This document shows, piece after piece, positions 1 through 64,000 of a stretch of 64,000 nt of DNA. Numbering within the stretch: the stretch's first letter is position 1; every line of letters begins with the position of its first letter. The notes under the pieces are model-generated. The model saw nothing but the letters and a program-made list of their open reading frames with translations, ran no database searches and was not told where the DNA came from. This stretch comes from [Eubacterium] cellulosolvens LD2006 (lineage in GTDB: Bacteria > Bacillota > Clostridia > Lachnospirales > Lachnospiraceae). Where the stretch lies: contig NZ_KK211310.1 in the NCBI RefSeq assembly GCF_000621585.1, positions 94,104-158,103 of the forward strand. Direction: 5' to 3'. The position numbers and the translations under genes were made by a program.

Positions 1-1025
1 GCCGTAGGTTCCGGTGTCGCCGTAGGTTCCGGTGTTTCTGTCGGCTCCGGCGTCGCCGTAGGTTCCGGTGTCACGGAAGGCTCCTGGAAATGAAGATCAA
101 CTCCGTCAAAGAAGCTGTCGTCCTTGGTTTTTACCCACATTTTATCGCTGATTTTGTATTTGCCTACCTTCGCCCACTCTTCCTTCGTTCCTTCATAATA
201 GAGATCCTTGAGTTCAGGATAACCATCCGAAAGATTTTCTCCGTCATAATCCTCATAGAAATATTTCAGTGAATGAGGAAGAGAGATTTTCTGAAGAGCG
301 TCCGAACCTATCCAGAGATTGCTGCAAAGGGAAGTCACGCCCTCCGGAATCGTGAGTTCTTTCAGCGACGTACAACCGGCGAACGCCCAGTCACCAAATC
401 TCAGCTCTCCGGACGGGAGATCGATTTTCTTCAGTTTTAAACAGCCATACAGGCTGTAGTCGCCGATCGTTTTTATGCTGTCCGGAAGAATAAGCTCTTC
501 AATTTCCGTACTGCTCGCCAGGGCGCCTTCACTGATCATTTCCACCCCTTCCGGAAGTGTGATTTTCTTCGCCTTGTTGTTCATCAGTCCGCTGACCGTT
601 TTCACGCCTTTGCTGATGGTGATCTCTTCGACATAGGTATCATCATCAATGACATCCATCAGTCGCAGCTGACGCTCGATCACCTCGGTAAGGCCGGCAC
701 ATCCGATCTGCGGCAGCTCATAGTAAGATTTCATATTTCCGTTTCCGAAAACAGACAGTTTCAGCTTGCCGGATTTTTCCTCTTTTACAGCCACCCATTT
801 CACCTGATCCTGCGCCGTCTCCGAACAATATCCGGCGAGAACCACCGTTTCGATCTCCACGTCATCGTCATCTGCGTGCACGTCCTCTGCGTCTCCGTCA
901 TCTACGTCTACATCCTTATCCGTGACGGTCTCGTCCTGCGGAATCTGATCGGCGGTTACACAGACCGGACACGTCTGTATCATCAGACATGCGGCAAGGA
1001 TTGCCAAAAGCATACGTTTTTTCAT
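1..1025 (-). CDS. BspA-like leucine-rich-repeat surface protein, 3' part cut by window edge
   Basis: The reading frame is open from an ATG at 1025 to the left edge, so the C-terminus is missing. An AGGAGAGG ribosome site precedes the start. The first ~20 residues (MKKRMLLAILAACLM...) form a Sec signal peptide. A short Asp/Glu-rich stretch follows, then three to four LRR_5-type repeats with phrases such as ITLPEGV, LILPDSIKTIG, CTSLKELTIPEGV, then a YYEGTKEEWAKV segment that is typical of BspA-family proteins. The last visible part is a TPEPTA/TPEPTE repeat tract that probably spans the cell wall. BspA-like proteins are secreted and often bind host or matrix ligands. The specific ligand and the anchoring mode (sortase motif or wall-binding repeats) cannot be seen here. 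Confidence 0.85.
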   Translation of the reverse strand, partial: MKKRMLLAILAACLMIQTCPVCVTADQIPQDETVTDKDVDVDDGDAEDVHADDDDVEIETVVLAGYCSETAQDQVKWVAVKEEKSGKLKLSVFGNGNMKSYYELPQIGCAGLTEVIERQLRLMDVIDDDTYVEEITISKGVKTVSGLMNNKAKKITLPEGVEMISEGALASSTEIEELILPDSIKTIGDYSLYGCLKLKKIDLPSGELRFGDWAFAGCTSLKELTIPEGVTSLCSNLWIGSDALQKISLPHSLKYFYEDYDGENLSDGYPELKDLYYEGTKEEWAKVGKYKISDKMWVKTKDDSFFDGVDLHFQEPSVTPEPTATPEPTETPEPTATPEPT

Positions 1026-1184
1026 AACCCTCTCCTTTTCATGTTCTTGCACAGTTTAAGGTGCCACTATACATAAAATAGCAATCAAAGCTTCCTTAAT
1101 ATATTGAGCTTCTTGTTAATTTGTCATGTAATTTGAAAAAAGCCGAGTCTAACAACATTGATAGCTTTTGAAAGGATGACACAC

Positions 1185-1231
1185 AAAAAGAGAGCCTGCG
1201 GCAAAAATATGCCGTAAAGCTCCCTTTTGTT
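1185..1231 (-). terminator. Terminator downstream of ssrA
   Basis: Read on the minus strand, an imperfect GC-containing hairpin (AGGGAGCTTTACGGCA pairing with TGCCGCAGGCTCTCTT) is followed by a T-run. It sits about 130 bases past the tmRNA 3' end. Confidence 0.6.
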
Positions 1232-1358
1232 TTCGATTCTTCTGTTGTCCCTGTACACCATAACAAACGGCACCAGTACAACGTACTTCAAATAACCGGA
1301 CAAGAATTTGGTCGAGTTATTTTACGGACGATGTACCAGATACAGGCCATCGCAACGA

Positions 1359-1709
1359 TGGACCAGGCGGGAATCGAACCCGCGTCCGAAAATCTATTCA
1401 TTCGGCTTCTTCCATCACAGTCATTCTATTGGAATTCCCCTTCCAGGGCGCCGGATGACAGGCTCCAGGGTCAGGTAGCTTCATAAATTCTTTCCTCTCC
1501 TCAAAGCTTTGGAGTGAAAGTTCCCCGATTTGAAATGATGCCGATCATCCCGGGCTCGGGAACTCAGGCGATCGACACGCTGCACTTAGGCAGCGAGTGC
1601 GTAACTATTATCGTTAGCGTTTAAATTTAATTCCAGCTTTTCACGTGGTTCCGGAGTCCACGGATGGCTTCCCGAACTTCAAAATCCCCGTCGAAACCAG
1701 TACTAGCCC
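1359..1709 (-). ncRNA. ssrA: tmRNA (transfer-messenger RNA)
   Basis: Rescues stalled ribosomes with SmpB and tags the nascent peptide for proteolysis. The 5' end GGGCTAG pairs with CTGGTCC at the 3' end to close the tRNA-like acceptor stem. The 3' part contains the T-arm GCGGGTTCGATTCCCGC, and the 5' part the conserved TTTCGACGGGGA. The tag frame at 1586-1618 reads GCT AAC GAT AAT AGT TAC GCA CTC GCT GCC TAA, giving ANDNSYALAA after the alanine carried by the tmRNA itself. The base after the acceptor stem is A and the next three are TCG, so CCA is not encoded and must be added after transcription. The gene lies just downstream of smpB and rnr, a common grouping. Confidence 0.97.
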
Positions 1710-1752
1710 CTGGATTTTTCAGTTCAATCTTTAGAGAATGTCCTGTCAGAAT

Positions 1753-1781
1753 AGAATAACAATTTTACACTTTTCTGTCAA
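1753..1781 (-). promoter_or_regulatory. ssrA promoter
   Basis: Minus strand TTGACA (1776-1781), 17-base spacer, TATTCT (1753-1758). Transcription would begin near 1746, leaving a ~37-base leader ahead of the mature tmRNA 5' end, as expected for RNase P processing. The -35 box lies against the smpB stop codon. Confidence 0.75.
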
Positions 1782-1786
1782 CCGGA

Positions 1787-2257
1787 TCAGTAGAGGTTTT
1801 TGACCTTGAAGTTTCTCTCGGCCTCTCTGCGGATGTCCTTCTTCTGAATATCCGCTCTCTTGTCGTAGAGTTTCTTACCTCTGGCGAGACCGATCTGCAC
1901 CTTGATTCTGGAGTCCTTGAAGTAGACCTCGATCGGAACCAGCGTATAACCCTTCTGGGCGATCTTGCCGGCGAGTGTGCGGATCTCTTTCTTATGCATC
2001 AGGAGTTTCTTCGCCCGCAGAGGATCCCTGTTAAAAATATTTCCCTTCTCATAGGGACTGATGTGCATGCCGTAGATAAAGATCTCTCCGTCCTGAATGC
2101 GGACGAAAGACTCCTTGATCGAGCACTTTCCCATGCGGATCGACTTCACTTCCGTTCCGTGAAGTTCGATTCCGCACTCAAATTTCTCATCGATAAAATA
2201 ATCGTGATAAGCTTTCTTGTTGTTGGCGACAATCTTGACGCCTTTTTCTTTCGCCAT
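1787..2257 (-). CDS. smpB: SsrA-binding protein SmpB
   Basis: Small oligonucleotide-fold protein (156 aa, normal length) that binds the tRNA-like part of tmRNA and brings it to stalled ribosomes. Typical features are the N-terminal [31 protein letters not shown] region (read in parts), the [12 protein letters not shown] and HISPYEKGN segments, and the basic C-terminal tail [19 protein letters not shown] that enters the decoding site. The ATG at 2257 has AAGGGGTGAACG in front of it. It is followed immediately by the ssrA promoter and gene, so the two partners of trans-translation are adjacent. Confidence 0.97.
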
Positions 2258-2355
2258 ACGTTCACCCCTTATGTTACAATTTCCGTATTTCAGATATCAC
2301 GTCGTATTCCCAAACGGAAACCTTAACGCTTTGTTGCGGCTTTTGATCGGTCGTC

Positions 2356-2384
2356 ATTATACGCCGGATCGATAATCTGTTCAA
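2356..2384 (-). promoter_or_regulatory. Probable smpB promoter
   Basis: Minus strand TTGAAC (2379-2384), 17-base spacer, TATAAT (2356-2361), in the 159-base gap between rnr and smpB. It would let smpB be expressed independently of rnr. Confidence 0.6.
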
Positions 2385-2416
2385 CCATCCGATCTCTGTC
2401 AGCCTGTTTGAAAAAT

Positions 2417-4510
2417 TTACACTTCGTCGTTCGGTTCCCCGCTCTCTGAAGATTCCGTGACAAGCGAAAAGTCGATGATTCTCCGGTAGGTGTCCGCGCG
2501 GATGGTGCGGACGGTCAGTGTCTGTCCGAGTTCATAGACGATGCCGGTATTTTTTCCGACAAGCTGCATACTCTCCTCTTTGTACTCGTAATAATCGCCC
2601 TTGAGCGACGAGATGTGAATCAGTCCCTCAATAGTGTCCGGACGCTGCACATAGATTCCCCACTCCGTAACGCCGGTGACAAAGGCCTCCGTCACCTCTC
2701 CGAGGTGTTCGGCGACATACTGTGCCATCTTCAGCTTGTTGCACTCGCGCTCGATCTCCGTGGCGCGGCGCTCCAGCGCCGATGTCTTCCATGCCACATC
2801 CTCAAGGATTCTCTCGTAAAAACTCCGTTTCCTCTCTCCGAGCATGCCTCTCAGATCATCCTTGATGATCCGGTGAATCTGAAGATCCGGATATCTTCGG
2901 ATCGGGGAGGTAAAGTGACAGTAGTACTTCGCGGCAAGACCGAAATGTCCGCAGTTCTCCGGGGAATATCTGGCCTGCTGCATTGAGCGCAGCAGCATGG
3001 AGCTGATCATCTTCTCTTTCGGATTTCCCTCAACCTTCGCGACAATCTGCTGTACTTCCTTGGAGCTGATATGCTGTTCTTTTTTTGTTACGTTCACGCC
3101 CATGGTGCGAAGTGTCGTCAGAAGATTCTCAATCTTCTCTTCATCCGGATTTTCGTGTGTCCGGTACAGGAACGGAAGCTTGGCATCCGCGTATCTTTTG
3201 GCGACGGTCTCGTTGGCGCTCAGCATAAACTGCTCGATCAGTCTCGTGGCTGTATTTGCGGTTCTCGGATAAATTCTGACCGGACGCCCCTCTTCGTCGA
3301 GTTCGATTTTTGTCTCGGGAATGTCGAAATCGATCATACCCCTCTTCGAACGCATCTCGCGGAGAATTTCGGCAAGATTTTTCATATCGAAGAGCATCGG
3401 AACAATGTCCGCATACATGCTCGTCAGCTCCGGATCTCTGTCGACGATGATCTTCTGCACTTCCGTATAGGTCATTCTGTGCGAAGAACAGATCACGGAC
3501 TCGACAATCCTGCTCTCGAGCGTATGTCCCTCACGGTCAATCTTCATAAAACAGGAAAGCGTCAGACGGTCCTGTCCTTCGTTCAGTGAACAGACGCCAT
3601 TGGAAAGTTTCTCCGGAAGCATCGGGATCACTCTGTCCGGAAGATACACGGACGTTCCTCTCCGGAGTGCCTCGTTGTCCATGGCACTCGACGCCGGCAC
3701 GTAATTGCTCACATCCGCGATGTGGACGCCGAGGATATAGTTGGAGCCGGACTTCTCTACGGAGACAGCGTCGTCGAGATCCTTTGAGTCGTCTCCGTCA
3801 ATCGTGATTACCACTTTATCTCTGAGATCCACTCTTCCCGCAAAATCGTTGCCGGCCGGACCGTTCGGACATTTATCCGCCTGTCGCTGTACCTTATCCG
3901 GAAACTCATGCGGGATGCCGTAGACTTCCACAAGCTCCGTGAGATCCGCACCCGGCTCATCGCTTCGAAGATACGGCTTTTTCGATCTTTTTCCCCGGCC
4001 GATGCTGTCATCCGCCCTTCTTCCGGTTCGTCTCCCCGCTCCGGTTTCACTTCTGTCTCCTCTGCGCCGGTCTCTTTTCCGGTCCGCCTTCACAAACAGA
4101 CTGCCGTTCTCTCCGCCGATCGCAGGATCTTCCGCTGAACCGATGGCATTCTCATCCCTGCCATCTTCCGAAGCATCACCTGCCGCCTTCATCCGGCACT
4201 TCCGGTAGAGGCCGTGCTCTGTCACTTCAATCATGCTCTTCGCCTCAAGAACGGCGAGAGCCTGGAGAAACTCCTTCCGCTTTGCCTTCGGAATATCAAG
4301 AAGGAAGGCAATCTCTTTCGCGCGCATCGGCTCGTAGTTTTTCGAACAGATGAAATCGTAGAGCAGTTTTTGTCTCTTTCGGGAGACGGAACGGCTCGCT
4401 GCCTGCTCCTTTGAGCGGGTTCCTTTGTTTACCCGCTCAGCCGGTTTGCTGTTCTTCCGGTTCTTCTTTTTTGTTCCTGTATTTATTCTCTTATCTTTAT
4501 GATCTGTCAT
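2417..4510 (-). CDS. rnr: Ribonuclease R, atypical: cold-shock domains replaced by a charged linker
   Basis: 3'-5' exoribonuclease that degrades structured RNA and, with tmRNA, non-stop mRNA. The 697-aa product starts with a Lys/Arg-rich tail (1-48) and a winged-helix domain (about 50-103, with PMRAKEIAFLLDIP). Residues 104-185 are low-complexity Arg/Asp/Gly/Ser sequence. The pre-RNB segment PGADLTELVEVYGIPHEF follows, then the RNB domain from about 227 with the catalytic aspartates D238, D244, D246, D247 in TIDGDDSKDLDD, then a C-terminal S1 domain (VTEWGIYVQRPDTIEGLIHISS). The two cold-shock domains that normally occupy the space between helix domain and RNB are not recognisable. No other frame of this DNA supplies them. 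The C-terminus is acidic rather than Lys-rich. Start chosen at the ATG after AAGAAGGAATAC. Confidence 0.93.
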   Translation of the reverse strand: MTDHKDKRINTGTKKKNRKNSKPAERVNKGTRSKEQAASRSVSRKRQKLLYDFICSKNYEPMRAKEIAFLLDIPKAKRKEFLQALAVLEAKSMIEVTEHGLYRKCRMKAAGDASEDGRDENAIGSAEDPAIGGENGSLFVKADRKRDRRRGDRSETGAGRRTGRRADDSIGRGKRSKKPYLRSDEPGADLTELVEVYGIPHEFPDKVQRQADKCPNGPAGNDFAGRVDLRDKVVITIDGDDSKDLDDAVSVEKSGSNYILGVHIADVSNYVPASSAMDNEALRRGTSVYLPDRVIPMLPEKLSNGVCSLNEGQDRLTLSCFMKIDREGHTLESRIVESVICSSHRMTYTEVQKIIVDRDPELTSMYADIVPMLFDMKNLAEILREMRSKRGMIDFDIPETKIELDEEGRPVRIYPRTANTATRLIEQFMLSANETVAKRYADAKLPFLYRTHENPDEEKIENLLTTLRTMGVNVTKKEQHISSKEVQQIVAKVEGNPKEKMISSMLLRSMQQARYSPENCGHFGLAAKYYCHFTSPIRRYPDLQIHRIIKDDLRGMLGERKRSFYERILEDVAWKTSALERRATEIERECNKLKMAQYVAEHLGEVTEAFVTGVTEWGIYVQRPDTIEGLIHISSLKGDYYEYKEESMQLVGKNTGIVYELGQTLTVRTIRADTYRRIIDFSLVTESSESGEPNDEV

Positions 4511-4620
4511 GTATTCCTTCTTTATTTATAATTCTGTCATATCCGATGCCCAGTTGCTTTCTGTCGTTCGCGACATTCTCGCGCCGAGCTTGGGATGCGA
4601 AGCATCTACTCATCGCGCGA

Positions 4621-4682
4621 GTGCGCATCCCGCGGAGCGTTTTGTGTTATAGAAATTCCGGAGGAATTTCTATAACACAAAA
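4621..4682 (+). repeat. Dispersed palindromic element, copy 1
   Basis: GCGCATCCCGCGGAGCGTT leads into a perfect 19-bp inverted repeat: arm 4640-4658 (TTTTGTGTTATAGAAATTC), 5-base loop, arm 4664-4682. The same lead-in plus palindrome design occurs at 24542-24605 and 61705-61763. Confidence 0.75.
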
Positions 4683-4714
4683 TAAGGCTGCCGCACGGAG
4701 ATGCAGCAGCCTTA
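4682..4714 (-). terminator. secG terminator
   Basis: Minus strand AAGGCTGC, 14-base loop, GCAGCCTT followed by ATTTTGTG. It lies 6 bases past the secG stop. Confidence 0.7.
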
Positions 4715-4720
4715 TGCCTC

Positions 4721-4966
4721 TTAGAAATTGATATTAAGGACAATGGAAAGCGCGAAGAAAAGTACCGCCAGAACTCGTGTGATACGAATCAGGTTTCCTT
4801 CCTTTGAACGACCTTTGTTCTTGCTCCAGTATGTCTCTGTATTGTTGCTGACACCTGCGATCGCCCCGAGTCCTCTATCCTTACCCTGCTGCATAAGAAT
4901 CACGATAATCATTCCGATACAATCCAATGCAAAAAGAACGGTAAGTACTGTACGAAGTATTGCCAC
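4721..4966 (-). CDS. secG: Protein-export membrane protein SecG
   Basis: Small membrane subunit of the SecYEG translocon (81 aa). It has two transmembrane segments (about 3-22 and 61-79) joined by the family loop with VILMQQGKDRGLGAIAG. The start codon is GTG at 4966, chosen because GGAGG lies 7 bases upstream. It sits immediately upstream of rnr in transcription order, the usual Firmicutes arrangement, and ends in its own terminator. Confidence 0.95.
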   Translation of the reverse strand: MAILRTVLTVLFALDCIGMIIVILMQQGKDRGLGAIAGVSNNTETYWSKNKGRSKEGNLIRITRVLAVLFFALSIVLNINF

Positions 4967-5021
4967 CTTGCTACCTCCTGCTGTTTCTCAAAAGCTCATG
5001 TAAAATAATATAACATAATTA

Positions 5022-5462
5022 TCAAAGGTTTTCAAGCAATATCGTGAACGGTCCGTCGTTTAAAAGCGACACTTTCATATCCGCTCCAAAGCTTCCGGTC
5101 TCAACGACATCCACCTGTTTTTTCGCCTCTTCGACAATGTAATTGTACAGGTTCTCAGCCTGATCCGGATCTCCGGCTTCCACAAAGCTCGGCCGGTTTC
5201 CTTTTTTACAGTTCGCGTAGAGCGTGACCTGCGAGACAAGAAGAAGTTCTCCTCCGACGTCCTTCAGAGAGAGATTTGTTTTTCCCTCTTCGTCTTCAAA
5301 AATCCGAAGTCCGATCATCTTCTTCAGATATTTGTCGGCCGTCTCCTTCGTATCTTCTTTTCCGACGCCGATCAGGACAAGAAAGCCTTTGCCGATCCTG
5401 CCGATGGTCTCGCCGTCTACTTCCACTGCCGCTTCTGTCACGCGCTGAATCACAAATTTCAT
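5022..5462 (-). CDS. dtd: D-aminoacyl-tRNA deacylase
   Basis: Hydrolyses D-amino acids (classically D-Tyr) from mischarged tRNA. 146 aa, the standard length. It starts with the family sequence [15 protein letters not shown]. It carries the SQxT motif as [11 protein letters not shown], with Val where Phe is usual, and the C-terminal [11 protein letters not shown], where the family usually has NDGPVT. ATG at 5462 follows AAGGAGAATAAACG. It lies 12 bases downstream of the ABC transporter ATPase gene, so it is probably cotranscribed with it. Confidence 0.95.
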
Positions 5463-5474
5463 CGTTTATTCTCC

Positions 5475-6215
5475 TTACAGAACCTTGGAAAGGAATTCCT
5501 GCAGTCTCGGCGCCTTCGGATGGTTGAAAATCTCATCCGGCGTTCCCTCTTCCATGATGATGCCGTCGGCGCAGAAAAGCACGCGGTCCGCAACTTCTCT
5601 CGCAAAGCCCATCTCGTGAGTGACAACCGCCATGGTCATTCCGTCGTCTGCCAGCTCTTTCATAACGTTGAGAACCTCGCCTACCATCTCCGGATCGAGG
5701 GCGGAAGTCGGCTCGTCGAAAAGCATCAGCCTCGGGCGCATCGCCAGCGCGCGGACAATGGCAATTCTCTGTTTCTGTCCGCCGGAGAGGGATGCCGGAT
5801 AGGTGTCTGCCTTGTCATAGAGATCGACGCGGCGAAGAAGTTTCTCTGCTTCCGCGTCCGCCTCGTCCTGTGTCATCAGCCCCGTGCGGAGCGGCGCCAG
5901 CGTGATGTTCTTTCGGACGGTCATATTCGGGAAGAGATTGAAATGCTGGAATACCATTCCCATGTGCTGACGGATCTTGTTGATGTCCGCCGCGGGATCC
6001 GTGATATCCTGTCCGTCGAAGTAAATTTTTCCGCTTGTCGGCATCTCAAGAAGATTCATGCAGCGGAGAATCGTGGATTTACCGGAACCGGAGGGTCCCA
6101 GAATAACAACTTTTTCACCCGCGTCGATGTGGTTGGACACATCGTTCAGAACCGTGTTGTCGCCGAAGGCTTTTGTCAGATGTTCGATTTTAATCAAAGA
6201 ATTATTTCCGCTCAC
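5475..6215 (-). CDS. Polar amino-acid ABC transporter, ATP-binding subunit (GlnQ/HisP type)
   Basis: Energises import of a polar amino acid at the membrane. The 246-aa protein has Walker [15 protein letters not shown]-loop [13 protein letters not shown], signature [15 protein letters not shown], Walker [16 protein letters not shown] and switch His VTHEMGFA, all typical of the polar amino-acid transporter family. The GTG start at 6215 overlaps the end of the permease gene by 14 bases, with AAAGGAGA inside that gene, so translation is probably coupled. The substrate cannot be told from this subunit. Confidence 0.95.
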
Positions 6216-6918
6216 TGCGACGAAGTCTCCTTTCGAGTTTTCCCTGAAGATAGGTCAGGATCATAACGACCACGAGATACATCACCGCGATTCCGATGTA
6301 CGGCATGAGCGGAAGGTAGGTTCTCGCCTGAATATCTCTCGCTACCTTTGTCAGCTCTGTCATTCCGATGACCGATACCAGGGATGTATCCTTAAACAGT
6401 GTGATCAGCTCGTTGCCGAGTGCCGGCAGAATGTTTTTGATCGCCTGCGGAATGATAATGTCCTTCATAACCGTCGCGTATCCCATACCAAGAGATCTGC
6501 CGGCCTCCATCTGACCCGGATCGATGGACATGATGCCGCCGCGGATAATCTCAGACACGTAGGCGCCGGAGTTGATTCCGAGGGAAAGGATTGCGATCAG
6601 ATAATAATGCGTGCTCGAAGAAAAAACAACGAAGCCCATGATCAAAAGCTGTACCATCATCGGGGTTCCCCGGATCACCGTCGTGTAGACATGACAGACG
6701 GCGTTGATGATCTTAAGACCAATCGACGCATGTCCCTTCTTCTGGTCATGATTTGTGCGGACAACCGCCACGAGAATACCCAGCACTACTCCAAGTGCCA
6801 GAGCTCCCAAAGTGATGACCAGTGAACTCCCGAGTCCTTTCAGATACAACAGCCATCTATTATTTGTGATAAAGCTCATCTCGAACTGTTCTGCTAAATC
6901 ACTAAAAAATGAATTCAA
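6202..6918 (-). CDS. Polar amino-acid ABC transporter, permease subunit (HisM/GlnP type)
   Basis: Integral membrane subunit of the importer (238 aa). Five or so transmembrane segments are visible, with the family EAA region around [21 protein letters not shown] and the N-terminal [18 protein letters not shown] segment. The start is TTG at 6918, because AAGGAGG lies 8 bases upstream and no ATG fits. It is separated from the binding-protein gene by a large hairpin, which would give fewer permease than binding-protein transcripts. Confidence 0.95.
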
Positions 6919-6965
6919 GAGAATTTCCTCCTTGCAGTATTGATTTTAGCCTTATGCATTATAGC

Positions 6966-7050
6966 ACAAAAAGAGCTGCTGCACGAAGGATTTTCATAAA
7001 TAAATATACATCGCTGTATGTATTCATGAAAACGGCCTCTGTACAACAGC
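6966..7050 (-). promoter_or_regulatory. Intercistronic attenuating hairpin between binding protein and permease genes
   Basis: A 76-base imperfect inverted repeat (outer arms GCTGCTGCAC at 6975 and GTACAACAGC at 7041-7050; inner arms TTTTCATAAATA and TATTCATGAAAA) is followed on the minus strand by TCTTTTTG. It looks like a partial Rho-independent terminator that trims readthrough into the permease and ATPase genes. A TATAAT (6960-6965) lies beyond it and could be a weak internal promoter. Confidence 0.6.
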
Positions 7051-7089
7051 CCGTTGATTTTCTTACATGTATTGCTCAGTCAGATTAAC

Positions 7090-7905
7090 TTATGCCTGGA
7101 TGTATTTATCAACGATTTTCTGAACTGTTCCGTCCTCGATCAGCTCGTTCAGAGCTTTGTTTACAGCCTCAAGAAGCGGATCGTTTTTCTTGGAAACGCC
7201 GATGGCGTACTCTTCCTCAGCGTAAGCTGTATCCAGAATCTTCAGTCCCTTATTTGCTTTTACAAATTCCTGTGCCGGAGCATTGTCGATGACTACAGCG
7301 TCAACCTTGCCTGTTGTCAGCGCCTGTACTGCTGTAGCTCCGTCCGGATAAGCGATGGCCTTATCGCCGTAACCGCCATTCTCCTCTGTATCGGAGCAGT
7401 AGATGTAACCGGTGGTTCCCTCCTGGCATCCGATGGCCTTTGCCTTGCCAAGATCATCAACAGAAGCGATTTCGGAATCTTCCGGAACGATGATGGACTG
7501 TACGCCCTTTGTGTAGGTATCTGTGAAGTTGATGTTTTTCTTTCTCTCTTCGTTTACGGTCAAACCGGCCATAGCAATATCGGATTTTCCGTTCTGAACG
7601 GAAGTGATTACGGAAGAGAACTCCATGTCATCTACAACAAGCTCCAGACCAAGCTTCTTCGCGATCTCTGTGGCGATCTCTACATCGATACCCTCGTATC
7701 CGCCGTCATCCGTGGTCATCTCATAAGGAGGGAATGACGCGTTTGTCGCCATGTGAAGTTTTCCGTCCTCTACCACATTCAGCTCGGCAACGTTGGAAAC
7801 GGAAGTTCCGGAGACTGCATTGCTCTCCTTGTTCTCCGTGGATCCGCAGGCTGCCAGTGAAAGCATCATACCCAGTGAAAGAACTGCGACTAAAATCTTT
7901 TTCAT
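7090..7905 (-). CDS. Polar amino-acid ABC transporter, substrate-binding lipoprotein
   Basis: Captures the amino acid outside the cell and delivers it to the permease. 271 aa, bacterial extracellular solute-binding family 3. The signal peptide ends in the lipobox LAAC at about residues 17-20 (MLSLAACGS), so it is membrane-tethered. Family marks are LHMATNASFPPYEM, GIDVEIATEIAKKLGLEL, GKSDIAMAGLTVNEERK and, near the end, YAIGVSKKNDPLLEAVNKAL. First gene of the transporter operon, with its own promoter and a possible ArgR-type operator. Substrate not established; an arginine, lysine, histidine or cystine-type ligand would fit the family. Confidence 0.94.
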   Translation of the reverse strand: MKKILVAVLSLGMMLSLAACGSTENKESNAVSGTSVSNVAELNVVEDGKLHMATNASFPPYEMTTDDGGYEGIDVEIATEIAKKLGLELVVDDMEFSSVITSVQNGKSDIAMAGLTVNEERKKNINFTDTYTKGVQSIIVPEDSEIASVDDLGKAKAIGCQEGTTGYIYCSDTEENGGYGDKAIAYPDGATAVQALTTGKVDAVVIDNAPAQEFVKANKGLKILDTAYAEEEYAIGVSKKNDPLLEAVNKALNELIEDGTVQKIVDKYIQA

Positions 7906-7961
7906 TTCTTTTTCCTCTTTTCGTTTTTCTTAATTAAACACCCATATACATCCATACCCAT

Positions 7962-7981
7962 ATGTTATAAGTATTCATACA
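7962..7981 (-). promoter_or_regulatory. Possible ArgR-type operator
   Basis: Minus strand TGTATGAATACTTATAACAT, preceded by ATATTCATTCATTC, resembles two loosely spaced ARG boxes (core TGAAT/ATTCA). It lies just downstream of the promoter. This is a resemblance only. Confidence 0.35.
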
Positions 7982-7991
7982 GAATGAATGA

Positions 7992-8020
7992 ATATTAACA
8001 CTTTCTATGCATTCAGTCAA
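7992..8020 (-). promoter_or_regulatory. Promoter of the amino-acid transporter operon
   Basis: Minus strand TTGACT (8015-8020), 17-base spacer, TAATAT (7992-7997). Confidence 0.7.
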
Positions 8021-8050
8021 CCGCTATAATCACAGACGCGAATATTTATG

Positions 8051-8088
8051 AAAAAACGCGGATGATCCCGAGACCATCCGCGTTTTTT
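8051..8088 (-). terminator. gpmI terminator
   Basis: Perfect 14-bp stem: AAAAAACGCGGATG (8051-8064) and CATCCGCGTTTTTT (8075-8088), 10-base loop. The T-run follows the stem on either strand, so it may act in both directions. Confidence 0.85.
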
Positions 8089-8166
8089 TCGCCTGTATTT
8101 ATACACGTTTTATGCATTTTCGCATAAATCCTGCATAATATTCTTCGATTTTTTTAAAGAATCAAA

Positions 8167-9714
8167 TTATTTCTTGATCAGGAGAGACTGTCCTGTCATC
8201 TCAGCCGGCTTCTCCATTCCCATCATGTCGATCATGGTCGGAACGATGTCGCAGAGAGCGCCGCCCTCTTTGAGTGTGTAGGCCGGATCATAGTTTACAA
8301 GAATGAACGGAACCGGATTTGTAGTGTGAGCTGTCCAAGGCTCGCCGGTTGCCTCATCCACCATCAGCTCTGCATTTCCGTGGTCTGCAGTGATGAACAT
8401 CTGTCCGTCCACCTCTTTGAGAGCCTCTACAGCCTTGCCGATGCACTCGTCAACAGCCTCGATGGCAGCGATGGCAGCAGCCTCAACACCGGTGTGTCCT
8501 ACCATATCCGGGTTCGCGAAGTTGATGACGATCACGTCGTATTTTCCGGAGCGGATCGCCTCACAGAGCTTGTCGCATACCTTCGGCGCGCTCATCTCCG
8601 GCTGAAGATCATAGGTCGCTACCTTCGGGGACGGAACGAGTACACGATCCTCTCCCTCGTTCGGCTCCTCAACGCCGCCGTTGAAGAAGAATGTTACGTG
8701 CGCGTACTTCTCCGTCTCGGCGATTCTTGCCTGTTTCAGGTTGTTGGCCGCAAGCCACTCACCGAAGGTATTCTTCAGAGACTCTTTCTTGAACGCGATC
8801 AGCTTGTTCGGGATTGTCTCATCGTAATCTTTGAAGCAAACGAACGTAAGATTCTCCAGCTGTTTTCTCTCGAAACCTGTGAACGCCGGATCACAGAATG
8901 CTCTTGTGATCTCACGGGCACGGTCCGGGCGGAAATTGAAGAAGATCACGGAGTCACCATCTTTTACGGTTGTCACCGGCGTACCGTCCGCATTCTTCAT
9001 TACGGTCGGAATAACGAACTCGTCTGTCTTACCGTTGTCATAGGATGCCTGAACAGCCTGTACAGCATCAACGCCGCCGTCTACGCCCTCACCCTTTGTG
9101 AGCGCTGTGTAGGCGACCTCTACACGATCCCAGTTTGTATCTCTGTCCATCGCGTAGTAACGTCCGGAAATCACTCCGATCTTACCTACGCCAATCTCGT
9201 TCATCTTGTCGGAGAGCTGCTTTACATAGTCGATGCCGGATGCCGGAGGAGTGTCTCTTCCATCCAGGAAGCAGTGAACATAAACGTTCTCAAAATTCTG
9301 CTTCTTGCAGAGCTCAAGAAGAGCAAAGAGATGTGTGATATGGCTGTGAACACCGCCGTCCGAGAGAAGTCCCCAGAGGTGAAGATCTCCGTTGTTCGCT
9401 TTTGCATTATTTACTGCTTTCAGAAGCTCCTCGTTCTCAAAGAAGTCGCCGTCCTTGATAGACTTTGTGATTCTCGTAAGATCCTGGTATACGATACGAC
9501 CAGCGCCCATGTTCATATGACCAACCTCGGAGTTGCCCATCTGACCGTCCGGAAGTCCGACAAACTCTCCGCTGGCCTGTCCCTCAACATAAGGACACTG
9601 GCTCTTCAGCTGATCCATGACAGGTGTTTTCGCCTGACATACCGCGTTGTGCTCGCACTTCGGATTCTCCCCGTAACCGTCAAGAATCATGAGAACTGTA
9701 GGTTTCTTTGCCAT
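8167..9714 (-). CDS. gpmI: 2,3-bisphosphoglycerate-independent phosphoglycerate mutase
   Basis: Interconverts 3- and 2-phosphoglycerate in glycolysis using two Mn2+ ions. 515 aa from the ATG at 9714, which follows AAAGGAGATACAACT; an upstream in-frame start is possible but has no ribosome site. Alkaline-phosphatase-fold marks are the N-terminal metal aspartate in VLMILDGYGEN, the phospho-accepting serine in GQMGNSEVGHMNMGAG, FLDGRDTPP, and C-terminal metal ligands in NFANPDMVGHTG and FITADHGNAELM. Single-gene transcription unit with promoter at 9768-9796. Confidence 0.97.
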   Translation of the reverse strand: MAKKPTVLMILDGYGENPKCEHNAVCQAKTPVMDQLKSQCPYVEGQASGEFVGLPDGQMGNSEVGHMNMGAGRIVYQDLTRITKSIKDGDFFENEELLKAVNNAKANNGDLHLWGLLSDGGVHSHITHLFALLELCKKQNFENVYVHCFLDGRDTPPASGIDYVKQLSDKMNEIGVGKIGVISGRYYAMDRDTNWDRVEVAYTALTKGEGVDGGVDAVQAVQASYDNGKTDEFVIPTVMKNADGTPVTTVKDGDSVIFFNFRPDRAREITRAFCDPAFTGFERKQLENLTFVCFKDYDETIPNKLIAFKKESLKNTFGEWLAANNLKQARIAETEKYAHVTFFFNGGVEEPNEGEDRVLVPSPKVATYDLQPEMSAPKVCDKLCEAIRSGKYDVIVINFANPDMVGHTGVEAAAIAAIEAVDECIGKAVEALKEVDGQMFITADHGNAELMVDEATGEPWTAHTTNPVPFILVNYDPAYTLKEGGALCDIVPTMIDMMGMEKPAEMTGQSLLIKK

Positions 9715-9767
9715 AGTTGTATCTCCTTTATATAAATGCTCAATGTGTTTATTTTTTGTCATTCCTA

Positions 9768-9796
9768 ATCATACTAAGAATGAACATAAAATACAA
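9768..9796 (-). promoter_or_regulatory. gpmI promoter
   Basis: Minus strand TTGTAT (9791-9796), 17-base spacer, TATGAT (9768-9773). Confidence 0.6.
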
Positions 9797-9865
9797 GGTT
9801 CTTTTTGAGGAGTTCCCGAAGACCACGGGCAACGCAGACCTCCTCTTCCGGTGCCGGTGCGACGT

Positions 9866-9895
9866 TTGCCTTTGCGCCGGATAATATGCTATACT
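9866..9895 (+). promoter_or_regulatory. Promoter of the DUF4364 gene
   Basis: TTGCCT (9866-9871), 18-base spacer, TATACT (9890-9895), divergent from the gpmI promoter. Confidence 0.55.
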
Positions 9896-9969
9896 CGTAA
9901 CTGTTCAAAGGTATCAAAACGGACCGGTCTGTCTGAGTGAATCGGCAGTCGTACACGGAGGAAAAATAT

Positions 9970-10485
9970 ATGCTTGATTCTACCTATTCCTTATATAAAC
10001 TGATCATTCTGTATATGCTGAAGAAGGTCTCCTTTCCGCTGACAAGCACGCAGATTTCCGACCTTGTCATCAGCAGAAATTATACGTCCTACTTCCATCT
10101 CCGGGAAGTACTACACGAGATGGAGACGTCCAATCTTCTGACCACCTATTCCAAAAATCACATGACCTACTACAAGATCACGGATGCCGGCTCTCAGACG
10201 GTGGATTACTTCGAGAATGAAATTTCACCGGAGATTCGTCAGGAGATTTCCGACTATCTCACCAGTCACTCCTATGAGATGCGGAGCGAGGCGGCCACCT
10301 TCGCCGAATACTACAAAGACGGCGATTCGAATTACATCGTGAGCTGCATCGCGAGAGAGGGAAACCAGACATTAATCGAAATCAAACTCTCCGTGCCGAC
10401 GCAGAACGCGGCCGAGACGCTCGCCGAAAACTGGAAACGGAAAAATCAGGAGACCTACGAGGCGATCATGAAGATCCTGATGTAA
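9970..10485 (+). CDS. DUF4364 family protein, winged-helix-like
   Basis: 171 aa from the ATG at 9970, chosen because GGAGGAAAA lies just upstream. The N-terminal half (YKLIILYMLKKVSFPLTSTQISDL, in parts) reads like a winged-helix DNA-binding domain: helix, LTSTQISD helix, then LREVLHEMETSNLLTTY and the wing YYKITDAG. The C-terminal half (about 80-171) is an alpha/beta domain ending in a charged helix. This architecture matches DUF4364, a Clostridia family of presumed transcriptional regulators with no proven target. It stands alone on the plus strand, divergent from gpmI. Confidence 0.85.
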   Translation: MLDSTYSLYKLIILYMLKKVSFPLTSTQISDLVISRNYTSYFHLREVLHEMETSNLLTTYSKNHMTYYKITDAGSQTVDYFENEISPEIRQEISDYLTSHSYEMRSEAATFAEYYKDGDSNYIVSCIAREGNQTLIEIKLSVPTQNAAETLAENWKRKNQETYEAIMKILM

Positions 10486-10599
10486 ATCATCCGATTCATG
10501 ATTCATTACAAAACTCCCATACATGTAACTTCGGAATTCTTCTTACAATTGATAAATCAAAATGCCGCAGAAATCCGAGGGAATTTCCATAACATAACC

Positions 10600-10652
10600 A
10601 AAGAGGCAGACATACAAACCGCTCATGACGGTGGTTGTATGTCTGCCTCTTT
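10600..10652. terminator. Bidirectional terminator between the DUF4364 gene and rarA
   Basis: Perfect 18-bp inverted repeat: AAAGAGGCAGACATACAA (10600-10617) and its complement (10635-10652), 17-base loop, A/T tracts at both sides. It serves the two convergent genes. The preceding segment (10568-10590) resembles half of the dispersed palindromic element. Confidence 0.85.
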
Positions 10653-10659
10653 TATGTTC

Positions 10660-11988
10660 CTACTCCAGATTTTTCTCTCTTCCGATCTTTGAAAAGTACT
10701 CCCGGATATTTGCCTCATATCCGTTCTCTGTCGGACGGTAGAAGGTCGTATCCTTAATCTCATCCGGCAGGTACTGCTGTTCCACATAGTGCATCGGAAA
10801 GTCATGGGCATACTTGTAACCGATTCCGTGGCCGAGGTTCTCGTGGCCGTGATAATGGGCATCCTGGAGATGCACCGGAACGGTCGTCTTCGTATTTCGC
10901 ACCGAATCCATCGCCGCGAAGATCGCATTCGTACAGGAATTGCTCTTCGGCGCGCTGGCCACGTAGATCGCCGCCTGGGCAAGGATCAGATTGGACTCCG
11001 GAAGACCGACTCTCTCCACTTCTGCTGCCGCCGACGCGGCCACGACCATTGCCATGGGATCCGCGTTGCCGACATCCTCAGAGGCACAGATCATGATTCG
11101 TCTCGCGATGAATTTGATATCCTCTCCGGCGTAGAGCATTTTTGCCAGATAGTAGACAGCGGCGTCCGGGTCGGAACCGCGCATACTCTTAATAAAGGCC
11201 GAGATCGTATCATAGTGCTGATCCCCGGTCTTGTCATAGCGAAGCACCCTCTTCTGAATACATTCCGAAGCAGTTTCGAGATCGATGTGAATCCTTCCGT
11301 CCTCCGACGGTTCCGTGGTCAGAACGCCGAGCTCAATGGCGTTGAGCGCTGCTCTCGCGTCTCCTCCGGCCATATCCGCAAGAAAATCCGCCGCATCAGG
11401 CTCCAGAACCGCGTGATAACTCCCGAGTCCCTTCACAGGATCTTCGACCGCCCGCAGGATGAGTGTTCGAACGTCCTCCTTTGCGAGAGGCTTCAGTTCA
11501 AAAACCACTGACCTTGAGATCAACGCAGTGTTTACCTCAAAATACGGATTCTCCGTCGTCGCTCCGATCAGGATCACGGTTCCGTCCTCGACATAGGGCA
11601 GCAGGAAATCCTGCTGCCCCTTGTTGAAACGGTGGATCTCATCGATAAAGAGAATCGTCTTCTTTCCGTACATTCCTCTTCGGTTCTGCGCCTCTTTGAC
11701 CGCCGCCTCCATGTCCTTCTTGCCGGAAGTGGTGGCGTTCATCTGCGCGAATTCCGCGCTCGTCGTGTTCGCGATCACTCTGGCCAGCGTCGTCTTTCCC
11801 GTTCCCGGGGGGCCGTAAAAGATGATGGAACTGAGCTTGTCCGCCTTGATCGCGCGGTAGAGCATTCTTCCTTTGCCGATGATATGCTCCTGCCCGACGA
11901 CCTCCTCGAGAGTCTCCGGCCGCATCCTTGAGGCCAGCGGAGACTCGTTCTCTTTGTTCTGCGTTGCCATGTACTCGAATAGATCCAT
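10660..11988 (-). CDS. rarA: Replication-associated recombination protein A (RarA/MgsA, AAA+ ATPase)
   Basis: Clamp-loader-like ATPase that acts at stalled replication forks. 442 aa. The N-terminus SPLASRMRPETLEEVVGQEHIIG is the family opening. Walker A is GPPGTGKTTLARVI, Walker B is ILFIDEIHRFNKGQQD, sensor 1 is LIGATTENPYFEVN. The C-terminal tetramerisation domain shows KSMRGSDPDAAVYYLAKM, ARRIMICASEDVGNADP and, at the end, YKYAHDFPMHYVEQQYLPD. It lies 9 bases downstream of the first DUF2298 gene and is probably cotranscribed with it, although no functional link is known. Confidence 0.97.
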   Translation of the reverse strand: MDLFEYMATQNKENESPLASRMRPETLEEVVGQEHIIGKGRMLYRAIKADKLSSIIFYGPPGTGKTTLARVIANTTSAEFAQMNATTSGKKDMEAAVKEAQNRRGMYGKKTILFIDEIHRFNKGQQDFLLPYVEDGTVILIGATTENPYFEVNTALISRSVVFELKPLAKEDVRTLILRAVEDPVKGLGSYHAVLEPDAADFLADMAGGDARAALNAIELGVLTTEPSEDGRIHIDLETASECIQKRVLRYDKTGDQHYDTISAFIKSMRGSDPDAAVYYLAKMLYAGEDIKFIARRIMICASEDVGNADPMAMVVAASAAAEVERVGLPESNLILAQAAIYVASAPKSNSCTNAIFAAMDSVRNTKTTVPVHLQDAHYHGHENLGHGIGYKYAHDFPMHYVEQQYLPDEIKDTTFYRPTENGYEANIREYFSKIGREKNLE

Positions 11989-11997
11989 AGTTTTTCC

Positions 11998-14430
11998 TTA
12001 TTCTTTTACTTTAACAATAAATGAAGTGTCATTCTCAAATACCACTTCACCGAGTGTTTTCAGGAACTCCCTGTCCATACTCTCTCCGTACTTTGACTCC
12101 TCACAGGAGCCGACAAAAATGTAGGAGATATCGTATTTATCAATGATTTCCCTTGCTTGTTCCTCCGTCGACGCCGTGTAGACAAGCTCGATGTCCGCGT
12201 TTTTGACATTGAGATCGTCGGTGTCGTTTCTCCACAACCACTCGTGAACGTACCAGCCGGCAACGGTCGGGATACCCGTCATCGCCGATACCCGCTCGTA
12301 CTCGGAATAGCTGTCGCCGTTTGCCTCCAGACAGATCGGTTGTCCCTCAACATTTTCATTCAGCCAGCGGATCGCCTCTGCGTCGCCAGGATAATCGTTC
12401 TCAAGGAACTGCGTACAATCAAGACCGATGTTCTCATTGCTCTTCAGACCGAACCAGGTATCGACGCTGTACGGCATATAGGCGAGCGTCGTACCGAACA
12501 GAAGAATCAGCATTGCCGACACGCCACGGATCGCAACTGTCTTTCGTCCGTCCTTCTCCTTCAGCAGATCCGAAACTTTCGGCTCGAAGAGGAACCAGAT
12601 CACCAGATATACGCCCGCGAGAAGAATCATGGCAATCAGCTTCACCGCACCCGGGAAATCGCTCATCGCGTTGAGAATCATCACGAACAGAATTCCTGTG
12701 ATCACGCGGATCGCATAGATCTCCAGCGGCGTCATCACGCCCTTCTGCTTTTTCACCGTCGTCTTTGCGGCAGCAACTTCCTCTTCGCCCGGCTCAAGGT
12801 GCGCAAACACACGCACAAACGTATATCCCATCATCAGCGCAAAGAGAATGAATCCCTGATAAGTGAGCTTGAACATCGTATTGGATCTTGCGAAACCCTC
12901 TTCATAGATGTCGCGCACATAAACAAGCTCCGGAATCAGAATCAGTCCGAAACCGCAGAGTCCGAGGATTGCTGCAAAAATATCCGGCTTCGGAACTTCT
13001 GTTTTTGTCTTTTTATACCAGCGCGCCAGAACGATCAGAAGCACGATCCAGACCGCAACCGGCAGGCCCCAGAGAATGAGCATCTGGTGCGGCAGCGTGT
13101 GATGCTTCGCGATACCGATACCGGAAACCATCGCCTTAAACTGCAGCGTAAACGGCAGAGCCGCGAGCAGATTAACCGCAAAAACAAGGGCCGACTCACA
13201 GACGCAGTACACAACCGCTTTCTTTTTGTCGGTGCGGAAATATCTGTACCACGCCGCATAGATCACGGTAAAGAACGTCACAGTGAAGTAAATAATGAAA
13301 TCCCAGAAGTTTGTCCAGTGGAACAGTCCGATAAAGAAACCACAGAACAGGAAGTACGGATTTAAGAGATCGAGGATCATCGCCTTCCATCCGGCCTCTT
13401 TCTTCGGTTCCATCTTCTTCATTCGCTGTACATAGGCATACAGCAGTCCCACCACAGTGAGGACGAACATAATATTGATCATATGCGCATGGACATCACC
13501 GAGGACGAAGGAGTAGGAAGGATACTCATGAATACACTGATCTTTCTCGTTGACCGGATTGTAGCCGATATATCTCGTCGAATCCGGGAACCAGTAATCC
13601 TCCCAACCCTCGAGTTTCAGAAAAGCTCCGAAGAGCTTGTACACCACATAATGCACATTTCCCGCCATGGACAGGCCTGCTCCCGCCAGGATTCCGCCTG
13701 CTGTCGCTGCGCCGAATGAACTCTTTTTCGAGAGAGCAAATCTGTCCGCGATCATCTGCCAGATCACGGAGAACGGGAGAACAAACGCGAAGGCCGCGAT
13801 CGTCATGCGATAGAGATTGTAGGCCTGTTTCACCGGAACAAAACAGAGTTTCTCGATGAACACGCCGTAATACTGGCCGCCGTAATAATAGTTGATGATA
13901 TCCGTTCCATACCAGATATCTTTGGCCGGCAGAACCGGATTGCGATCCATGGCCGCCATAAATCCGTAGTCCATGAACTTCTCGGTTCCGGTCGCATTCG
14001 GATTGAAGCAGGTGAAATAGGTCCACATCAGGAACACGCCGAGGAAAAGCATCTCCTCGAGAATGATGAGATCAATATCCGGTACGGATGTCTCTTTGCG
14101 AATCGTAAAGATCACCCAGCAGATACCGATCAGAATCAGCGACACGATGATACACTTCGCGTTCGTGAATTTCATCACGCCGGCACACCCCAGAACCCAC
14201 ACAACAAAGCCGGCAATCGCGATTCCGATGGTTTTCGCGAATACCCATCCTCTGTCCGAGAATCCGGAGAACATCGCGCTTGTGAGCGGATAGAATCCGA
14301 GTCCCATAATCAGAATGATCAGGTACCAGCGCAAAAAAGCAGGAAAATCAGCGCCGAGGAGTACTTTTCCGGTAATCATGAGCGCAAGAATTCCTGCCAT
14401 AAAAATAAATGACTTTTTGTGTTGCTGCAT
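11998..14430 (-). CDS. DUF2298 / YYY-domain polytopic membrane protein, copy A
   Basis: About 810 aa with a dozen or more transmembrane segments and a C-terminal soluble domain. The TIGR03662 'YYY' region is visible as DIINYYYGGQYYGVFIEKL. The C-terminal domain has the family motif TGIPTVAGWYVHEWLWR. YYY proteins are predicted GT-C-type membrane glycosyltransferases, unproven here. The start is taken at the ATG at 14430 (MQQHKKSF) because the paralogue begins at the matching place and a TATAAT (14471-14476) lies inside the longer frame. Nearly the same protein is encoded next door at 14588-17032, so this is a tandem duplication. rarA follows 9 bases downstream. Confidence 0.85.
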   Translation of the reverse strand: MQQHKKSFIFMAGILALMITGKVLLGADFPAFLRWYLIILIMGLGFYPLTSAMFSGFSDRGWVFAKTIGIAIAGFVVWVLGCAGVMKFTNAKCIIVSLILIGICWVIFTIRKETSVPDIDLIILEEMLFLGVFLMWTYFTCFNPNATGTEKFMDYGFMAAMDRNPVLPAKDIWYGTDIINYYYGGQYYGVFIEKLCFVPVKQAYNLYRMTIAAFAFVLPFSVIWQMIADRFALSKKSSFGAATAGGILAGAGLSMAGNVHYVVYKLFGAFLKLEGWEDYWFPDSTRYIGYNPVNEKDQCIHEYPSYSFVLGDVHAHMINIMFVLTVVGLLYAYVQRMKKMEPKKEAGWKAMILDLLNPYFLFCGFFIGLFHWTNFWDFIIYFTVTFFTVIYAAWYRYFRTDKKKAVVYCVCESALVFAVNLLAALPFTLQFKAMVSGIGIAKHHTLPHQMLILWGLPVAVWIVLLIVLARWYKKTKTEVPKPDIFAAILGLCGFGLILIPELVYVRDIYEEGFARSNTMFKLTYQGFILFALMMGYTFVRVFAHLEPGEEEVAAAKTTVKKQKGVMTPLEIYAIRVITGILFVMILNAMSDFPGAVKLIAMILLAGVYLVIWFLFEPKVSDLLKEKDGRKTVAIRGVSAMLILLFGTTLAYMPYSVDTWFGLKSNENIGLDCTQFLENDYPGDAEAIRWLNENVEGQPICLEANGDSYSEYERVSAMTGIPTVAGWYVHEWLWRNDTDDLNVKNADIELVYTASTEEQAREIIDKYDISYIFVGSCEESKYGESMDREFLKTLGEVVFENDTSFIVKVKE

Positions 14431-14587
14431 AGAAAAACACCTAAACCTTCCTTTAAGCTTTAATGCAACAATTATAACACACAAATTGTCTTAATTTAAT
14501 CATCAATTAGTGATTCTTTATAAAAAAGTAAAAAATATTCTATTCGTTTCGGGTCGCCATGTACCCGAAACGATCAATCGTTCGCCC

Positions 14588-17032
14588 TTATTTTTTAACC
14601 TTTACAATACATGAAGTATCGTTCTCGAACACCACTTCACCGAGGGATTTCAGGAAGTCTTTGTCCATTTTTTCTCCGTATTTCTCCTCTTCGCACGAGC
14701 CGATAAAAATATATGAGATGTCGTATTTCTCAATGATTCCCCTGACAGTTGCCGCATCCTTCGAAGTATAGACCGTCTCAACGTCTGCGTTTCTGACGGC
14801 CCGATCAGCCGAATCGCACCTCCACAGTTTTTCGTGAGTCTCCCAGCCCACAACGGTCGGTATTCCCGTCATCGCGGATACGCGCTCGTACTTAGAATAA
14901 CTATTCCCGTTTGCCTCCAGACAGATCGGCTGTCCCTCGACGTTCTCGTCCAGCCAGCGGATGGCCTCGGCGTCCCCGGAATACCACTCTGGTTTTTCAA
15001 TAAATGTTGTACAATCGATACCTATAAATTTGTTAACTGTCGGACAGAACCATGTATCGACACTGTGCGGCATGTAGAGAAGCGTCATACCGAAAATGAG
15101 AATGAGTAACGCGGAAACACCGCGGATCAACAGTTCTTTTCGTCCTTCCTTATCTTTGAGAGAATTCACAATCTTCGGCTCGAAGACAAACCAGATCAGC
15201 AGATATATTCCTAAGAAAAGAAGAAACGCAAGTACCTTCACTACACCGGGAAAATCACCCAACGCATTGAGGATCATCACAAACAGGCCTCCGGTGAGTA
15301 CGCGGACCGCGTAGATCGCGGAGATCTTCAGCGGAGACATCACGCATGTCTGTTTTGCCTCAGGCAGCATTAAGGAAGCCTTTTCCACCTCACGCTGCTC
15401 GTTGTGCGCCAGCACTCTCACAAACGTATATCCCATCATCAACGCAAACAGAATAAAGCCCTGATAGGTGAGTTTGAACATTGTGTTGGCTCGCGCGCTA
15501 CTCTCATAGATATCTCGAACGTAAACAAGCTCCGGAATCAGAATCAGTCCAACACCGCAGAGGCCGAGGATTGCAGCGAAAACATCCGGTTTCGGAACTT
15601 CTGCATTTGTCTTTTTATACCAGCGCGCCAAGACAATCAGGAGTACGATCCAGACAGCAACCGGCAGTCCCCAGAGAACGAGCAGCTGGTGCGGAAGCGT
15701 GTGGTGCCTCGCGATGCGGATTCCGGTGACCATCGCCTTAAACTGCAGTGTGAACGGCAGGGCCGCCAGCAGATTGACCGCAAAAACGAGAGCCGACTCG
15801 CAGACGCAGTACAGAACAGCCCGCTTTCTGTCGGTTCGGAAATATCGGTGCCACGCCGCATAGATCACGGTGAAGAATGTCACGGTGAAATAGATGATAA
15901 AATCCCAGAAGTTTGTCCAGTGAAACAGTCCGATAAAGAAACCGCAGAACAGGAAATACGGATTCAGAAGATCAAGAATGAACGCCTTCCGTCCGGCCAT
16001 CTTCTTCGGATCCGCTTTCTTCATGCGCCGAACATAGGCATACAGCAATCCAACGACAGTGAGAACAAACATTGTATTGGCCATGTGCGCATGGACATCC
16101 CCGATGACGAAGGAATACGACGGGAATTCATGAATACAGTGATCCTGACCGTTGGCCGGATTGTGGCCGACATATCTTGTCGAATTCGAGAACCTGTAAT
16201 CCGACCATCCTTCCAGCTTCAGAAAAGCACCCAGGAGTTTATATGCCACATAATGTACATTTCCGGCCATGGAGAGCCCTGCTCCCGCGAGGATTCCGCC
16301 TACAGTAGCCGCACCAAAAGAGTTCTTCCCGGCACAGGCGAACCTGTCAGCGAGCATCTGCCGGATCATAGAAAACGGAAGTACAAAGGCGAACGCCGCA
16401 ATCGACATGCGGTAGAGATTATACGCCTGTTTCACGGGTACAAAACAGAGCTTCTCGATGAACACACCGTAATACTGGCCGCCGTAATAGTAGTTGATGA
16501 TATCCGTTCCGTACCAGATATCTTTTGCCGGGAGGACCGGATTGCGGTCCATGGCCGCCATAAATCCGTAGTCCATGTACTTCTCGGTTCCGTACGCGAA
16601 CGGATTGAAGCAGGTGAAATAGGTCCACATCAGGAACACACCGAGGAAAAGCAGCTCCTCAAAAATAATGAGATCAATATCCGGAACAGAAATCTCTCTG
16701 CGGATCGTAAAAATCCCCCAGCAAATCCCAATCAAAATCAGCGTGACGATGATACACGTCACATTCGTGAATTTTATGACACCGGCGCATCCCAGAACCC
16801 AGACAACAAATCCGGAAATCGCGATGCCAATTGTCTTCGCGAATACCCATCCTCTGTCCGAGAATCCGGAGAACATCGCGCTTGTGAGCGGGTAGAATCC
16901 GAGTCCCATAATCAGAATGAGCAAATACCAACGCAAAAAAGCAGGAAAGTCAGTCCCCAAAAGTACCTTGCCGGTAATCATAAGTCCAAGAATTCCTGCT
17001 GTAAATAGAAATGATTTTTTATGTTGCAACAT
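14588..17032 (-). CDS. DUF2298 / YYY-domain polytopic membrane protein, copy B
   Basis: About 814 aa, colinear with copy A over its whole length and mostly identical in the membrane part; the C-terminal soluble domain has diverged more (TGIPTVVGWETHEKLWR versus copy A). It has the same NYYYGGQYYGVFIEKL motif. Start taken at ATG 17032 (MLQHKKSF), matching copy A, with GGGG just upstream; an ATG at 17056 is the alternative. A TACTATAAT -10-like box lies 40-50 bases upstream, so each copy seems to have its own promoter. Function inferred only: transfer of sugars onto a surface polymer would fit the fold and the neighbouring surface genes. Confidence 0.85.
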   Translation of the reverse strand: MLQHKKSFLFTAGILGLMITGKVLLGTDFPAFLRWYLLILIMGLGFYPLTSAMFSGFSDRGWVFAKTIGIAISGFVVWVLGCAGVIKFTNVTCIIVTLILIGICWGIFTIRREISVPDIDLIIFEELLFLGVFLMWTYFTCFNPFAYGTEKYMDYGFMAAMDRNPVLPAKDIWYGTDIINYYYGGQYYGVFIEKLCFVPVKQAYNLYRMSIAAFAFVLPFSMIRQMLADRFACAGKNSFGAATVGGILAGAGLSMAGNVHYVAYKLLGAFLKLEGWSDYRFSNSTRYVGHNPANGQDHCIHEFPSYSFVIGDVHAHMANTMFVLTVVGLLYAYVRRMKKADPKKMAGRKAFILDLLNPYFLFCGFFIGLFHWTNFWDFIIYFTVTFFTVIYAAWHRYFRTDRKRAVLYCVCESALVFAVNLLAALPFTLQFKAMVTGIRIARHHTLPHQLLVLWGLPVAVWIVLLIVLARWYKKTNAEVPKPDVFAAILGLCGVGLILIPELVYVRDIYESSARANTMFKLTYQGFILFALMMGYTFVRVLAHNEQREVEKASLMLPEAKQTCVMSPLKISAIYAVRVLTGGLFVMILNALGDFPGVVKVLAFLLFLGIYLLIWFVFEPKIVNSLKDKEGRKELLIRGVSALLILIFGMTLLYMPHSVDTWFCPTVNKFIGIDCTTFIEKPEWYSGDAEAIRWLDENVEGQPICLEANGNSYSKYERVSAMTGIPTVVGWETHEKLWRCDSADRAVRNADVETVYTSKDAATVRGIIEKYDISYIFIGSCEEEKYGEKMDKDFLKSLGEVVFENDTSCIVKVKK

Positions 17033-17151
17033 AATCCCCAAAATTAAACCTTTCATTGTTTTAGCTTAATAATTATAGTACGCAAATTATCTGAATTCAA
17101 CCATCAATCATTGGTCATATAGAAAAGTAAGAGGAATTATGCGCAAATTAC

Positions 17152-17184
17152 TGTTCGCCGGATGGGTTGACCATCCGGCGAACA
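17152..17184. terminator. Hairpin downstream of the nucleotidyltransferase gene
   Basis: Perfect 14-bp stem TGTTCGCCGGATGG / CCATCCGGCGAACA with a 5-base loop, about 35 bases past the stop at 17220. No long T-run follows on the minus strand, so it may act as a processing or weak termination site. Confidence 0.55.
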
Positions 17185-17219
17185 CAAAAATATCTTTTGA
17201 TTTTTTAAAAAGAAACCGT

Positions 17220-18155
17220 TCAAACCTGATCAAGCAGTCCGGCCGGATATTTTCCTTCGGCGATCATCTTCGCGAAGGCCTCTACAACGACCGGCTTGTC
17301 TTCCTTGTAGGTCACGCCGTACCACTTGTCGGAGGTCGTCATCACTTTTACCGCCGCCCGGTTTTCCTGCAGAAGCTCCTCAACAACGGACGGCAGGAAA
17401 AATTCTCCCTTCAGCGGATTTTCTGCCATGGCGCGATCCAGGAACTTCGGGAAACGGGCGGTGAGCTCATTCATCACGCTGTAGCCGAAGCCCCACATAT
17501 TCATGGACACAACGGTATCATCCGCGAGGGGCGTCCAGTTATTTCCGTCATCCTCCGTAAAGGCGATGCCGCTCTCCCGCTTTTCGATTCTTGTCCGCTC
17601 GACGACGCCGGTGAGTTCGCCGTTCGCGTCGACGCCGCAGACGCCGCGGGAGACAGAGCCGTTCTCAGTCACGGTGTTTTTCAGCTGATAGCCGATCATC
17701 GAATAGCGGTATTTCCCGTCGTCCTGCGCGCTCGAGAGGTAGTCAAACATGAGCTTAAACGCCTCGCGGCCGTAATAGTCATCCGCGTTGATGACCGCGA
17801 AGGGCGCACCGTTCACCGCCTCCTTACAGGAGAGAATGGCGTGACCGGTCCCCCAGGGTTTCACGCGGCCTTCCGGAACCTCATATCCCTCCGGAAGATT
17901 ATCGATTTTCTGAAACGCGTAGGTGACATGTACACGGTCTTTGATCCTGTCGCCGATCATCTCCTGAAAGAGAGCTTTGTTCTCCTCTTTGATCACAAAA
18001 ACAACATCCCGGAAGCCGGCCTGCACCGCGTCATAGATGGAATAATCTATGATCAGGTGTCCTCTGGCGTCCATCGGATCCATCTGTTTCATTCCGCCGT
18101 AGCGGCTTCCCATTCCTGCGGCCATAATGACCAGTACCGGTCTGTTATTTTTCAT
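17220..18155 (-). CDS. Sugar-nucleotide-type nucleotidyltransferase
   Basis: 311-aa protein with the N-terminal nucleotide-binding signature VLVIMAAGMGSRYGGMKQ (family LxAGxGxR), the substrate loop VKPWGTGHAILSCKEAV and the metal-binding INADDYYG. These mark it as a GT-A-fold NTP:sugar-1-phosphate (or related alcohol phosphate) nucleotidyltransferase, supplying an activated precursor in the cytoplasm. The exact sugar and NTP cannot be read. Only three bases separate it from the ABC-F gene upstream, and its AGGAGG lies inside that gene's end, so translation is coupled. Nearby YYY and LtaS-like genes suggest a cell-surface polymer role (inference). Confidence 0.8.
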   Translation of the reverse strand: MKNNRPVLVIMAAGMGSRYGGMKQMDPMDARGHLIIDYSIYDAVQAGFRDVVFVIKEENKALFQEMIGDRIKDRVHVTYAFQKIDNLPEGYEVPEGRVKPWGTGHAILSCKEAVNGAPFAVINADDYYGREAFKLMFDYLSSAQDDGKYRYSMIGYQLKNTVTENGSVSRGVCGVDANGELTGVVERTRIEKRESGIAFTEDDGNNWTPLADDTVVSMNMWGFGYSVMNELTARFPKFLDRAMAENPLKGEFFLPSVVEELLQENRAAVKVMTTSDKWYGVTYKEDKPVVVEAFAKMIAEGKYPAGLLDQV

Positions 18156-18158
18156 CGA

Positions 18159-19790
18159 TCAGTTGTCCTCCTCATCAAGTGTGTATACTGAGCGCTTTCT
18201 TGCCTCTGTGTCTGCCTCGAGGTACTCATCATAGGTTGTGATCTTGTCGATCAGCTTGCCGTCCGGAGTGATCTCCATGATACGGTTTGCCGTGGTCTGC
18301 ACGAACTGGTGATCATGGCAGGTGAAGATCTCAACGCCCGGGAATTTGATCAGTCCGTTGTTGAGCGCCTGAATGGACTCCATGTCCAGATGGTTGGTCG
18401 GCTGGTCGAGGATCAGGACGTTGGAAGCCTTGATCATCATCATGGAGAGCAGACATCTCACCTTCTCTCCTCCGGAGAGCACGCGAAGTCTCTTCATACC
18501 GTCGTCACCGGCAAAGAGCATTCTTCCGAGGAAGCCGCGGACGTAGGTGGCGTCCTTGATCTCGGAGAACTGAGTCAGCCACTCGGTGATCGTCATATCC
18601 GAATCAAACTCCTCGGTGTAATCCTTCGGGAAAAATGCCTGCGAAGTTGTGATTCCCCATTTGTAATATCCCTCATCCGGCTCTTCCACGCCCGCAATGA
18701 TCTTGAACAGCTCGGAAGCCGCCAGCTCGTTGGAGCCTACAAAAGCTACCTTGTCTTCTCTGCGGAGAGTGAAGGAAATATCGTCGAGAACCTTTACGCC
18801 GTCAACGGTCTTGGAGAGGTTGTGTACCTCCAGAACCTCGTTTCCGATCTCGCGCTCCGGACGGAAGTCGATGTACGGATATTTACGGCTGGAAGGTTTG
18901 ATATCGTCAAGCTCGATTTTCTCGAGCGCTTTTTTACGGGATGTCGCCTGTTTGGACTTGGAAGCGTTCGCCGCAAACTTCGCGATGAACTCCTTGAGCT
19001 CTTTAATCTTCTCTTCTTTCTTCTTGTTTGCCTCTTTGCGCTGCTTCAGAAGAAGGGTGCTGGACTCGAACCAGAAGTCGTAGTTTCCGGCGTAGAGCTG
19101 GATCTTCGCATAGTCGATATCCGCGATGTTCGTACAAACCTTGTTCAGGAAGTAACGGTCATGGGATACGACGATGACCGTGTTCTCAAAGTTGATCAGG
19201 AACTCCTCCAGCCAGTTGATCGCGTCGAGATCCAGATGGTTGGTCGGCTCGTCAAGGAGAAGAATGTCCGGATTTCCGAAGAGTGCTCTCGCGAGAAGGA
19301 CTTTGACCTTCAGCGGGCCCTCAAGGGTTCCCATCTGCGCGTAGTGGAGCTCTGTAGGAATTCCGAGACCGTTGAGGAGCTGCTCCGCGTCTGTCTCAGC
19401 GTCCCAGCCGTTCATCTCGGCGAACTCTGCCTCGAGCTCGCTGGCACGGATTCCGTCTTCCTCCGAAAAATCTTCTTTTGCGTAAAGAGCATCTTTCTCT
19501 TTTGAGATCTCGTACAGTCTGGCGTTACCCTGGATGACCGTATCGAGAACAACCTGCTCATCATATTTGAAGTGATCCTGCTCGAGGAACGAAAGCCTCT
19601 GTCCCTCTGTAATCGTAATATCACCGGTCGTAGGCTCGATTTGTCCGGAGAGAATCTTCAGGAAAGTGGATTTTCCCGCGCCGTTCGCTCCGATGATTCC
19701 GTAACAGTTGCCCTCTGTAAACTTAATGTTTACATTCTCAAAAAGCGCTTTCTTACCTAAACGAAGTGATATATTATTTGCTGCGATCAT
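18159..19790 (-). CDS. ABC-F family ATPase (YbiT-like ribosome-associated)
   Basis: Soluble double-ABC ATPase of 543 aa without membrane segments; ABC-F proteins act on the ribosome. Domain 1 has IGANGAGKSTFLKILSG and LLLDEPTNHLDLDAINWLEEF. The interdomain linker is Lys-rich (about 240-290, EANKKKEEKIKELKEF). Domain 2 has the unusual Walker A FVGSNELAASELFKI, which departs from GxxGxGKS, with signature LSGGEKVRCLLSMMM and LDQPTNHLDMESI. A degenerate second P-loop of this kind is seen in the YbiT branch. It is the first gene of a two-gene unit with the nucleotidyltransferase. Confidence 0.9.
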   Translation of the reverse strand: MIAANNISLRLGKKALFENVNIKFTEGNCYGIIGANGAGKSTFLKILSGQIEPTTGDITITEGQRLSFLEQDHFKYDEQVVLDTVIQGNARLYEISKEKDALYAKEDFSEEDGIRASELEAEFAEMNGWDAETDAEQLLNGLGIPTELHYAQMGTLEGPLKVKVLLARALFGNPDILLLDEPTNHLDLDAINWLEEFLINFENTVIVVSHDRYFLNKVCTNIADIDYAKIQLYAGNYDFWFESSTLLLKQRKEANKKKEEKIKELKEFIAKFAANASKSKQATSRKKALEKIELDDIKPSSRKYPYIDFRPEREIGNEVLEVHNLSKTVDGVKVLDDISFTLRREDKVAFVGSNELAASELFKIIAGVEEPDEGYYKWGITTSQAFFPKDYTEEFDSDMTITEWLTQFSEIKDATYVRGFLGRMLFAGDDGMKRLRVLSGGEKVRCLLSMMMIKASNVLILDQPTNHLDMESIQALNNGLIKFPGVEIFTCHDHQFVQTTANRIMEITPDGKLIDKITTYDEYLEADTEARKRSVYTLDEEDN

Positions 19791-19848
19791 TTTACAAACC
19801 CTTTCTTATGTGCATATTCTGTATCGTTGAACGATTTCTCTTATTCCG

Positions 19849-22074
19849 CTATTCCTTCTTTTTTTTCGGCAGTGTAAAGAACCAGTTCTGCCGGTTAGAT
19901 TTTTCCGCCAGATTGTTGTACTGCAGAAACTCGTAATCCCATTCTTTTTCGAGATGCTTCGTGTCGCCTTTCTTCCAGGTATGATATTCTCCCTTTTCAT
20001 CCACATATCCCAGGTGATTCAGAGCCGGAATTGTCTTCATCATATCTTTCAGATAGTAGTTATAATCGGTCATTTCAAGTCCGGTCTGGTCGAGCATCAG
20101 GGTTCCGAGATAGTTCGCGCTCGTAATAACGTCATCCTGCTCCGGAATATCATAATTCGCCCAGATGAAGAATGGCGTCGAATAATAATGCTGCTGCTGT
20201 TCGATGTTCAGATCCTCAAATTTTGCTCCGGACATATACTCCGCGAATGCCTTCGGTAAGTTCGGATAGTGATCCCCAAACATAACGATCATCGTTGGTT
20301 CACTGTAGTTTTTGAAATACTCGATCAAATACTTCAGCGCATCGTCACTGAGTTTTTCCAGCGAGAGGAAATTATTGACAACACTGTCCTCATAGCCTTT
20401 CACCTTCACCAGATGCGGTATATCATTAACTACATAGCCGCCGTGATCCTGCATCGTAACATTAAAGACGAACAGCGGATCATCACTGTTTTTTTTCTTG
20501 TTTACCAGATCGATAATCTTTTCATAATTGGCCTGGTCACTGATGTGCTTGTGATAGGTCTGGGTATCTGGCTCAAAATCATCCTGTGTATAGAATTTTT
20601 CAAAGTTCAGAAGCTTGTAAGCGGATGTTCGCCTCCAGTTGCTTCCCTTATATGGATGCATGGCGACCGCCTCGTAGCCCTGTGCCTGAAGCGTGGTGAC
20701 CAACGAATACTGGTCATGGGTGAAATAGCTCACATACGGAATCATTCCGGGAATTCTCTTCACGGAGTTTCCGGTAAGAAATTCATACTCCGTCTTGGCC
20801 GTTCCGCCTCCCTTGGTGCAGACCATAATGTGTCCCTTAATCGTATTTTCCTTCATGGAGTCATAATACGGCATGACCGGGATGTTTGTCTGAAAATTGC
20901 CTACGTAACGGCAATCCGCCCAGGACTCGTTCATGATGCAGATAATATTCACCGGTTTCACCTTACCGGCCGCGTTATGCGCCTTTTTCACATCTGCATT
21001 CATCTCTTTGGAGTTCTCCGCGATTTGCTTTGTCTCAGTGACGCTGTAACCATCTGGAGGCGTCAATCTCATATATTTCGCAACGCATAGGAAACCAACG
21101 GAGGTTCCGTATTCATAATAAGTTTCAATCGGCATAAAAAATTCCGTATAAATTCCCAAACGTCCATCCCAGTTCTTTCCCACATACACCGGATAAATCA
21201 AAAACATGAAAATGAGTACGCCCAAGCGCATCATAACTTTTCCAATTTTATTCTTTTTCACAATCACACGATCGGTCATCTGGAGAATTAAAGCGGTTCC
21301 GCACATGGCCACGATTATATCCACAATCATTGCTCTTGTGAGCTGATACTTATAATTTCCGGCCACCGTTGCGGCTGTTGCCACGCTGAAGAAATCAATC
21401 AGCTGTAGAGGCTCACCTCGGAAAAGAAACACAAAATAGAACACGCTCGCGAACAAACTCCAGCTGAGTAATATTACAAGCATCGACCACTTCAGCGAAT
21501 TCAGCAAGAAAAAAACAATAATATGAATCCCAAATATAACGGCAATATTTAACAGCATATAGCCGAATTTCATGTCAGACAACGTCGGATTGTTATTATA
21601 TTCTATGATGAAAAAACACCAGACATCCACAAGAATCATCCATAAAAAATCAAACGGCCTGATACACACTCGGTCTTTCTTGCCCTCTGCATTCAAACGC
21701 TGTCTCGGATGCAAAACGAGCGTCCCAATCAAGATTGAAACTACGATACCAGTATAGAGCGCAATCAGAATCACCCGACGCTTCTCGCTTCCACCACTTG
21801 CCCCACTGAGCATTTTGGGAACCTTTAATGTCAGAAAAATAAGCGCCACCATCCAGTAGATCGTCCAAAATGCCTTATATTTTTTTGAAAATACAAAGCC
21901 TCTGCGGATCTCATCAATTTTTTCCTTTTTCGATCCCGTTATTTTCTTTTTATCCAGATTTTTTTCATCTATACAAGTGTCCAAATTATTATCCCGTAAT
22001 CCGGATACGGCTTCACATATGTCATTCATTTCCATTACAGGTTCATCATCCCTACCCATTATACCTACATACAC
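19849..22074 (-). CDS. LTA synthase-like membrane phosphoglycerol transferase / sulfatase-fold protein, copy A
   Basis: 741 aa. The N-terminal cytoplasmic tail (1-65) is acidic and variable. About seven transmembrane segments follow (70-300), then an extracellular alkaline-phosphatase-superfamily domain. Metal and catalytic residues match the LtaS family: Glu in IMNESWAD (about 383), catalytic Thr in GGTAKTEYEF (about 425), and Asp/His in MFGDHYPNLP. Such enzymes polymerise or attach glycerol-phosphate from phosphatidylglycerol to surface polymers. The GTG start at 22074 is uncertain; in-frame ATGs exist a few codons later. It is followed by its near-identical paralogue upstream at 22121-24340. 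Confidence 0.9.
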   Translation of the reverse strand: MYVGIMGRDDEPVMEMNDICEAVSGLRDNNLDTCIDEKNLDKKKITGSKKEKIDEIRRGFVFSKKYKAFWTIYWMVALIFLTLKVPKMLSGASGGSEKRRVILIALYTGIVVSILIGTLVLHPRQRLNAEGKKDRVCIRPFDFLWMILVDVWCFFIIEYNNNPTLSDMKFGYMLLNIAVIFGIHIIVFFLLNSLKWSMLVILLSWSLFASVFYFVFLFRGEPLQLIDFFSVATAATVAGNYKYQLTRAMIVDIIVAMCGTALILQMTDRVIVKKNKIGKVMMRLGVLIFMFLIYPVYVGKNWDGRLGIYTEFFMPIETYYEYGTSVGFLCVAKYMRLTPPDGYSVTETKQIAENSKEMNADVKKAHNAAGKVKPVNIICIMNESWADCRYVGNFQTNIPVMPYYDSMKENTIKGHIMVCTKGGGTAKTEYEFLTGNSVKRIPGMIPYVSYFTHDQYSLVTTLQAQGYEAVAMHPYKGSNWRRTSAYKLLNFEKFYTQDDFEPDTQTYHKHISDQANYEKIIDLVNKKKNSDDPLFVFNVTMQDHGGYVVNDIPHLVKVKGYEDSVVNNFLSLEKLSDDALKYLIEYFKNYSEPTMIVMFGDHYPNLPKAFAEYMSGAKFEDLNIEQQQHYYSTPFFIWANYDIPEQDDVITSANYLGTLMLDQTGLEMTDYNYYLKDMMKTIPALNHLGYVDEKGEYHTWKKGDTKHLEKEWDYEFLQYNNLAEKSNRQNWFFTLPKKKKE

Positions 22075-22120
22075 CCCAATTCTTCAAAAACGAAACGCCT
22101 AAAATGCCAAACACATTTCT

Positions 22121-24340
22121 TTATTCTTTTATCTTTTTATCCGGCAGCGTAAAGAACCAGTCCTGCCGGTTGAATTTTTCCGCCAGATTGTTGTACTGCA
22201 GACACTCATAATCCCACTCTTTTTCGAGATGCTTCGTGTCGCCCTTCTTCCAGGTATGATACTCCCCGTTTTCGTCCACATACCCCATGTGGTTCAGCGC
22301 AGGGATTGTATTCATCATATCTTTCAGATAGTAGTTGTAATCAGCCATCTCCAGTCCGGTCTGGTCGAGCATCAGGGTGCCGAGGTAGTTCGTACTTGTC
22401 ACCACGTCATCCTGTTCCGGAATATCGTAGTTCGCCCAGATGAAGAACGGCGTCATGTAGTAGTGCTGCTGCTGTTCGATGTTCAGATCCTCATACTTCG
22501 AACCGGAAATATACTCCGTGAACCGATCCGGCATGGTCGGATAGTGATCGCCGAACATGACGATCATCGTCGGCTCGCTGTAGTTCTTAAAGTACTCGAT
22601 CAGATACTTCAGCGCGTCGTCGCTCAGTTTCTCGAGGGAGAGGAAATTGTTGACCACGTTGTTCTCATAGCCGTCCACCGTCACCAGCTGCGGCACATCG
22701 TTGACCGTGTAGCCGCCGTGGTTCTGCATGGTAATGTCAAAAACGAACATCGGGTCATCTTTGTTTTTCTTCTTGTTCACCAGATCGATGATCTTCTCGT
22801 AATTGGCCTGATCACTGATGTGGCCGTGATAGGTCTGTGTATCCTCGTCAAAATCGTCCTGTGTGTAGAACTTCTCGAAATTCAGAAGCTTGTAGGCACT
22901 CGTTCTCTTCCAGTTGCTTCCCTTGTACGGATGCATCGCCACGGCCTCATAGCCCTGTGCCTGCAGCGTCGTGACGAGAGAATACTGATCATGGGTGAAA
23001 TAGCTCACATAGGGAACCATTCCCGGGAATCTCTTCACGGAGTTTCCGGTCAGGAATTCATACTCCGTCTTTGCCGTTCCACCGCCCCTGATGCAGACCA
23101 TCGTGTGTCCCTTGATCGTATTTTCCTTCATCGAGTCAAAATACGGCATCACCGGAATATTGGTCTGGAGATTTCCGACGTAGCGGTAATCCGCCCAGGA
23201 CTCGTTCATAATGCAGATGATATTGACCGGTTCCACCTTTCCGGCCGCGTTGTGCGCCTGCTTCTCCTCTTCATTCGTCTCTTTGGAGTGCTCCGCGATC
23301 TGCTTTGTCTCCGATACACTGTAGCCGTCCGGAGGCGTCAGCCTCATGTATTTCGCGACGCAGAAAAAGCCGACGGTCGTTCCGTACTCATGATAGGTCT
23401 TGATCGGCGCAAAGAGATCCGTCAGGATTCCCGCTCCTCCGTTCCAGTTCACATCCACGTATACCGGATACATCAGAACCATAAAGCAGCACACGCAGAC
23501 TCGCATCAGAAGCTTTCCGAATCTGCTCTTTCGCACGAGCACACGATCCGTCATCTGCAGAATCAGTGCACTTCCGCACATGGCCACGATCACATCCACG
23601 ACGATCGCTCTCGTGAGCTGATACTTATAGTTTCCTGCTACCGTCGCAGCCGTCGCCACGCTGAAAAAATCAATCAGCTGCAGCGGTTCCCCGCGGAACA
23701 GATAGACAAAATAAAACGCGATCGCCAGCGAACTCCAGCCGAGAAGAATGACCAAAAGTGACCACTTCAGCGAGTTAAGCCAGAAGAACACAACGAGGTG
23801 AATGCCGAGAATAAAGGCGACATTCATCAGCATATACCCGAACTTCATCTCGGAAAAATCCGGATTGTTGAGATATTCGATGATGAAGAAACACCAGATA
23901 TCCACAGGCAGCATCCACAGAAAATCCCATGGCATGATCTGCACCCTGTCCTTTTTTCCCCCGGCTGTCATCCGCCGTCCCGGATGCAGGACAAGCGTTC
24001 CGAGCAGAATCGAACCCGCGATCCCGGCATAGAGCGCGATCAGAACCGCGCGCCCCGTCGCAAGCTCCGCTTTCATGCCGCCGACAACAATTTTCGATGT
24101 CGCCGTCAGAAAGACAAGCGCCGCCAGCCAGTAAATCGTCCAGAAGGCCGCATACTTCCCTGTAAATACAAAGCCTCTCCGGATCACCGCGGCCTTTTTC
24201 TTTTTCGGCTCCGTGCTCTCCACTTCGTCCGGATCTTCTTCATCCAGATAATAGTCCGCGTCGCCTTCCTGCGGACCGGCGATCTCCTCTTCTTCAAAAG
24301 CGCCGCCTAATTCTAAAGTCAGTTCCTCATCCTTACTCAT
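22121..24340 (-). CDS. LTA synthase-like membrane phosphoglycerol transferase / sulfatase-fold protein, copy B
   Basis: 739 aa from the ATG at 24340 (MSKDEELTLEL); an ATG at 24370 would add ten residues. Colinear with copy A through the membrane part and especially the catalytic domain, with the same residues (IMNESWADYRY, GGTAKTEYEF, MFGDHYPTMP). The N-terminal tails differ: copy B has a strongly acidic stretch (GGAFEEEEIAGPQEGD). Only 46 bases separate it from copy A, so they form one transcription unit created by tandem duplication. The substrate could be lipoteichoic acid or another phosphoglycerol-decorated glycan. Confidence 0.9.
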   Translation of the reverse strand: MSKDEELTLELGGAFEEEEIAGPQEGDADYYLDEEDPDEVESTEPKKKKAAVIRRGFVFTGKYAAFWTIYWLAALVFLTATSKIVVGGMKAELATGRAVLIALYAGIAGSILLGTLVLHPGRRMTAGGKKDRVQIMPWDFLWMLPVDIWCFFIIEYLNNPDFSEMKFGYMLMNVAFILGIHLVVFFWLNSLKWSLLVILLGWSSLAIAFYFVYLFRGEPLQLIDFFSVATAATVAGNYKYQLTRAIVVDVIVAMCGSALILQMTDRVLVRKSRFGKLLMRVCVCCFMVLMYPVYVDVNWNGGAGILTDLFAPIKTYHEYGTTVGFFCVAKYMRLTPPDGYSVSETKQIAEHSKETNEEEKQAHNAAGKVEPVNIICIMNESWADYRYVGNLQTNIPVMPYFDSMKENTIKGHTMVCIRGGGTAKTEYEFLTGNSVKRFPGMVPYVSYFTHDQYSLVTTLQAQGYEAVAMHPYKGSNWKRTSAYKLLNFEKFYTQDDFDEDTQTYHGHISDQANYEKIIDLVNKKKNKDDPMFVFDITMQNHGGYTVNDVPQLVTVDGYENNVVNNFLSLEKLSDDALKYLIEYFKNYSEPTMIVMFGDHYPTMPDRFTEYISGSKYEDLNIEQQQHYYMTPFFIWANYDIPEQDDVVTSTNYLGTLMLDQTGLEMADYNYYLKDMMNTIPALNHMGYVDENGEYHTWKKGDTKHLEKEWDYECLQYNNLAEKFNRQDWFFTLPDKKIKE

Positions 24341-24541
24341 ATATTCACATACTTCCCGATTTTTAAACATCTGTGTTTATTCCAACTGCAAAACATAGAT
24401 ATTTTACTATTTTTGGAAGAGAATTTCAATTACGAACAAAGTCCGCAAGCGGACTTTATCTCCCCCACCCACTTCCATCTTGAGAGGAGCGCGCACGGAC
24501 GAAAGGCGCACGAGCAGAATCGCCTCAGCAATTTACCCATC

Positions 24542-24605
24542 TGCGCGTTGCGCATCACGCAGAGCGTTGTGTTATGGAAATTTCTGAGGGCTTTCCATAA
24601 CACAA
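24542..24605 (+). repeat. Dispersed palindromic element, copy 2
   Basis: GCGCATCACGCAGAGCGTT leads into a 14-bp perfect inverted repeat TTGTGTTATGGAAA (24567-24580) / TTTCCATAACACAA (24592-24605). It shares the lead-in and arm sequence with 4621-4682 and 61705-61763. Confidence 0.75.
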
Positions 24606-24640
24606 CAAAATCCGCAGGCAAGAAATGCCTGCGGATTTTG
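24606..24640 (-). terminator. Terminator of the DUF1015 gene
   Basis: Perfect 15-bp stem CAAAATCCGCAGGCA / TGCCTGCGGATTTTG with loop AGAAA. On the minus strand the T-tract follows. Confidence 0.85.
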
Positions 24641-24659
24641 AGGAAAATGCTGTGTTTTA

Positions 24660-25901
24660 TTACTTCTCGATCTTATGAATGAACAGGCCGCTTCGAAGTT
24701 TCGGCTCAAACCAGGTGGATTTCGGCGGCATCAGAAGATCCGCGTCCGCAACGGCAAAGAGCTCGTGAATCGATGTCGGAAACATCGCGAAGGCGATGCT
24801 GCAGTCTTTCCCGCAGCGGCGCTCCAGTTCTCCGAGTCCGCGGATTCCGCCGACGAAGTCGATCCTCGGATCTGTCTTCGGGTCACTGATTCCCCAGATC
24901 GGCTCCAGCACGTTGGCCTGCAGATACTGAACATCGAGGCAGCCGATCGGATCGTCTTTCTTCAGCTCCTCTTTGGCTGTGAGCTTGTACCATTTGCCGT
25001 CGAGGAACATACCGACTTCACCCTTGTTCTCCGGCTGATACGGAGATACCGGCGCCTCTTCTACCGTATACACAGAAGCAACTTTGTCCAGCACCTCTGC
25101 CGGCGTCATATTGTTGAGATCTTTGACGACACGGTTGTAATCCATGATCTCCAGCTCATTGTCCGGGAACAGTACCGAGAGGAAATAGTTGAACTCCTCC
25201 TCGCCGGTGTAATCCGGATGAGCCTTTCTGCGCATCTGGGAAACCGATACCGCAGAGGCTGCGCGGTGATGTCCATCGGCAATATAGGTATTCGCAAGAC
25301 CCGCGAAAGCGTCTGTGATCTTCTGCTCATCGTCCGCGTCCGCGATTTTCCATACTCTGTGCTGAACCTCATCCTCAGCGACATAATCCAGAATCGGAGC
25401 CGACGCTTTGACCGCCTCGATCACGGAACGGATCTCCCTGTTATCTCTGTACGCGAGAAAAATCGGACCCGTCTGCGCGCTTGTCACATCGACATGGTTC
25501 GTGCGGTCCGCCTCTTTATCTTTTCTGGTATTCTCATGTTTTTTCACGATTCCGCCCAGGTAATCATCCACCGAAGAACAGGCCACAAGTCCGGTCTGGG
25601 AACGGCCGTTCATGGTGAGCTCCCAGAGATAGTAGCAGGGCTGCTCATCTTCAACGAAGATCCCCTCCTCTGTCCACTGACGGATCATCTCGTCCGCTTT
25701 GCGATAGACCTCCGGTGAATACATATCATAGTCCGGAGCAAACTGAGTCTCGGATCTGTCGATGGCGAGGAAAGAATGCGGATTGGCTTCCACCACTTCT
25801 CTTGCCTCTTCTCTGTTATATACATCATAGGGCAGCGCAGCTACCTCCGGTACCAAATCTCTTCTGGGTTTGAGAGCCTTAAACGGGCGAATCGTAACCA
25901 T
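24660..25901 (-). CDS. DUF1015 family protein
   Basis: 413 aa from the ATG at 25901 (MVTIRPFKAL), the family's usual opening. Characteristic segments are PEVAALPYDVYNREEAREVVEANPHSFL (read in parts), HVDVTSAQTGPIFLAYRD, NTYIADGHHRAASAV, NYFLSVLFPDNELEIMDYNRV and the C-terminal LLMPPKSTWFEPKLRSGLFIHKI. DUF1015 proteins are soluble and widespread in anaerobes. They often lie beside serA/serC, as here, where those genes lie directly upstream. Their chemistry is not established. Own promoter at 25966-25994, with a Spo0A-box-like site in the leader. Confidence 0.92.
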   Translation of the reverse strand: MVTIRPFKALKPRRDLVPEVAALPYDVYNREEAREVVEANPHSFLAIDRSETQFAPDYDMYSPEVYRKADEMIRQWTEEGIFVEDEQPCYYLWELTMNGRSQTGLVACSSVDDYLGGIVKKHENTRKDKEADRTNHVDVTSAQTGPIFLAYRDNREIRSVIEAVKASAPILDYVAEDEVQHRVWKIADADDEQKITDAFAGLANTYIADGHHRAASAVSVSQMRRKAHPDYTGEEEFNYFLSVLFPDNELEIMDYNRVVKDLNNMTPAEVLDKVASVYTVEEAPVSPYQPENKGEVGMFLDGKWYKLTAKEELKKDDPIGCLDVQYLQANVLEPIWGISDPKTDPRIDFVGGIRGLGELERRCGKDCSIAFAMFPTSIHELFAVADADLLMPPKSTWFEPKLRSGLFIHKIEK

Positions 25902-25934
25902 GTATGTTCCTGCCTTTCTCATTTATATTTTGAA

Positions 25935-25947
25935 ATTTTGTCGAATT
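25935..25947 (+). promoter_or_regulatory. Spo0A-box-like site in the DUF1015 gene leader
   Basis: ATTTTGTCGAATT contains TTTGTCGAA, a perfect match to the known Bacillus 0A box TTTGTCRAA. It lies between the probable transcription start (~25959) and the ATG. The same 13-mer recurs at 42077-42089 and 51953-51965. Confidence 0.5.
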
Positions 25948-25965
25948 TCGCGCAATTCTTCTGAA

Positions 25966-25994
25966 ATTATATACTATTTAAGAGGTATTCGCAA
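25966..25994 (-). promoter_or_regulatory. Promoter of the DUF1015 gene
   Basis: Minus strand TTGCGA (25989-25994), 17-base spacer, TATAAT (25966-25971). Confidence 0.65.
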
Positions 25995-26102
25995 GTTTCA
26001 CAGTATATAATTGCCGCGTTTGCCCCGCACACAAACGAAGACGAAGTGCGAGTGCGTATGCTTTGCTCCTTTACGCGGATTGTGCTTATTACATGAGAAA
26101 AA

Positions 26103-26126
26103 GGGACGAAGCGTCAGCTTCGTCCC
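26103..26126 (-). terminator. serA terminator
   Basis: Perfect 10-bp stem GGGACGAAGC / GCTTCGTCCC with a 4-base loop; TTTTT follows on the minus strand. Confidence 0.88.
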
Positions 26127-26150
26127 CTCCCATTTCATACGACAACCTAT

Positions 26151-27314
26151 TTACTTGATGATTCTCGCTCTGAGCACGCCCTCTACGGACTCGATTCTTG
26201 TCATGATCTTGTCGTTGACCGGTGTCTCAAGGTCAATCACGGTGTATGCATAGTCGCCGCGGCTCTTGTTTGCCATGTTGGCGATGTTCATTCCCTCATC
26301 GCTGAGGATGCTACCGAACTGGCGGATCATATCTTTCACGTTCTTGTGGCAGATGGTGATACGTGCCGCATCTGTGCAGACTCCGTTGTCCATGTTCGGA
26401 TAGTTTACGGAGTTCTTGATGTTTCCGTTCTCAAGGAAGTCACGAATCTGCTTTACTGCCATCTCTGCGCAGTTGTCCTCTGCCTCTTCTGTAGAAGCTC
26501 CGAGATGAGGTGTAATGATGACATTCGGAACATTGACAACTGTCGGGTTCGCGAAGTCTGTCATGTACTTCTTTACTTTTCCGGCTTTGAGTGCCTCTAC
26601 AAGAGCGTCCTCATCAACCAGTACGTCCCTTGCGTAGTTCATGAGAACAACGCCGTCTTTCATCATATTGATGGCTTCTTTGCTGATCATGCCCTTTGTG
26701 CTGTCGAGCGCCGGAACATGAACAGTGATGAAGTCACAGTTTTTGTAGATATCGTTTACATCCTGGATGTGATGAATGCTTCTGGAGAGGTTCCATGCAG
26801 CATCTACGGAGATGAACGGATCATAGCCGTATACTTCCATTCCCAGGTGTGTCGCTGCGTTTGCAACCAGCTGGCCAATGGCTCCAAGGCCGATGATACC
26901 CAGCTTCTTTCCTGCGATCTCATTTCCGGCGAATTTGCTCTTTGCCTTCTCGGCGAGCTTTCCGACTTCCGGATCTGACGCATTCTCTTTTACCCACTCT
27001 ACACCGCCGATGATGTCACGGGATGCAAGGAGCATGGATGCGAGAACAAGCTCTTTTACCGCGTTTGCGTTTGCGCCCGGTGTGTTGAATACAACGATAC
27101 CTCTGTCCGCGCACTTCTCGAGCGGAATGTTGTTGACGCCGGCGCCGGCGCGTGCGACTGCGAGGAGCTTGTCCGCAAGCTCCATATCATGCATTTTCGC
27201 GCTTCTTACAAGAATTGCGTCAGCATTCGATACATTGTCGGTCTCTGTGTACTTCTCATCGAATCTGCGAAGACCGATTTTGGAAATATTATTTAAGCAA
27301 TGGTACTGAAACAT
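26151..27314 (-). CDS. serA: D-3-phosphoglycerate dehydrogenase
   Basis: First step of serine synthesis: 3-phosphoglycerate to 3-phosphohydroxypyruvate with NAD+. 387 aa, the short form. NAD-binding GLGAIGQLVANAATHLG lies at about residues 148-164. Catalytic elements are the Arg in LMNYARDVLVDEDAL, the Glu region in TDFANP, and the His in ITPHLGASTEEAED. A C-terminal ACT domain (about 318-387, MANKSRGDYAYTVIDLE) suggests feedback control by serine. The ATG overlaps the serC stop by one base (TAATG), so the two are translationally coupled. Confidence 0.96.
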   Translation of the reverse strand: MFQYHCLNNISKIGLRRFDEKYTETDNVSNADAILVRSAKMHDMELADKLLAVARAGAGVNNIPLEKCADRGIVVFNTPGANANAVKELVLASMLLASRDIIGGVEWVKENASDPEVGKLAEKAKSKFAGNEIAGKKLGIIGLGAIGQLVANAATHLGMEVYGYDPFISVDAAWNLSRSIHHIQDVNDIYKNCDFITVHVPALDSTKGMISKEAINMMKDGVVLMNYARDVLVDEDALVEALKAGKVKKYMTDFANPTVVNVPNVIITPHLGASTEEAEDNCAEMAVKQIRDFLENGNIKNSVNYPNMDNGVCTDAARITICHKNVKDMIRQFGSILSDEGMNIANMANKSRGDYAYTVIDLETPVNDKIMTRIESVEGVLRARIIK

Positions 27315-28396
27315 TACAGGTTCTCCTTCTCAAATTCAGTCATGAATTTCACGAGAGCCTCTACGCCTTCGTAAGGCATAGCGTTGTAGATGGATGCTCT
27401 CATTCCGCCAACGGTGCGGTGTCCCTTGAGGTTCTCAAGTCCTGCCTCTTTTGCCTGAGCGACGAACTTGGCGTCAAGGTCTTTGTTTCCTGTTACAAAC
27501 GGAACGTTCATCAGAGAGCGGTCCTCTTTGCGAACGGTACCTCTGAACAGTTTCGACTGATCCAGATAATCGTAAAGAAGGGCAGCCTTCTTCTCGTTTC
27601 TCTCGTTCATTGCCTCCAGACCACCGTTTGCCTTCAGCCATTTGAAGACTTTGCCGCACATGTAAATTGCCCAGCAGTTCGGTGTGTTATAGAGAGACTT
27701 TGCGTCAGCCTGTGTCTTGAACTTCATCATGGTCGGTGTTCCCTCAAGAACATCGTCTGTGATGAGATCCTCGCGGATACAGGAGATAACGAGGCCGGCC
27801 GGTCCAACGTTCTTCTGTACGCCACCATATACGATTCCGTACTTCTCAACATCGATCGGTCGTGACAGGAAGTTGGAGGAAACGTCAGCGACCAGAAGTT
27901 TACCCTTTGTGTTCGGAAGCTTGTGGTACTCTGTACCATAGATTGTGTTGTTCTCACAAATATAAACGTAGTCGGCATCCTCATCGATCGGAAGATCGGA
28001 ACAATCCGGAATGTAGGAGAATGTCTTGTCCTCGGAAGATGCGATTGCTCTCGCGTCACCGAAGATCTTTGCCTCCTGCCATGCCTTCTTTGCCCACTGA
28101 CCTGTGATGATGTAGTCAGCCACACGGTTTTTCATCAGGTTCATCGGGATCTGCGCGAACTGAAGAGATGCGCCTCCCTGAAGGAAAAGAACTTTGTAGT
28201 TCTCCGGAACTCCGACGAGCTCGCGGAAATCAGACTCTGCCTCTGTGATGATATCGTCGAACATCTTGGAACGATGGGACATCTCGTTTACGGACATTCC
28301 GCATCCGCGATAATCCATCATCTCCTCCTGTGCCTCGCGAAGTACTTCCTCCGGGAGCACAGCCGGTCCGGCCGAAAAATTATATACTCTTCCCAT
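27314..28396 (-). CDS. serC: Phosphoserine aminotransferase
   Basis: Second step of serine synthesis: 3-phosphohydroxypyruvate plus glutamate to phosphoserine; also used in some PLP synthesis routes. 360 aa, class V aminotransferase. It has the opening VYNFSAGPAVLPEEVL, EMSHRSKMF, LFLQGGASLQFAQIPMNL, the PLP lysine in YGGVQKNVGPAGLV and the C-terminal GHRTVGGMRASIYNAMP. First gene of serC-serA with a strong own promoter. No serB-type phosphatase is in the window. Confidence 0.97.
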   Translation of the reverse strand: MGRVYNFSAGPAVLPEEVLREAQEEMMDYRGCGMSVNEMSHRSKMFDDIITEAESDFRELVGVPENYKVLFLQGGASLQFAQIPMNLMKNRVADYIITGQWAKKAWQEAKIFGDARAIASSEDKTFSYIPDCSDLPIDEDADYVYICENNTIYGTEYHKLPNTKGKLLVADVSSNFLSRPIDVEKYGIVYGGVQKNVGPAGLVISCIREDLITDDVLEGTPTMMKFKTQADAKSLYNTPNCWAIYMCGKVFKWLKANGGLEAMNERNEKKAALLYDYLDQSKLFRGTVRKEDRSLMNVPFVTGNKDLDAKFVAQAKEAGLENLKGHRTVGGMRASIYNAMPYEGVEALVKFMTEFEKENL

Positions 28397-28446
28397 TTTT
28401 ATGTTCCTCCTGCATAAAACAATAAATATTCTAATAACAATTCATC

Positions 28447-28475
28447 ATTCTACGCTTTTGATATTTTTTTGTCAA
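28447..28475 (-). promoter_or_regulatory. serC-serA promoter
   Basis: Minus strand TTGACA (28470-28475), 17-base spacer, TAGAAT (28447-28452). A strong housekeeping consensus. Confidence 0.8.
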
Positions 28476-28522
28476 CAGATTAGCTACTCTCACACACAAT
28501 TTCGAAAGCCATCTGTTTTTCC

Positions 28523-30205
28523 TTAATTTTTCCAGTTTTTCATATCTTCCTGGTCGTAGATCTTGTTGTTCGGCATTCCCGCAGGGATCATCGGCGATAC
28601 CTTGTCGTCGGAAGCCACCACGCACTCGATCACCGTCGGCTCACCGGACGCGATCGCCGCCTCGAGAGCCGGAGCAAACTCCTCCGCCTTTGTGACGCGA
28701 ACGCCTCTGGCGCCCATGGACTCCGCAACCTTTACGAAATCAACCTTGTCCTCGAGAACCGTGTTGGAATAACGCTGTCCGTAGAACAGTGTCTGCCACT
28801 GCCGCACCATGCCGAGCACATGGTTGTTGATCACGATCTCGATAACCGGGATGTTGCTTCTCGTCGCCGTGGCCACCTCGTTCATGTTCATACGGAAGCA
28901 GCCGTCTCCTGCGATATTGATGACGGTCTTCTCCGGTCTTCCGCACTTTGCACCGATTGCTGCGCCAAGTCCGTATCCCATGGTTCCGAGGCCGCCGGAA
29001 GTCAGAAGCTGACGCGGATCCTTGAACTTGTAATACTGCGCCGTCCACATCTGGTGCTGACCGACGTCGGTACAGATCAGCGCGTCTCCCTTTGTCACCT
29101 CGTATACTTTTTCAATGACAAAAGGACCCGTGAGCGTATTCTCCGGAACGATGTCGTTGACAAGTTCCTGCTTTGCCTTCCTTTCGGCAGCCCACTCTTC
29201 ATTGTTCTTTTCCTGAAGTTCCGGAAGAAGTCTCTTCAGAACCTCGCGCAGATCTCCGCTGATCTTCGCGTCTACGACAACATTCTTGTTGATCTCGGCC
29301 GGATCGACATCAATCTGGAGAATCTTCGCCTGTTTCGCGAAGGTCTTCGGGCTTCCGACATCACGATCCGAAAATCTCGCTCCGAGAACGATCAGAAGAT
29401 CGCACTCTCCGATGAGAAGGTTTGCTCCCTTAGTGCCGTGCATACCGAGCATACCCATGTAGTATTCATCCGTGCCCGGGAAGGTTCCCTTGCCCATCAG
29501 CGTATCGCAGACCGGAGCCTGAAGCTTGTGTGCAAGTTCCATAACTTCCTCCTGCGCGCCGGAAATCGCGGCGCCGCCTCCGACAAAGAGATACGGGCGC
29601 TTCGACTTATTGATCATCTTCACCGCGCGGGCGAGATCCTCCTCGGTAATCGTATCCGTAACCGGAAGATCTTTCTTCGGCTCCTGCTTGATGTAATCGC
29701 ACATCGCCGCTGTCACGTCTTTGGTGACATCCACAAGCACCGGTCCCGGTCTTCCGCTTCTGGCGATCGTGAAAGCACGGCGGATCGTATCTGCCAGCTT
29801 CTTCACATCTTTTACGATCGTGCTGTACTTCGTAATCGGCATGGTAATTCCGGCGATATCCACCTCCTGGAAACTATCCTTTCCAAGATACGGCGTTCCG
29901 ACGTTCGCTGTGATCGCAACCATCGGTACGGAATCCATATAGGCGGTCGCGATACCGGTCACGAGGTTTGTCGCTCCCGGTCCGCTGGTAGCCAGACAAA
30001 CGCCGACCTTTCCGGTCGCGCGGGCGTAGCCGTCTGCCGCGTGGGATGCTCCCTGCTCATGGGAGGTGAGTACGTGTTTGAGTTCCGGATGTTTGTAAAT
30101 CTCATCATATAAATTCAGGATCGCTCCGCCCGGGTATCCGAAGACAATATCTACTCCCTGTTCCTTCAGACACTCGATGATGATCTGTGATCCATTGAGT
30201 TTCAT
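28523..30205 (-). CDS. ilvB: Acetolactate synthase, large (catalytic) subunit
   Basis: Condenses two pyruvates, or pyruvate plus 2-oxobutyrate, in valine, leucine and isoleucine synthesis; needs TPP, FAD and Mg2+. 560 aa. The opening VDIVFGYPGGAILNLYDEI and the TPP glutamate in SHEQGASHAADGYAR are typical. The TPP/Mg2+ motif is GDGCFRMNMNEVATA...NNHVLGMVRQW (read in parts). ATG at 30205 follows GAGGAAATACG. No ilvN-type regulatory subunit or ilvC lies next to it in this window. Third gene after leuB and ilvD, with a hairpin in the gap. Confidence 0.96.
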   Translation of the reverse strand: MKLNGSQIIIECLKEQGVDIVFGYPGGAILNLYDEIYKHPELKHVLTSHEQGASHAADGYARATGKVGVCLATSGPGATNLVTGIATAYMDSVPMVAITANVGTPYLGKDSFQEVDIAGITMPITKYSTIVKDVKKLADTIRRAFTIARSGRPGPVLVDVTKDVTAAMCDYIKQEPKKDLPVTDTITEEDLARAVKMINKSKRPYLFVGGGAAISGAQEEVMELAHKLQAPVCDTLMGKGTFPGTDEYYMGMLGMHGTKGANLLIGECDLLIVLGARFSDRDVGSPKTFAKQAKILQIDVDPAEINKNVVVDAKISGDLREVLKRLLPELQEKNNEEWAAERKAKQELVNDIVPENTLTGPFVIEKVYEVTKGDALICTDVGQHQMWTAQYYKFKDPRQLLTSGGLGTMGYGLGAAIGAKCGRPEKTVINIAGDGCFRMNMNEVATATRSNIPVIEIVINNHVLGMVRQWQTLFYGQRYSNTVLEDKVDFVKVAESMGARGVRVTKAEEFAPALEAAIASGEPTVIECVVASDDKVSPMIPAGMPNNKIYDQEDMKNWKN

Positions 30206-30319
30206 CGTATTTCCTCTTTTCTATCTCTCTAGATGTCTGCTATTCCGGTATATCATCCATAAAACAATCTGGTTTATTCAAAATTCATGGAAAGCTATAC
30301 CTCTGTCTCAATCATTTTC

Positions 30320-30355
30320 CGGCTGTTACACACTGCAAGCGAAGTATAACAGCCG
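30320..30355 (-). promoter_or_regulatory. Intercistronic hairpin between ilvD and ilvB
   Basis: Arms CGGCTGTTA (30320-30328) and TAACAGCCG (30347-30355), 18-base loop. Only a short run GGAAAATG follows on the minus strand, so partial attenuation or mRNA processing is more likely than full termination. Confidence 0.5.
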
Positions 30356-30371
30356 CAAAAATGCCTGAAAA

Positions 30372-32036
30372 TCATTCCGTAACGTTGAGGATCGCGCCTC
30401 TGTCCGCGCTGGTTACAAGTTTCGCGTATCTCGCAAGATAGCCGCTCACATTCTTCTCTTTCGGCGTCCAGCCCTCTTTTCTCTTCGCCAGCTCTTCGTC
30501 GCTTACTTTCAGTTCGATCTTGTACTCCGGAATATTGATGCGGATGATGTCGCCCTCCTGAACAAAGGCAATCGGTCCGCCGAGGGCAGCCTCCGGACTC
30601 ACGTGTCCGATGGAAGCGCCTCTGGATGCGCCTGAGAAACGTCCGTCTGTGATCAGCGCCACGCTGCTTCCGAGACCCATACCCGCGATCGCGGATGTCG
30701 GGTTGAGCATCTCTCTCATACCCGGGCCGCCTTTCGGTCCTTCATAGCGGATAACGACAACATCGCCGGCGACAATCTTTCCGCCCTTGATCGCGGCGAT
30801 TGCCTCTTCCTCGGACTCAAAGACTCTGGCCGGTCCCTCGTGTACCATCATCTCCGGAACAACGGCGGATCTCTTAACAACACAGCCGCGCGGAGCAAGA
30901 TTTCCTTTGAGAACGGCAAGGCCGCCGGTCTTCATATACGGCTCGTCCACCGGACGGATCACTTCCGGATTGAGGTTGATCGCGTTCTTGATATTCTCGC
31001 CGACTGTTTTTCCTGTGACGGTCATGCAGTCGAGGTTCAGAAGTCCGAGTTTGGAGATCTCGTTCATAACGGCGTAGATTCCGCCGGCCTCGTTCAGGTC
31101 TTCCATGTAGGTCGGGCCTGCCGGTGCCAGATGGCAGAGGTTCGGCGTTCTCTCGCTGATGCTGTTTGCCATCTCGATATCAAAGTCAAAGCCTACCTCG
31201 TGCGCAATGGCCGGGATATGAAGCATCGTATTGGTGGAGCATCCGAGCGCCATGTCCATGGTCAGGGCGTTTTCAAACGCCTCTTTTGTCATGATGTCTC
31301 TCGGGCGGATATTTTTCTCAATCATATCCATGACTGCCATTCCCGCATGTTTCGCGAGACGGAGTCTCTGGGAATAAACGGCCGGGATGGTTCCGTTACC
31401 GCGAAGTCCCATACCGAGCACCTCCGTCAGACAGTTCATACTGTTCGCCGTGTACATACCGGAGCAGGATCCGCAGGTCGGACATACATTCTCCTCGTAA
31501 TTGCGAACGTCATCTTCTGTCATCGTTCCTGCGGCGAAGGAACCTACCGCCTCGAACATGGAGGAGAGACTTCTCTTCTTTCCGTGGATATGGCCGGCAA
31601 GCATCGGACCGCCGCTGACAAAGACAGTCGGGATGTTGACGCGGGCCGCTGCCATCAGAAGTCCCGGTACGTTCTTGTCACAGTTCGGGATCATAACGAG
31701 ACCATCGAACTGATGGGCAATTGCCATACACTCGGTGGAGTCCGCAATCAGATCTCTTGTGACCAGAGAGTACTTCATTCCCACGTGTCCCATGGCGATG
31801 CCGTCGCACACGGCGATGGCCGGGAACATCACCGGCACACCGCCGGCCTCGGCCACGCCCATTTTTACCGCCTGGGCGATCTTATCCAGATTCATATGTC
31901 CCGGTACAATCTCATTATAGGAACACACGATACCGATCATCGGCTTGTGCATTTCCTCTTCTGTCATACCAAGAGCGTTAAAAAGACTTCTCGCAGGGGC
32001 AGCCTGCATTCCTTTTCTTGCGTTATCACTTATCAT
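30372..32036 (-). CDS. ilvD: Dihydroxy-acid dehydratase
   Basis: Dehydrates 2,3-dihydroxy-isovalerate or -methylvalerate in branched-chain amino-acid synthesis using an Fe-S cluster. 554 aa from the ATG at 32036, with GAGGAGATTGATC upstream; a TTG two codons earlier is possible. Fe-S cysteines lie in [11 protein letters not shown] and [18 protein letters not shown]. Other family marks are [28 protein letters not shown] and [21 protein letters not shown]. It sits between leuB and ilvB. Confidence 0.97.
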
Positions 32037-32148
32037 GATCAATCTCCTCTCAAAAAATGATCTCTCATCGAATCATTGTTCTCAGACAAACGTCCGCATC
32101 GCAAATTTCCCATACCAACGAACACGAAGAGGGAAGCTGCGTCTCAAA

Positions 32149-33243
32149 TCAGAGCTGCATCAGAATCTTCACGATCTGATCGCCCATCTCCGTGGTGGAT
32201 ACCTTCGTCGTTCCCTCGGAGTAAATATCTCCCGTGCGGTAGCCCTGTGCGAGAACTTCCTCCACAGCAGCCTCCACGTCATCCGCCTCTTTGTCGAGGT
32301 TGAGGGAATAGCGGAGCATCATGGCCGCGGAAAGAATGGTCGCGATCGGGTTGGCAATATTTTTGCCCGCGATGTCCGGCGCGGAGCCGTGGGACGGCTC
32401 ATAGAGACCAAAGCTTGTCTCATTCAGACTTGCGGAGGAAAGCATACCGATGGATCCTGTCACCATACTTGCCTCGTCGGAGAGAATATCTCCGAACATG
32501 TTCTCAGTCAGGATGACGTCGAACTGCTTCGGATCGCGGACGAGCTGCATCGCGCAGTTGTCGACGAGCATATTTTCATACTCTACCTCCGGATACTCTT
32601 TTGCCACTTCCGCGGTAACCTTTCTCCAGAGTCTGGAAGAATCCAGCACGTTGGCCTTATCGACCTCCGTCACTTTCTTTCTTCTCTTCATGGCAATATC
32701 GAAGGCGCGCTTCGCAATCCGGCGGATCTCGTTTTCATTATAGGAAAGCGAATCGCGTGCCGTCTCAACGCCGTCGACCATTCCCGTCTCTCTCGCGCCA
32801 AAGTAGAGACCTCCGGTGAGCTCACGGACAATGATCATATCAAAGCCCTGATCGCCGATGATCTCATCACGTAAGGGACAGGCAGCCTTCAATTCATTGT
32901 AGAGGTAAGCCGGACGGAGATTTGCGAAAAGATTCAACGCTTTCCGGATTCCGAGAAGTCCCGCTTCCGGTCTTCTGGACGGCTCCAGCTGGTACCAGGG
33001 TGAAGTCTTCGCATCACCGCCGATCGAGCCCATCAGAACCGCGTCACATGTCTTTGCCTCGGCAACCGTCTCGTCTGTGAGCGGATATCCGGTCGCATCG
33101 ATGGATGCGCCGCCAAGAAGCAGTCTGGAATACTCGAAGGAATGTCCGTACTTCGCACATACCGCATCCAGTACTTTCTGAGCCTCGTTTACGATCTCAG
33201 GGCCGATTCCGTCCCCGTGGATCAAACCAATTTTGTAATTCAT
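32149..33243 (-). CDS. leuB: 3-Isopropylmalate dehydrogenase
   Basis: NAD-dependent oxidative decarboxylation of 3-isopropylmalate in leucine synthesis. 364 aa with the full family pattern: IGLIHGDGIGPEIV, the insertion region EAGLLGIRKALNLFANLRPA, RELTGGLYFGARE, the catalytic Tyr/Lys segments, and YEPSHGSAPDIAGKNIANP. First gene of the apparent leuB-ilvD-ilvB unit. The leuA, leuC and leuD partners are not in the window, so the pathway is split on the chromosome. Confidence 0.97.
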   Translation of the reverse strand: MNYKIGLIHGDGIGPEIVNEAQKVLDAVCAKYGHSFEYSRLLLGGASIDATGYPLTDETVAEAKTCDAVLMGSIGGDAKTSPWYQLEPSRRPEAGLLGIRKALNLFANLRPAYLYNELKAACPLRDEIIGDQGFDMIIVRELTGGLYFGARETGMVDGVETARDSLSYNENEIRRIAKRAFDIAMKRRKKVTEVDKANVLDSSRLWRKVTAEVAKEYPEVEYENMLVDNCAMQLVRDPKQFDVILTENMFGDILSDEASMVTGSIGMLSSASLNETSFGLYEPSHGSAPDIAGKNIANPIATILSAAMMLRYSLNLDKEADDVEAAVEEVLAQGYRTGDIYSEGTTKVSTTEMGDQIVKILMQL

Positions 33244-33344
33244 GGCAAATCTCCCGTCTTCTTTTTTGCTGATCAGTGCGCATTTCCAAGGTGCTGCGCG
33301 CTGTGTGTACTTTTATTCATGCATTTCATGCACATTTATCAACT

Positions 33345-33373
33345 ATAATACTTCAATTCAATTACGTTTTCAA
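33345..33373 (-). promoter_or_regulatory. leuB-ilvD-ilvB promoter
   Basis: Minus strand TTGAAA (33368-33373), 17-base spacer, TATTAT (33345-33350). The leader is about 95 bases and shows no T-box (no specifier stem or T-box bulge sequence seen). Confidence 0.6.
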
Positions 33374-33535
33374 CCGTGAAAGTAAGGTCGGATTGAATTT
33401 TAAGGTGAAAAAAATGCAACATACCACAAATAAGATGAGGTGTGAAGTCCGCAGGATACGCACTCACGCGGTGCATTGCCGCTTCGCATCCGCGCCCGGC
33501 GAGAGAAGGTCGCAAACGGATTTTTTTCCGCACAC
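33374..33535. other. Intergenic stretch between leuB and yajC
   Basis: Part of a 337-base gap. Contains a GC-rich repeat-like sequence around 33440-33520, of the same general kind as those beyond other operon ends, but no gene that I can support. Confidence 0.4.
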
Positions 33536-33570
33536 AAAACGGGAGCCGCACGTTTTGGCAGCTCCCGTTC
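33536..33570 (-). terminator. yajC terminator
   Basis: Minus strand AACGGGAGC ... GCTCCCGTT with a 14-base internal loop, followed by TTG. It lies 10-45 bases past the yajC stop. Confidence 0.75.
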
Positions 33571-33580
33571 ATCGTATTTC

Positions 33581-33937
33581 TTATTTTTTTGCTTTTGCGT
33601 CTTTTTCTTTATCCTCTTTCGCAGCGGCTGCCTGCTCCGGTTTCTCCACCAGAGCGATCGCCTCTTTGCGCATCGGGATTCTGCAGTTCTTGTTGTTTCC
33701 GAACTCCACGATTACATCGTCGTCGCTGATATCGATGAGAATACCGTAGAAGCCGCTGGTTGTAACCACTGCGTCACCGATTTCCATGGAAGAGAGCATC
33801 TCCTGCGTTCTCTTCTGCTCTTTCTTCTGCGGACGGATCATCATAAAGTACATCAGGGCAAACATTGCCACAATCATAATGAGCATGCTCATCATACTTC
33901 CCGCTCCTGCATTCGCGTTCGCGCTCGCTAAAATCAT
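33581..33937 (-). CDS. yajC: Preprotein translocase accessory subunit YajC
   Basis: 118 aa from the ATG at 33937, chosen because GGAGGAAATAAG precedes it; a longer frame upstream has no ribosome site. One transmembrane segment (about 14-33) is followed by the family signature MIRPQKKEQKRTQEMLSS and IGDAVVTTSGFYGILIDI. It ends in a Lys/Ala/Asp-rich tail. YajC associates with SecDF. The gene follows tgt, the classical tgt-yajC pairing. Confidence 0.95.
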   Translation of the reverse strand: MILASANANAGAGSMMSMLIMIVAMFALMYFMMIRPQKKEQKRTQEMLSSMEIGDAVVTTSGFYGILIDISDDDVIVEFGNNKNCRIPMRKEAIALVEKPEQAAAAKEDKEKDAKAKK

Positions 33938-34123
33938 CTTATTTCCTCCTGCATTTTCACGTAATCTTCCGGTACCGGTCTTCCATATCCGGGATACCCG
34001 GAACGGATAACGGTAAAAAAACCGCATTTCCTCTATCATACACAATCGATATAGCTTCATCAAGAGTTTTCTGTCGCAGCTTCCGAAAGGCAGCCGCACG
34101 GCCGGTCACCACTTTCCCCCTTT

Positions 34124-35347
34124 TCAGGACTCTTCCTGCTTCCCGGCCTTTCTCACTTCTTCATTGATGACCTTCTGGTAGAATTTCGGCTGATTCATCA
34201 CCTTGTGGTTCTGTTTCTCCTCGTTGAGGTCATCCAGTGCTTTCTTCTTCCAGGTATCCCAGGTGTCGTTGTCGATCGCCTCCCGGATCTCCTCCATGAG
34301 ATGGTTGTAGAAATAGAGATTATGAAGGGTACAGAATCGAAGGCCGAGCATCTCTTTTGCCTTCAACAGATGGCGGATATAGCCCCTTGAATATCTCCGG
34401 CAGACCGGACAGCCGCAGCCCTCCTCGATCGGACGCTCGTCCAGTTCGAACTGCGCGTTCATCAGATTCAGATGTCCGTGATGGGTGTAGACGTGACCGT
34501 GTCTTCCGTTTCGGCTCGGGTACACGCAGTCAAAGAAGTCGACGCCCCGGTCGACAGCCTCGATGATATTGGCCGGTGTGCCCACGCCCATCAGATAGGT
34601 CGGCTTGTCCTTGGGCAGATACGGAACCACGTGATCCAGCACATCGTACATCTGCTCGTGGGTCTCTCCCACCGCAAGGCCTCCGACCGCGTAGCCGTCG
34701 AGTTCCCTCTCGGTGATCATCTTCGCGTGCTCGATTCGCAGGTCATTGTACACCGCTCCCTGATTGATTCCGAAGAGAAGCTGGTGCGGATTGACGGTGT
34801 CCTCGCGCATATTCAGCTCCCGCATCTTCTTCTGACAGCGGTCCAGCCATCTCGTCGTGCGCTCGATGGACTTCTTCACATACTGCTGTGTCGCCACACT
34901 GGACGGACACTCATCAAAGGCCATGGCGATGGTCGAGCCGAGATTCGACTGAATCTGCATACTCTCTTCCGGTCCCATGAAGATATAATGTCCGTCGATG
35001 TGCGAGCGGAACGTCACGCCCTCTTCCTTGATCTTGCGCATATCAGCCAGAGAAAAAACCTGAAAGCCGCCGGAATCAGTGAGAATCGGCTTATTCCAGG
35101 ACATGAATTTGTGCAGTCCGCCGAGTTTTTTGATCGTCTCGTCACCCGTGCGCACGTGCAGATGGTAGGTGTTGGAGAGCTCGATCTGCGTTCCGATCCG
35201 TTCGAGATCCTCCGTCGACACGCCGCCCTTGATTGCCGCCACCGTACCGACATTCATGAAGACCGGCGTCTGCACGGTGCCGTGAACGGTCGTAAATTCA
35301 GCCCGCTTCGCGCGGCCGCAGACTTTCATCAATTTATATTCAGCCAT
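34124..35347 (-). CDS. tgt: tRNA-guanine transglycosylase (queuine tRNA-ribosyltransferase)
   Basis: Exchanges guanine-34 for preQ1 in tRNAs with GUN anticodons. 407 aa from the ATG at 35347, after GTGAGGAAAACT. Family features are GTVQTPVFMNVGTVAAIKG, the substrate aspartate in ILTDSGGFQVFSLA, IAMAFDECPSS, GGLAVGE, the nucleophile Asp region GVDFFDCVYPSRNGRHG, and the zinc site CGCPVCRRYSRGYIRHL...LHNLYF. Upstream of yajC; promoter at 35389-35417. Confidence 0.97.
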   Translation of the reverse strand: MAEYKLMKVCGRAKRAEFTTVHGTVQTPVFMNVGTVAAIKGGVSTEDLERIGTQIELSNTYHLHVRTGDETIKKLGGLHKFMSWNKPILTDSGGFQVFSLADMRKIKEEGVTFRSHIDGHYIFMGPEESMQIQSNLGSTIAMAFDECPSSVATQQYVKKSIERTTRWLDRCQKKMRELNMREDTVNPHQLLFGINQGAVYNDLRIEHAKMITERELDGYAVGGLAVGETHEQMYDVLDHVVPYLPKDKPTYLMGVGTPANIIEAVDRGVDFFDCVYPSRNGRHGHVYTHHGHLNLMNAQFELDERPIEEGCGCPVCRRYSRGYIRHLLKAKEMLGLRFCTLHNLYFYNHLMEEIREAIDNDTWDTWKKKALDDLNEEKQNHKVMNQPKFYQKVINEEVRKAGKQEES

Positions 35348-35388
35348 AGTTTTCCTCACAAATAGTTTTGTATGTAATCCGAATCTTT

Positions 35389-35417
35389 ATCATACCGAAG
35401 TTATCCCGCCGAATCAA
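35389..35417 (-). promoter_or_regulatory. tgt promoter
   Basis: Minus strand TTGATT (35412-35417), 17-base spacer, TATGAT (35389-35394). Confidence 0.65.
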
Positions 35418-35594
35418 GAAAAACTTCCCCGGACATCACACGCTGTCCCCCCGCCTCCATTCCGGCTCTCTCACCCGCAGCCCCACTCCTGAAAGACACG
35501 CCATCGTGTGAAATATCTGTCGGAGACATTCACAAAACAGGACGCGATTTGCGGTTGATTCGCCAGAATTTTTAATAAGAAAAGATCAGTTGAG

Positions 35595-35623
35595 TTGTTT
35601 TTATATAACCGTTGTCGTATAAT
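35595..35623 (+). promoter_or_regulatory. Promoter of the activase gene
   Basis: TTGTTT (35595-35600), 17-base spacer, TATAAT (35618-35623), divergent from tgt. The 177 bases between the two promoters show nothing recognisable. Confidence 0.7.
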
Positions 35624-35651
35624 CGGACACAGTATGAAAAGGAGTGAATAT

Positions 35652-38600
35652 ATGTCAGATCTTAACTACACGCTTGGAATCGACATCGGTTCCACAACGG
35701 TAAAAATTGTAATATTGGACATCGAGAAGAAAATCCTCTTCTCCGATTACCAGAGACATTTCGCACGTATTCAGGAAACCCTTGCCGACCTTCTTGAAAA
35801 GGCGCAGGAGAAACTCGGAGATATCACCCTCCATCCTGTGATTACAGGATCCGGTGGTCTCGCTCTCGCCAAAAGTGTCGGCGTACCTTTTGTACAGGAA
35901 GTAATTGCGGTCTCCTCCGCGCTTCAGTTCACGGCTCCGCAGACAGATGTTGCCATCGAGCTCGGCGGCGAGGACGCAAAAATCATTTACTTTGAAAACG
36001 GAAACATCGAACAGCGTATGAACGGAGTCTGCGCAGGGGGTACCGGTTCCTTCATCGACCAGATGGCCGCCCTTCTGCAGACGGACGCCACCGGTCTGAA
36101 CGAATACGCCAAGTCCTATCAGGCCATCTACCCGATCGCTGCGCGCTGCGGTGTATTTGCAAAAACAGACATTCAGCCTCTGATCAACGAGGGCGCCACC
36201 AAAGAAGATCTCTCGGTTTCGATCTTCCAGGCCGTTGTAAACCAGACCATCTCGGGACTTGCCTGCGGTAAGCCGATCCGCGGCCACGTGGCCTTCCTCG
36301 GAGGTCCGCTTCACTTCCTCTCCGAGCTTCGCCAGTGCTTTGTGCGCACGCTGAATCTCGACGGGGAACACGCGATCGTTCCGGATAACTCCCACCTCTT
36401 TGCCGCAATGGGTTCCGCCCTCAACGCAAAAGAGGACACTGAGTTCTCCCTTGTAAATATGAAGAACGAGCTTCGCAAAGGAATCAAACTCGAGATGGAA
36501 GTTGCCCGCATGGAGCCGCTCTTTGCCAATAAAGAGGAATTCGACGAGTTCATCACAAGACATGACAAAGACAAAGTGGGCACCATTGATTTTTCCACCT
36601 ACAAGGGAAACTGCTACCTCGGCATCGACGCCGGTTCCACGACCACAAAGGCCGCCGTCATCTCCGAGGAGGGAGATCTGCTCTATTCCTTCTATGATAA
36701 TAACCAGGGAAATCCCCTCGCCACCTCGATCCGGGCCATTCAGGACATCTACTCAAAGATGCCCTCCACCGCACGCATCGCCTACGCCTGCTCCACCGGT
36801 TACGGCGAGCAGCTGATCAAGGCAGCTCTGATGCTCGACGAGGGCGAGGTCGAGACCATCGCCCACTATACGGCGGCATCCTTCTTTGAGCCGGAAGTTG
36901 ACTGCATCCTTGATATCGGCGGACAGGACATGAAGTGCATCAAGATCCGGGACGGCGCGGTAGATTCCGTTCAGCTGAACGAGGCCTGCTCCTCCGGCTG
37001 CGGTTCCTTCATCGAGAACTTCGCGAACTCTCTGAATTTCAAAGTCAAAGACTTCGCCCAGGAAGCTCTTTTTGCAGAGAACCCGATCGACCTCGGAACC
37101 AGATGTACGGTCTTCATGAACTCCCGTGTAAAACAGGCGCAGAAAGAAGGGGCGACCGTAGCGGACATCTCCGCCGGCCTCGCCTACTCCGTCATCCGAA
37201 ACGCTCTTTATAAGGTCATTAAGGTCTCCGACGCCAGGGAGCTCGGAAAACACATCGTCGTTCAGGGAGGTACCTTCTATAATAATGCGGTACTCCGAAG
37301 CTTCGAGCGCATTGCCGACTGCCACGCGATCCGTCCGGACATCGCCGGAATCATGGGTGCCTTCGGCGCGGCGCTGATCGCAAGAGACCGCTGTGAGGGT
37401 AAAGAGACGACGATGCTTCCGATCGACAAGATCAACACCCTGGAGTACTCCACAAGAAGCACCTACTGCAAGGGCTGTACGAACCACTGCCGTCTGACGA
37501 TCAACCGCTTCTCCGGCGGCCGCCAGTTCATCAGCGGAAACCGCTGTGAGCGCGGAATCGGAAAAGAGAAAAACGCGAACCGCATCCCGAATATGTATGA
37601 GTGGAAATACGACCGCATCTTCGGCTACACGCCGCTTCCCGCCGACGAAGCTCCGAGAGGACGCATCGGCATTCCACGCGTGCTGAACATGTACGAGAAC
37701 TACCCGCTCTGGTTCACTTTCTTCACGAAGCTCGGCTACAGCGTCGTGCTCTCCCCGCAGTCCACGCGGAAGATCTACGAGCTCGGCATCGAGTCGATCC
37801 CGTCGGATACCGCCTGCTACCCGGCCAAGATCACCCACGGACATATCGAGTGGCTCATCAAACAGGGCGTCACAGACATCTTCTACCCGTGTATCCCGTA
37901 TGAGCGAAACGAGTTCCCGGAGGCAGTCAACCACTACAACTGCCCGATCGTCACCTCCTACGCGGAGAACATCAAGAACAATGTGGACGATCTGAAGCAG
38001 CTGGATATCAACTTCATGAACCCCTTCGTCGCCATGACCAGCGAAAAAATACTGGCGGACGAGCTCGTAAAAATCTTCCGGAATCTTCCGGAAGCCGAGG
38101 TTCGCCTCGCCTGTCGCGAGGGATGGAAAGAAATGGAGAATGTGCGGAACGACGTTCGCCGCAAAGGTGAGGAGGTTCTCAAGTGGATGTCCGAGACCGG
38201 ACACAACGGCATCGTTCTCGCCGGACGTCCGTACCACGTGGATCCGGAGATCCACCACGGTATTCCGGAGATGATCACAAGCTATAACGTCGCCGTTCTC
38301 ACCGAGGACGCCATCTCCCATCTGTCCGCCGTGGAACGTCCGCTCCGCGTCAACGACCAGTGGATGTACCACACAAGGCTCTACGCCGCGGCAAACTACG
38401 TCAAGAGAAGAAACGATCTGGAGCTCATCCAGCTCAACTCCTTCGGCTGCGGTCTCGACGCCGTGACGACCGACCAGGTATATGAGATCCTCAGCGGATC
38501 CAACAAGATCTACACCGTGCTGAAAATCGACGAGGTCAACAACCTCGGTGCAGTCCGCATCCGTGTGCGCTCCCTCCTCGCAGCAGTCCGTGTGAGATCG

Positions 38601-39884
38601 AAGAAACAGCAGGAGAGAAAAATCATCTCCTCCGCCGAAGACCGCGTCGTTTTCACAGAGGAAATGAAGAACAAAGGATACACCATCCTCTCCCCGCAGA
38701 TGTCGCCGATCCATTTCAACCTGATCGAGGCCGCTTTCAACAACAGCGGCTACAACATGGAGGTTCTCGATAACGACAACCGGACAGCCATCAACGCGGG
38801 ACTCCGCTATGTAAACAACGACGCCTGCTATCCGTCTCTTCTGGTTGTCGGCCAGCTGATGGACGCCATCGACTCCGGAAAATATGATCCGGACAGAATC
38901 GCCCTGATCATGAGCCAGACAGGAGGCGGCTGCCGTGCGTCAAACTACATCGCCTTCATCCGGAGAGCACTGAAGAAAGCCGGCTATCCTCAGATTCCGG
39001 TTATCTCTCTGAACCTCGTGGGGCTCGAAGACAACCCGGGCTTCAAAGTAACGAAAGACATGGCCGTGCGCGCGGTTTACGCCGCGATCTTCGGCGATAT
39101 CTTCATGAAGTGCCTGTACCGCATGCGTCCCTACGAGAAAGTAAAGGGCTCCGCGAACAAGCTTCACGCAAAGTGGGAACAGATCTGTATCAACTTCCTG
39201 AAACAGAAACATGTCTCCCTGCGCAAGTTCAACACGCTCTGCCGCTCCATCATCCGCGACTTTGACCGCCTCCCGATTTCCGGTGAGCGCAAACCGCGTG
39301 TCGGCATCGTCGGAGAGATCCTTGTCAAGTATGCTCCGGCAGCCAACAATCACCTTGTGGATCTGCTCGAGCACGAGGGCGCCGAGGCCGTTGTACCGGA
39401 TTTTGTAGACTTCTTCATGTACAGCTTCTACAACGCGAAATTCCAGTACCAGCACTACGGCACAACAAGAAAGTCCATGCTGCTGACACAGGCCGGCATC
39501 AAGTCCGTGGATTTCCTGCGAAAAGCGGCAAATGACGAATTTGCAAAGAGCCGCCATTTCACGCCGTCGGCAAAAATCGACGAGCTCGCCGAGTACGCAA
39601 GCCCGATCGTTTCCGTCGGCAACCAGACCGGTGAGGGATGGTTCCTGACCGGCGAGATGATGGAGCTCATCCACAGCGGAACCGAGAACATTGTCTGCAT
39701 TCAGCCCTTCGGCTGTCTGCCGAACCACATCGTCGGAAAAGGTGTTATCAAGGCGATCCGCGCGGATTATCCGCAGGCGAATATCGTCGCGATCGACTTC
39801 GATCCGGGTGCATCCGAAGTAAATCAGCTCAACCGGATCAAGCTCATGCTCTCCACTGCGAACAAGAACATGAAGCGCTCCTGA
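35652..39884 (+). CDS. 2-Hydroxyacyl-CoA dehydratase activase-type fusion (two BadF/HgdC ATPase domains, DUF2229, HgdB-like)
   Basis: 1410 aa from the ATG at 35652 (AAAAGGAG upstream). Two ASKHA ATPase domains lie in tandem: [13 protein letters not shown] at about residue 8, and [13 protein letters not shown] at about 325. Each keeps the two cysteines that hold the bridging [4Fe-4S] cluster in HgdC-type activators ([10 protein letters not shown] and [21 protein letters not shown] and [10 protein letters not shown]). A Cys-rich segment ([10 protein letters not shown]...GNRCERG) and a DUF2229 region follow, then a HgdB-like dehydratase-type domain. Related proteins activate radical dehydratases by ATP-driven electron injection, but large fusions like this occur widely in Clostridia without a known partner. 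It stands alone between opposed genes. Confidence 0.9.
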
Positions 39885-39908
39885 ACAAAGGCAAAACAAT
39901 CTGTTTCC

Positions 39909-39951
39909 ATCTTGCGGAAGATGCTTTTCCGGCGTCTGCCGCAAGATTTTT
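39909..39951 (+). terminator. Activase gene terminator
   Basis: ATCTTGCGG ... CCGCAAGAT stem with internal mismatches, then TTTTTA, 25 bases past the stop. Confidence 0.75.
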
Positions 39952-39970
39952 AACCTCTATATAATGATAG

Positions 39971-40012
39971 AAAAAACGAGGGGATGCTTTGATGCACCCC
40001 CTCGTTTCTTTC
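39971..40012 (-). terminator. Terminator of the 491-aa protein gene
   Basis: Minus strand AACGAGGGG ... CCCCTCGTT with a 14-base loop, then TTTTTC; 20 bases past the stop at 40031. Confidence 0.8.
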
Positions 40013-40030
40013 TCTTCTTTAACCTTTCAA

Positions 40031-41506
40031 TCACATGTGAACCTTCCGCATTTCCTGCGCAATGCGTGTCAGCTCAAGTGCCACCTTTTCCTCCTCAGAG
40101 AGCTTCGGCTCATTCAGCTCTGCCATCCGGGATACTCTTTTTAATTCCTCAAAGATATCATCTTTCGTCCGCTCCGGATCCTGTGCGGTTTCCTGCAGCA
40201 TCATCGCCTTCATCACGGACTTCTGCGCTTCGAGCTCCCGGCTCACGTCCAGCTCGGAAAAAATCTCTGCCTGACGCGCCGCCTCCGGCGCCTCCTTTTC
40301 AGACCGTTTCTCCGGCGGCCATGGAATCACTTTCTCAGAGGCGGCAGCTTTCGCAAGTTCTGCCTGCTCCCTGGCCTCCTCTGCCTCTGCGCGGGCGGCC
40401 TCTTCCTCTGCCTTTTTCTGTTCCAGAAGTTTGGCCTTCTCTTCTTTTTTCACACGGAATTCCTCCCAGCTCATTCCCGGAGGAAGAAGCTGTAAATCCC
40501 GTCCCGGAATATCCTCCACATGGTGCTCCGGATGAAGGAAGGAACGAAGCGTCACGTCCATATAGAACTTATACTGCGCATCCTCCCAGTCCAGAATCGT
40601 GAATGGTTGCTCCTCAATGATCGTGACCAGCTGCTCCTCACGCTGGAAATTCGGCCATTTTCCCTCGAAATCCCTTCGCTCAAGGTCGTTCTGAATCCTT
40701 CTGCGCATTCCCTGAATCCGGATATCATTGTCCGCGCCGTAGCTTCTGGCCGGATAAGGCTCGGAGGCCTCGTTGATCAGGGAAATCATATGACGGTAGA
40801 TCTTCTCTCCCTTCGGCTCAGCCAGGTACTTCGCCAGTTTTTCCTTCTGTCTTACAGTCGGAACGCTGTTAAAAAGAGACACCATGGAGGCGTAATGCTT
40901 GTCACCGGCTTCCCTGGCGATCTCCTCCATCACACGGTTTCCTTCTTTTGTCGTCATGTACCAGTCTTCCATCGATGTCTTCGTCGGCGACCAGTAACGA
41001 AGCGGAGCAAATTCCACCAGCTTGGCCAGACGCCTCTCCAGATCATTGCCGGCATCCGGTCCGAGATACTGGATCTTATCATAGATCAGCGACAGAATAT
41101 AGAAAACACGGCGGATATGTTCCGCGCCCTGCACCCAGTAGTGACCGGTTCTGTGATACTGATAGAGATTGTTCCACTCCACCTGCTCACGGTAGCGCAT
41201 CGTAAAAACAGGCTGAAGTCCGGCACGGAAAGAAATCTCATTGCCGAGGATATCCGCGTCGGTGATAATCAGGGAGTGAATATCGTTCTCAATTCCACCG
41301 TCCTGTTTCCTGATATTCCGCTTCGGTATTTCACCGATAATCTCAACGCCGGTAAATTCCAGATAGTCCTCCACCGCGTCGCTCATCATGTAAGGAATTC
41401 GCATGACAGAACGATCATCGCTGTCACTTACGAACTCCAATGTCTCAGATTCGATAAGTGCGTATAATCTGTCCTTTAATATTTCTCTGCTCAATTTCCT
41501 TTTCAT
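40031..41506 (-). CDS. Uncharacterised protein with C-terminal Glu/Ala/Lys coiled coil
   Basis: I do not recognise this family. 491 aa from the ATG at 41506 (MKRKLSREIL; GGGGTG upstream), with no signal peptide or membrane segment, so probably cytoplasmic. Residues 1-340 look globular, with aromatic-rich segments (QVEWNNLYQYHRTGHYWVQG, WEDAQYKFYMDVTLRSFLHP). Residues about 345-400 are a long Lys/Glu/Ala helix (KAKLLEQKKAEEEAARAEAE) that probably forms a coiled coil. The rest is charged and Glu-rich. The gene is a single unit with its own terminator. Possible roles include scaffolding or RNA/protein binding, but nothing in the sequence decides this. Confidence 0.75.
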   Translation of the reverse strand: MKRKLSREILKDRLYALIESETLEFVSDSDDRSVMRIPYMMSDAVEDYLEFTGVEIIGEIPKRNIRKQDGGIENDIHSLIITDADILGNEISFRAGLQPVFTMRYREQVEWNNLYQYHRTGHYWVQGAEHIRRVFYILSLIYDKIQYLGPDAGNDLERRLAKLVEFAPLRYWSPTKTSMEDWYMTTKEGNRVMEEIAREAGDKHYASMVSLFNSVPTVRQKEKLAKYLAEPKGEKIYRHMISLINEASEPYPARSYGADNDIRIQGMRRRIQNDLERRDFEGKWPNFQREEQLVTIIEEQPFTILDWEDAQYKFYMDVTLRSFLHPEHHVEDIPGRDLQLLPPGMSWEEFRVKKEEKAKLLEQKKAEEEAARAEAEEAREQAELAKAAASEKVIPWPPEKRSEKEAPEAARQAEIFSELDVSRELEAQKSVMKAMMLQETAQDPERTKDDIFEELKRVSRMAELNEPKLSEEEKVALELTRIAQEMRKVHM

Positions 41507-42076
41507 CGTTACACCCCATATACATCCAATACCTTTCGGTATTTTCTTATTTCCAAATAACATATTATAAATAATTCAATGAACTTACGTTTATTATACA
41601 TGAATTATTTGAAATATTCCACACAAATTATATATTATATACAAAAAACCACCAATAGACCGATCCTAATGGTGGCATTCCGCTATTTTTTCGTGTTTTC
41701 GTTTCGTTTTCAGAATATATTAGCATATATCATATTTTATTTCATGCATTATTTGCAGATTCTTCATGGAATCTGCCTTTTGTATACTTCTACTATAAAG
41801 GATCCTGAAACGTCCGTCTTATAGATCCGAAAAAAAAATGACAGATTCATGACATTTTGTGCAAATCCGGTCATCGGATCTTTCCGCAGGGGACCATAAA
41901 TTTATAGTATATAAAATCTTTTTACAATATTTTTCCGTTTTCACTGGAATTTAATTTGATTTTATGGTACAAACAATATATAAAACTTAGATAATTTTCA
42001 TATCATTATTCTTGTTTTTTCGTAAATTTTCGAGGTCACAATGTCATTTGTGCCTTTTGTCCGTTTAATTCACTAC

Positions 42077-42089
42077 AATTCGACAAAAT
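42077..42089 (-). promoter_or_regulatory. Spo0A-box-like site upstream of the araC promoter
   Basis: AATTCGACAAAAT, reverse complement ATTTTGTCGAATT, containing TTTGTCGAA. It ends 6 bases before the -35 box, a position compatible with activation or repression. Confidence 0.5.
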
Positions 42090-42095
42090 GTATAA

Positions 42096-42124
42096 TTGAT
42101 ATATTGAATTTTCAATGATATTAT
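42096..42124 (+). promoter_or_regulatory. Promoter of the AraC-type regulator gene
   Basis: TTGATA (42096-42101), 17-base spacer, TATTAT (42119-42124). The spacer contains the inverted repeat ATTGAA-TT-TTCAAT (42104-42117), a possible operator. Confidence 0.65.
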
Positions 42125-42156
42125 GATATTAGCAACACATTTTGAGGGGTATTTAC

Positions 42157-42894
42157 ATGGAATTTGCAAACAAAGAACTATTAGACCGTCTTCTTGAACA
42201 AAAAGAAGAAAAAATCTACCACAAGGACTACGACTCAGAAATTTTGTTTTACCAGCTTGTCAGCAGTGGCCAGGTGGGCGAATTACATCACACGTATTTT
42301 TCCCTGAAGCAGACAGGACTGGGCAAGCTCTCCAATGATCCGGTGAGAAATTACCGTTATCATTTCGTTATTTGTGCAGCTCTCATCAGCCGTTTCTGTA
42401 TCGAGGCAGGAATGAACGTGGAAATCGCTTACACGCTCAGTGATATGTACATCCAGAAGGCTGACCAGACAAGCAGAGAACAGGATCTCTATCATCTCCA
42501 CCGTCAGATGGTATTCGACTATGCTTCCAATATGAACATCATCAAGCGTGAGAGAAATGTCCACTCCACAAGAATCAACAAGGCGATTGATTACATCAAT
42601 AATCACCTTCATGACAACATCACGGTCAGTGATATCAGTACTCATCTCAGCATGAACAACTCTTATCTCTGCACCCTCTTCCGCAAGGAAACAGGCATGA
42701 CTGTGCACGCATTCATCGAGAAAAACAGGATTGATCTCGCAAAGAGTTATCTCTGCTACACAGACTACAGCTTCAGTGAAATCGCCGACATCCTCTGCTT
42801 CAGTTCTCAGAGTCACTTCATCTCTGTATTCAAGAAGCACACGGCTATGACTCCGAAGGAGTATCAGAAGGAAAACTACAGAAAAGCGTTCTGA
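42157..42894 (+). CDS. AraC/XylS-family transcriptional regulator next to the pilus operon
   Basis: 245 aa from the ATG at 42157, with GAGGGG 7 bases upstream. The N-terminal ~140 residues form a helical sensor-type domain without a recognisable cupin. The C-terminal ~100 residues are a standard AraC double helix-turn-helix: AIDYINNHLHDNITVSDIS and LSMNNSYLCTLFRKETG for the first, DYSFSEIADILCFSSQSHFI and FKKHTAMTPKEYQ for the second. It converges on the pilus operon end. In S. pyogenes FCT regions an AraC/XylS regulator (MsmR) occupies the equivalent place, so control of the pilus is a fair inference. Confidence 0.9.
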   Translation: MEFANKELLDRLLEQKEEKIYHKDYDSEILFYQLVSSGQVGELHHTYFSLKQTGLGKLSNDPVRNYRYHFVICAALISRFCIEAGMNVEIAYTLSDMYIQKADQTSREQDLYHLHRQMVFDYASNMNIIKRERNVHSTRINKAIDYINNHLHDNITVSDISTHLSMNNSYLCTLFRKETGMTVHAFIEKNRIDLAKSYLCYTDYSFSEIADILCFSSQSHFISVFKKHTAMTPKEYQKENYRKAF

Positions 42895-42911
42895 TGGAGT
42901 TCTGATGGAAC

Positions 42912-42967
42912 AAAAAAAATACCGCACTCACCGTTTTCTAGCATTATACGGTGGTGCGGTATTTTTG
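42912..42967 (+). terminator. Terminator of the AraC regulator gene
   Basis: Arms AAATACCGCACTCACCGT and ACGGTGGTGCGGTATTT with a loop of about 13 bases, then TTG; A-rich on the other side, so it may be bidirectional. Confidence 0.85.
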
Positions 42968-42984
42968 TGTGTTCTTCATAGAAG

Positions 42985-43265
42985 CCTGAGGGGTGCGCAT
43001 CGACACCGGTAATCCTCGCTCTCGCGTTGCTTCGTCGTCAGCGCTCCGCCGCTTAACGCTGGTGCTCCCGCCGAATCTCGCCCGCTTTGTCTTATGTCCT
43101 CCGGACGATGTTCAAAGCGGGCTCAGACATTGCACGTCTACGCTCCGCTCCGGTCCGCGCTAAACGAACGTCCCCCGGACGTTCAGCGCCGCACCAGCGC
43201 TATGCTCGCGCTTCTGTCCTCAGCTTCCTATGTTCGCTACGGATTGCCGGCGCCGAGGCGCACTA
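42985..43265. repeat. GC-rich intergenic repeat at the downstream end of the pilus operon
   Basis: About 280 bases of GC-rich, non-coding sequence made of short palindromes: GCCCGCTTTG ... CAAAGCGGGC and GAACGTCC-CCC-GGACGTTC inside AGCGC flanks. The segment TCGTCAGCGCTCCGCCGC, followed by a GCTCCCGC block, recurs in near-identical form at 52287-52325 beyond the other end of the pilus locus. Confidence 0.6.
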
Positions 43266-43305
43266 TTTAAAACAAATCTTTTCTGTGATTGTTACAGATT
43301 ACTGA

Positions 43306-44286
43306 CTACTCGCGATCCTTGCGATTGAGTCTGCTGAGGAGAACCGCGAAGATGCTACTGATCAGGAGCACCACCGCATAGAGCACGAGGTTTGACTCAT
43401 CTCCGGTCATGACAGCGGCGACAAGTTTGCGAAGCCCTGAGCTTACTCCTCCGCTTGTGTTCCCGCTGTCATTTCCATCTGCGTCGATCCATCCGGGCGA
43501 CGGGTCTGAGGAGTTCTGATCGTGCCCGGGAAGATCGGCATTTGTAGGTGCCGGCGAGGTCTTCGGGTCGTTTCTGTCGCTGTCCGCCGGTGTCTCTGTG
43601 GGCTGAGTATCCACAGGATCCGGTGCGGTTGTTGGTGTTGGCCCGGCGGTAGGGGGCGGATCGTTTTCCCCTTCTTCATCTCCGTCTCCGGATATGAAGG
43701 AGATTTCGTCCACTTTTCCTTCTCTTCCGTCTTTTGTGATCCAGACTGCCGTATCAAGTTCGCCGCTTTCGCCTCTCCTGGACTCTGCATAGACGACGTA
43801 GACGCAGTTTGTGCACTCGATGTTCTGTTTCACATCCTTCATCTCGACGACGCGGAAACGGTGTGTTCCTTCCTCCGAGACAGGAATCCGGAAGGAACCG
43901 GTCTCTCCTGCCGAGAGGAGCAGCTGTTCGGGGAGAGGACGGACGCCGTCCAGACCTTCGATCCGGACGGTTAAGGGTTCGCTGTCGGATTCGATGGCCA
44001 CGGACTTATCGCCTTTGCGGATTTTTCCGAGTATCAGGCCGTCGGCACCCTTCCCCTGAACCGTCATCTGCTGACGGCTTTTGCTCTCTTTCACTGCCGC
44101 TATCCCTCCGGGTTTGATACGGACGCTGAGCTGAATATAGACCGTATCATTTTCCGAAGGACTTTCCTCTGCGCCGTGAACTTTCAGCGCCGAGATGAGA
44201 TGCAGCAACAGACAGACGACCACGAAGAGGATCATTTTCTTTATTCTGTTTTTTCTCTCTAGCTTGTTTATATTGACGTCGTCCAA
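43306..44286 (-). CDS. FctB-like pilus anchor (basal minor pilin)
   Basis: 326 aa. The start is TTG at 44286, with GGAGAG 6 bases upstream. Signal peptide about 17-39 (LFVVVCLLLHLISALKVHGA). A compact domain (about 45-195) shows the pilin-like strand pattern ending in GTHRFRVVEMKD and VYVVYAESR. A Pro/Thr/Asp/Gly-rich stretch (about 205-280) probably threads the cell wall. The C-terminus is a sorting signal: AVMTGDESN, hydrophobic helix, RLNRKDRE. The short domain plus Pro-rich tail and the last place in the operon match the S. pyogenes basal pilin FctB. The motif MTG departs from the xPTG of the other two pilus proteins, as expected for the subunit that ends polymerisation and is fixed to the wall (inference). 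Confidence 0.75.
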   Translation of the reverse strand: MDDVNINKLERKNRIKKMILFVVVCLLLHLISALKVHGAEESPSENDTVYIQLSVRIKPGGIAAVKESKSRQQMTVQGKGADGLILGKIRKGDKSVAIESDSEPLTVRIEGLDGVRPLPEQLLLSAGETGSFRIPVSEEGTHRFRVVEMKDVKQNIECTNCVYVVYAESRRGESGELDTAVWITKDGREGKVDEISFISGDGDEEGENDPPPTAGPTPTTAPDPVDTQPTETPADSDRNDPKTSPAPTNADLPGHDQNSSDPSPGWIDADGNDSGNTSGGVSSGLRKLVAAVMTGDESNLVLYAVVLLISSIFAVLLSRLNRKDRE

Positions 44287-44348
44287 GTCTTTCTCTCCTA
44301 CCAGGTAACAGAATGAAACGTTGAAACCTTACAGTCAGGCCGGATTCA

Positions 44349-44514
44349 CTAGTACACCATTCGCAAAATAACTGGACTAATGTGCAGAATGCTTGCCCGA
44401 GAGTGCGTGCCTGAAAACGCAGGCGTAGCGGGCTACGTCGAGGCTTTCAGGTGCGTGCTATCGGGATAAGCAGGCAAGCATTCGGTTCAGTTATTTAAGA
44501 AATGGTGTACTAGT
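44349..44514. repeat. 166-bp imperfect palindrome overlapping the sortase gene end
   Basis: Terminal inverted repeats are perfect over 14 bp (ACTAGTACACCATT / AATGGTGTACTAGT). Inward, AAATAACTG and GAATGCTTGCC pair with their complements on the other side, and the centre is CGTAGC-GG-GCTACG. The right arm encodes the last eight sortase residues and the stop codon. It looks like a small MITE-like insertion or a giant intercistronic RNA hairpin between sortase and anchor genes. Confidence 0.8.
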
Positions 44515-45278
44515 CTTCCGATGATCATGCATCTGCCGTTGGTACTTCCGTTCATACAGGTGGACAGTGCAATGAGCCTGTCCGTCGGCTGCAGATCAAT
44601 CTCTCGGTACTGACAGGCGTTCTTCTGAATCACCTGCAAAAAATCGCCCATAGTCTCCGGTGACTTGTCGGCAATGCTGTAAAACTGCTCGTCGTATGCG
44701 TCACAGGTTACACAGGCAAAGATCTCGATATCCATGGATCCCTCTGCGAGATAGAGATGTCCCGCTTTGTGATCCCTGAAATACTTTGCCTTCCGGAACT
44801 CTAATACATCTCCGAACATGGCTCCGTTGTCCATGTGATGCGCATACAGAATATTATAGGTATCCGTGAAATCCGGTTTGTTCACGCTGGACATAAATAC
44901 TGAGCCTGTCAGCGCAAAGTCTCCGTACACGTTTTTGTTGATATATTCCATATCATCCTCACCCTGAAGAACGGGGTAATCGATATGTGTGTCATCAATG
45001 GTAATCCAGGCTTTTACGTCCGGATTAATTTTCATCAGTTCTGCAAGTCCGGGATTCTCGTCTGTAGGAAGATCCGGATCCGGTTTGTACTTCTCCAGAT
45101 CCTCCGAGAGAAAAGCTCCCGTATATTCACAGTATGTCTCCCAGAGGGAAAACCCTCCGTAGAGAAGGAGACATACAATTAACAATTTTGCTAAAAAGTC
45201 TAAAACTTTGTTGCCTGCCTTTGCCACCCCTGACATACCGGCAAGCGTAAAATCCCATATATATAGTTCCTGCATCAT
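44487..45278 (-). CDS. Class B-type pilus sortase
   Basis: 263 aa, membrane-anchored by one N-terminal segment (about 31-48). SrtB-fold marks are the conserved VKAWITIDDTHIDYPVLQG and GSVFMSSVN, the catalytic His in YAHHMDNGAMFG, the catalytic Cys in ALSTCMN and the Arg eight or so residues later in NGRCMIIGR. It would link the xPTG pilins covalently. The protein ends in LVHHFLNN, encoded inside the adjacent palindrome, so its natural C-terminus has probably been replaced just after the last strand. It lies 16 bases downstream of the pilin gene, corresponding to SrtB/SrtC of streptococcal FCT loci. Confidence 0.9.
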   Translation of the reverse strand: MMQELYIWDFTLAGMSGVAKAGNKVLDFLAKLLIVCLLLYGGFSLWETYCEYTGAFLSEDLEKYKPDPDLPTDENPGLAELMKINPDVKAWITIDDTHIDYPVLQGEDDMEYINKNVYGDFALTGSVFMSSVNKPDFTDTYNILYAHHMDNGAMFGDVLEFRKAKYFRDHKAGHLYLAEGSMDIEIFACVTCDAYDEQFYSIADKSPETMGDFLQVIQKNACQYREIDLQPTDRLIALSTCMNGSTNGRCMIIGRLVHHFLNN

Positions 45279-45294
45279 TTTCCCCTAAGTCCGA

Positions 45295-46545
45295 TTAGTC
45301 AATAGTTTCTGTCTTTTTACTTCTGAAGAAAACAACTGCCAGAAGAAGTGCCATTACAACGATCATCAGATACGGTGCAACCATGCGTACAATACCTGTC
45401 GGTGTAACGTTCTCCGTCGAGCTTGTATTGGTGTAGGTGACATCACGGTCAGTGTCCATGTGAAGACCTGCTGTCCTTGCCGTCTCATCCTTGCTAAGGC
45501 TTCCTGTAGATGTGATCTCTGTCTTGTAGTTCTTCGCATCCTGCTCACTCTCTACAACCGTCACATTGGCAAGTTTTGCAAGTCCTTTGATGATGAGGCT
45601 GTCTCCACCCTTCAGACCTGCTGTGTATTCCTGTTTCACGCCGTTGTAGGACGGTACCGGGGAGGAATCACTGTTTGTTGTTGTCATCATATCTGCAGGA
45701 ATCTCCTGTGTGCCGTCAGCGGAAACCGTAAAGTTGAAAACGTCGGAGGCTTTTGCCATGGTTCCTTTGATGACCTTCTTGACAGTCAGATTGTAAGTCT
45801 CATAGATCGTCACGGCTGTGCCGCTGGTGGAACCTCCGTTTCCTCCGTTTCCTCCGTCATCTGTATAACCGGTAGTTTTCTTGTAGGTTACTGTTCCGCC
45901 GGTTCCTTTTTCTGCCTTGAGGAATACATAACCGACAATCTGATACTTGATAGATCCGTCGGAAGTTGAAACCGCATTCACGTAGACATCGATGTATCTC
46001 CTGGATTCTTCATCAGTGAGATCTGTATAAGCCGCATTGTACGCAACACTTTTGTTTGTTCTCTCTTCTTTTACCAGGAAGCGGTAAACGCCGGGAGCTC
46101 TCCACTCAATGGCAGAAAAGTCAATTTCAGCGTTCTCCGAAACCTCGGCCTTCTTTCCGCTGATGGCCACCTGACTGACACTTCCGGGGAAGCTTACGGT
46201 GACAGCTGTCGGGTTTACCGCTGTGGAAGCAATATAGTTGCCTGCCGATTCCTGATCCTTTCCGATCACTGTACCGGTCTCGGAGCTTCCTCCCTCCGGG
46301 ATCTCAACTCTTCCCACAAGACTGGTTTCATATTTGAACTCAGTAGCCGGAACATTGATTTTCACGCCATCCTCCGGGTTCGTGATGCGAAGTACCTTCT
46401 GGAAGGAAACGGAAGTGCCGGCTGCGGCTTTTCCATCGCTGCCAATGGCCGCTGCATCAGCGGACACTGCAGAAAGTCCCATCGAAATTGTCATGCAGAC
46501 AGCCGCAAAAGCTGCTGCAATTTTCTTTACCATTCTGTTTTTCAC
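45295..46545 (-). CDS. FctA/Spy0128-like major pilin with two isopeptide-type domains
   Basis: About 416 aa. GTG at 46545 is favoured because GGAG lies 7 bases upstream; an ATG four codons earlier has no ribosome site. A signal peptide ends near SADA. Numbering from the ATG at 46557: domain 1 (about 48-215) has Lys54 in SFQKVL, Glu164 in YRFLVKEE and Asn194 in IDVYVN. Domain 2 (about 250-380) has Lys261 in LTVKKVIKG, Glu336 in VTVVESE and Asn377 in VTYTN. These are the places expected for Lys-Asn isopeptide bonds with a catalytic Glu. A Gly-rich hinge (GGNGGNGGS) separates the domains. The C-terminus is VTPTG, hydrophobic helix, FRSKK, comparable to the QVPTG/EVPTG signals of FctA. Confidence 0.88.
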   Translation of the reverse strand: MKNRMVKKIAAAFAAVCMTISMGLSAVSADAAAIGSDGKAAAGTSVSFQKVLRITNPEDGVKINVPATEFKYETSLVGRVEIPEGGSSETGTVIGKDQESAGNYIASTAVNPTAVTVSFPGSVSQVAISGKKAEVSENAEIDFSAIEWRAPGVYRFLVKEERTNKSVAYNAAYTDLTDEESRRYIDVYVNAVSTSDGSIKYQIVGYVFLKAEKGTGGTVTYKKTTGYTDDGGNGGNGGSTSGTAVTIYETYNLTVKKVIKGTMAKASDVFNFTVSADGTQEIPADMMTTTNSDSSPVPSYNGVKQEYTAGLKGGDSLIIKGLAKLANVTVVESEQDAKNYKTEITSTGSLSKDETARTAGLHMDTDRDVTYTNTSSTENVTPTGIVRMVAPYLMIVVMALLLAVVFFRSKKTETID

Positions 46546-46659
46546 TTTTTTCTCCATCCTTTTTTGTCAAATGAACTGCTGTATTTAGGAAATAAAAGCG
46601 GTTCTGCCGGCGGTAAGGTCCGTCTGTACAGCAGGCATTACGCTGTATTCCACATAAAG

Positions 46660-47355
46660 TTAAAGGTTTGTGCGGCGGATCACGGTCATAACTTTTCCCG
46701 TGATTGCATCTTCATCGATGGCGCCGAAGTACCGGCTGTCCCTTCCACCTTCCCGGTGATCACACATGATGAAATACCGGCCGGCATCCATGGTCATCGG
46801 ATACTTCACCTCAGCAGAAAGCTGCGGCGTCTTGAAAAAGACTTTCGGTTCCGCCACGAGATAACCGTTGATCTTCACACTCTCAACTTCTGTGATCTCG
46901 ATCTCGTCCCCGTCCTTCGCGATGATCCTGCCGAGATACGTCTTTCCCTCTGCCTTGTAGGTGACTATATCGCCGGCGGCAAGTTCTCCCTTCCACCGGT
47001 AGTAGAACACGAGATCTCCCGCCCCGATGCCGGGGTTCATGTCATCGTTTGGAGATACTGTTACTCCAAAAACAACTCCGAAGATAAGATATAGCACGAA
47101 GGCCAGTGTTACGAAGCGGATTCCGAAGGACCGGATCTGCCGAAGCTGCCTTTTTCGACGTAGCTGTATATCTTTGCCAGAGTTTTTGCAGGAGCCTGTT
47201 GACGGGTCTGCAGATGAAACTGCCATAGCCGGAGACTCTGTTTCTGATTGTTCCACCGGCATTTCTTCGTTAGCAGTTTCCTTTTTCATCTTCCACTGCT
47301 CCGAATCCGCCTGCGGCGACTGCTCTGATAAAGTTTTCTCTGTCTGTCGTTTCAT
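46660..47355 (-). CDS. SipA/LepA-like pseudo-signal peptidase for pilus assembly
   Basis: 231 aa: a ~70-residue cytoplasmic tail, one membrane segment (about 78-97) and a type I signal peptidase fold. In active enzymes box B is SxMxP-like with the nucleophilic Ser; here the stretch is PNDDMNPG, with Asp105 in its place. The general-base Lys of YxKRVIG is Gly142 in TYLGRIIAKDGD. The rest of the fold is kept (GDIVTYKAEGKTY, FIMCDHREGGRDSRYFG). The same Asp/Gly substitution is known in S. pyogenes SipA, which is needed for pilus assembly. ATG at 47355 follows AAAGGAAG and overlaps the adhesin gene by 86 bases; an ATG at 47289 is possible. Confidence 0.88.
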   Translation of the reverse strand: MKRQTEKTLSEQSPQADSEQWKMKKETANEEMPVEQSETESPAMAVSSADPSTGSCKNSGKDIQLRRKRQLRQIRSFGIRFVTLAFVLYLIFGVVFGVTVSPNDDMNPGIGAGDLVFYYRWKGELAAGDIVTYKAEGKTYLGRIIAKDGDEIEITEVESVKINGYLVAEPKVFFKTPQLSAEVKYPMTMDAGRYFIMCDHREGGRDSRYFGAIDEDAITGKVMTVIRRTNL

Positions 47356-50300
47356 TTTTCTTCCTTTTTCGAATCAAATAAATGATCTGAAGAATCACTG
47401 CCAGCGCCACCATGACACCAAAAGGCATTCTGTTTCCGGAGATTCCGGTGGGCGCCACGGGATTGATCGTGAGCCAGGAGGTCGCATAGACAGCGATTTC
47501 GTCCCCGGAAGTTCCCCTGCTCTTCTGCGAGAGTGTCGCTTTCATGTAGATCTTGTAACGGCCGGGCTGGACCTCGGCAACAGACGCCAGATCTCCGTAG
47601 GTACCGTTTTTCGTCTTTGAGTAGGTGACATCGCTGAGGACATATCCCTCTTCATCCATCTGATCCTGGTACTCTTTCCGAAGTGTTCCCATGGAATAGC
47701 TGACATTCGCCTCATCGAGGGTGTGAGCGCTTCCGTCAAATTTTACAACCTTATCATCGGTATCAATTCTCGCCCAGAGCGCATCCAGAGTGTACTCACT
47801 GGTTGTGTGGTACTGGAACATGGCTCCGCTCTTCCGGATCGTAGGTCGGCTTAAGACCACCTGTTTTCCGTTCCGTGTTATCGTACGCTTCTTATCAAAC
47901 CAGCCGATAAAGGTGTATTCATCCGACACCGGCTGATCCTGTACAATCCGGATCTCCTCTGAGTCCGTAAACCTTCTGCGGTAAAAGAGCTTCCGGATAT
48001 TGGCATCGGTCTGATCAACGCCCTGAATCGATACCATGTCGTTCTCATCGTGCCCCTGGGGATAATCATCCGCCGTGCCGTCCTGCGACCATCTGGCATC
48101 GGGAAGATTCAGGTTGTACCCCACACGTCCGTTTGCGTTGACTACGTAAAAAATAACGGCTACGTCGTTATCGCTGTCTGTATCTTCCGCCGACAAAGGC
48201 TTCGGCATCAGAAACCGGATATTCCTGTACTTCTTCGAAATCTCATCATCCGAATTCTTGTCCTTGTCATAGTAGGTATACGGAATCGACGCACCCGACC
48301 GCAGGGTCATTACCTCCACCGCTTTCAGCATATAGTCCTTCGCCGAAAGGGATGGATCGTCCATGATACTGTCCACCGGACGATAGGGAACCACTACATT
48401 TCCCTTTTTCCTGTCCGGAGATACCATCTGATAATGATCACCGTATCCGTTGAGGTACTTCCCGTTCTCAATGTCGTAATACCAGATATAGACATGGGAC
48501 TGGGAATAATCCAGCTCCTTGTCCTTCGGTTTCAAAGAAACCACCAGGCGGGCGATAGATCTGGTTCCGGGGAAAGCATTCTGGATTCGGAAAGACATGT
48601 TCTGCACGCCATTATCTCCGTCCGGTTCTCCTTCTTCCAGCTCATATCGGAAGGTTTCCTCCGTCAGTCCGTTTTTATTATGTACATACATAAAGCTCTC
48701 GGAATACTCATATCCTTCAGGAAGAACCAGGTGGATATTATTCTTCTCACCGCAGCTTACAAGCTGTCCGTAAAAGCTTCCCGACTCAGCGGAAAGGGTT
48801 GCATAGTCCGTGAAATATCCGTAAGTATTCACATCAAGCAAAGAAGCGGTACTATCCTCTGCAAAGTAGTTTCTCTCCGAGCCGCTCAGGATATTATATG
48901 AACCTCGATCCGTGTAATAGTACAGCACCTGATAGCGCACAGATTTCGGCACAACAAAGAAAATGATGTTGAGGTCGTACTTCGCGTTGTCGAAGGACAC
49001 ACTGCTGACCTCTCTGTTTGCCTTCTTCAGACTGAAATTATTAATATCGTCTTTGCTTCGCGACGGAGGATTCCGGGGATCCCAGCTCTCAAATTCATAA
49101 AACTGCCGTTCACTGCCGTTCTTCAAAAAGCGTGCAGAATAAAACGTATAACTGTCTGAATCCAGCGGCAGGTTAATTCTGACTCCCGCATCCTCATAAA
49201 AGGATTCCTGATAATAAATCAGATCCGACGCATTCTTCTGCAATTCGGAAAACTCACGGTACTGCGCAGATTCATCCACGTAATAGACTGTGTATTTCTT
49301 CTGCTTTGTCAATTCCAGAACCACATTTACCGTCTGATACTGTCCGGTTCCCTGCACGAGAGGAGGCTCCTCCGTCAGTCGGAGACGCAGGGTGCCTGTC
49401 CCTTTTAACGCAGAAAACGAAGCACTTACTCCCTCCAGATATTCGTCATCTCCGAAGGCATACATTTTTCTCGTGTAACGGTAAGAAGATGGAATGGTCA
49501 GCTTCAGCTCAGAAAGCTCATTGAGCGAGGTAGTGAAAGTGACCGGTGTCTCCCCGGCCTCCGCTCTCCGGAAGGTACCGTCCGCATCCTGCGTAATCCC
49601 GGTGTAAATCGGCTGATAATTGCTGTCATAGCCCTCGTAGAAATAGAGCTGACAGGTGATCTTCGAGGGATCCGCCTCCGGTTCAGGCTCTGAATCGGTT
49701 TTCTGTTCCCCTCCGGAAGATTCATCATCCAGTCCCGGCTTTGCGAAAACCAGATAATTCATGGTCTCTTTTGAAGTATTTCCGTTCGCATCCAGAATCA
49801 CCACTTCACCTTTTTTTACGTTTCGCCTGTAAAGGAACATCGTCTGGTCTTGGCCAATCGAGTCAACAACCACCATACTTTGACCGGTGTCAGTCCAGCC
49901 ATCCCTCGCAAGCCATGAGGAAATATTCGCATTCGGTTCCGCGGTTTTATCAAACAGTCTGTGATCCGCTGCCAGGTAAACGGCAGCATCCATGCCCACG
50001 ATGAATCTGGCCTCCTCAGGCAGTATTCCGCCGTCATTCACATAATTCTTTGAATCACAGGCAGTGGAGAGGAACTCTGTTCCCTGCAGAACTGAAGGCA
50101 GAACCCCTCCTTTGGGGAAGACAGAACAGCGGTCGCCAAAGAAATGGTCACCCGCAGTCATTCCCGCGTCATCAATCACAGACCAGGCGTAGGCATTCGC
50201 CTCGTCTTCCACCCAGAGTTCCTGAATAACTCTTCCTTTTTGCCTTGCTTTTGTTGCAAAGACAACGTACTGGGCGAAGCCGCCTCCGGAGGGAGCATTC

Positions 50301-51904
50301 TCAATACTGCCCAGTTTCAACGTCTCACCGGCAGACATCTTTGTTCGATAAAGTCTGTACTTGATGGAGTTATTCTGATCGTCATTGACACTCAACAGCG
50401 CAGAATAATAGGAAAGCACGCTCCATCGGCCTTCCCGCAGCCAGGCCGGAAGTTCACCAACTCTCGTATCCATGGCCACCGTCAAATACATATCTTCTGC
50501 CGCCGTAACCTCTGCCTGGGTTCCTGCTGCCAGCTTATCCTTCCTTGCAGGCTGAAGAACCTCAGCTCCGATAATATAACCGGGCGCTGACTTGGCAGTA
50601 AGAGTACTGTCCTTTCCATAGACCTCAGAATTGCTCCTGGAGTGAATTCCGTCTTCGGGAATATCCTCATAGAGCCGGAAATCCTGCTGGATTTCCCAGT
50701 CAGAAGCATGATCCGTATAGAGTTTTACAGATTTGATCAGACGTCCGCTGATGGTTCTTTTCACCGTTCCCGTCGTAGGTTTCGGCGTAGCTGTGGGCTT
50801 CGTGGTAGATGAAGCCTTCGGCGTGGGCGTAGGTTTTCCGGTCGTCGACGGTTTCGGCGCAGACGTCGAGGCCGTCTTCTTCTGTACTACATAAATGATC
50901 TCCGCATCTTTTGGATTGATCTTCTTGCTCTTCATCTTGATGGAGAGATCTTTATTAATGGTCACATATTTACTGGTTCCCTGAGCCTCTCGGCCATTCA
51001 GATCCCGGCTGTAGTAAACTGCTTCTTCTCCTTCTTCTCCTTCTTTTCCTGCAATCATAGTTCCTTTTTGGTATATCTTGTCGTTCTTTTTATTACCCTC
51101 AAAATACATAGATCCGTTTCTGTCAGGGACGTAAATCGCACGGATAATTTCATACTCTTTCCAAAAATCCAGATTTATGTAGTTGTAAAAATACCTGTCG
51201 AGAACAGGATTGTCATGAGCAGCCGGATCCGCAGACCCACGATCCGCCTCATCCAGCATCATTTGATATACATCTTCCCCGTTGGAAGCTTTCATCGATG
51301 TGTAAGTGACATAGCACGCATAAATCTTTGAAGATACAGATGCAGTGACGGCCTTGGATTCCCCAAGCATAGCCGCCAGATCATAACCGCCGGCCGTAGC
51401 GGTATTCACATTTGCGATGCGGGATTTGAATGTATCAGAAAAGGGATCATCCTGCGGCTGATCCTTCATCTCTTCCCTATTCTCATCTCCATCTTTATTT
51501 CCGTTTGTATTTCCATTCGTACTTTCGGTTGAATTCCCGCCGTTGTCGTCCGGGATCACATCCGTTGCCGGCTGATTTCCGTTTTCTTCTGCGGGTTTGG
51601 TTCCGGGTGTCGGACCTGCAATACCGGGTTCCGGCTCCCCATCCTCTTCACGGGTCAGAGTCTCCTCTGCCGGTATTCCGGAAGAATTCTCACTGCTCTG
51701 TTCTGCAGAATATGCATTATTTGAAGCAAGAGCATTCACGGCATTCTGCATTCTCTCCACGGCGCCTTCCTGATTCAAATCAGAATCAGAAACCACGTCG
51801 GCATAAGAGTCATTCACACAGCCAACCACAGTAGAAGACGCAGTGGTGGCGATGACACACAGAATTGCAGCGAATCGATAGACTCTGTTCAGCAGTTTCT
51901 TCAA
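47270..51904 (-). CDS. Large pilus-associated adhesin (Cpa-like position), xPTG-anchored
   Basis: About 1544 aa. TTG at 51904 is preferred because GAGGTGA lies just upstream; a GTG three codons earlier lacks one. Signal peptide about 1-35. A Ser/Glu/Asn-rich stretch is followed by several beta-rich domains separated by Pro/Thr linkers (for example KPTPTPKASSTTKPTATPKP). Near the C-terminus an InlB/Flg_new-type repeat (YTFIGWFDKK ... YTLDALWA) precedes a last domain and the sorting signal VAPTG, hydrophobic helix, RKRKK. An unusual 28-residue hydrophilic tail after the basic patch is encoded where the gene overlaps the SipA-like gene. First gene of the operon, as cpa is in FCT loci. No thioester motif could be recognised. 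Confidence 0.85.
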   Translation of the reverse strand: MKKLLNRVYRFAAILCVIATTASSTVVGCVNDSYADVVSDSDLNQEGAVERMQNAVNALASNNAYSAEQSSENSSGIPAEETLTREEDGEPEPGIAGPTPGTKPAEENGNQPATDVIPDDNGGNSTESTNGNTNGNKDGDENREEMKDQPQDDPFSDTFKSRIANVNTATAGGYDLAAMLGESKAVTASVSSKIYACYVTYTSMKASNGEDVYQMMLDEADRGSADPAAHDNPVLDRYFYNYINLDFWKEYEIIRAIYVPDRNGSMYFEGNKKNDKIYQKGTMIAGKEGEEGEEAVYYSRDLNGREAQGTSKYVTINKDLSIKMKSKKINPKDAEIIYVVQKKTASTSAPKPSTTGKPTPTPKASSTTKPTATPKPTTGTVKRTISGRLIKSVKLYTDHASDWEIQQDFRLYEDIPEDGIHSRSNSEVYGKDSTLTAKSAPGYIIGAEVLQPARKDKLAAGTQAEVTAAEDMYLTVAMDTRVGELPAWLREGRWSVLSYYSALLSVNDDQNNSIKYRLYRTKMSAGETLKLGSIENAPSGGGFAQYVVFATKARQKGRVIQELWVEDEANAYAWSVIDDAGMTAGDHFFGDRCSVFPKGGVLPSVLQGTEFLSTACDSKNYVNDGGILPEEARFIVGMDAAVYLAADHRLFDKTAEPNANISSWLARDGWTDTGQSMVVVDSIGQDQTMFLYRRNVKKGEVVILDANGNTSKETMNYLVFAKPGLDDESSGGEQKTDSEPEPEADPSKITCQLYFYEGYDSNYQPIYTGITQDADGTFRRAEAGETPVTFTTSLNELSELKLTIPSSYRYTRKMYAFGDDEYLEGVSASFSALKGTGTLRLRLTEEPPLVQGTGQYQTVNVVLELTKQKKYTVYYVDESAQYREFSELQKNASDLIYYQESFYEDAGVRINLPLDSDSYTFYSARFLKNGSERQFYEFESWDPRNPPSRSKDDINNFSLKKANREVSSVSFDNAKYDLNIIFFVVPKSVRYQVLYYYTDRGSYNILSGSERNYFAEDSTASLLDVNTYGYFTDYATLSAESGSFYGQLVSCGEKNNIHLVLPEGYEYSESFMYVHNKNGLTEETFRYELEEGEPDGDNGVQNMSFRIQNAFPGTRSIARLVVSLKPKDKELDYSQSHVYIWYYDIENGKYLNGYGDHYQMVSPDRKKGNVVVPYRPVDSIMDDPSLSAKDYMLKAVEVMTLRSGASIPYTYYDKDKNSDDEISKKYRNIRFLMPKPLSAEDTDSDNDVAVIFYVVNANGRVGYNLNLPDARWSQDGTADDYPQGHDENDMVSIQGVDQTDANIRKLFYRRRFTDSEEIRIVQDQPVSDEYTFIGWFDKKRTITRNGKQVVLSRPTIRKSGAMFQYHTTSEYTLDALWARIDTDDKVVKFDGSAHTLDEANVSYSMGTLRKEYQDQMDEEGYVLSDVTYSKTKNGTYGDLASVAEVQPGRYKIYMKATLSQKSRGTSGDEIAVYATSWLTINPVAPTGISGNRMPFGVMVALAVILQIIYLIRKRKKNETTDRENFIRAVAAGGFGAVEDEKGNC

Positions 51905-52095
51905 AAGAATCACCTCGTAAAAATGTACCCGTTAGATCCGTCAATTGCAAAAAATTCGACAAAATTTGTCTATTTTGCAACGTTTGAAACTAAACATCCC
52001 TTTTTAGTTTCCGAAAGTGCGAAGAATATCCACATATATATACTTTCAAATAGGTGTGCCTTAGCAAACCATCTGTTTTAGTAATCATCGGTAAC
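51905..52095 (-). promoter_or_regulatory. Structured ~180-base leader of the pilus operon
   Basis: Two hairpins are visible: GAAACTAAA/TTTAGTTTC (51986-52011, perfect, 8-base loop) and TTGCAAAA...TTTTGCAA enclosing GACAAA/TTTGTC (about 51945-51982). No terminator T-run was found, and no GEMM c-di-GMP riboswitch core could be recognised. Confidence 0.5.
51953..51965 (-). promoter_or_regulatory. Spo0A-box-like site in the pilus leader
   Basis: AATTCGACAAAAT (reverse complement contains TTTGTCGAA), identical over 13 bases to the site before the araC promoter. It lies about 130 bases past the predicted start of transcription, inside the lower hairpin, so its effect, if any, would be repression or it may serve another promoter. 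Confidence 0.4.
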
Positions 52096-52123
52096 ATATT
52101 AACATTTTTCCAACATATGTCAA
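52096..52123 (-). promoter_or_regulatory. Pilus operon promoter
   Basis: Minus strand TTGACA (52118-52123), 16-base spacer, TAATAT (52096-52101). GTCACAAAAGTCA abuts the -35 box upstream (52124-52136) and resembles sequences upstream of araC (41850-41865, 42042-42053), suggesting an activator site. Confidence 0.7.
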
Positions 52124-52204
52124 TGACTTTTGTGACTTTTCATTTTATTTTTCACAGAGAATTCGTTGCGACGGGATACAACATGGTGCGAAAAAAAACA
52201 GGCG

Positions 52205-52330
52205 GAAGGAGACTGAGCATATAAAGCGAACACATCAGGCAAGTCCACGGAAGGAGCCAGAGTATACACGCGAACACGTCGCTCTCGTCCTCAGCGCTCC
52301 GCCGCCTATTGCGGGATGCTCCCGCAAAAA
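52205..52330. repeat. GC-rich intergenic repeat at the upstream end of the pilus locus
   Basis: Contains CGCTCTCGTCCTCAGCGCTC and a GATGCTCCCGC block, nearly matching 43018-43075. It lies in the 520-base gap between the adhesin gene and the small lipoprotein gene, in which no gene was found. Confidence 0.55.
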
Positions 52331-52357
52331 GGGAATTCATAGAAATATATAGCATTG

Positions 52358-52394
52358 AAAAAAGAGAACAGGGATCTCTCCCTGCTCTCTTTTC
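52358..52394 (-). terminator. Terminator of the small lipoprotein gene
   Basis: Stem AAAAGAGAACAGGGA / TCCCTGCTCTCTTTT with a 4-base loop and a T-run on the minus strand. Confidence 0.85.
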
Positions 52395-52424
52395 TGATAT
52401 CATACATATTCTTCTGTTTGGCGA

Positions 52425-52904
52425 TCAGTATCCGATTTCGTCGAAGGCCTTCTTGATCTCGTTTTTGTGCTCGCTTCCGTTGCTGGTCACGCCGTAGACG
52501 AGAGTTGTGTCAATGAGCACTGCCTCAAAGTAGTTGCCGTCTCCTGTGACTACTGCGGTGCTCTTGTTGTTGGCCCGTTTTTTCTCGATGGAGTAGCCGT
52601 CGGTTCCCTCGTATCCTTCGATCAGCTGGTCAGTCAGCTTTGTGTAAGTCTGATCCGCCTGCTCTTTCTCCTTGAAGTGATAGAGTTCCATCTGATACTC
52701 GTCCTTGACATAGCCGACGATGACGGCATCTGCTCCCTGGTCTTTGTATTCTGCGGACTGATCGTTGATCTCGAGTCCAAGTTTCTTCATAGCCGTCTTG
52801 AATTCCGACGCTTCTACAGCCTTGGTGTCGCCGCATCCGCTTGCAAGAAGCATGGATCCGATCAATGCCGCGCAGACTGCGGTCTTAAGATGTTTCTTTT
52901 TCAT
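52425..52904 (-). CDS. Small lipoprotein, DUF4358-like
   Basis: 159 aa from the ATG at 52904 (MKKKHLKTAV); GGGGG lies 8 bases upstream, and the longer in-frame start at 52943 lacks a ribosome site. The signal peptide ends in the lipobox LASGC, so the protein is membrane-anchored outside the cell. The mature part is a single small alpha/beta domain (ASEFKTAMKKLGLEIND, then strands around ADAVIVGYVKDEYQMELYHF). It resembles small DUF4358-type lipoproteins of Clostridia; the assignment is tentative and no function is known. Probably a separate unit from the CapA-like gene 87 bases upstream. Confidence 0.75.
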   Translation of the reverse strand: MKKKHLKTAVCAALIGSMLLASGCGDTKAVEASEFKTAMKKLGLEINDQSAEYKDQGADAVIVGYVKDEYQMELYHFKEKEQADQTYTKLTDQLIEGYEGTDGYSIEKKRANNKSTAVVTGDGNYFEAVLIDTTLVYGVTSNGSEHKNEIKKAFDEIGY

Positions 52905-52991
52905 TTCAAAATCCCCCGTATTTCCTCTTCCGATCGCTCTCAAAACTTTCTGTTCAGACAGCCTTGAGATAACGTGATCAGTATACCATAT

Positions 52992-54335
52992 TTATGATGT
53001 CGATTGTACTTCTTCTCCGCCCTGTGAAGACGAGGTTCCGGCCGCCGGTGCCTGGGTTACCTGCACGCAGTGATCCGGCGCCGAGCTGTTGTAAATAGCC
53101 TCTATGCCCGAATAGTTATCTGCGATCTGCTGGCTTCTCGTATCGATCTTCGCAATCGTTGCGGCTGCTTCGTCCCCCTGTCGGACGGTCGGACAGTAAT
53201 CGTTGTACTCCTCTGTCGTGGATACCAGGCAGGGAATGACATTGATGGACTGACTTGTAATCTTCGCCTGCTCATCAAATCCGAAAGTCATCTGGAAAAT
53301 CATCGTATCCATCTCTGTCGGATGGCTGTTTCCGCCAAAGAGGAAGTTGCCGAGGCTGTAGGCAATGGTTTTTCCCTTGTAATACTCGATTCCCTGAACT
53401 ACGTGAGGATGATGCCCGACAACCAGATCCGCGCCTTCGTCGATGGCCTGATGGCCGAGTTCTACCTGGAAGTGATCCGGATAGGGTTCAAGTTCATTTC
53501 CCCAGTGGAATACGGCAATGATCATATCGCAGTTCTGCGCCTTCAGTTTATTCATGCACTCGGTGACCTGCGGAGCTACGCCGCCGTACTCATCCAGCTC
53601 GTAAATTCCGAAAATACCTATGCGGACGCCCTTCACTTCCTTGACAATCACCTCGTCATAACCGAACGGCGTGATATTGTTCTCTGTGAGAACCTGTTTC
53701 GTGTCCGTAAAACTTTTCTCACCATAGTCGTGGCTGTGGTTATTGGCCACGTTCGCCGCGTCGATGGTGGCGTCCTTGAGAATATTGACGTATTCCGGCG
53801 GAGCCTTGAAGGCAAAGAGCTCCATGTTCCTTGCCGTTTCCTCGGTCAGCGTACTCTCAAAGTTGATAATTGTGAGATCGTCCTGCTGGAAGATACTCCG
53901 CACATTCTGCAGGAAATAATCCGGTGTATTCGTGTCGTAGTACGCGTTCATGCTGGTGCTGTAATCGAAAGCCTCGTCGGTTCCGAGCAGAACATCTCCC
54001 GTAAAGGTCATCTTGATCTCCGCCGGCTGAATCTTTCGCGCCGGCGTCGGACTCACGCTGCTGGCGCTGATTACTTTTTCCGAAACTGCCTCAGCCGCGA
54101 GATCGGACGAATTCCCGTCTGATTTTTTTCCGGAAATCAGCCGCGCGATGGCAAGCCCGAACACAAGGATAAAAATCACACCGAGGATCGAAAAAGCCAG
54201 CAATGCTCTTCGTCTCAGTTCTCTTTCCCGTTTCCGGCGCGCCCGCTCTCTTTTTCTTCTGTAATATGCTTCCCGCTCTTCCGGCGTGGCCTCAGACAAC
54301 GGCCGCTTGTGAGTTGTTTTCTTCTCTTCACTCAT
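52992..54335 (-). CDS. CapA-family protein (poly-gamma-glutamate-type metallophosphatase fold)
   Basis: 447 aa. A basic cytoplasmic tail (1-42, rich in Arg/Lys) precedes one membrane segment (about 44-66), so the enzyme domain is outside. The domain starts KMTFTGDVLLGTDEAF and has TIINFESTLTE, the conserved NVANNHSHDYGEKSF, AVFHWGNELEPYP, and VVGHHPHVVQGIEYYKGKTIAYSLGNFLF, all CapA family landmarks with a calcineurin-like metal centre. CapA proteins act in poly-gamma-glutamate capsule formation, but no capB/capC genes are nearby, so the substrate here is open. A short Ser/Gln-rich tail ends the protein. Confidence 0.9.
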   Translation of the reverse strand: MSEEKKTTHKRPLSEATPEEREAYYRRKRERARRKRERELRRRALLAFSILGVIFILVFGLAIARLISGKKSDGNSSDLAAEAVSEKVISASSVSPTPARKIQPAEIKMTFTGDVLLGTDEAFDYSTSMNAYYDTNTPDYFLQNVRSIFQQDDLTIINFESTLTEETARNMELFAFKAPPEYVNILKDATIDAANVANNHSHDYGEKSFTDTKQVLTENNITPFGYDEVIVKEVKGVRIGIFGIYELDEYGGVAPQVTECMNKLKAQNCDMIIAVFHWGNELEPYPDHFQVELGHQAIDEGADLVVGHHPHVVQGIEYYKGKTIAYSLGNFLFGGNSHPTEMDTMIFQMTFGFDEQAKITSQSINVIPCLVSTTEEYNDYCPTVRQGDEAAATIAKIDTRSQQIADNYSGIEAIYNSSAPDHCVQVTQAPAAGTSSSQGGEEVQSTS

Positions 54336-54437
54336 CTGATCACCCTCAGCAAATCTCCCTGTTCTGTGTCATAACCGTATCGCACCATCTACTTTCCGTT
54401 CCCCGGTTTTACACACGTTTTTCCGAATCACCTCCGG

Positions 54438-54899
54438 TTAACGTACGGTCTCTTCAAAATCCTCGAGATCGTCGTCGTGATCCAAGCCGCCGTTCCCCTC
54501 ACTCTCCGCAAGGCAGTGATCGCCGTCGAAGTGATGACCGGAGTGCATGTCTTCACGCATATATACTTTGGCCTTCGCCCTTGCCTTCTCCACGAGTCTG
54601 GAGATTTTCTCTTTCGTCTCGTGGGGCTTTTTGATATTGGTAAGGTCAAAGTTTCCGAGTGTCGGATCTGCGGAGGTACAGTGAATGGTTCCCGTGCCGA
54701 TAATCCGCTGCCAGAGACTTCTGGTGAGAGAGAGATCCGTAATGCGATAGAGTCTCACCTCATCCTCTCTGGAGGTCAGAAGCCCCGTATCAACAAAGAG
54801 TCTGTCCTCTGCCATTGTGTATACCGTAAATGTCCACGGAAGTCCGAGAAAATTTCTCTTTCTGTCTTTCCAGATCACGCCTTTATGTTTCATCTTCAA
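54438..54899 (-). CDS. PH-domain (bPH_2-type) protein with a His/Asp-rich tail
   Basis: 153 aa, no signal peptide. The first ~105 residues follow the bacterial PH (YdbS/bPH_2) pattern: LPWTFTVYTMAEDRLFVDTG, EVRLYRITDLSLTRSLWQRI, GTGTIHCTSADPTLGNFDLTNI and an amphipathic helix with HETKEKISRLVEKA. The C-terminal 38 residues are rich in His, Asp and Glu (HSGHHFDGDH, LDHDDDLEDFEE) and could bind metal. Usual bPH_2 membrane segments are absent, so it may act as a soluble adaptor. Own promoter at 54960-54988; function unknown. Confidence 0.8.
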   Translation of the reverse strand: MKMKHKGVIWKDRKRNFLGLPWTFTVYTMAEDRLFVDTGLLTSREDEVRLYRITDLSLTRSLWQRIIGTGTIHCTSADPTLGNFDLTNIKKPHETKEKISRLVEKARAKAKVYMREDMHSGHHFDGDHCLAESEGNGGLDHDDDLEDFEETVR

Positions 54900-54959
54900 C
54901 CGCCTTCCTCTTTGATATCCGTCAGATAATATCGGATATTTTCGAATGTTCTGCTGTCA

Positions 54960-54988
54960 ATTATAAATGTTTTTGAATGAATTGACAA
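54960..54988 (-). promoter_or_regulatory. Promoter of the PH-domain gene
   Basis: Minus strand TTGTCA (54983-54988), 17-base spacer, TATAAT (54960-54965). Confidence 0.7.
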
Positions 54989-55033
54989 CATTACAACGTT
55001 TTAAGCACCTGAAACTCAACGTTTTCGAAAAAA

Positions 55034-55071
55034 AGTGAGGCTGGAAATACATTGCGTACTCCAACCTCACT
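55034..55071 (-). terminator. Terminator of the FtsX-type permease gene
   Basis: Minus strand AGTGAGG ... CCTCACT followed by TTTTTTT, 10 bases past the stop. Confidence 0.8.
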
Positions 55072-55079
55072 GAAAAAAC

Positions 55080-57788
55080 TCATTCCACACTCTTCAGCGA
55101 CTCGATCATATCGATTTTCTTCAGGCTGCGGTTCATGAAAAGATTCACCGCCAGTGAAAATCCCAGCGTCAGCGCCGCGCAGAGAATATAGCTCTCCCTG
55201 CTGATGGTCCGTCCGAACATCATGAGATCCACTTCCACAGTGACGATCGTGAATCGGTGAAGAATTGTGCCGAAGACATAGCCAAAGACGATGCCGAAGA
55301 CGGTAAGAATCATATTCTCACGGAAGACATACATGGCGACCTCACCGTCGTAAAAGCCCAGAACTTTCAGCGTCGCCAGCTCCCGCTTCCTCTCCAGAAT
55401 ATTGATACTGTTCAGGTTATAGAGAACCACGAAGGCCAGAAGCCCCGCCGACACAATCAGCACCCACATGACGTCATTGAGAACTCCCAGCATGTCGTCG
55501 ATCTGCTTTTCAAGGTTTGTGATGGTGGAAAAACCGCTGCAGCCGTCCAGATTCAGGAGTTCTTCCCCGAAGCTGTCCTCTTCTTTTGCCGTCTTCTTGT
55601 CATAGTTGATCAGAAGCTTATGAAACTCCGGCTCCTCTCCGGTCATCTTTTCCCATTCAGCCGCGGAAAGGAAGAGATAGTGCAGAATATAATTCTCCGA
55701 AATCTTCGTTACTTTAATATCAAACCTCTTTTTCTCCGCAGTTTTGGCAGTTCCCGAAGCCTCTGCACCGCTGTTACTACTCTCATACTCTACTTCAATG
55801 GTATCGCCCACGGAGACGTCCAGCATCTTCGCCGTCTTCTCCGAAAGGTAGGCTCCGCTCTCCGGAAACTTCCAGCGCTCGCCGCTCACCCGGTCCCTTA
55901 AAACCAGGAAATTGTCGATGTCATCCGTCTTCTGAGGGATAAAAACATCCGCATCTCTCTCATTTCCGTCATGAAGGAGAGTAACGCTCTTTCTTGCGAT
56001 CAGAGCCGTGTCTGTGACCCCCACCCGGCTCTCTGCGGTCTCCAGGACTTTCTGCCTGTCCTTCTCATCCGCATTGATGTCCAGGGTAACTTCTGCCTGA
56101 TAGGTAAAAAGCTGAATGTACTGCTGCTTCGCGATCTCCGTGATGGAATCCTTCAGTCCGTATCCTACCAGAAGAAGCCCCATACAGCCACCTACTCCGA
56201 TGACGGTCATAATGAACCGCTTCTTGTAGCGAATCAGATTGCGGATGGTGGACTTCCAGGTGAAATTCATGTGCTTCCAGAGAAAAGGAAGCTTCTCCAT
56301 AAAGACACGCCGGCCTCCCTTTGGCGCCTCCGGGCGCATCAGTTCCGCCGGTCTGGATCGCATCTGATTGATGCAGGCCGCCAGAGTAGCTATGCCTGTA
56401 CTGGCAGAAGCCGCCGCAATGGCCAGAATCGCCTGATCCCAGTTTACCGGCGTCAGGTGTTCATCCATACCGGTATACATGATTCCGTAGGATGTACTGA
56501 TGAGGTAGGGAAGAAATCTCTCGCCCACCGCGACGCCGACAATTCCTCCGCTCATCGTAGCCAGGACGGCATACCAGAAATATCTTCCCACAATGGTACC
56601 GCCGCCGTAACCCAGAGCTTTCATGGTTCCGATCTGCATCCTCTGCTCGTCTACCATCCTTGTCATGGCCGTCAGGCTCACAAGCGCCGCCACCAGGAAA
56701 AAAATCACAGGGAAAACCTCACCGAGACTGTCCATCCGGTCTGCATTCTGCTCATAGCTGACAAAGCTCTCGATCTTGTCTCTGTCAAGCACATACCAGG
56801 AGGGCTCGTCGATGGCTTCTTCCGCCTTCCGGCGTGCCTCCTCTGTCGCCTTTTTTGTTGCCTCTTCTCGCGCCGTCTTTTCTGCCTTTTCCCGCACCTC
56901 TTTCAACATCTCTTCCGGAATCTCCATACCGGGCATCTGTGAGGCCAGCTCTTCCTCTGCGGCTTTTCCGGCATCTTTCACCGCCTGATCCACGGCTTCG
57001 GCAACAGCCTCATCCACGGCCTCATCGACGAGAGCCTTGTATCTTCGCTCCGACGCACGCTCTCCCAGGTCCTCCAGTTTCTCCGTGAGTTTCCCGATGC
57101 AGGTATCATAGTTCTCCGAGAAAGTATCCATCTGCTTCGCGCCCTTCGCCAGCACATGGGCTTCCGTGTATACCTCCATATCGAAGGCTTCCGGCAGTAT
57201 CTGAACAATAGCGTCTGTGGATCCGTCTCCGATCTCGGCACTTCCCCTCTCCAGATCTGTATAAGAGGGGATGTATCCACGTCCCACCACGGTAAATTCC
57301 TTCCGTCTCAGGTTCTCCGGTTTCCGGTCGTCCCCGGCAGTAAAGGTGAGCTTCTGCCCAATGCTCACATCCTTCGTGACGGGAACTCCGGCGTCGACCA
57401 GACACTCCGACGCATCTTTTGGAAGCCGTCCCTCTGTAAGCACCGGCCGATTGATCTTCTCATCCAGTGACAAAACTTTGATCACCAGCTGTTTATCCTT
57501 CAGTTTACAGATGACATCAAGAGCGTATGCTCCCTCGGCAGTCTCCACGCCCTCCGTCTCCTGAATATCTTCAATATCCTCATCCGTGATTCCCAGGGTG
57601 CCAAGAATTCTCAGATCCATCATGTTCGTCTTGTCATAGTACCGGTCCCCCGAGTACTTCATGGCGGTAGACGAGGAACGAAGACCGGCGAAAAAAGCAG
57701 TGCCGAGCATGACAATAAAAATAATAGACAGAAACCTGCCGAAGTTTTTCCGGATCTCTCGAAAGAAATCTTTCTTCTGTGCTCTCAT
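55080..57788 (-). CDS. ABC transporter permease with two FtsX domains and a large helical extracellular insert
   Basis: 902 aa. Membrane segments lie at about 18-40, at 355-480 (three, first FtsX unit, VFPVIFFLVAALVSLTAMTRM), at about 520-545, and at 775-890 (last unit). The extracellular part after the first segment has a MacB-like periplasmic-type domain, followed at about 225-330 by a repetitive Ala/Glu/Lys helical stretch (VDEAVDEAVAEAVDQAVKDA) that should form a coiled-coil stalk. MacB/FtsX-type transporters work as mechanotransmitters or exporters of peptides, lipids or antibiotics. The partner ATPase is encoded 63 bases upstream. Substrate unknown. Confidence 0.9.
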   Translation of the reverse strand: MRAQKKDFFREIRKNFGRFLSIIFIVMLGTAFFAGLRSSSTAMKYSGDRYYDKTNMMDLRILGTLGITDEDIEDIQETEGVETAEGAYALDVICKLKDKQLVIKVLSLDEKINRPVLTEGRLPKDASECLVDAGVPVTKDVSIGQKLTFTAGDDRKPENLRRKEFTVVGRGYIPSYTDLERGSAEIGDGSTDAIVQILPEAFDMEVYTEAHVLAKGAKQMDTFSENYDTCIGKLTEKLEDLGERASERRYKALVDEAVDEAVAEAVDQAVKDAGKAAEEELASQMPGMEIPEEMLKEVREKAEKTAREEATKKATEEARRKAEEAIDEPSWYVLDRDKIESFVSYEQNADRMDSLGEVFPVIFFLVAALVSLTAMTRMVDEQRMQIGTMKALGYGGGTIVGRYFWYAVLATMSGGIVGVAVGERFLPYLISTSYGIMYTGMDEHLTPVNWDQAILAIAAASASTGIATLAACINQMRSRPAELMRPEAPKGGRRVFMEKLPFLWKHMNFTWKSTIRNLIRYKKRFIMTVIGVGGCMGLLLVGYGLKDSITEIAKQQYIQLFTYQAEVTLDINADEKDRQKVLETAESRVGVTDTALIARKSVTLLHDGNERDADVFIPQKTDDIDNFLVLRDRVSGERWKFPESGAYLSEKTAKMLDVSVGDTIEVEYESSNSGAEASGTAKTAEKKRFDIKVTKISENYILHYLFLSAAEWEKMTGEEPEFHKLLINYDKKTAKEEDSFGEELLNLDGCSGFSTITNLEKQIDDMLGVLNDVMWVLIVSAGLLAFVVLYNLNSINILERKRELATLKVLGFYDGEVAMYVFRENMILTVFGIVFGYVFGTILHRFTIVTVEVDLMMFGRTISRESYILCAALTLGFSLAVNLFMNRSLKKIDMIESLKSVE

Positions 57789-57851
57789 ATATCAATCCTT
57801 TCGGTTGTCCCGGCTGAATCCGGAACACTACACATCTCCCGCGCAACCTGA

Positions 57852-58556
57852 TCACCACTCGATCTGCTCTACAGGTACCGGATTCTCATTGATCTCTTTC
57901 TGGCTGACTTTGCCGTTTCGGATATGAATGACTTTGTCCGCCATGGGCGTCAACGCGGTATTGTGGGTGATGACAATGACGGTCATCCTCTTTCGCCTGC
58001 AGGTATCCTGCAAAAGCTTGAGGATTGCTTTTCCTGTCTGATAATCCAGAGCTCCCGTGGGTTCATCGCAGAGAAGGAGCTTCGGATTCTTCGCCAGCGC
58101 CCTGGCGATCGCCACTCTCTGCTGCTCACCTCCCGAGAGCTGGGCAGGGAAATTGTCCATTCTGTGCTCCAGCCCCACCTCGGCGAGAACATCTTCCGCG
58201 TGCAGGGGATCCCTGCAGATCTGGGAAGCCAGTTCCACATTCTCTTTGGCAGTCAGATTCTGCATGAGATTGTAGAACTGGAAGACGAAGCCCACGTCCT
58301 CCCGACGGTATTCGATCAGTCTCTTTCCGCTTAAGGTTCCGATATCCTTCCCGTCCACCTCAACTTTTCCGTCCGTGAGCCGGTCCATGCCGCCGAGAAT
58401 ATTCAACACCGTGGTCTTCCCTGCGCCGGAAGGGCCGACGATAATTACGAATTCTCCTTCGTTGATGTCAAAACTGATGCCGTCACAGGCATGAATCTCC
58501 ACATCGCCCATGTGGTAGATCTTTGTAACTTCCTGCAATGAAATAAATGAAGCCAT
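57852..58556 (-). CDS. ABC transporter ATP-binding protein (LolD/MacB type)
   Basis: 234 aa from the ATG at 58556, chosen for its GGAGGAATAAG; the in-frame extension upstream is leader RNA. Walker [18 protein letters not shown]-loop [18 protein letters not shown], signature [17 protein letters not shown], Walker [17 protein letters not shown], switch His in [13 protein letters not shown]. The DEPTGALD and LxRxxVGFVFQ features place it in the LolD/MacB branch that partners FtsX-domain permeases, as encoded next. The gene is preceded by a ~350-base leader that contains a terminator, so expression may be controlled by attenuation. Confidence 0.94.
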
Positions 58557-58611
58557 CTTATTCCTCCATTTCGTGCTAGCACGATGGTGCATCCTTGGCT
58601 CGTTGCCACAC

Positions 58612-58652
58612 AAAAAAACCCGCAGAGGCTCAGCAACACTCTGCGGGTTTTC
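58612..58652 (-). terminator. Terminator (candidate attenuator) inside the ABC transporter leader
   Basis: Perfect 11-bp stem AACCCGCAGAG / CTCTGCGGGTT with an 11-base loop, then TTTTTTTG on the minus strand. It is placed 56 bases before the ATPase gene start and ~250 bases after the predicted promoter. Confidence 0.8.
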
Positions 58653-58742
58653 CCCTTGTACTACTATATTAATCACCAGACAGAATCGACGGTTGTTGTG
58701 AACTACGAACACACAGATCCGGATATTTCTCGCTGATATCCG

Positions 58743-58898
58743 TCAAAGGCCTCCGTAACAGTCGCTTGCCTTGTAAGCAGTACCACTTGCAGGACAATAG
58801 TCCTGCGGGGTCATTTTGAGGTATTCAAATGATTGAGACTGGCTCAACCTATAAAGAGAAAACAGTACTTCATCTAATATCATTGCGATATTATTCAT
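58743..58898 (-). CDS. Possible 51-residue leader peptide upstream of the ABC transporter
   Basis: ATG at 58898 to TGA at 58745-58743 gives 51 residues (MNNIAMILDEVLFSLYRLSQ..., ending DCYGGL). It lies only ~8 bases after the predicted transcription start and has no separate ribosome site, so it would be nearly leaderless. Not recognised as any family. It overlaps sequence that can fold (GCAGGAC/GTCCTGC at about 58792-58809). Low confidence that it is translated. Confidence 0.25.
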   Translation of the reverse strand: MNNIAMILDEVLFSLYRLSQSQSFEYLKMTPQDYCPASGTAYKASDCYGGL

Positions 58899-58912
58899 CT
58901 CTCTATGTGACC

Positions 58913-58941
58913 ATCATACACAAAGTGTGACCGGAATGCAA
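58913..58941 (-). promoter_or_regulatory. Promoter and repeat operator of the ABC transporter leader
   Basis: Minus strand TTGCAT (58936-58941), 17-base spacer, TATGAT (58913-58918). A direct repeat GGTCACA occurs in the spacer and again just past the -10 box, about 19 bases apart, and ACAC-TTT-GTGT is an inverted repeat between them: candidate regulator sites. Confidence 0.6.
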
Positions 58942-59234
58942 TACTAATAAACGAAGTAACTATATAAAACTCTTTTATATATGAATTTTTACCCGCAAAT
59001 CAAAATGCCTCTACAATATATTCACCTCTTATCGATATCTTTAATGTCGCTCATTACTCAAGGAAACCGGATATATTACTCACTTCAACCTGCACTTCAC
59101 ATTATATTCTGTCTTTTATTCCTTTCGCGCTCCTTTTTACTTCTTTATTACTTTTTTTCATTTTTGTCATGAATATGTCTTTAATATAAATTTTCACTCA
59201 TAATTCGCGATTCAAACAACGCCAGCTGTTTCGC
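58942..59234. other. AT-rich intergenic region before the EAL gene end
   Basis: About 290 bases, strongly AT-rich, with TATATAAAA/TTTTATATA (58961-58980) as the only clear inverted repeat. No coding signal or terminator that I can support. Confidence 0.4.
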
Positions 59235-61478
59235 TCATACGACAACCAGAAGGAAGGCCACGTTGCCGGTGAGCCGATCCTCGGAGATGTAGTGAATGAA
59301 CAGAGAGGTGCTCCGGTTCTGGTAGGGATTGAATTCCGAGTCCACGGATTCCCAGACTTTTGTCTGCTCTGCCTGTCGCAGATGCGCGACAAACTCGGCT
59401 TTCGGCTTCACCGACATATCCTGTTCTCCCTTCTCATTCACAAGCCCAAGCGTCTGATTGAGCATGCGGTGACGGTCATTCATCCTGAGGATCCGTATAT
59501 TCTCATCCCGGTCAATCTCAATGACTTCTGCCGGAAGCTCTACTTCTTTTCCGCCGCTCTCATTGGAGAGATCAAACTGCAACGGCTTGCGGAGACTTAC
59601 TTTGGAGATATCGTCGTAGTACTGCGCCCGTTCCGGATTCTCGTAGACCAGTTCTCCGCCGTGCTCTGCATTCCAGATAATCTGGGAGAGAGGCCTCGGT
59701 TTGCTGTAGAGGTATCCCTGGATCCGCTGTCCGCCGATCTGCCTCAACAGCTCCCGCTGTTCCGGATTTTCTACGCCCTCGATCAGGGTTCCGATTCCGA
59801 GAGAATCCACCAGCTCCACCATCTTTTCCAGAATCATCTGACAGGTGGATCCCTCCGCCAGATTCCGGACAAAGCGCATATCGAACTTCACCATGTCGAA
59901 GCGGAATTCCGCCAGGAGATTCAGCGAGGAATAACCGGAGCCGAAGTCGTCCATCCACACCCGGAAACCACGGCGATGAAATTCATTCAGAACTCCCGTC
60001 AGAAGCTCGTTGCCCATGGCAAAGGAACTCTCTGTGATCTCAATAATGAGTCTGTCGTGAGGTATATGGCTCTCTTCAAGAATCTCGCTGATCAGAGCCG
60101 GCATATCATGAGATATAAAGTCCATCCTTGAGAGGTTGACGGAAACCGGTGTATTCACAAGCCCCGATTCTCTCTTGATGGCGAATTCCTGCACAACGTG
60201 CCGGATCACATAGAGATCCAGATCCGCCGAAAGGTTATTCTCCTCCAGAAGAGAGATGAACTGTCCGGGAGGAATCATTCCCCTGGTCTTGTCTATCCAG
60301 CGAACCAGCGCTTCCTCACTGCAGGTCTCCCCGGAGTAAAGCCGCACAATGGGCTGATAGTAAACCACAAATTCCTCTTCTTTCAGAGCATCCCGGAAAT
60401 GATCCAGAAGATACTGACGGAACTCATAGTCTTCCTTCAGCTGGCGATTGTACCAGCGGACCAGCTTTCCCTTCTCTGTATTCTTACAGGCTATGCTCGC
60501 CCTGTCACAGGCGGTACCCACAGCGTCCCCCTCCACGTAAGGGTAAACGCCGATCTTCATCTGGACTTCCTTCCCGGTACTGCCCACCAGCGGATTCTCC
60601 GTCAGATTCATCAGAGCCTGATCCGTCTCTTCCCTGCCGGCCATGACATAGAAGTGATCCTCATCGAATCTGGAGACAAGCCCCTTCGGGAATTCCTTCT
60701 TGAGCCTTGCCGCAATACGCATCAGCAGATAATTCCCCTCTGTGTAACCACAGATCTCGTTATACCTGCACATATTCTTGATATCAAGGGACAGGAAAAA
60801 AATATCGCCCTCTTCTTCGCCGGATTTGATTCTCCGCTCGGCGTTCCGGACGAAATACTTCCGGTTCAAAAGACCGGTGAGCTCATCGCCCTCCGAGAAC
60901 CGGATGGTCTCGAGATGGCGCATCAAAATCTTGAATCTGCTGTCGAGAATCACAAGAATAGTTCCGAGAAGCAAACAATAGACCTGAATCACATGCATCA
61001 GATCACCGCGGAAGGTTGTGCGCTCTTTACAACAAAAACTCAGCGCAAGCATTAGAAGCATCCAGAAGGAACTGTAGCCGATGACCCGAATAGGTCTGTC
61101 AAGAATGAAGGGCGGAAATGCCAGAATATACAAAAGAAAAGTAAGTGCCTGATACTTTGGATCCAAAACCGTACCGCTCAAAATCGTCATAATATAGACG
61201 GGAACCTGAACCAGATAGATATAAAGCGTCCCGCGCCGGAAATCCTTCTTCGGACGGCATCGTGTCAGGATAAATATAAAGACGTAATAAGCCAGCAGCA
61301 GGTATCCGTTGCGCTGGGACGCCTGCCGCATCATGATCGCATGCGCGACAATATTGAAGATACTGGCCGGGATTCCGATCATCGGCAGCAGATACAAGGT
61401 GCGCAGATTGATCCTGTTCACCTCCCGGGTATAGTATTCCGGATTATCCCTGTAAGCGCTCGCTATCCCTCGGAGCAT
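59235..61478 (-). CDS. Membrane GGDEF(degenerate)-EAL protein, probable c-di-GMP phosphodiesterase
   Basis: 747 aa from the ATG at 61478 (GGAGG 8 bases upstream). Six or so N-terminal membrane segments (about 15-190) form a sensor. The GGDEF domain keeps DELTGLLNRKYF, but the active-site motif is RFDEDHF, so it is not a cyclase. The EAL domain has the substrate and metal residues: EEALVRW, NLSRMDF, ITESSF, DDFGSGYSSLNLL, KFDMRFV, EGVENPEQ and QGYLYSKP. It should therefore hydrolyse c-di-GMP. About 130 further residues follow, with a PAS-like pattern (EVIEIDRDENIRILRMND). Single-gene unit. Confidence 0.9.
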   Translation of the reverse strand: MLRGIASAYRDNPEYYTREVNRINLRTLYLLPMIGIPASIFNIVAHAIMMRQASQRNGYLLLAYYVFIFILTRCRPKKDFRRGTLYIYLVQVPVYIMTILSGTVLDPKYQALTFLLYILAFPPFILDRPIRVIGYSSFWMLLMLALSFCCKERTTFRGDLMHVIQVYCLLLGTILVILDSRFKILMRHLETIRFSEGDELTGLLNRKYFVRNAERRIKSGEEEGDIFFLSLDIKNMCRYNEICGYTEGNYLLMRIAARLKKEFPKGLVSRFDEDHFYVMAGREETDQALMNLTENPLVGSTGKEVQMKIGVYPYVEGDAVGTACDRASIACKNTEKGKLVRWYNRQLKEDYEFRQYLLDHFRDALKEEEFVVYYQPIVRLYSGETCSEEALVRWIDKTRGMIPPGQFISLLEENNLSADLDLYVIRHVVQEFAIKRESGLVNTPVSVNLSRMDFISHDMPALISEILEESHIPHDRLIIEITESSFAMGNELLTGVLNEFHRRGFRVWMDDFGSGYSSLNLLAEFRFDMVKFDMRFVRNLAEGSTCQMILEKMVELVDSLGIGTLIEGVENPEQRELLRQIGGQRIQGYLYSKPRPLSQIIWNAEHGGELVYENPERAQYYDDISKVSLRKPLQFDLSNESGGKEVELPAEVIEIDRDENIRILRMNDRHRMLNQTLGLVNEKGEQDMSVKPKAEFVAHLRQAEQTKVWESVDSEFNPYQNRSTSLFIHYISEDRLTGNVAFLLVVV

Positions 61479-61704
61479 AGTGCATACCTCCGTGTCAATC
61501 CCTGTACAAATCGCTTTACAAATACCTTTATAAACTGCCCAATAAATCACGGCAGCCCCTGCTCTTCGAACATAGATGCAGGATCCGTGGCGAATACTTT
61601 AAATGCAGATTTCTATACATTAAACATATCATATTTTTTTGTTTTTTACAACATATCATGTGTCCGGCAGGATAAACGATTCTGTTATGTATGACCGTTG
61701 CGAG

Positions 61705-61763
61705 CTGCGCATCCCGCGGAGCGTTATGGTATAGGGATTGCGGAGCAATTTCCTATACCATAA
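61705..61763 (+). repeat. Dispersed palindromic element, copy 3
   Basis: GCGCATCCCGCGGAGCGTT leads into arms TTATGGTATAGG (61724-61735) and CCTATACCATAA (61752-61763). The lead-in is identical to copy 1 (4621-4682), while the arms have drifted in a compensating way that keeps the pairing. Confidence 0.75.
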
Positions 61764-61773
61764 AAAACAAGAA

Positions 61774-61809
61774 CCGCGGAAAGTCTTGCATACCCAAGAC
61801 CTTCCGCGG
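61774..61809 (-). terminator. Terminator of the small 76-aa gene
   Basis: Stem CCGCGGAAAGTCTTG / CAAGACCTTCCGCGG with one bulge and a short loop; T-rich sequence follows on the minus strand. Confidence 0.85.
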
Positions 61810-61878
61810 CTCTTTCCCCTTTTTTTAACAATCTATCTATACCCGATTGCCGTATTACCGATTCTTTCTCTGATGGCC

Positions 61879-62109
61879 TCACATGGCTGCCATCATGTTG
61901 TGAAGCTTCTCCTCTTCAATGACCTCCATCCAGTCATCTTCCCGAAGTTTCCGCTTCTTCAGTGTTGCAATAAAACAGGCGGCCTCGTTACTCTGTCTTC
62001 TGAGCCACAGATCAACGACAGTCCTGTCCTCAGGGACATCTACGATGTCTACGCAGAATTCGCTGTTAAGCGGAATCTGTCCCCGATGGTTGACAGTCAG
62101 CTTTTCCAT
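61879..62109 (-). CDS. Small hypothetical protein (76 aa)
   Basis: ATG at 62109 with a strong AAGGAGG 8 bases upstream, and a strong terminator just past the stop, so a real gene. No signal peptide or membrane segment. The sequence starts MEKLTVNHRGQIPLNSEFCV and continues with a DVPEDRTVVDLWLRRQSNEA segment and a charged C-terminal helix (KKRKLREDDWMEVIEEEKL). I do not recognise the family. Codon use and composition match the neighbours. Confidence 0.75.
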   Translation of the reverse strand: MEKLTVNHRGQIPLNSEFCVDIVDVPEDRTVVDLWLRRQSNEAACFIATLKKRKLREDDWMEVIEEEKLHNMMAAM

Positions 62110-62343
62110 ACACAATCCTCCTTGTTATTTTGACACCGAAGAGAATTATAACACAAGTCGCTCCCATTTCTACACGAAACAGCAACTTTGAGGTTTTGTA
62201 TAAAATGCCGCTGATCTTTTCTCTGTTTTTCTGTACATTCGCATTCTTGACATGTACCTGCAAGGCACAGTGCAAAAATCTAATTTTTTTGTTATGGTTT
62301 TATGTTATTGCTGACGTAAAGCCGCAGCCATATTCCGATTCTT
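62110..62343. other. Intergenic region between the second EAL gene and the 76-aa gene
   Basis: 234 bases, AT-rich on the 62150-62300 side. It should contain the promoter of the 76-aa gene and the 3' end of the EAL gene. No clear terminator hairpin seen. Confidence 0.4.
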
Positions 62344-63999
62344 TCAGCCCGGCATCAATCCCATGGCCTGCTGGTCAAGCATCCCCTCCAACTGTTCCGG
62401 AGGAAGAGGCTTTCCATAGAGATATCCCTGCACCTTCGTGCAGCCCAGATCCTGCAGGAACTGTACCTGCTCCATGTTCTCCACGCCCTCGGTGATGACA
62501 TCCACATGAAGAAGCTCCGCCATCTTGATGATGGAACCGATGATGGCCCGGTCCTTATCCTGCAGCTCATCGTGGCTGATGAAGGACTTGTCGATCTTGA
62601 TCTCATTCACTGTGTAGTCCCGCAGGGCGCTGAGGGATGAATACCCCGTGCCGAAGTCATCGATGGAAGTCATGATGTCGTGCTCGGACATGGTGTCCAT
62701 GAAGCGCATCATGAGATTTTTCTCCTGCTCGCTGGTGGTCTCTGTCATCTCCACGAGAATATTTTTCCTGTTCAGATGATATTTCTCAATAATATGTATG
62801 ATCTTCTCCGAGAGCTGCGGGTCCTCCAGATCACGCCGGGAAAAATTCACAGACATGACCATACCCTCATTGCCGTTCGAGATCCACTTCCGGAGATTTT
62901 TGCAGGCTTCTTCCAGGATAAAGAGATCCAGCTGTTCCGTCATTCCTGCTTTTTCCAGCGCAGGAATAAACTGGTCAGGCTGAATCACCACGCCGTCCCG
63001 GATCCAGCGCACCAGAGCCTCCGCCCCCACAATCCTGCCGGTCTCCGTGTCAACCTTCGGCTGATAGAAGGACACAAACTCCCCGTTCCGGAGGGCACTG
63101 CTGAAATTATGCTGCATCTCCTTCTGCCGGTTGGCCTGCTGAAGCATCTCGTCCGTGAGATCCGCAAAATCAATCCCGCGCTTTTTCGCATAGGCAAGAG
63201 CAGTTGCGGGACCTGCAATAATTTTCCAGAAGGCAGATTCCTTCTTCTCGATTCTCATTCTTCCGGCCGTACACTTCAGGCGGACAGGGATTTTTTCCTC
63301 CCCGCGAAGGGCGTAAGTCTCAGTTTCATTCAGGAAGCAGCGGAACTCCTCCGCCCTCTCCCTGCGAATCAACGCCACGAAATTATCCCCTCCGAAGTGG
63401 GCAATGCACTCATCCGGATGGATGAATTCACGGCAGAGGGCTGCATAGCGCTGAATGATCCGGTCGCCCTCCTCCCCGCCAAAGCGCATATTGAACAGAC
63501 TCATACTCTTCAGATTGTAGTAATAGGAATCGTACTCATCCAGCTTTCCACTCTTCATAAGGCTCTTGATCACCTCCAGGTAACCGCCGGCATTAGGCAG
63601 TCCCGTGAGATAATTCGTCAGCGCCGTAAGCCTGATCTGATCAAAGAGTCGATACTTCTCACTGTGAAGAACCGCGATGGACAGATACGTCTCGATCGTC
63701 TCCTTCTCGGAGTCAGACCACCCTGCAGTCCCCGGAAGGGGATAAACCAGCGCCAACACCTCTTCGTTCTCTCCGGTGACAAAATCTCTGGACCAGCAGA
63801 GATCCTCACGATATCCCTCAGGGCTCCGGAACAGAACCACTCTCTGTTCCATGTTCTCCCTGGAAAAAACACTCGACGGAGCTTTGACCGTTACTTCTAT
63901 CCGGCCAATGTGATACCGCCCGGCCATGGGGGCAAAAGCTTCCTGAGAGATCGCCGCCGGTTTCTCCTCTTCCAGCAGTTTCTTCAGGAATTCATTCAT
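62344..63999 (-). CDS. GGDEF(degenerate)-EAL protein, probable c-di-GMP phosphodiesterase, at the window edge
   Basis: 551 residues from an ATG at 63999; the sequence ends one base later, so the true start may lie outside. The N-terminal ~150 residues form a soluble sensor-type domain. The GGDEF domain reads AHFGGDNFVALI, GGDNF in place of GGDEF, so cyclase activity is doubtful. The EAL domain is complete: GAEALVRWIRDG, VNFSRRDLED, VEMTETTSEQ, SIDDFGTGYSSLSAL, IKIDKSF, TEGVENMEQ and QGYLYGKPLP. No membrane segment is seen in the visible part. Same domain order as the membrane EAL protein 2 kb away, but distant in sequence. Confidence 0.9.
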   Translation of the reverse strand: MNEFLKKLLEEEKPAAISQEAFAPMAGRYHIGRIEVTVKAPSSVFSRENMEQRVVLFRSPEGYREDLCWSRDFVTGENEEVLALVYPLPGTAGWSDSEKETIETYLSIAVLHSEKYRLFDQIRLTALTNYLTGLPNAGGYLEVIKSLMKSGKLDEYDSYYYNLKSMSLFNMRFGGEEGDRIIQRYAALCREFIHPDECIAHFGGDNFVALIRRERAEEFRCFLNETETYALRGEEKIPVRLKCTAGRMRIEKKESAFWKIIAGPATALAYAKKRGIDFADLTDEMLQQANRQKEMQHNFSSALRNGEFVSFYQPKVDTETGRIVGAEALVRWIRDGVVIQPDQFIPALEKAGMTEQLDLFILEEACKNLRKWISNGNEGMVMSVNFSRRDLEDPQLSEKIIHIIEKYHLNRKNILVEMTETTSEQEKNLMMRFMDTMSEHDIMTSIDDFGTGYSSLSALRDYTVNEIKIDKSFISHDELQDKDRAIIGSIIKMAELLHVDVITEGVENMEQVQFLQDLGCTKVQGYLYGKPLPPEQLEGMLDQQAMGLMPG

Positions 64000-64000
64000 T

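What the first reader, a model, noticed from the sequence alone, without database searches (positions are those of the whole stretch)
42077..52136. An FCT/T-antigen-type pilus operon in a Lachnospiraceae-like genome, with an AraC regulator beside it
Read in transcription order, the genes encode a large adhesin (VAPTG), a pseudo-signal peptidase, a two-domain isopeptide pilin (VTPTG), a class B sortase and a small Pro-rich anchor. This is the same order as cpa-sipA-fctA-srt-fctB of S. pyogenes, where an AraC/XylS regulator (MsmR) also lies beside fctB. The parts are too divergent to be a recent transfer by eye, and the adhesin is twice the usual size. It may be a gut-commensal branch of this pilus type.
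Basis: partly seen in the sequence, partly recalled or inferred. Interest (0 to 1): 0.85.

Follow-up and report, generated by a model that had tools for sequence, protein, structure and literature searches.

The report
Streptococcal-type covalent pilus in gut Clostridia
This gut bacterium (family Lachnospiraceae) carries an intact five-gene set for the covalently linked surface fibre known from the pathogens Streptococcus pyogenes and S. pneumoniae, and the same set turns out to be common across gut Clostridia, so the pathogens' fibre is one small part of a large, mostly uncharacterised commensal family.

Summary
Window 43306-51901 (minus strand) encodes, in order: tip adhesin (VAPTG), SipA-like pseudo-signal-peptidase, two-domain FctA pilin (VTPTG), class B sortase, FctB-like anchor (VMTGD). 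The top solved match of the last four is the S. pyogenes FCT counterpart, though weak for the anchor alone. The predicted pilin matches Spy0128 first (Z 16.6). Bond-forming residues are conserved across 47 pilins. SipA has the same dead Asp/Gly dyad as S. pyogenes SipA. The sortase sits in a pilus class B clade (100/99) that holds Spy0129 and excludes ordinary SrtB.

The operon is not an oddity. The same five genes in the same order occur at 78 of 115 related loci; SipA beside a pilus sortase occurs in at least 30 of 250 Lachnospiraceae genomes. I found no paper describing it there. SipA and sortase diverge together (r = 0.89), while tip adhesins are swapped freely.

Not supported: the MsmR parallel. 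AraC lies beside the operon only here and in one close relative. The adhesin shows no thioester domain.

Verdict: a new member of a known kind, broadly distributed. Covalent assembly is inferred, not shown.

The parts
47270..51901 (-). Tip adhesin, 1543-1547 aa, signal peptide, VAPTG sorting signal (47444-47458), membrane helix; in the position of cpa but not a detectable Cpa homologue
   Evidence: start at TTG 51901 favoured by ribosome site and by paralogue L172
46660..47355 (-). SipA-like pseudo-signal-peptidase; Asp105 and Gly142 replace catalytic Ser/Lys; overlaps the adhesin gene by 86 bp
   Evidence: (4N31 SipA, E 9e-24)
45295..46557 (-). FctA/Spy0128-type two-domain major pilin; isopeptide triads K54-E164-D233 and K261-E336-N377; linking lysine K227; VTPTG signal (45394-45408)
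44487..45278 (-). Pilus-type class B sortase with HHM motif (H147/H148), C241, R249
43306..44286 (-). FctB/Spy0130-type basal anchor: Ig-like domain, Pro-rich linker, VMTGD signal (43399-43413), membrane helix
   Evidence: family profile hits FctB3 4.7e-22 and 3KLQ 6.7e-22
52096..52123 (-). Candidate promoter TTGACA-16-TAATAT, about 190 nt upstream of the adhesin start
   Evidence: 10 of 12 consensus bases; the scan found 15 sites against 12.4 expected, so weak
42142..42894 (+). AraC-family regulator, convergent with the operon; role in pilus control unproven
   Evidence: (TIGR04094 136.6 bits, below cut-off 200)
44379..44487 (-). 109-bp dispersed palindromic repeat in the sortase-anchor gap; not part of the pilus machinery
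   Evidence: 20 full or partial copies in the genome; the gap in relative G007 is 131 bp and does not align with it

Best explanation
The operon builds a covalent, sortase-assembled pilus of the SipA / class B sortase type (S. pyogenes FCT-2/3/4, S. pneumoniae PI-2). Proposed assembly: the FctA-like pilin is exported and each of its two domains is locked by an intramolecular isopeptide bond (K54-D233 and K261-N377, assisted by E164 and E336). The class B sortase cuts VTPTG between Thr and Gly and joins Thr to K227 of the next pilin, making the shaft. The same enzyme joins VAPTG of the large adhesin to the first pilin, putting the adhesin at the tip. Addition of the FctB-like subunit ends growth, and another sortase attaches its VMTGD signal to the wall. 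SipA, a catalytically dead signal peptidase, acts as an obligatory partner of the sortase rather than as a protease. Shown here: gene set and order, homology, fold, conservation of the bond-forming residues, loss of the SipA dyad. Inferred from S. pyogenes: bond formation, polymerisation, order of subunits, need for SipA. Unknown: what the tip binds.
For: Top PDB hits are the FCT proteins themselves: sortase Spy0129 1.5e-47, SipA 9.1e-24, pilin Spy0128 2e-7. Family profiles hit GAS T-antigens at 7e-47, PitB at 2e-37 and FctB at 7e-22. Pilin model: Foldseek best match Spy0128, E 1.4e-14; VIA Z 16.6 over 261 residues. Across 47 pilins K227, E336, N377 and the T-G of PTG are invariant; K261 46/47, K54 and E164 45/47, N/D at 233 47/47. 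No operon SipA among 106 keeps the catalytic Lys and 14 keep Ser; Asp/Gly is the commonest state. Sortase clade 100/99. Gene order at 78 of 115 loci; loci found by sortase alone have SipA at 71 of 80. SipA-sortase distance correlation 0.89, 0 of 999 permutations as high. VTPTG is also the PitB motif read by SrtG1 (PMC10548224).
Against: No experiment. The window anchor alone is a weak match to FctB (E 0.16); only the family profile is strong. The pilin model is of moderate confidence (pLDDT 74, pTM 0.64) and is weak around residues 234-247, next to the first isopeptide partner, which is Asp rather than the usual Asn. The adhesin is unrelated in detectable sequence to Cpa, so tip placement rests on gene position and sorting motif.
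Confidence: 0.9

Rival explanations
1. The class B sortase is an ordinary anchoring enzyme (SrtB of the iron-uptake kind) that fixes these proteins to the wall as monomers; no fibre is made.
For: The other characterised class B sortases anchor single NPQTN-type proteins (PMC3019223), and Lachnospiraceae have many SrtB; M. gnavus SrtB3 anchors single proteins (PMC13121745). The anchor protein has a near-threshold srtB_target signal.
Against: The sortase falls in the pilus clade at 100/99, apart from SrtB of B. anthracis, Listeria and the window genome itself. The pilin's linking Lys is invariant in 47 of 47, with SipA and FctB beside it.
Confidence: 0.06
2. A silent or decaying operon, or one acquired recently by transfer and not yet used.
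For: A dispersed repeat sits between sortase and anchor. In the genus only two sampled genomes carry this version; others lack it or have a different one.
Against: All ORFs are intact; dN/dS is 0.00-0.47 against the relative; a promoter-like site lies upstream. GC is that of the surroundings, 0.47-0.50.
Confidence: 0.04
3. SipA here is not a helper of the sortase but an active peptidase with another catalytic residue, processing pilins. (This concerns one component and is compatible with a pilus.)
For: The peptidase fold and family score are kept (TIGR02227 88.8 bits, over its cut-off of 47); 14 relatives keep Ser.
Against: The Lys is lost in all 106 operon SipAs. S. pyogenes SipA shows no peptidase activity and works with the Asp changed (PMC4049620).
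Confidence: 0.05

Closest known systems
S. pyogenes FCT-2/3/4 pilus (cpa-sipA-fctA-srtC-fctB)
   Same: Same five roles in the same order; adhesin and sipA genes overlap in both; class B sortase (43% identity to Spy0129); Asp/Gly SipA; two-domain pilin with the same bond-forming residues.
   Different: Tip adhesin not detectably related to Cpa and twice as long, no thioester domain detected; Asp for Asn at the first isopeptide; anchor ends VMTGD; no RofA/Nra among the neighbouring ORFs; AraC neighbour not conserved.
S. pneumoniae / mitis-group pilus islet 2 (pitA, sipA, pitB, srtG1, srtG2)
   Same: SipA, class B sortase and two-domain PitB backbone; identical VTPTG pilin motif (PMC10548224).
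   Different: PI-2 has a second sortase and no FctB gene listed; the PDB 4Y4Q sortase (SrtG1 by my recollection, not verified) falls in a different subclade from the window enzyme.
Class C sortase (SpaA/RrgB-type) pili
   Same: Covalent pilin polymers with isopeptide-locked Ig-like domains; the window genome also seems to have such a cluster (L038).
   Different: Different sortase class with a lid, no SipA, different pilin architecture and linking-lysine setting.

Membership tests
SipA / class B sortase pilus (FCT-2/3/4, PI-2) | Gene order adhesin-sipA-pilin-sortase-anchor | tested here: met
SipA / class B sortase pilus (FCT-2/3/4, PI-2) | Pilus-specific class B sortase | tested here: met
   TIGR03064 over cut-off; Spy0129 best hit; pilus clade 100/99
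SipA / class B sortase pilus (FCT-2/3/4, PI-2) | SipA of the signal peptidase family with no Ser-Lys dyad | tested here: met
   4N31 best hit; D105/G142 as in S. pyogenes
SipA / class B sortase pilus (FCT-2/3/4, PI-2) | Two-domain FctA/Spy0128 pilin with isopeptide triads and linking Lys | tested here: met
   residues present, the bonds themselves not testable
SipA / class B sortase pilus (FCT-2/3/4, PI-2) | (x)xPTG sorting motif on pilin and adhesin | tested here: met
   VTPTG and VAPTG; consensus (E/Q/V)(V/P)PTG in PMC3019223 and VTPTG for PitB in PMC10548224
SipA / class B sortase pilus (FCT-2/3/4, PI-2) | FctB-type basal pilin | tested here: met
   family profile to FctB3 and Spy0130 at 5e-22 and 7e-22; window protein alone only E 0.16
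SipA / class B sortase pilus (FCT-2/3/4, PI-2) | Covalent high-molecular-weight polymer dependent on sortase and SipA | not testable with these tools
   needs immunoblot and gene removals
Cpa thioester tip adhesins | Thioester domain and FctA-like C-terminal domain in the adhesin | tested here: not met
   no thioester domain hit in Pfam for the whole protein or for pieces at E up to 5; only a marginal FctA-profile hit, 2e-05. A divergent thioester domain below HMM detection is not excluded
FCT region with MsmR-type AraC regulator | AraC/XylS regulator beside fctB as a conserved part of the locus | tested here: not met
   AraC relatives in the window and G007 only, of 114 loci; direct homology to MsmR not tested

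The most novel reading that the evidence does not exclude
This pilus type is native to gut Clostridia, where it is a fixed chassis (SipA, class B sortase, pilin, anchor) carrying freely exchanged tip adhesins, some with carbohydrate-binding modules. The S. pyogenes FCT and pneumococcal PI-2 pili would then be separate later acquisitions by streptococci from that pool.
Probability: 0.4. Interest if true: 0.7.

Novelty: new member of a known kind. Interest (0 to 1): 0.5.

Why it matters
The T-antigen pilus is studied as a virulence factor and vaccine target of two human pathogens. Finding it intact and common in gut commensals means its ancestry and basic function may lie in colonisation by commensals. 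It also gives over 100 natural variants with which to ask what SipA does, an open question since its structure was solved: SipA accompanies the class B pilus sortase almost everywhere, never keeps its catalytic lysine, and diverges in step with the sortase. And it offers a large set of tip adhesins, some glycan-binding by domain content, that may decide which surface each gut bacterium holds.

Tried and rejected
Structure of the adhesin N-terminal region (residues 155-770, three sequences): pLDDT 35, unusable, no fold search made. PDB and Pfam searches of adhesin pieces: nothing; from memory residues 386-745 look like two copies of a module seen in plant-polysaccharide lyases, but no tool confirmed this. 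Thioester domain in the adhesin: not found. AraC = MsmR: not conserved. Riboswitch in the adhesin leader: no Rfam match worth noting; leader fold z only -1.75. AU test of the two solved pilus sortases (Spy0129, 4Y4Q) as one clade: p = 0.06, log-likelihood 38 lower, so separate origins are favoured by the tree but not established. First collection scan failed because the alignment was too diverse. No Streptococcus locus came back from the named-genome scan, so streptococci are represented only by PDB sequences. Whether the M. gnavus srtB4 cluster (PMC13121745) is of this kind could not be decided: its gene content is not given in the text.
Full report
WHAT IS THERE. The window holds an intact five-gene operon on the minus strand: adhesin 47270-51901, SipA-like 46660-47355, pilin 45295-46557, class B sortase 44487-45278, anchor 43306-44286; an AraC gene lies convergently at 42142-42894. 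Pfam and NCBIfam recognise Peptidase_S26, DUF7601, class B sortase (TIGR03064, over its cut-off) and HTH_AraC. The genome is held as G000, 3.33 Mb in 77 contigs. Its family is Lachnospiraceae by inference: G256 and G164, listed as the same family, have contigs of the same length as Frisingicoccus caecimuris NZ_SLXA01000007.1 and Oribacterium parvum NZ_KE148312.1. The near-identical congener G007 carries the operon on a contig of the same length as Eubacterium sp. RUI459 JAIKXQ010000030.1.

PARTS AGAINST SOLVED STRUCTURES. Single-sequence searches: the sortase's best hit is Spy0129 (3PSQ, 1.5e-47), SipA's is S. pyogenes SipA (4N31, 9.1e-24), the pilin's are the Spy0128 entries (about 2e-7), and the anchor's top but insignificant hit is Spy0130 (3KLQ, E 0.16). 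With family profiles the links are strong: pilin to GAS T-antigens 7e-47 and to PitB 2e-37, anchor to FctB3 4.7e-22 and Spy0130 6.7e-22. The AlphaFold2 model of the pilin (47 sequences, pLDDT 74) finds Spy0128 first in Foldseek (E 1.4e-14) and in VIA-align (Z 16.6, rmsd 4.0, 261 residues), with PitB and the C-terminal domain of Cpa also listed.

BOND-FORMING RESIDUES. In 47 aligned pilins K227, which lies next to the first isopeptide partner as Lys161 does in Spy0128 (linking lysine, PMC3019223), is invariant, as are E336, N377 and the Thr-Gly of the sorting motif; K261 is kept in 46, K54 and E164 in 45, and position 233 is Asn in 42 and Asp in 5, the window being one of the Asp cases. E164 aligns with Glu117 of Spy0128 (numbering by the E117A entry title).

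SIPA. Aligned with four active-type signal peptidases of the same genus, the window SipA has Asp105 for Ser and Gly142 for Lys, exactly the Asp48/Gly85 state of S. pyogenes SipA (PMC4049620). Of 106 operon-linked SipAs plus S. pyogenes, none keeps Lys, 14 keep Ser, none keeps both, and 54 are Asp/Gly. That paper says the Asp and a nearby Lys are not conserved outside S. pyogenes; the wider set shows Asp/Gly is the commonest state and the dyad Lys is always gone.

SORTASE. All but a few operon sortases carry HHM where ordinary SrtB have HNM or HRM. A careful IQ-TREE of 93 sortases puts all 76 pilus enzymes, with Spy0129 and PDB 4Y4Q, in one clade (100/99) apart from SrtB of Bacillus and Listeria and from three other SrtB of the window genome. 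4Y4Q lies in a 16-row subclade (100/99) and Spy0129 in the other 60 rows (97/82). Forcing the two together costs 38 log units but AU p is 0.06, so separate origins are suggested, not proven.

DISTRIBUTION. In 250 Lachnospiraceae genomes, nearly all of different genera, 29 of the fetched genomes plus the window genome have SipA beside a pilus-type class B sortase, at least 12%. A scan of named genomes with sortase patterns gave 544 relatives; the best 80 come from Blautia, Anaerobutyricum, Eisenbergiella, Gemmiger, Anaerococcus, Oribacterium, Lacrimispora, Sharpea, Pseudoramibacter and others, and a few Coriobacteriia and one Dehalococcoidia MAG. In all, 78 of 115 non-redundant loci have the complete order adhesin-SipA-pilin-sortase-anchor; some of the rest are cut by contig ends. 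In a phylum-wide draw 16 of 299 genomes match strongly. I found no paper describing the operon in these bacteria; the paper library is open-access only.

CHASSIS AND TIP. Over 78 full operons, distances of SipA and sortase correlate at 0.89, the other chassis pairs at 0.62-0.72, with 0 of 999 permutations as high. SipA and sortase are alignable in 97-99.9% of pairs over half their length, while adhesins are so in 388 of 6006 (6%). Adhesins of relatives carry F5/8 type C, CBM6, InlB-type repeats and, usually, a C-terminal FctA-like domain. The window adhesin has no Pfam domain, no detectable thioester domain, and full-length relatives only in G007 and as an orphan 1471-aa paralogue (48% identity) elsewhere in the same genome.

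REGULATION. AraC relatives occur near the operon only in the window and G007 of 114 loci, so the MsmR parallel is not supported as a shared trait. The AraC protein is 100% identical between the two species, and its best NCBIfam match is a regulator family found beside surface-antigen genes, below cut-off, so a role is possible.

MECHANISM AND STATUS. The best reading is a covalent SipA / class B sortase pilus. Gene set, fold, residues and phylogeny are shown; polymerisation, subunit order and the role of SipA are inferred from S. pyogenes. It is a new member of a known kind. What is new is the scale: the pathogens' pilus is a small part of a large commensal family.

Noticed in passing
L040:4013-17881 (G000:C1): A 4622-aa surface protein with some 20 tandem FctA/FctB-like isopeptide domains, like a pilus shaft written as one polypeptide.
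   Followed up: partly
L172:6226-10641 (G000:C7): Orphan paralogue of the tip adhesin, 48% identical over about 1450 aa, away from any pilus gene, ending in VVDTGF; possibly an alternative tip.
   Followed up: partly
window 44379-44487: 109-bp palindromic repeat between sortase and anchor genes, 20 full or partial copies in the genome, absent at this place in G007.
   Followed up: yes
L032 (G007:C51:1-19000): A second SipA-pilin-sortase-anchor set without adhesin, beside Cas9, replication-like and SSB genes, apparently on a mobile element.
   Followed up: no
L038 (G000:C3:41000-60000): A separate cluster that looks like a class C / SpaA-type pilus with its own sortase and signal peptidase in the same genome.
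   Followed up: no
window 42927-43300 and 52140-52330: GC-rich repetitive intergenic sequence around the operon that aligns poorly with G007.
   Followed up: no
window 1356-1709: tmRNA with tag ANDNSYALAA, the only RNA gene found in the window.
   Followed up: no

What the first reader, a model, noticed from the sequence alone, without database searches (positions are those of the whole stretch)
46660..47355. Pseudo-signal peptidase with Ser-to-Asp and Lys-to-Gly at the catalytic dyad
The nucleophile position is Asp105 (DDMNPG) and the general-base position is Gly142 (TYLGRII), while the rest of the type I signal peptidase fold is kept. The same two replacements are described for streptococcal SipA, a pilus-assembly factor without peptidase activity. 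Seeing both in a distant phylum branch suggests that Asp/Gly is selected, not merely lost.
Basis: partly seen in the sequence, partly recalled or inferred. Interest (0 to 1): 0.72.

Follow-up and report, generated by a model that had tools for sequence, protein, structure and literature searches.

The report
Dead signal peptidase in pilus operon
The gene makes an inactive relative of signal peptidase, the counterpart of the streptococcal pilus-assembly helper SipA, but a survey of related bacteria shows that its much-noted Asp/Gly pair drifts freely while a fixed tail at the very end of the protein does not.

Summary
Observation confirmed. ORF 46660-47355 (-) is a 231-aa S26 protein with Asp105 in place of the catalytic Ser and Gly142 in place of the Lys. 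It lies in a five-gene operon (adhesin, SipA, major pilin, class B sortase, minor pilin) in the order of the S. pyogenes FCT pilus locus. SipA, sortase and pilin each find their S. pyogenes counterpart as best solved-structure match (4n31, 3psq; 3gle/3b2m). It is a new member of the known SipA family.

The inference "Asp/Gly is selected" is not supported. All 65 Lys-less homologues, S. pyogenes SipA included, form one clade, so the shared pair is not independent evidence. Inside the clade the Ser position evolves at an average rate (D 27, S 13, E 6, G 6, others), and published D61A and D61S mutants of S. pyogenes SipA still polymerise pili.

What is kept: 62 of 64 surveyed dead copies lie near a class B sortase (active copies 2 of 39), and 64 of 65 end exactly four residues after an invariant Arg with Ile, Leu or Phe (active enzymes 0 of 43). 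I propose that SipA is a non-catalytic partner of class B pilus sortases, acting through its cleft and this tail. That last step is inference.

The parts
46660..47355 (-). sipA-like gene: pseudo-signal peptidase I, 231 aa; disordered N-terminal tail, membrane helix (model helix 56-95), extracytoplasmic S26 domain
   Evidence: best PDB match S. pyogenes SipA 4n31 (E 9e-24, 87.6 bits; best active SPase 33.3 bits); model matches 4n31 at 1.3-1.7 A
47041..47043 (-). [quoted passage not shown] coli Ser90, GAS SipA Asp48)
   Evidence: varies in the clade
46930..46932 (-). [quoted passage not shown] coli Lys145, GAS SipA Gly85)
   Evidence: G in 44 of 65
46663..46677 (-). C-terminal tail Arg227-Arg-Thr-Asn-Leu231-stop: the SipA-specific signature R-x-x-x-(I/L/F) at the free C-terminus
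   Evidence: 64 of 65 clade members end exactly 4 residues after this Arg; 0 of 43 active homologues fit
47270..51913 (-). large surface protein, 1547 aa, presumed tip adhesin, with VAPTG sorting motif; its 3' end overlaps sipA by 86 bp
   Evidence: sequence ...NPVAPTGISGNRMP, hydrophobic stretch, basic tail; no Pfam domain
45295..46557 (-). major pilin, 420 aa, VTPTG sorting motif
   Evidence: Best PDB matches are S. pyogenes Spy0128 structures 3gle (1.8e-07) and 3b2m (2e-07); DUF7601
44487..45278 (-). class B sortase, 263 aa, presumed pilus polymerase
   Evidence: TIGR03064 2.2e-54; best PDB match Spy0129 3psq, 165 bits, then 4y4q 150 bits; all other listed SrtB structures 94 bits or less
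43306..44286 (-). minor (presumed basal) pilin, 326 aa
   Evidence: srtB_target TIGR03063 E 0.0027, just under its cut-off; position matches fctB

Best explanation
It is the SipA of a class-B-sortase pilus operon. Shown here: orthology to S. pyogenes SipA, the full FCT-like gene order, and loss of the catalytic Ser and Lys and of two accessory catalytic positions. Inferred: after a housekeeping signal peptidase removes the pilins' signal peptides, SipA sits in the membrane beside the class B sortase and holds a pilin segment (probably the sorting-signal region) in its retained cleft, so that the sortase, which lacks the lid of class C enzymes, can join VxPTG-type pilins. The Asp and Gly mark loss of catalysis and do no specific work. 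The conserved working surface is more likely the cleft plus the membrane-side sheet with Asp114 and the fixed C-terminal tail R227-x-x-x-(I/L/F).
For: Gene order adhesin-SipA-pilin-SrtB-minor pilin equals cpa-sipA-fctA-srtC-fctB (PMC4049620). Three of five products have their S. pyogenes counterpart as best solved-structure match. Predicted fold closest to 4n31. One clade of 65 Lys-less sequences incl. GAS SipA, 98/97 support. Linkage: 62 of 64 surveyed Lys-less copies within 6.5 kb of a class B sortase, 2 of 39 S/K copies. Converse: of 34 pilus-type class B sortases in 250 genomes, 29 lie by a SipA; of the other 5, two share a genome with an orphan SipA, two are at contig ends, one is truncated. 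In that genome (G178) one stand-alone SipA (L283:10377-10943) meets two SipA-less pilus clusters (L278, L279), so it is retained apart from the operon. Retained positions: Arg143, Asp199, Asp206, Arg208 in 65/65; Asp114 65/65 (active 22/44); Arg227 64/64; C-terminal rule 64/65 against 0/43. SipA is essential for GAS pilus polymerisation (PMC4049620; review PMC7900414).
Against: No experiment in this organism; that the operon makes a pilus is by homology. Published pull-downs found no binding of GAS SipA to pilin, sortase or peptides (PMC4049620), and V99R in the cleft had no effect, so the cleft-binding step is unproven. Conservation of Asp114 and Arg227 may be structural (a pair in the membrane-side sheet). 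The adhesin and minor pilin are assigned by position and sorting motif only.
Confidence: 0.85

Rival explanations
1. Asp105/Gly142 are themselves selected: the acidic residue and Gly form a new functional site.
For: D is the commonest state (27/65) and in the window's 20-member clade D 17, E 2, S 1 and G 18. GAS SipA has the same pair.
Against: 26 changes at the Ser position on the tree, average site rate; copies with S/R, G/A, M/Y, R/S keep operon, tail and family, M/Y even in the same genus (G1025:C51); D61A and D61S mutants of GAS SipA function.
Confidence: 0.08
2. It is an active peptidase with a different catalytic residue (for example Asp105 as base), a pilus-specific protease.
For: The cleft and box residues are largely kept. 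Some clade members keep Ser with Arg or Gly at the Lys position.
Against: The proposed residues are replaced many times without loss of the operon. Nearby Lys83 of GAS is Tyr140 here, and K only 3 times in the clade. No peptidase activity found for GAS SipA.
Confidence: 0.04
3. A decaying relic of a pilus-linked signal peptidase, kept only by hitch-hiking in the operon.
For: Catalytic residues lost; average rates at those sites.
Against: dN/dS 0.215 against the sister copy; many positions invariant or nearly so over 65 sequences; exact C-terminal rule; kept as a stand-alone gene in G178; essential in S. pyogenes.
Confidence: 0.03

Closest known systems
SipA/LepA of S. pyogenes FCT-2/3/4 pilus loci (PDB 4n31, 4k8w)
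   Same: S26 fold (TM 0.89 by target, 1.7 A), Asp/Gly at the dyad, position between adhesin and major pilin genes, class B sortase partner, C-terminal R-x-x-x-I (GAS Arg169-Ile173).
   Different: 37% identical in the structural alignment; long disordered N-terminal tail; Tyr in place of Lys83; a Clostridia-type host (nearest named record: MAG Eubacterium sp.) instead of Streptococcus.
C. perfringens VR-10B (necrotic enteritis) pilus operon
   Different: That signal peptidase was not described as dead in the passages read; its sequence was not compared here.
Bacterial type I signal peptidase (S26A: LepB, SpsB)
   Same: Homologous fold and boxes; scores over TIGR02227's cut-off (88.8 against 47), so automatic annotation would call it an active signal peptidase.
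   Different: Lacks Ser90, Lys145, Gly272 and Ser278 equivalents; falls in a separate clade.

Membership tests
SipA/LepA pilus-assembly factor | S26 signal-peptidase fold with N-terminal membrane helix | tested here: met
SipA/LepA pilus-assembly factor | Catalytic Ser and Lys both absent | tested here: met
   Asp105, Gly142
SipA/LepA pilus-assembly factor | Operon with pilins and a class B sortase, order adhesin-sipA-pilin-sortase-minor pilin | tested here: met
SipA/LepA pilus-assembly factor | Groups with S. pyogenes SipA apart from active signal peptidases | tested here: met
   (98/97)
SipA/LepA pilus-assembly factor | No peptidase activity | not testable with these tools
   Needs purified protein
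SipA/LepA pilus-assembly factor | Required for pilus polymerisation | not testable with these tools
   Needs a deletion strain or heterologous operon
Active type I signal peptidase (S26A) | Ser-Lys catalytic dyad | tested here: not met

The most novel reading that the evidence does not exclude
Across Clostridia, class B pilus sortases depend on a dead signal peptidase whose free C-terminus, R-x-x-x-(I/L/F)-COOH, is the conserved docking element (to sortase, pilin or membrane), and a single SipA can serve several pilus loci in trans.
Probability: 0.35. Interest if true: 0.6.

Novelty: new member of a known kind. Interest (0 to 1): 0.4.

Why it matters
How SipA works, and why only class B pilus sortases need it, is an open question in the pilus field (PMC7900414, PMC4049620). 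The survey moves attention from the Asp/Gly pair, which drifts, to residues that do not: Asp114 and the exact C-terminal tail (GAS Asp57 and Arg169-Ile173), not among the S. pyogenes mutants reported in the passages I read. It also shows that the SipA/class B sortase pair recurs in many Clostridia genomes, and that automatic annotation will mislabel these dead copies as signal peptidase I.

Tried and rejected
Looked for a substitute Ser/Lys pair in the active site (Ser101, the GAS Lys83 position): not conserved. Looked for plasmid-borne relatives: only ordinary LepB enzymes. Searched the literature for SipA in Clostridia: one class-B-sortase pilus operon with a 'signal peptidase' in C. perfringens, none on Lachnospiraceae. 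A phylum-wide search added only one genome with a SipA-like protein outside the class (G779).

Full report
Observation. The ORF at 46660-47355 on the minus strand is real: 231 aa, ATG start behind a purine-rich stretch, S26 by Pfam and TIGRFAM. Asp105 and Gly142 occupy the columns of the catalytic Ser and Lys, as Asp48 and Gly85 do in the solved S. pyogenes SipA. The accessory catalytic positions are gone too: E. coli Gly272 is Cys198 and Ser278 is Gly204. Four other S26 proteins in the genome keep Ser/Lys, so the cell has active-looking signal peptidases.

Context. On the minus strand the order is 1547-aa surface protein (VAPTG), SipA, 420-aa pilin (VTPTG), class B sortase, 326-aa minor pilin. 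The best solved-structure matches are GAS SipA (87.6 bits; best active SPase 33 bits), the GAS pilus sortase Spy0129 (165 bits) and the GAS major pilin Spy0128. This is the cpa-sipA-fctA-srtC-fctB order of S. pyogenes (PMC4049620). A model built on 18 relatives (mean pLDDT 80.6, core over 90) finds 4n31 first.

Survey. Relatives were sought in samples of the family, genus, class and phylum and neighbourhoods of mostly 13-20 kb pulled. After removal of duplicates, 103 survey sequences, the four other own-genome S26 proteins, GAS SipA and S. aureus SpsB were aligned. 64 survey sequences, the window's included, lack Lys; 62 of them have a class B sortase-like ORF within 6.5 kb; the two others are a stand-alone gene (L040) and a contig end (L209). 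39 survey sequences keep Ser/Lys; only two have such an ORF within that distance, one because it shares a locus with a dead copy (L208). All 20 sortases of a test set match the class B model. The active set consists of those most similar to SipA, so it is not a random sample of signal peptidases.

Converse. With a profile made from SipA-linked sortases (so biased towards them), about 34 class B sortases over 200 bits plus one truncated copy at that level were read from the list for 250 genomes; I count 29 near a SipA by coordinates and five not. Of the five, two are in G178, whose only SipA (D/G, L283:10377-10943) stands alone about 0.9 and 1.1 Mb away beside the ATP synthase genes while both pilus clusters lack one (L278, L279); two have their upstream side cut by a contig end (L280, L281); one is truncated (L282). 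The count was made by hand from the table and is approximate by one or two.

Is Asp/Gly selected? Tree of 109 sequences, dyad columns removed, 159 columns: Ser/Lys against the rest needs one change (98/97 support; 98% of bootstrap trees), with GAS SipA inside the Lys-less clade. Asp needs 11 changes, the Ser-position residue 26, Gly 9. The Ser position has an average rate in the clade (87th slowest of 162) and is 3rd slowest of 160 in active enzymes; the Lys position ranks 52 and 5. Even the window's genus holds D/G, E/G and M/Y copies. With the published result that D61A, D61S and D61A/K98A mutants work, the pair is best read as what is left after catalysis was lost. A moderate local preference remains in the window's 20-member clade (D 17, E 2, S 1).

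What is constrained. Arg143, Asp199, Asp206 and Arg208 are invariant in both sets, hence probably structural. Specific to SipA are Asp114 (65/65 against 22/44), Leu115, Tyr/Phe119 and Arg227 (64/64; Arg only 8 times at that column in active enzymes). The protein ends exactly four residues after Arg227 with I, L or F in 64 of 65 (the exception is cut by a contig end), against 0 of 43 active homologues. The orphan SipA of G178 obeys the rule too (...ILRRSSL), so it does not come from overlap with a following pilin gene. In S. pyogenes this is Arg169-Ile173, the end of that protein's extracellular region. The mutations reported in the passages I read are D61, K98 and V99, and a search of that paper's main text found no mention of Arg169, Asp57 or Ile173. 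By published topology the last strand lies in the membrane-associated sheet, so the tail is at the membrane surface; whether it docks to sortase, pilin or lipid is open.

Verdict. A new member of the SipA family, correctly spotted. The family assignment is firm; the proposed selection on Asp/Gly is not supported; the tail and the strict pairing with class B sortases are the features worth testing. Limits: genomes of the survey are unnamed, only one Streptococcus sequence was in the tree, and function is inferred from homology.

Noticed in passing
window 44347-44513: A 167-bp near-palindromic MITE-like insertion (DNA hairpin z -6.7) at the end of the sortase gene, absent from the sister locus L036; it changes the sortase's end from ...GRLVNPA to ...GRLVHHFLNN. 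28 full or partial matches in the genome.
   Followed up: partly
L041:5449-6780, L042:5784-7289, L047:8813-10165, L192:5932-7197, L195:7604-9025: A subgroup in which SipA is followed directly by a 420-500 aa class B sortase with a C-terminal extension holding extra hydrophobic, membrane-like segments and no pilin gene in between.
   Followed up: no
L208:5899-6468 and L208:9440-9997: One pilus locus carries both a dead (S/R) and an intact (S/K) S26 protein.
   Followed up: no
L211:6931-7488: The sister genome G1025 has a second SipA with Met/Tyr at the dyad, beside another class B sortase.
   Followed up: no
window 42142-42894: AraC-family regulator gene convergent with the operon, kept at the same place in L036; S. 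pyogenes FCT loci also carry msmR, which I recall as AraC-type.
   Followed up: no
window 47270-47355; L036:7274-7587: The adhesin ORF overlaps sipA by 86 bp here and by 314 bp in the sister, with unrelated C-terminal tails, so the reading frame differs near the 3' end.
   Followed up: no
L283:10377-10943, L278, L279: Genome G178: stand-alone SipA beside ATP synthase genes, two SipA-less class B sortase pilus clusters elsewhere.
   Followed up: yes
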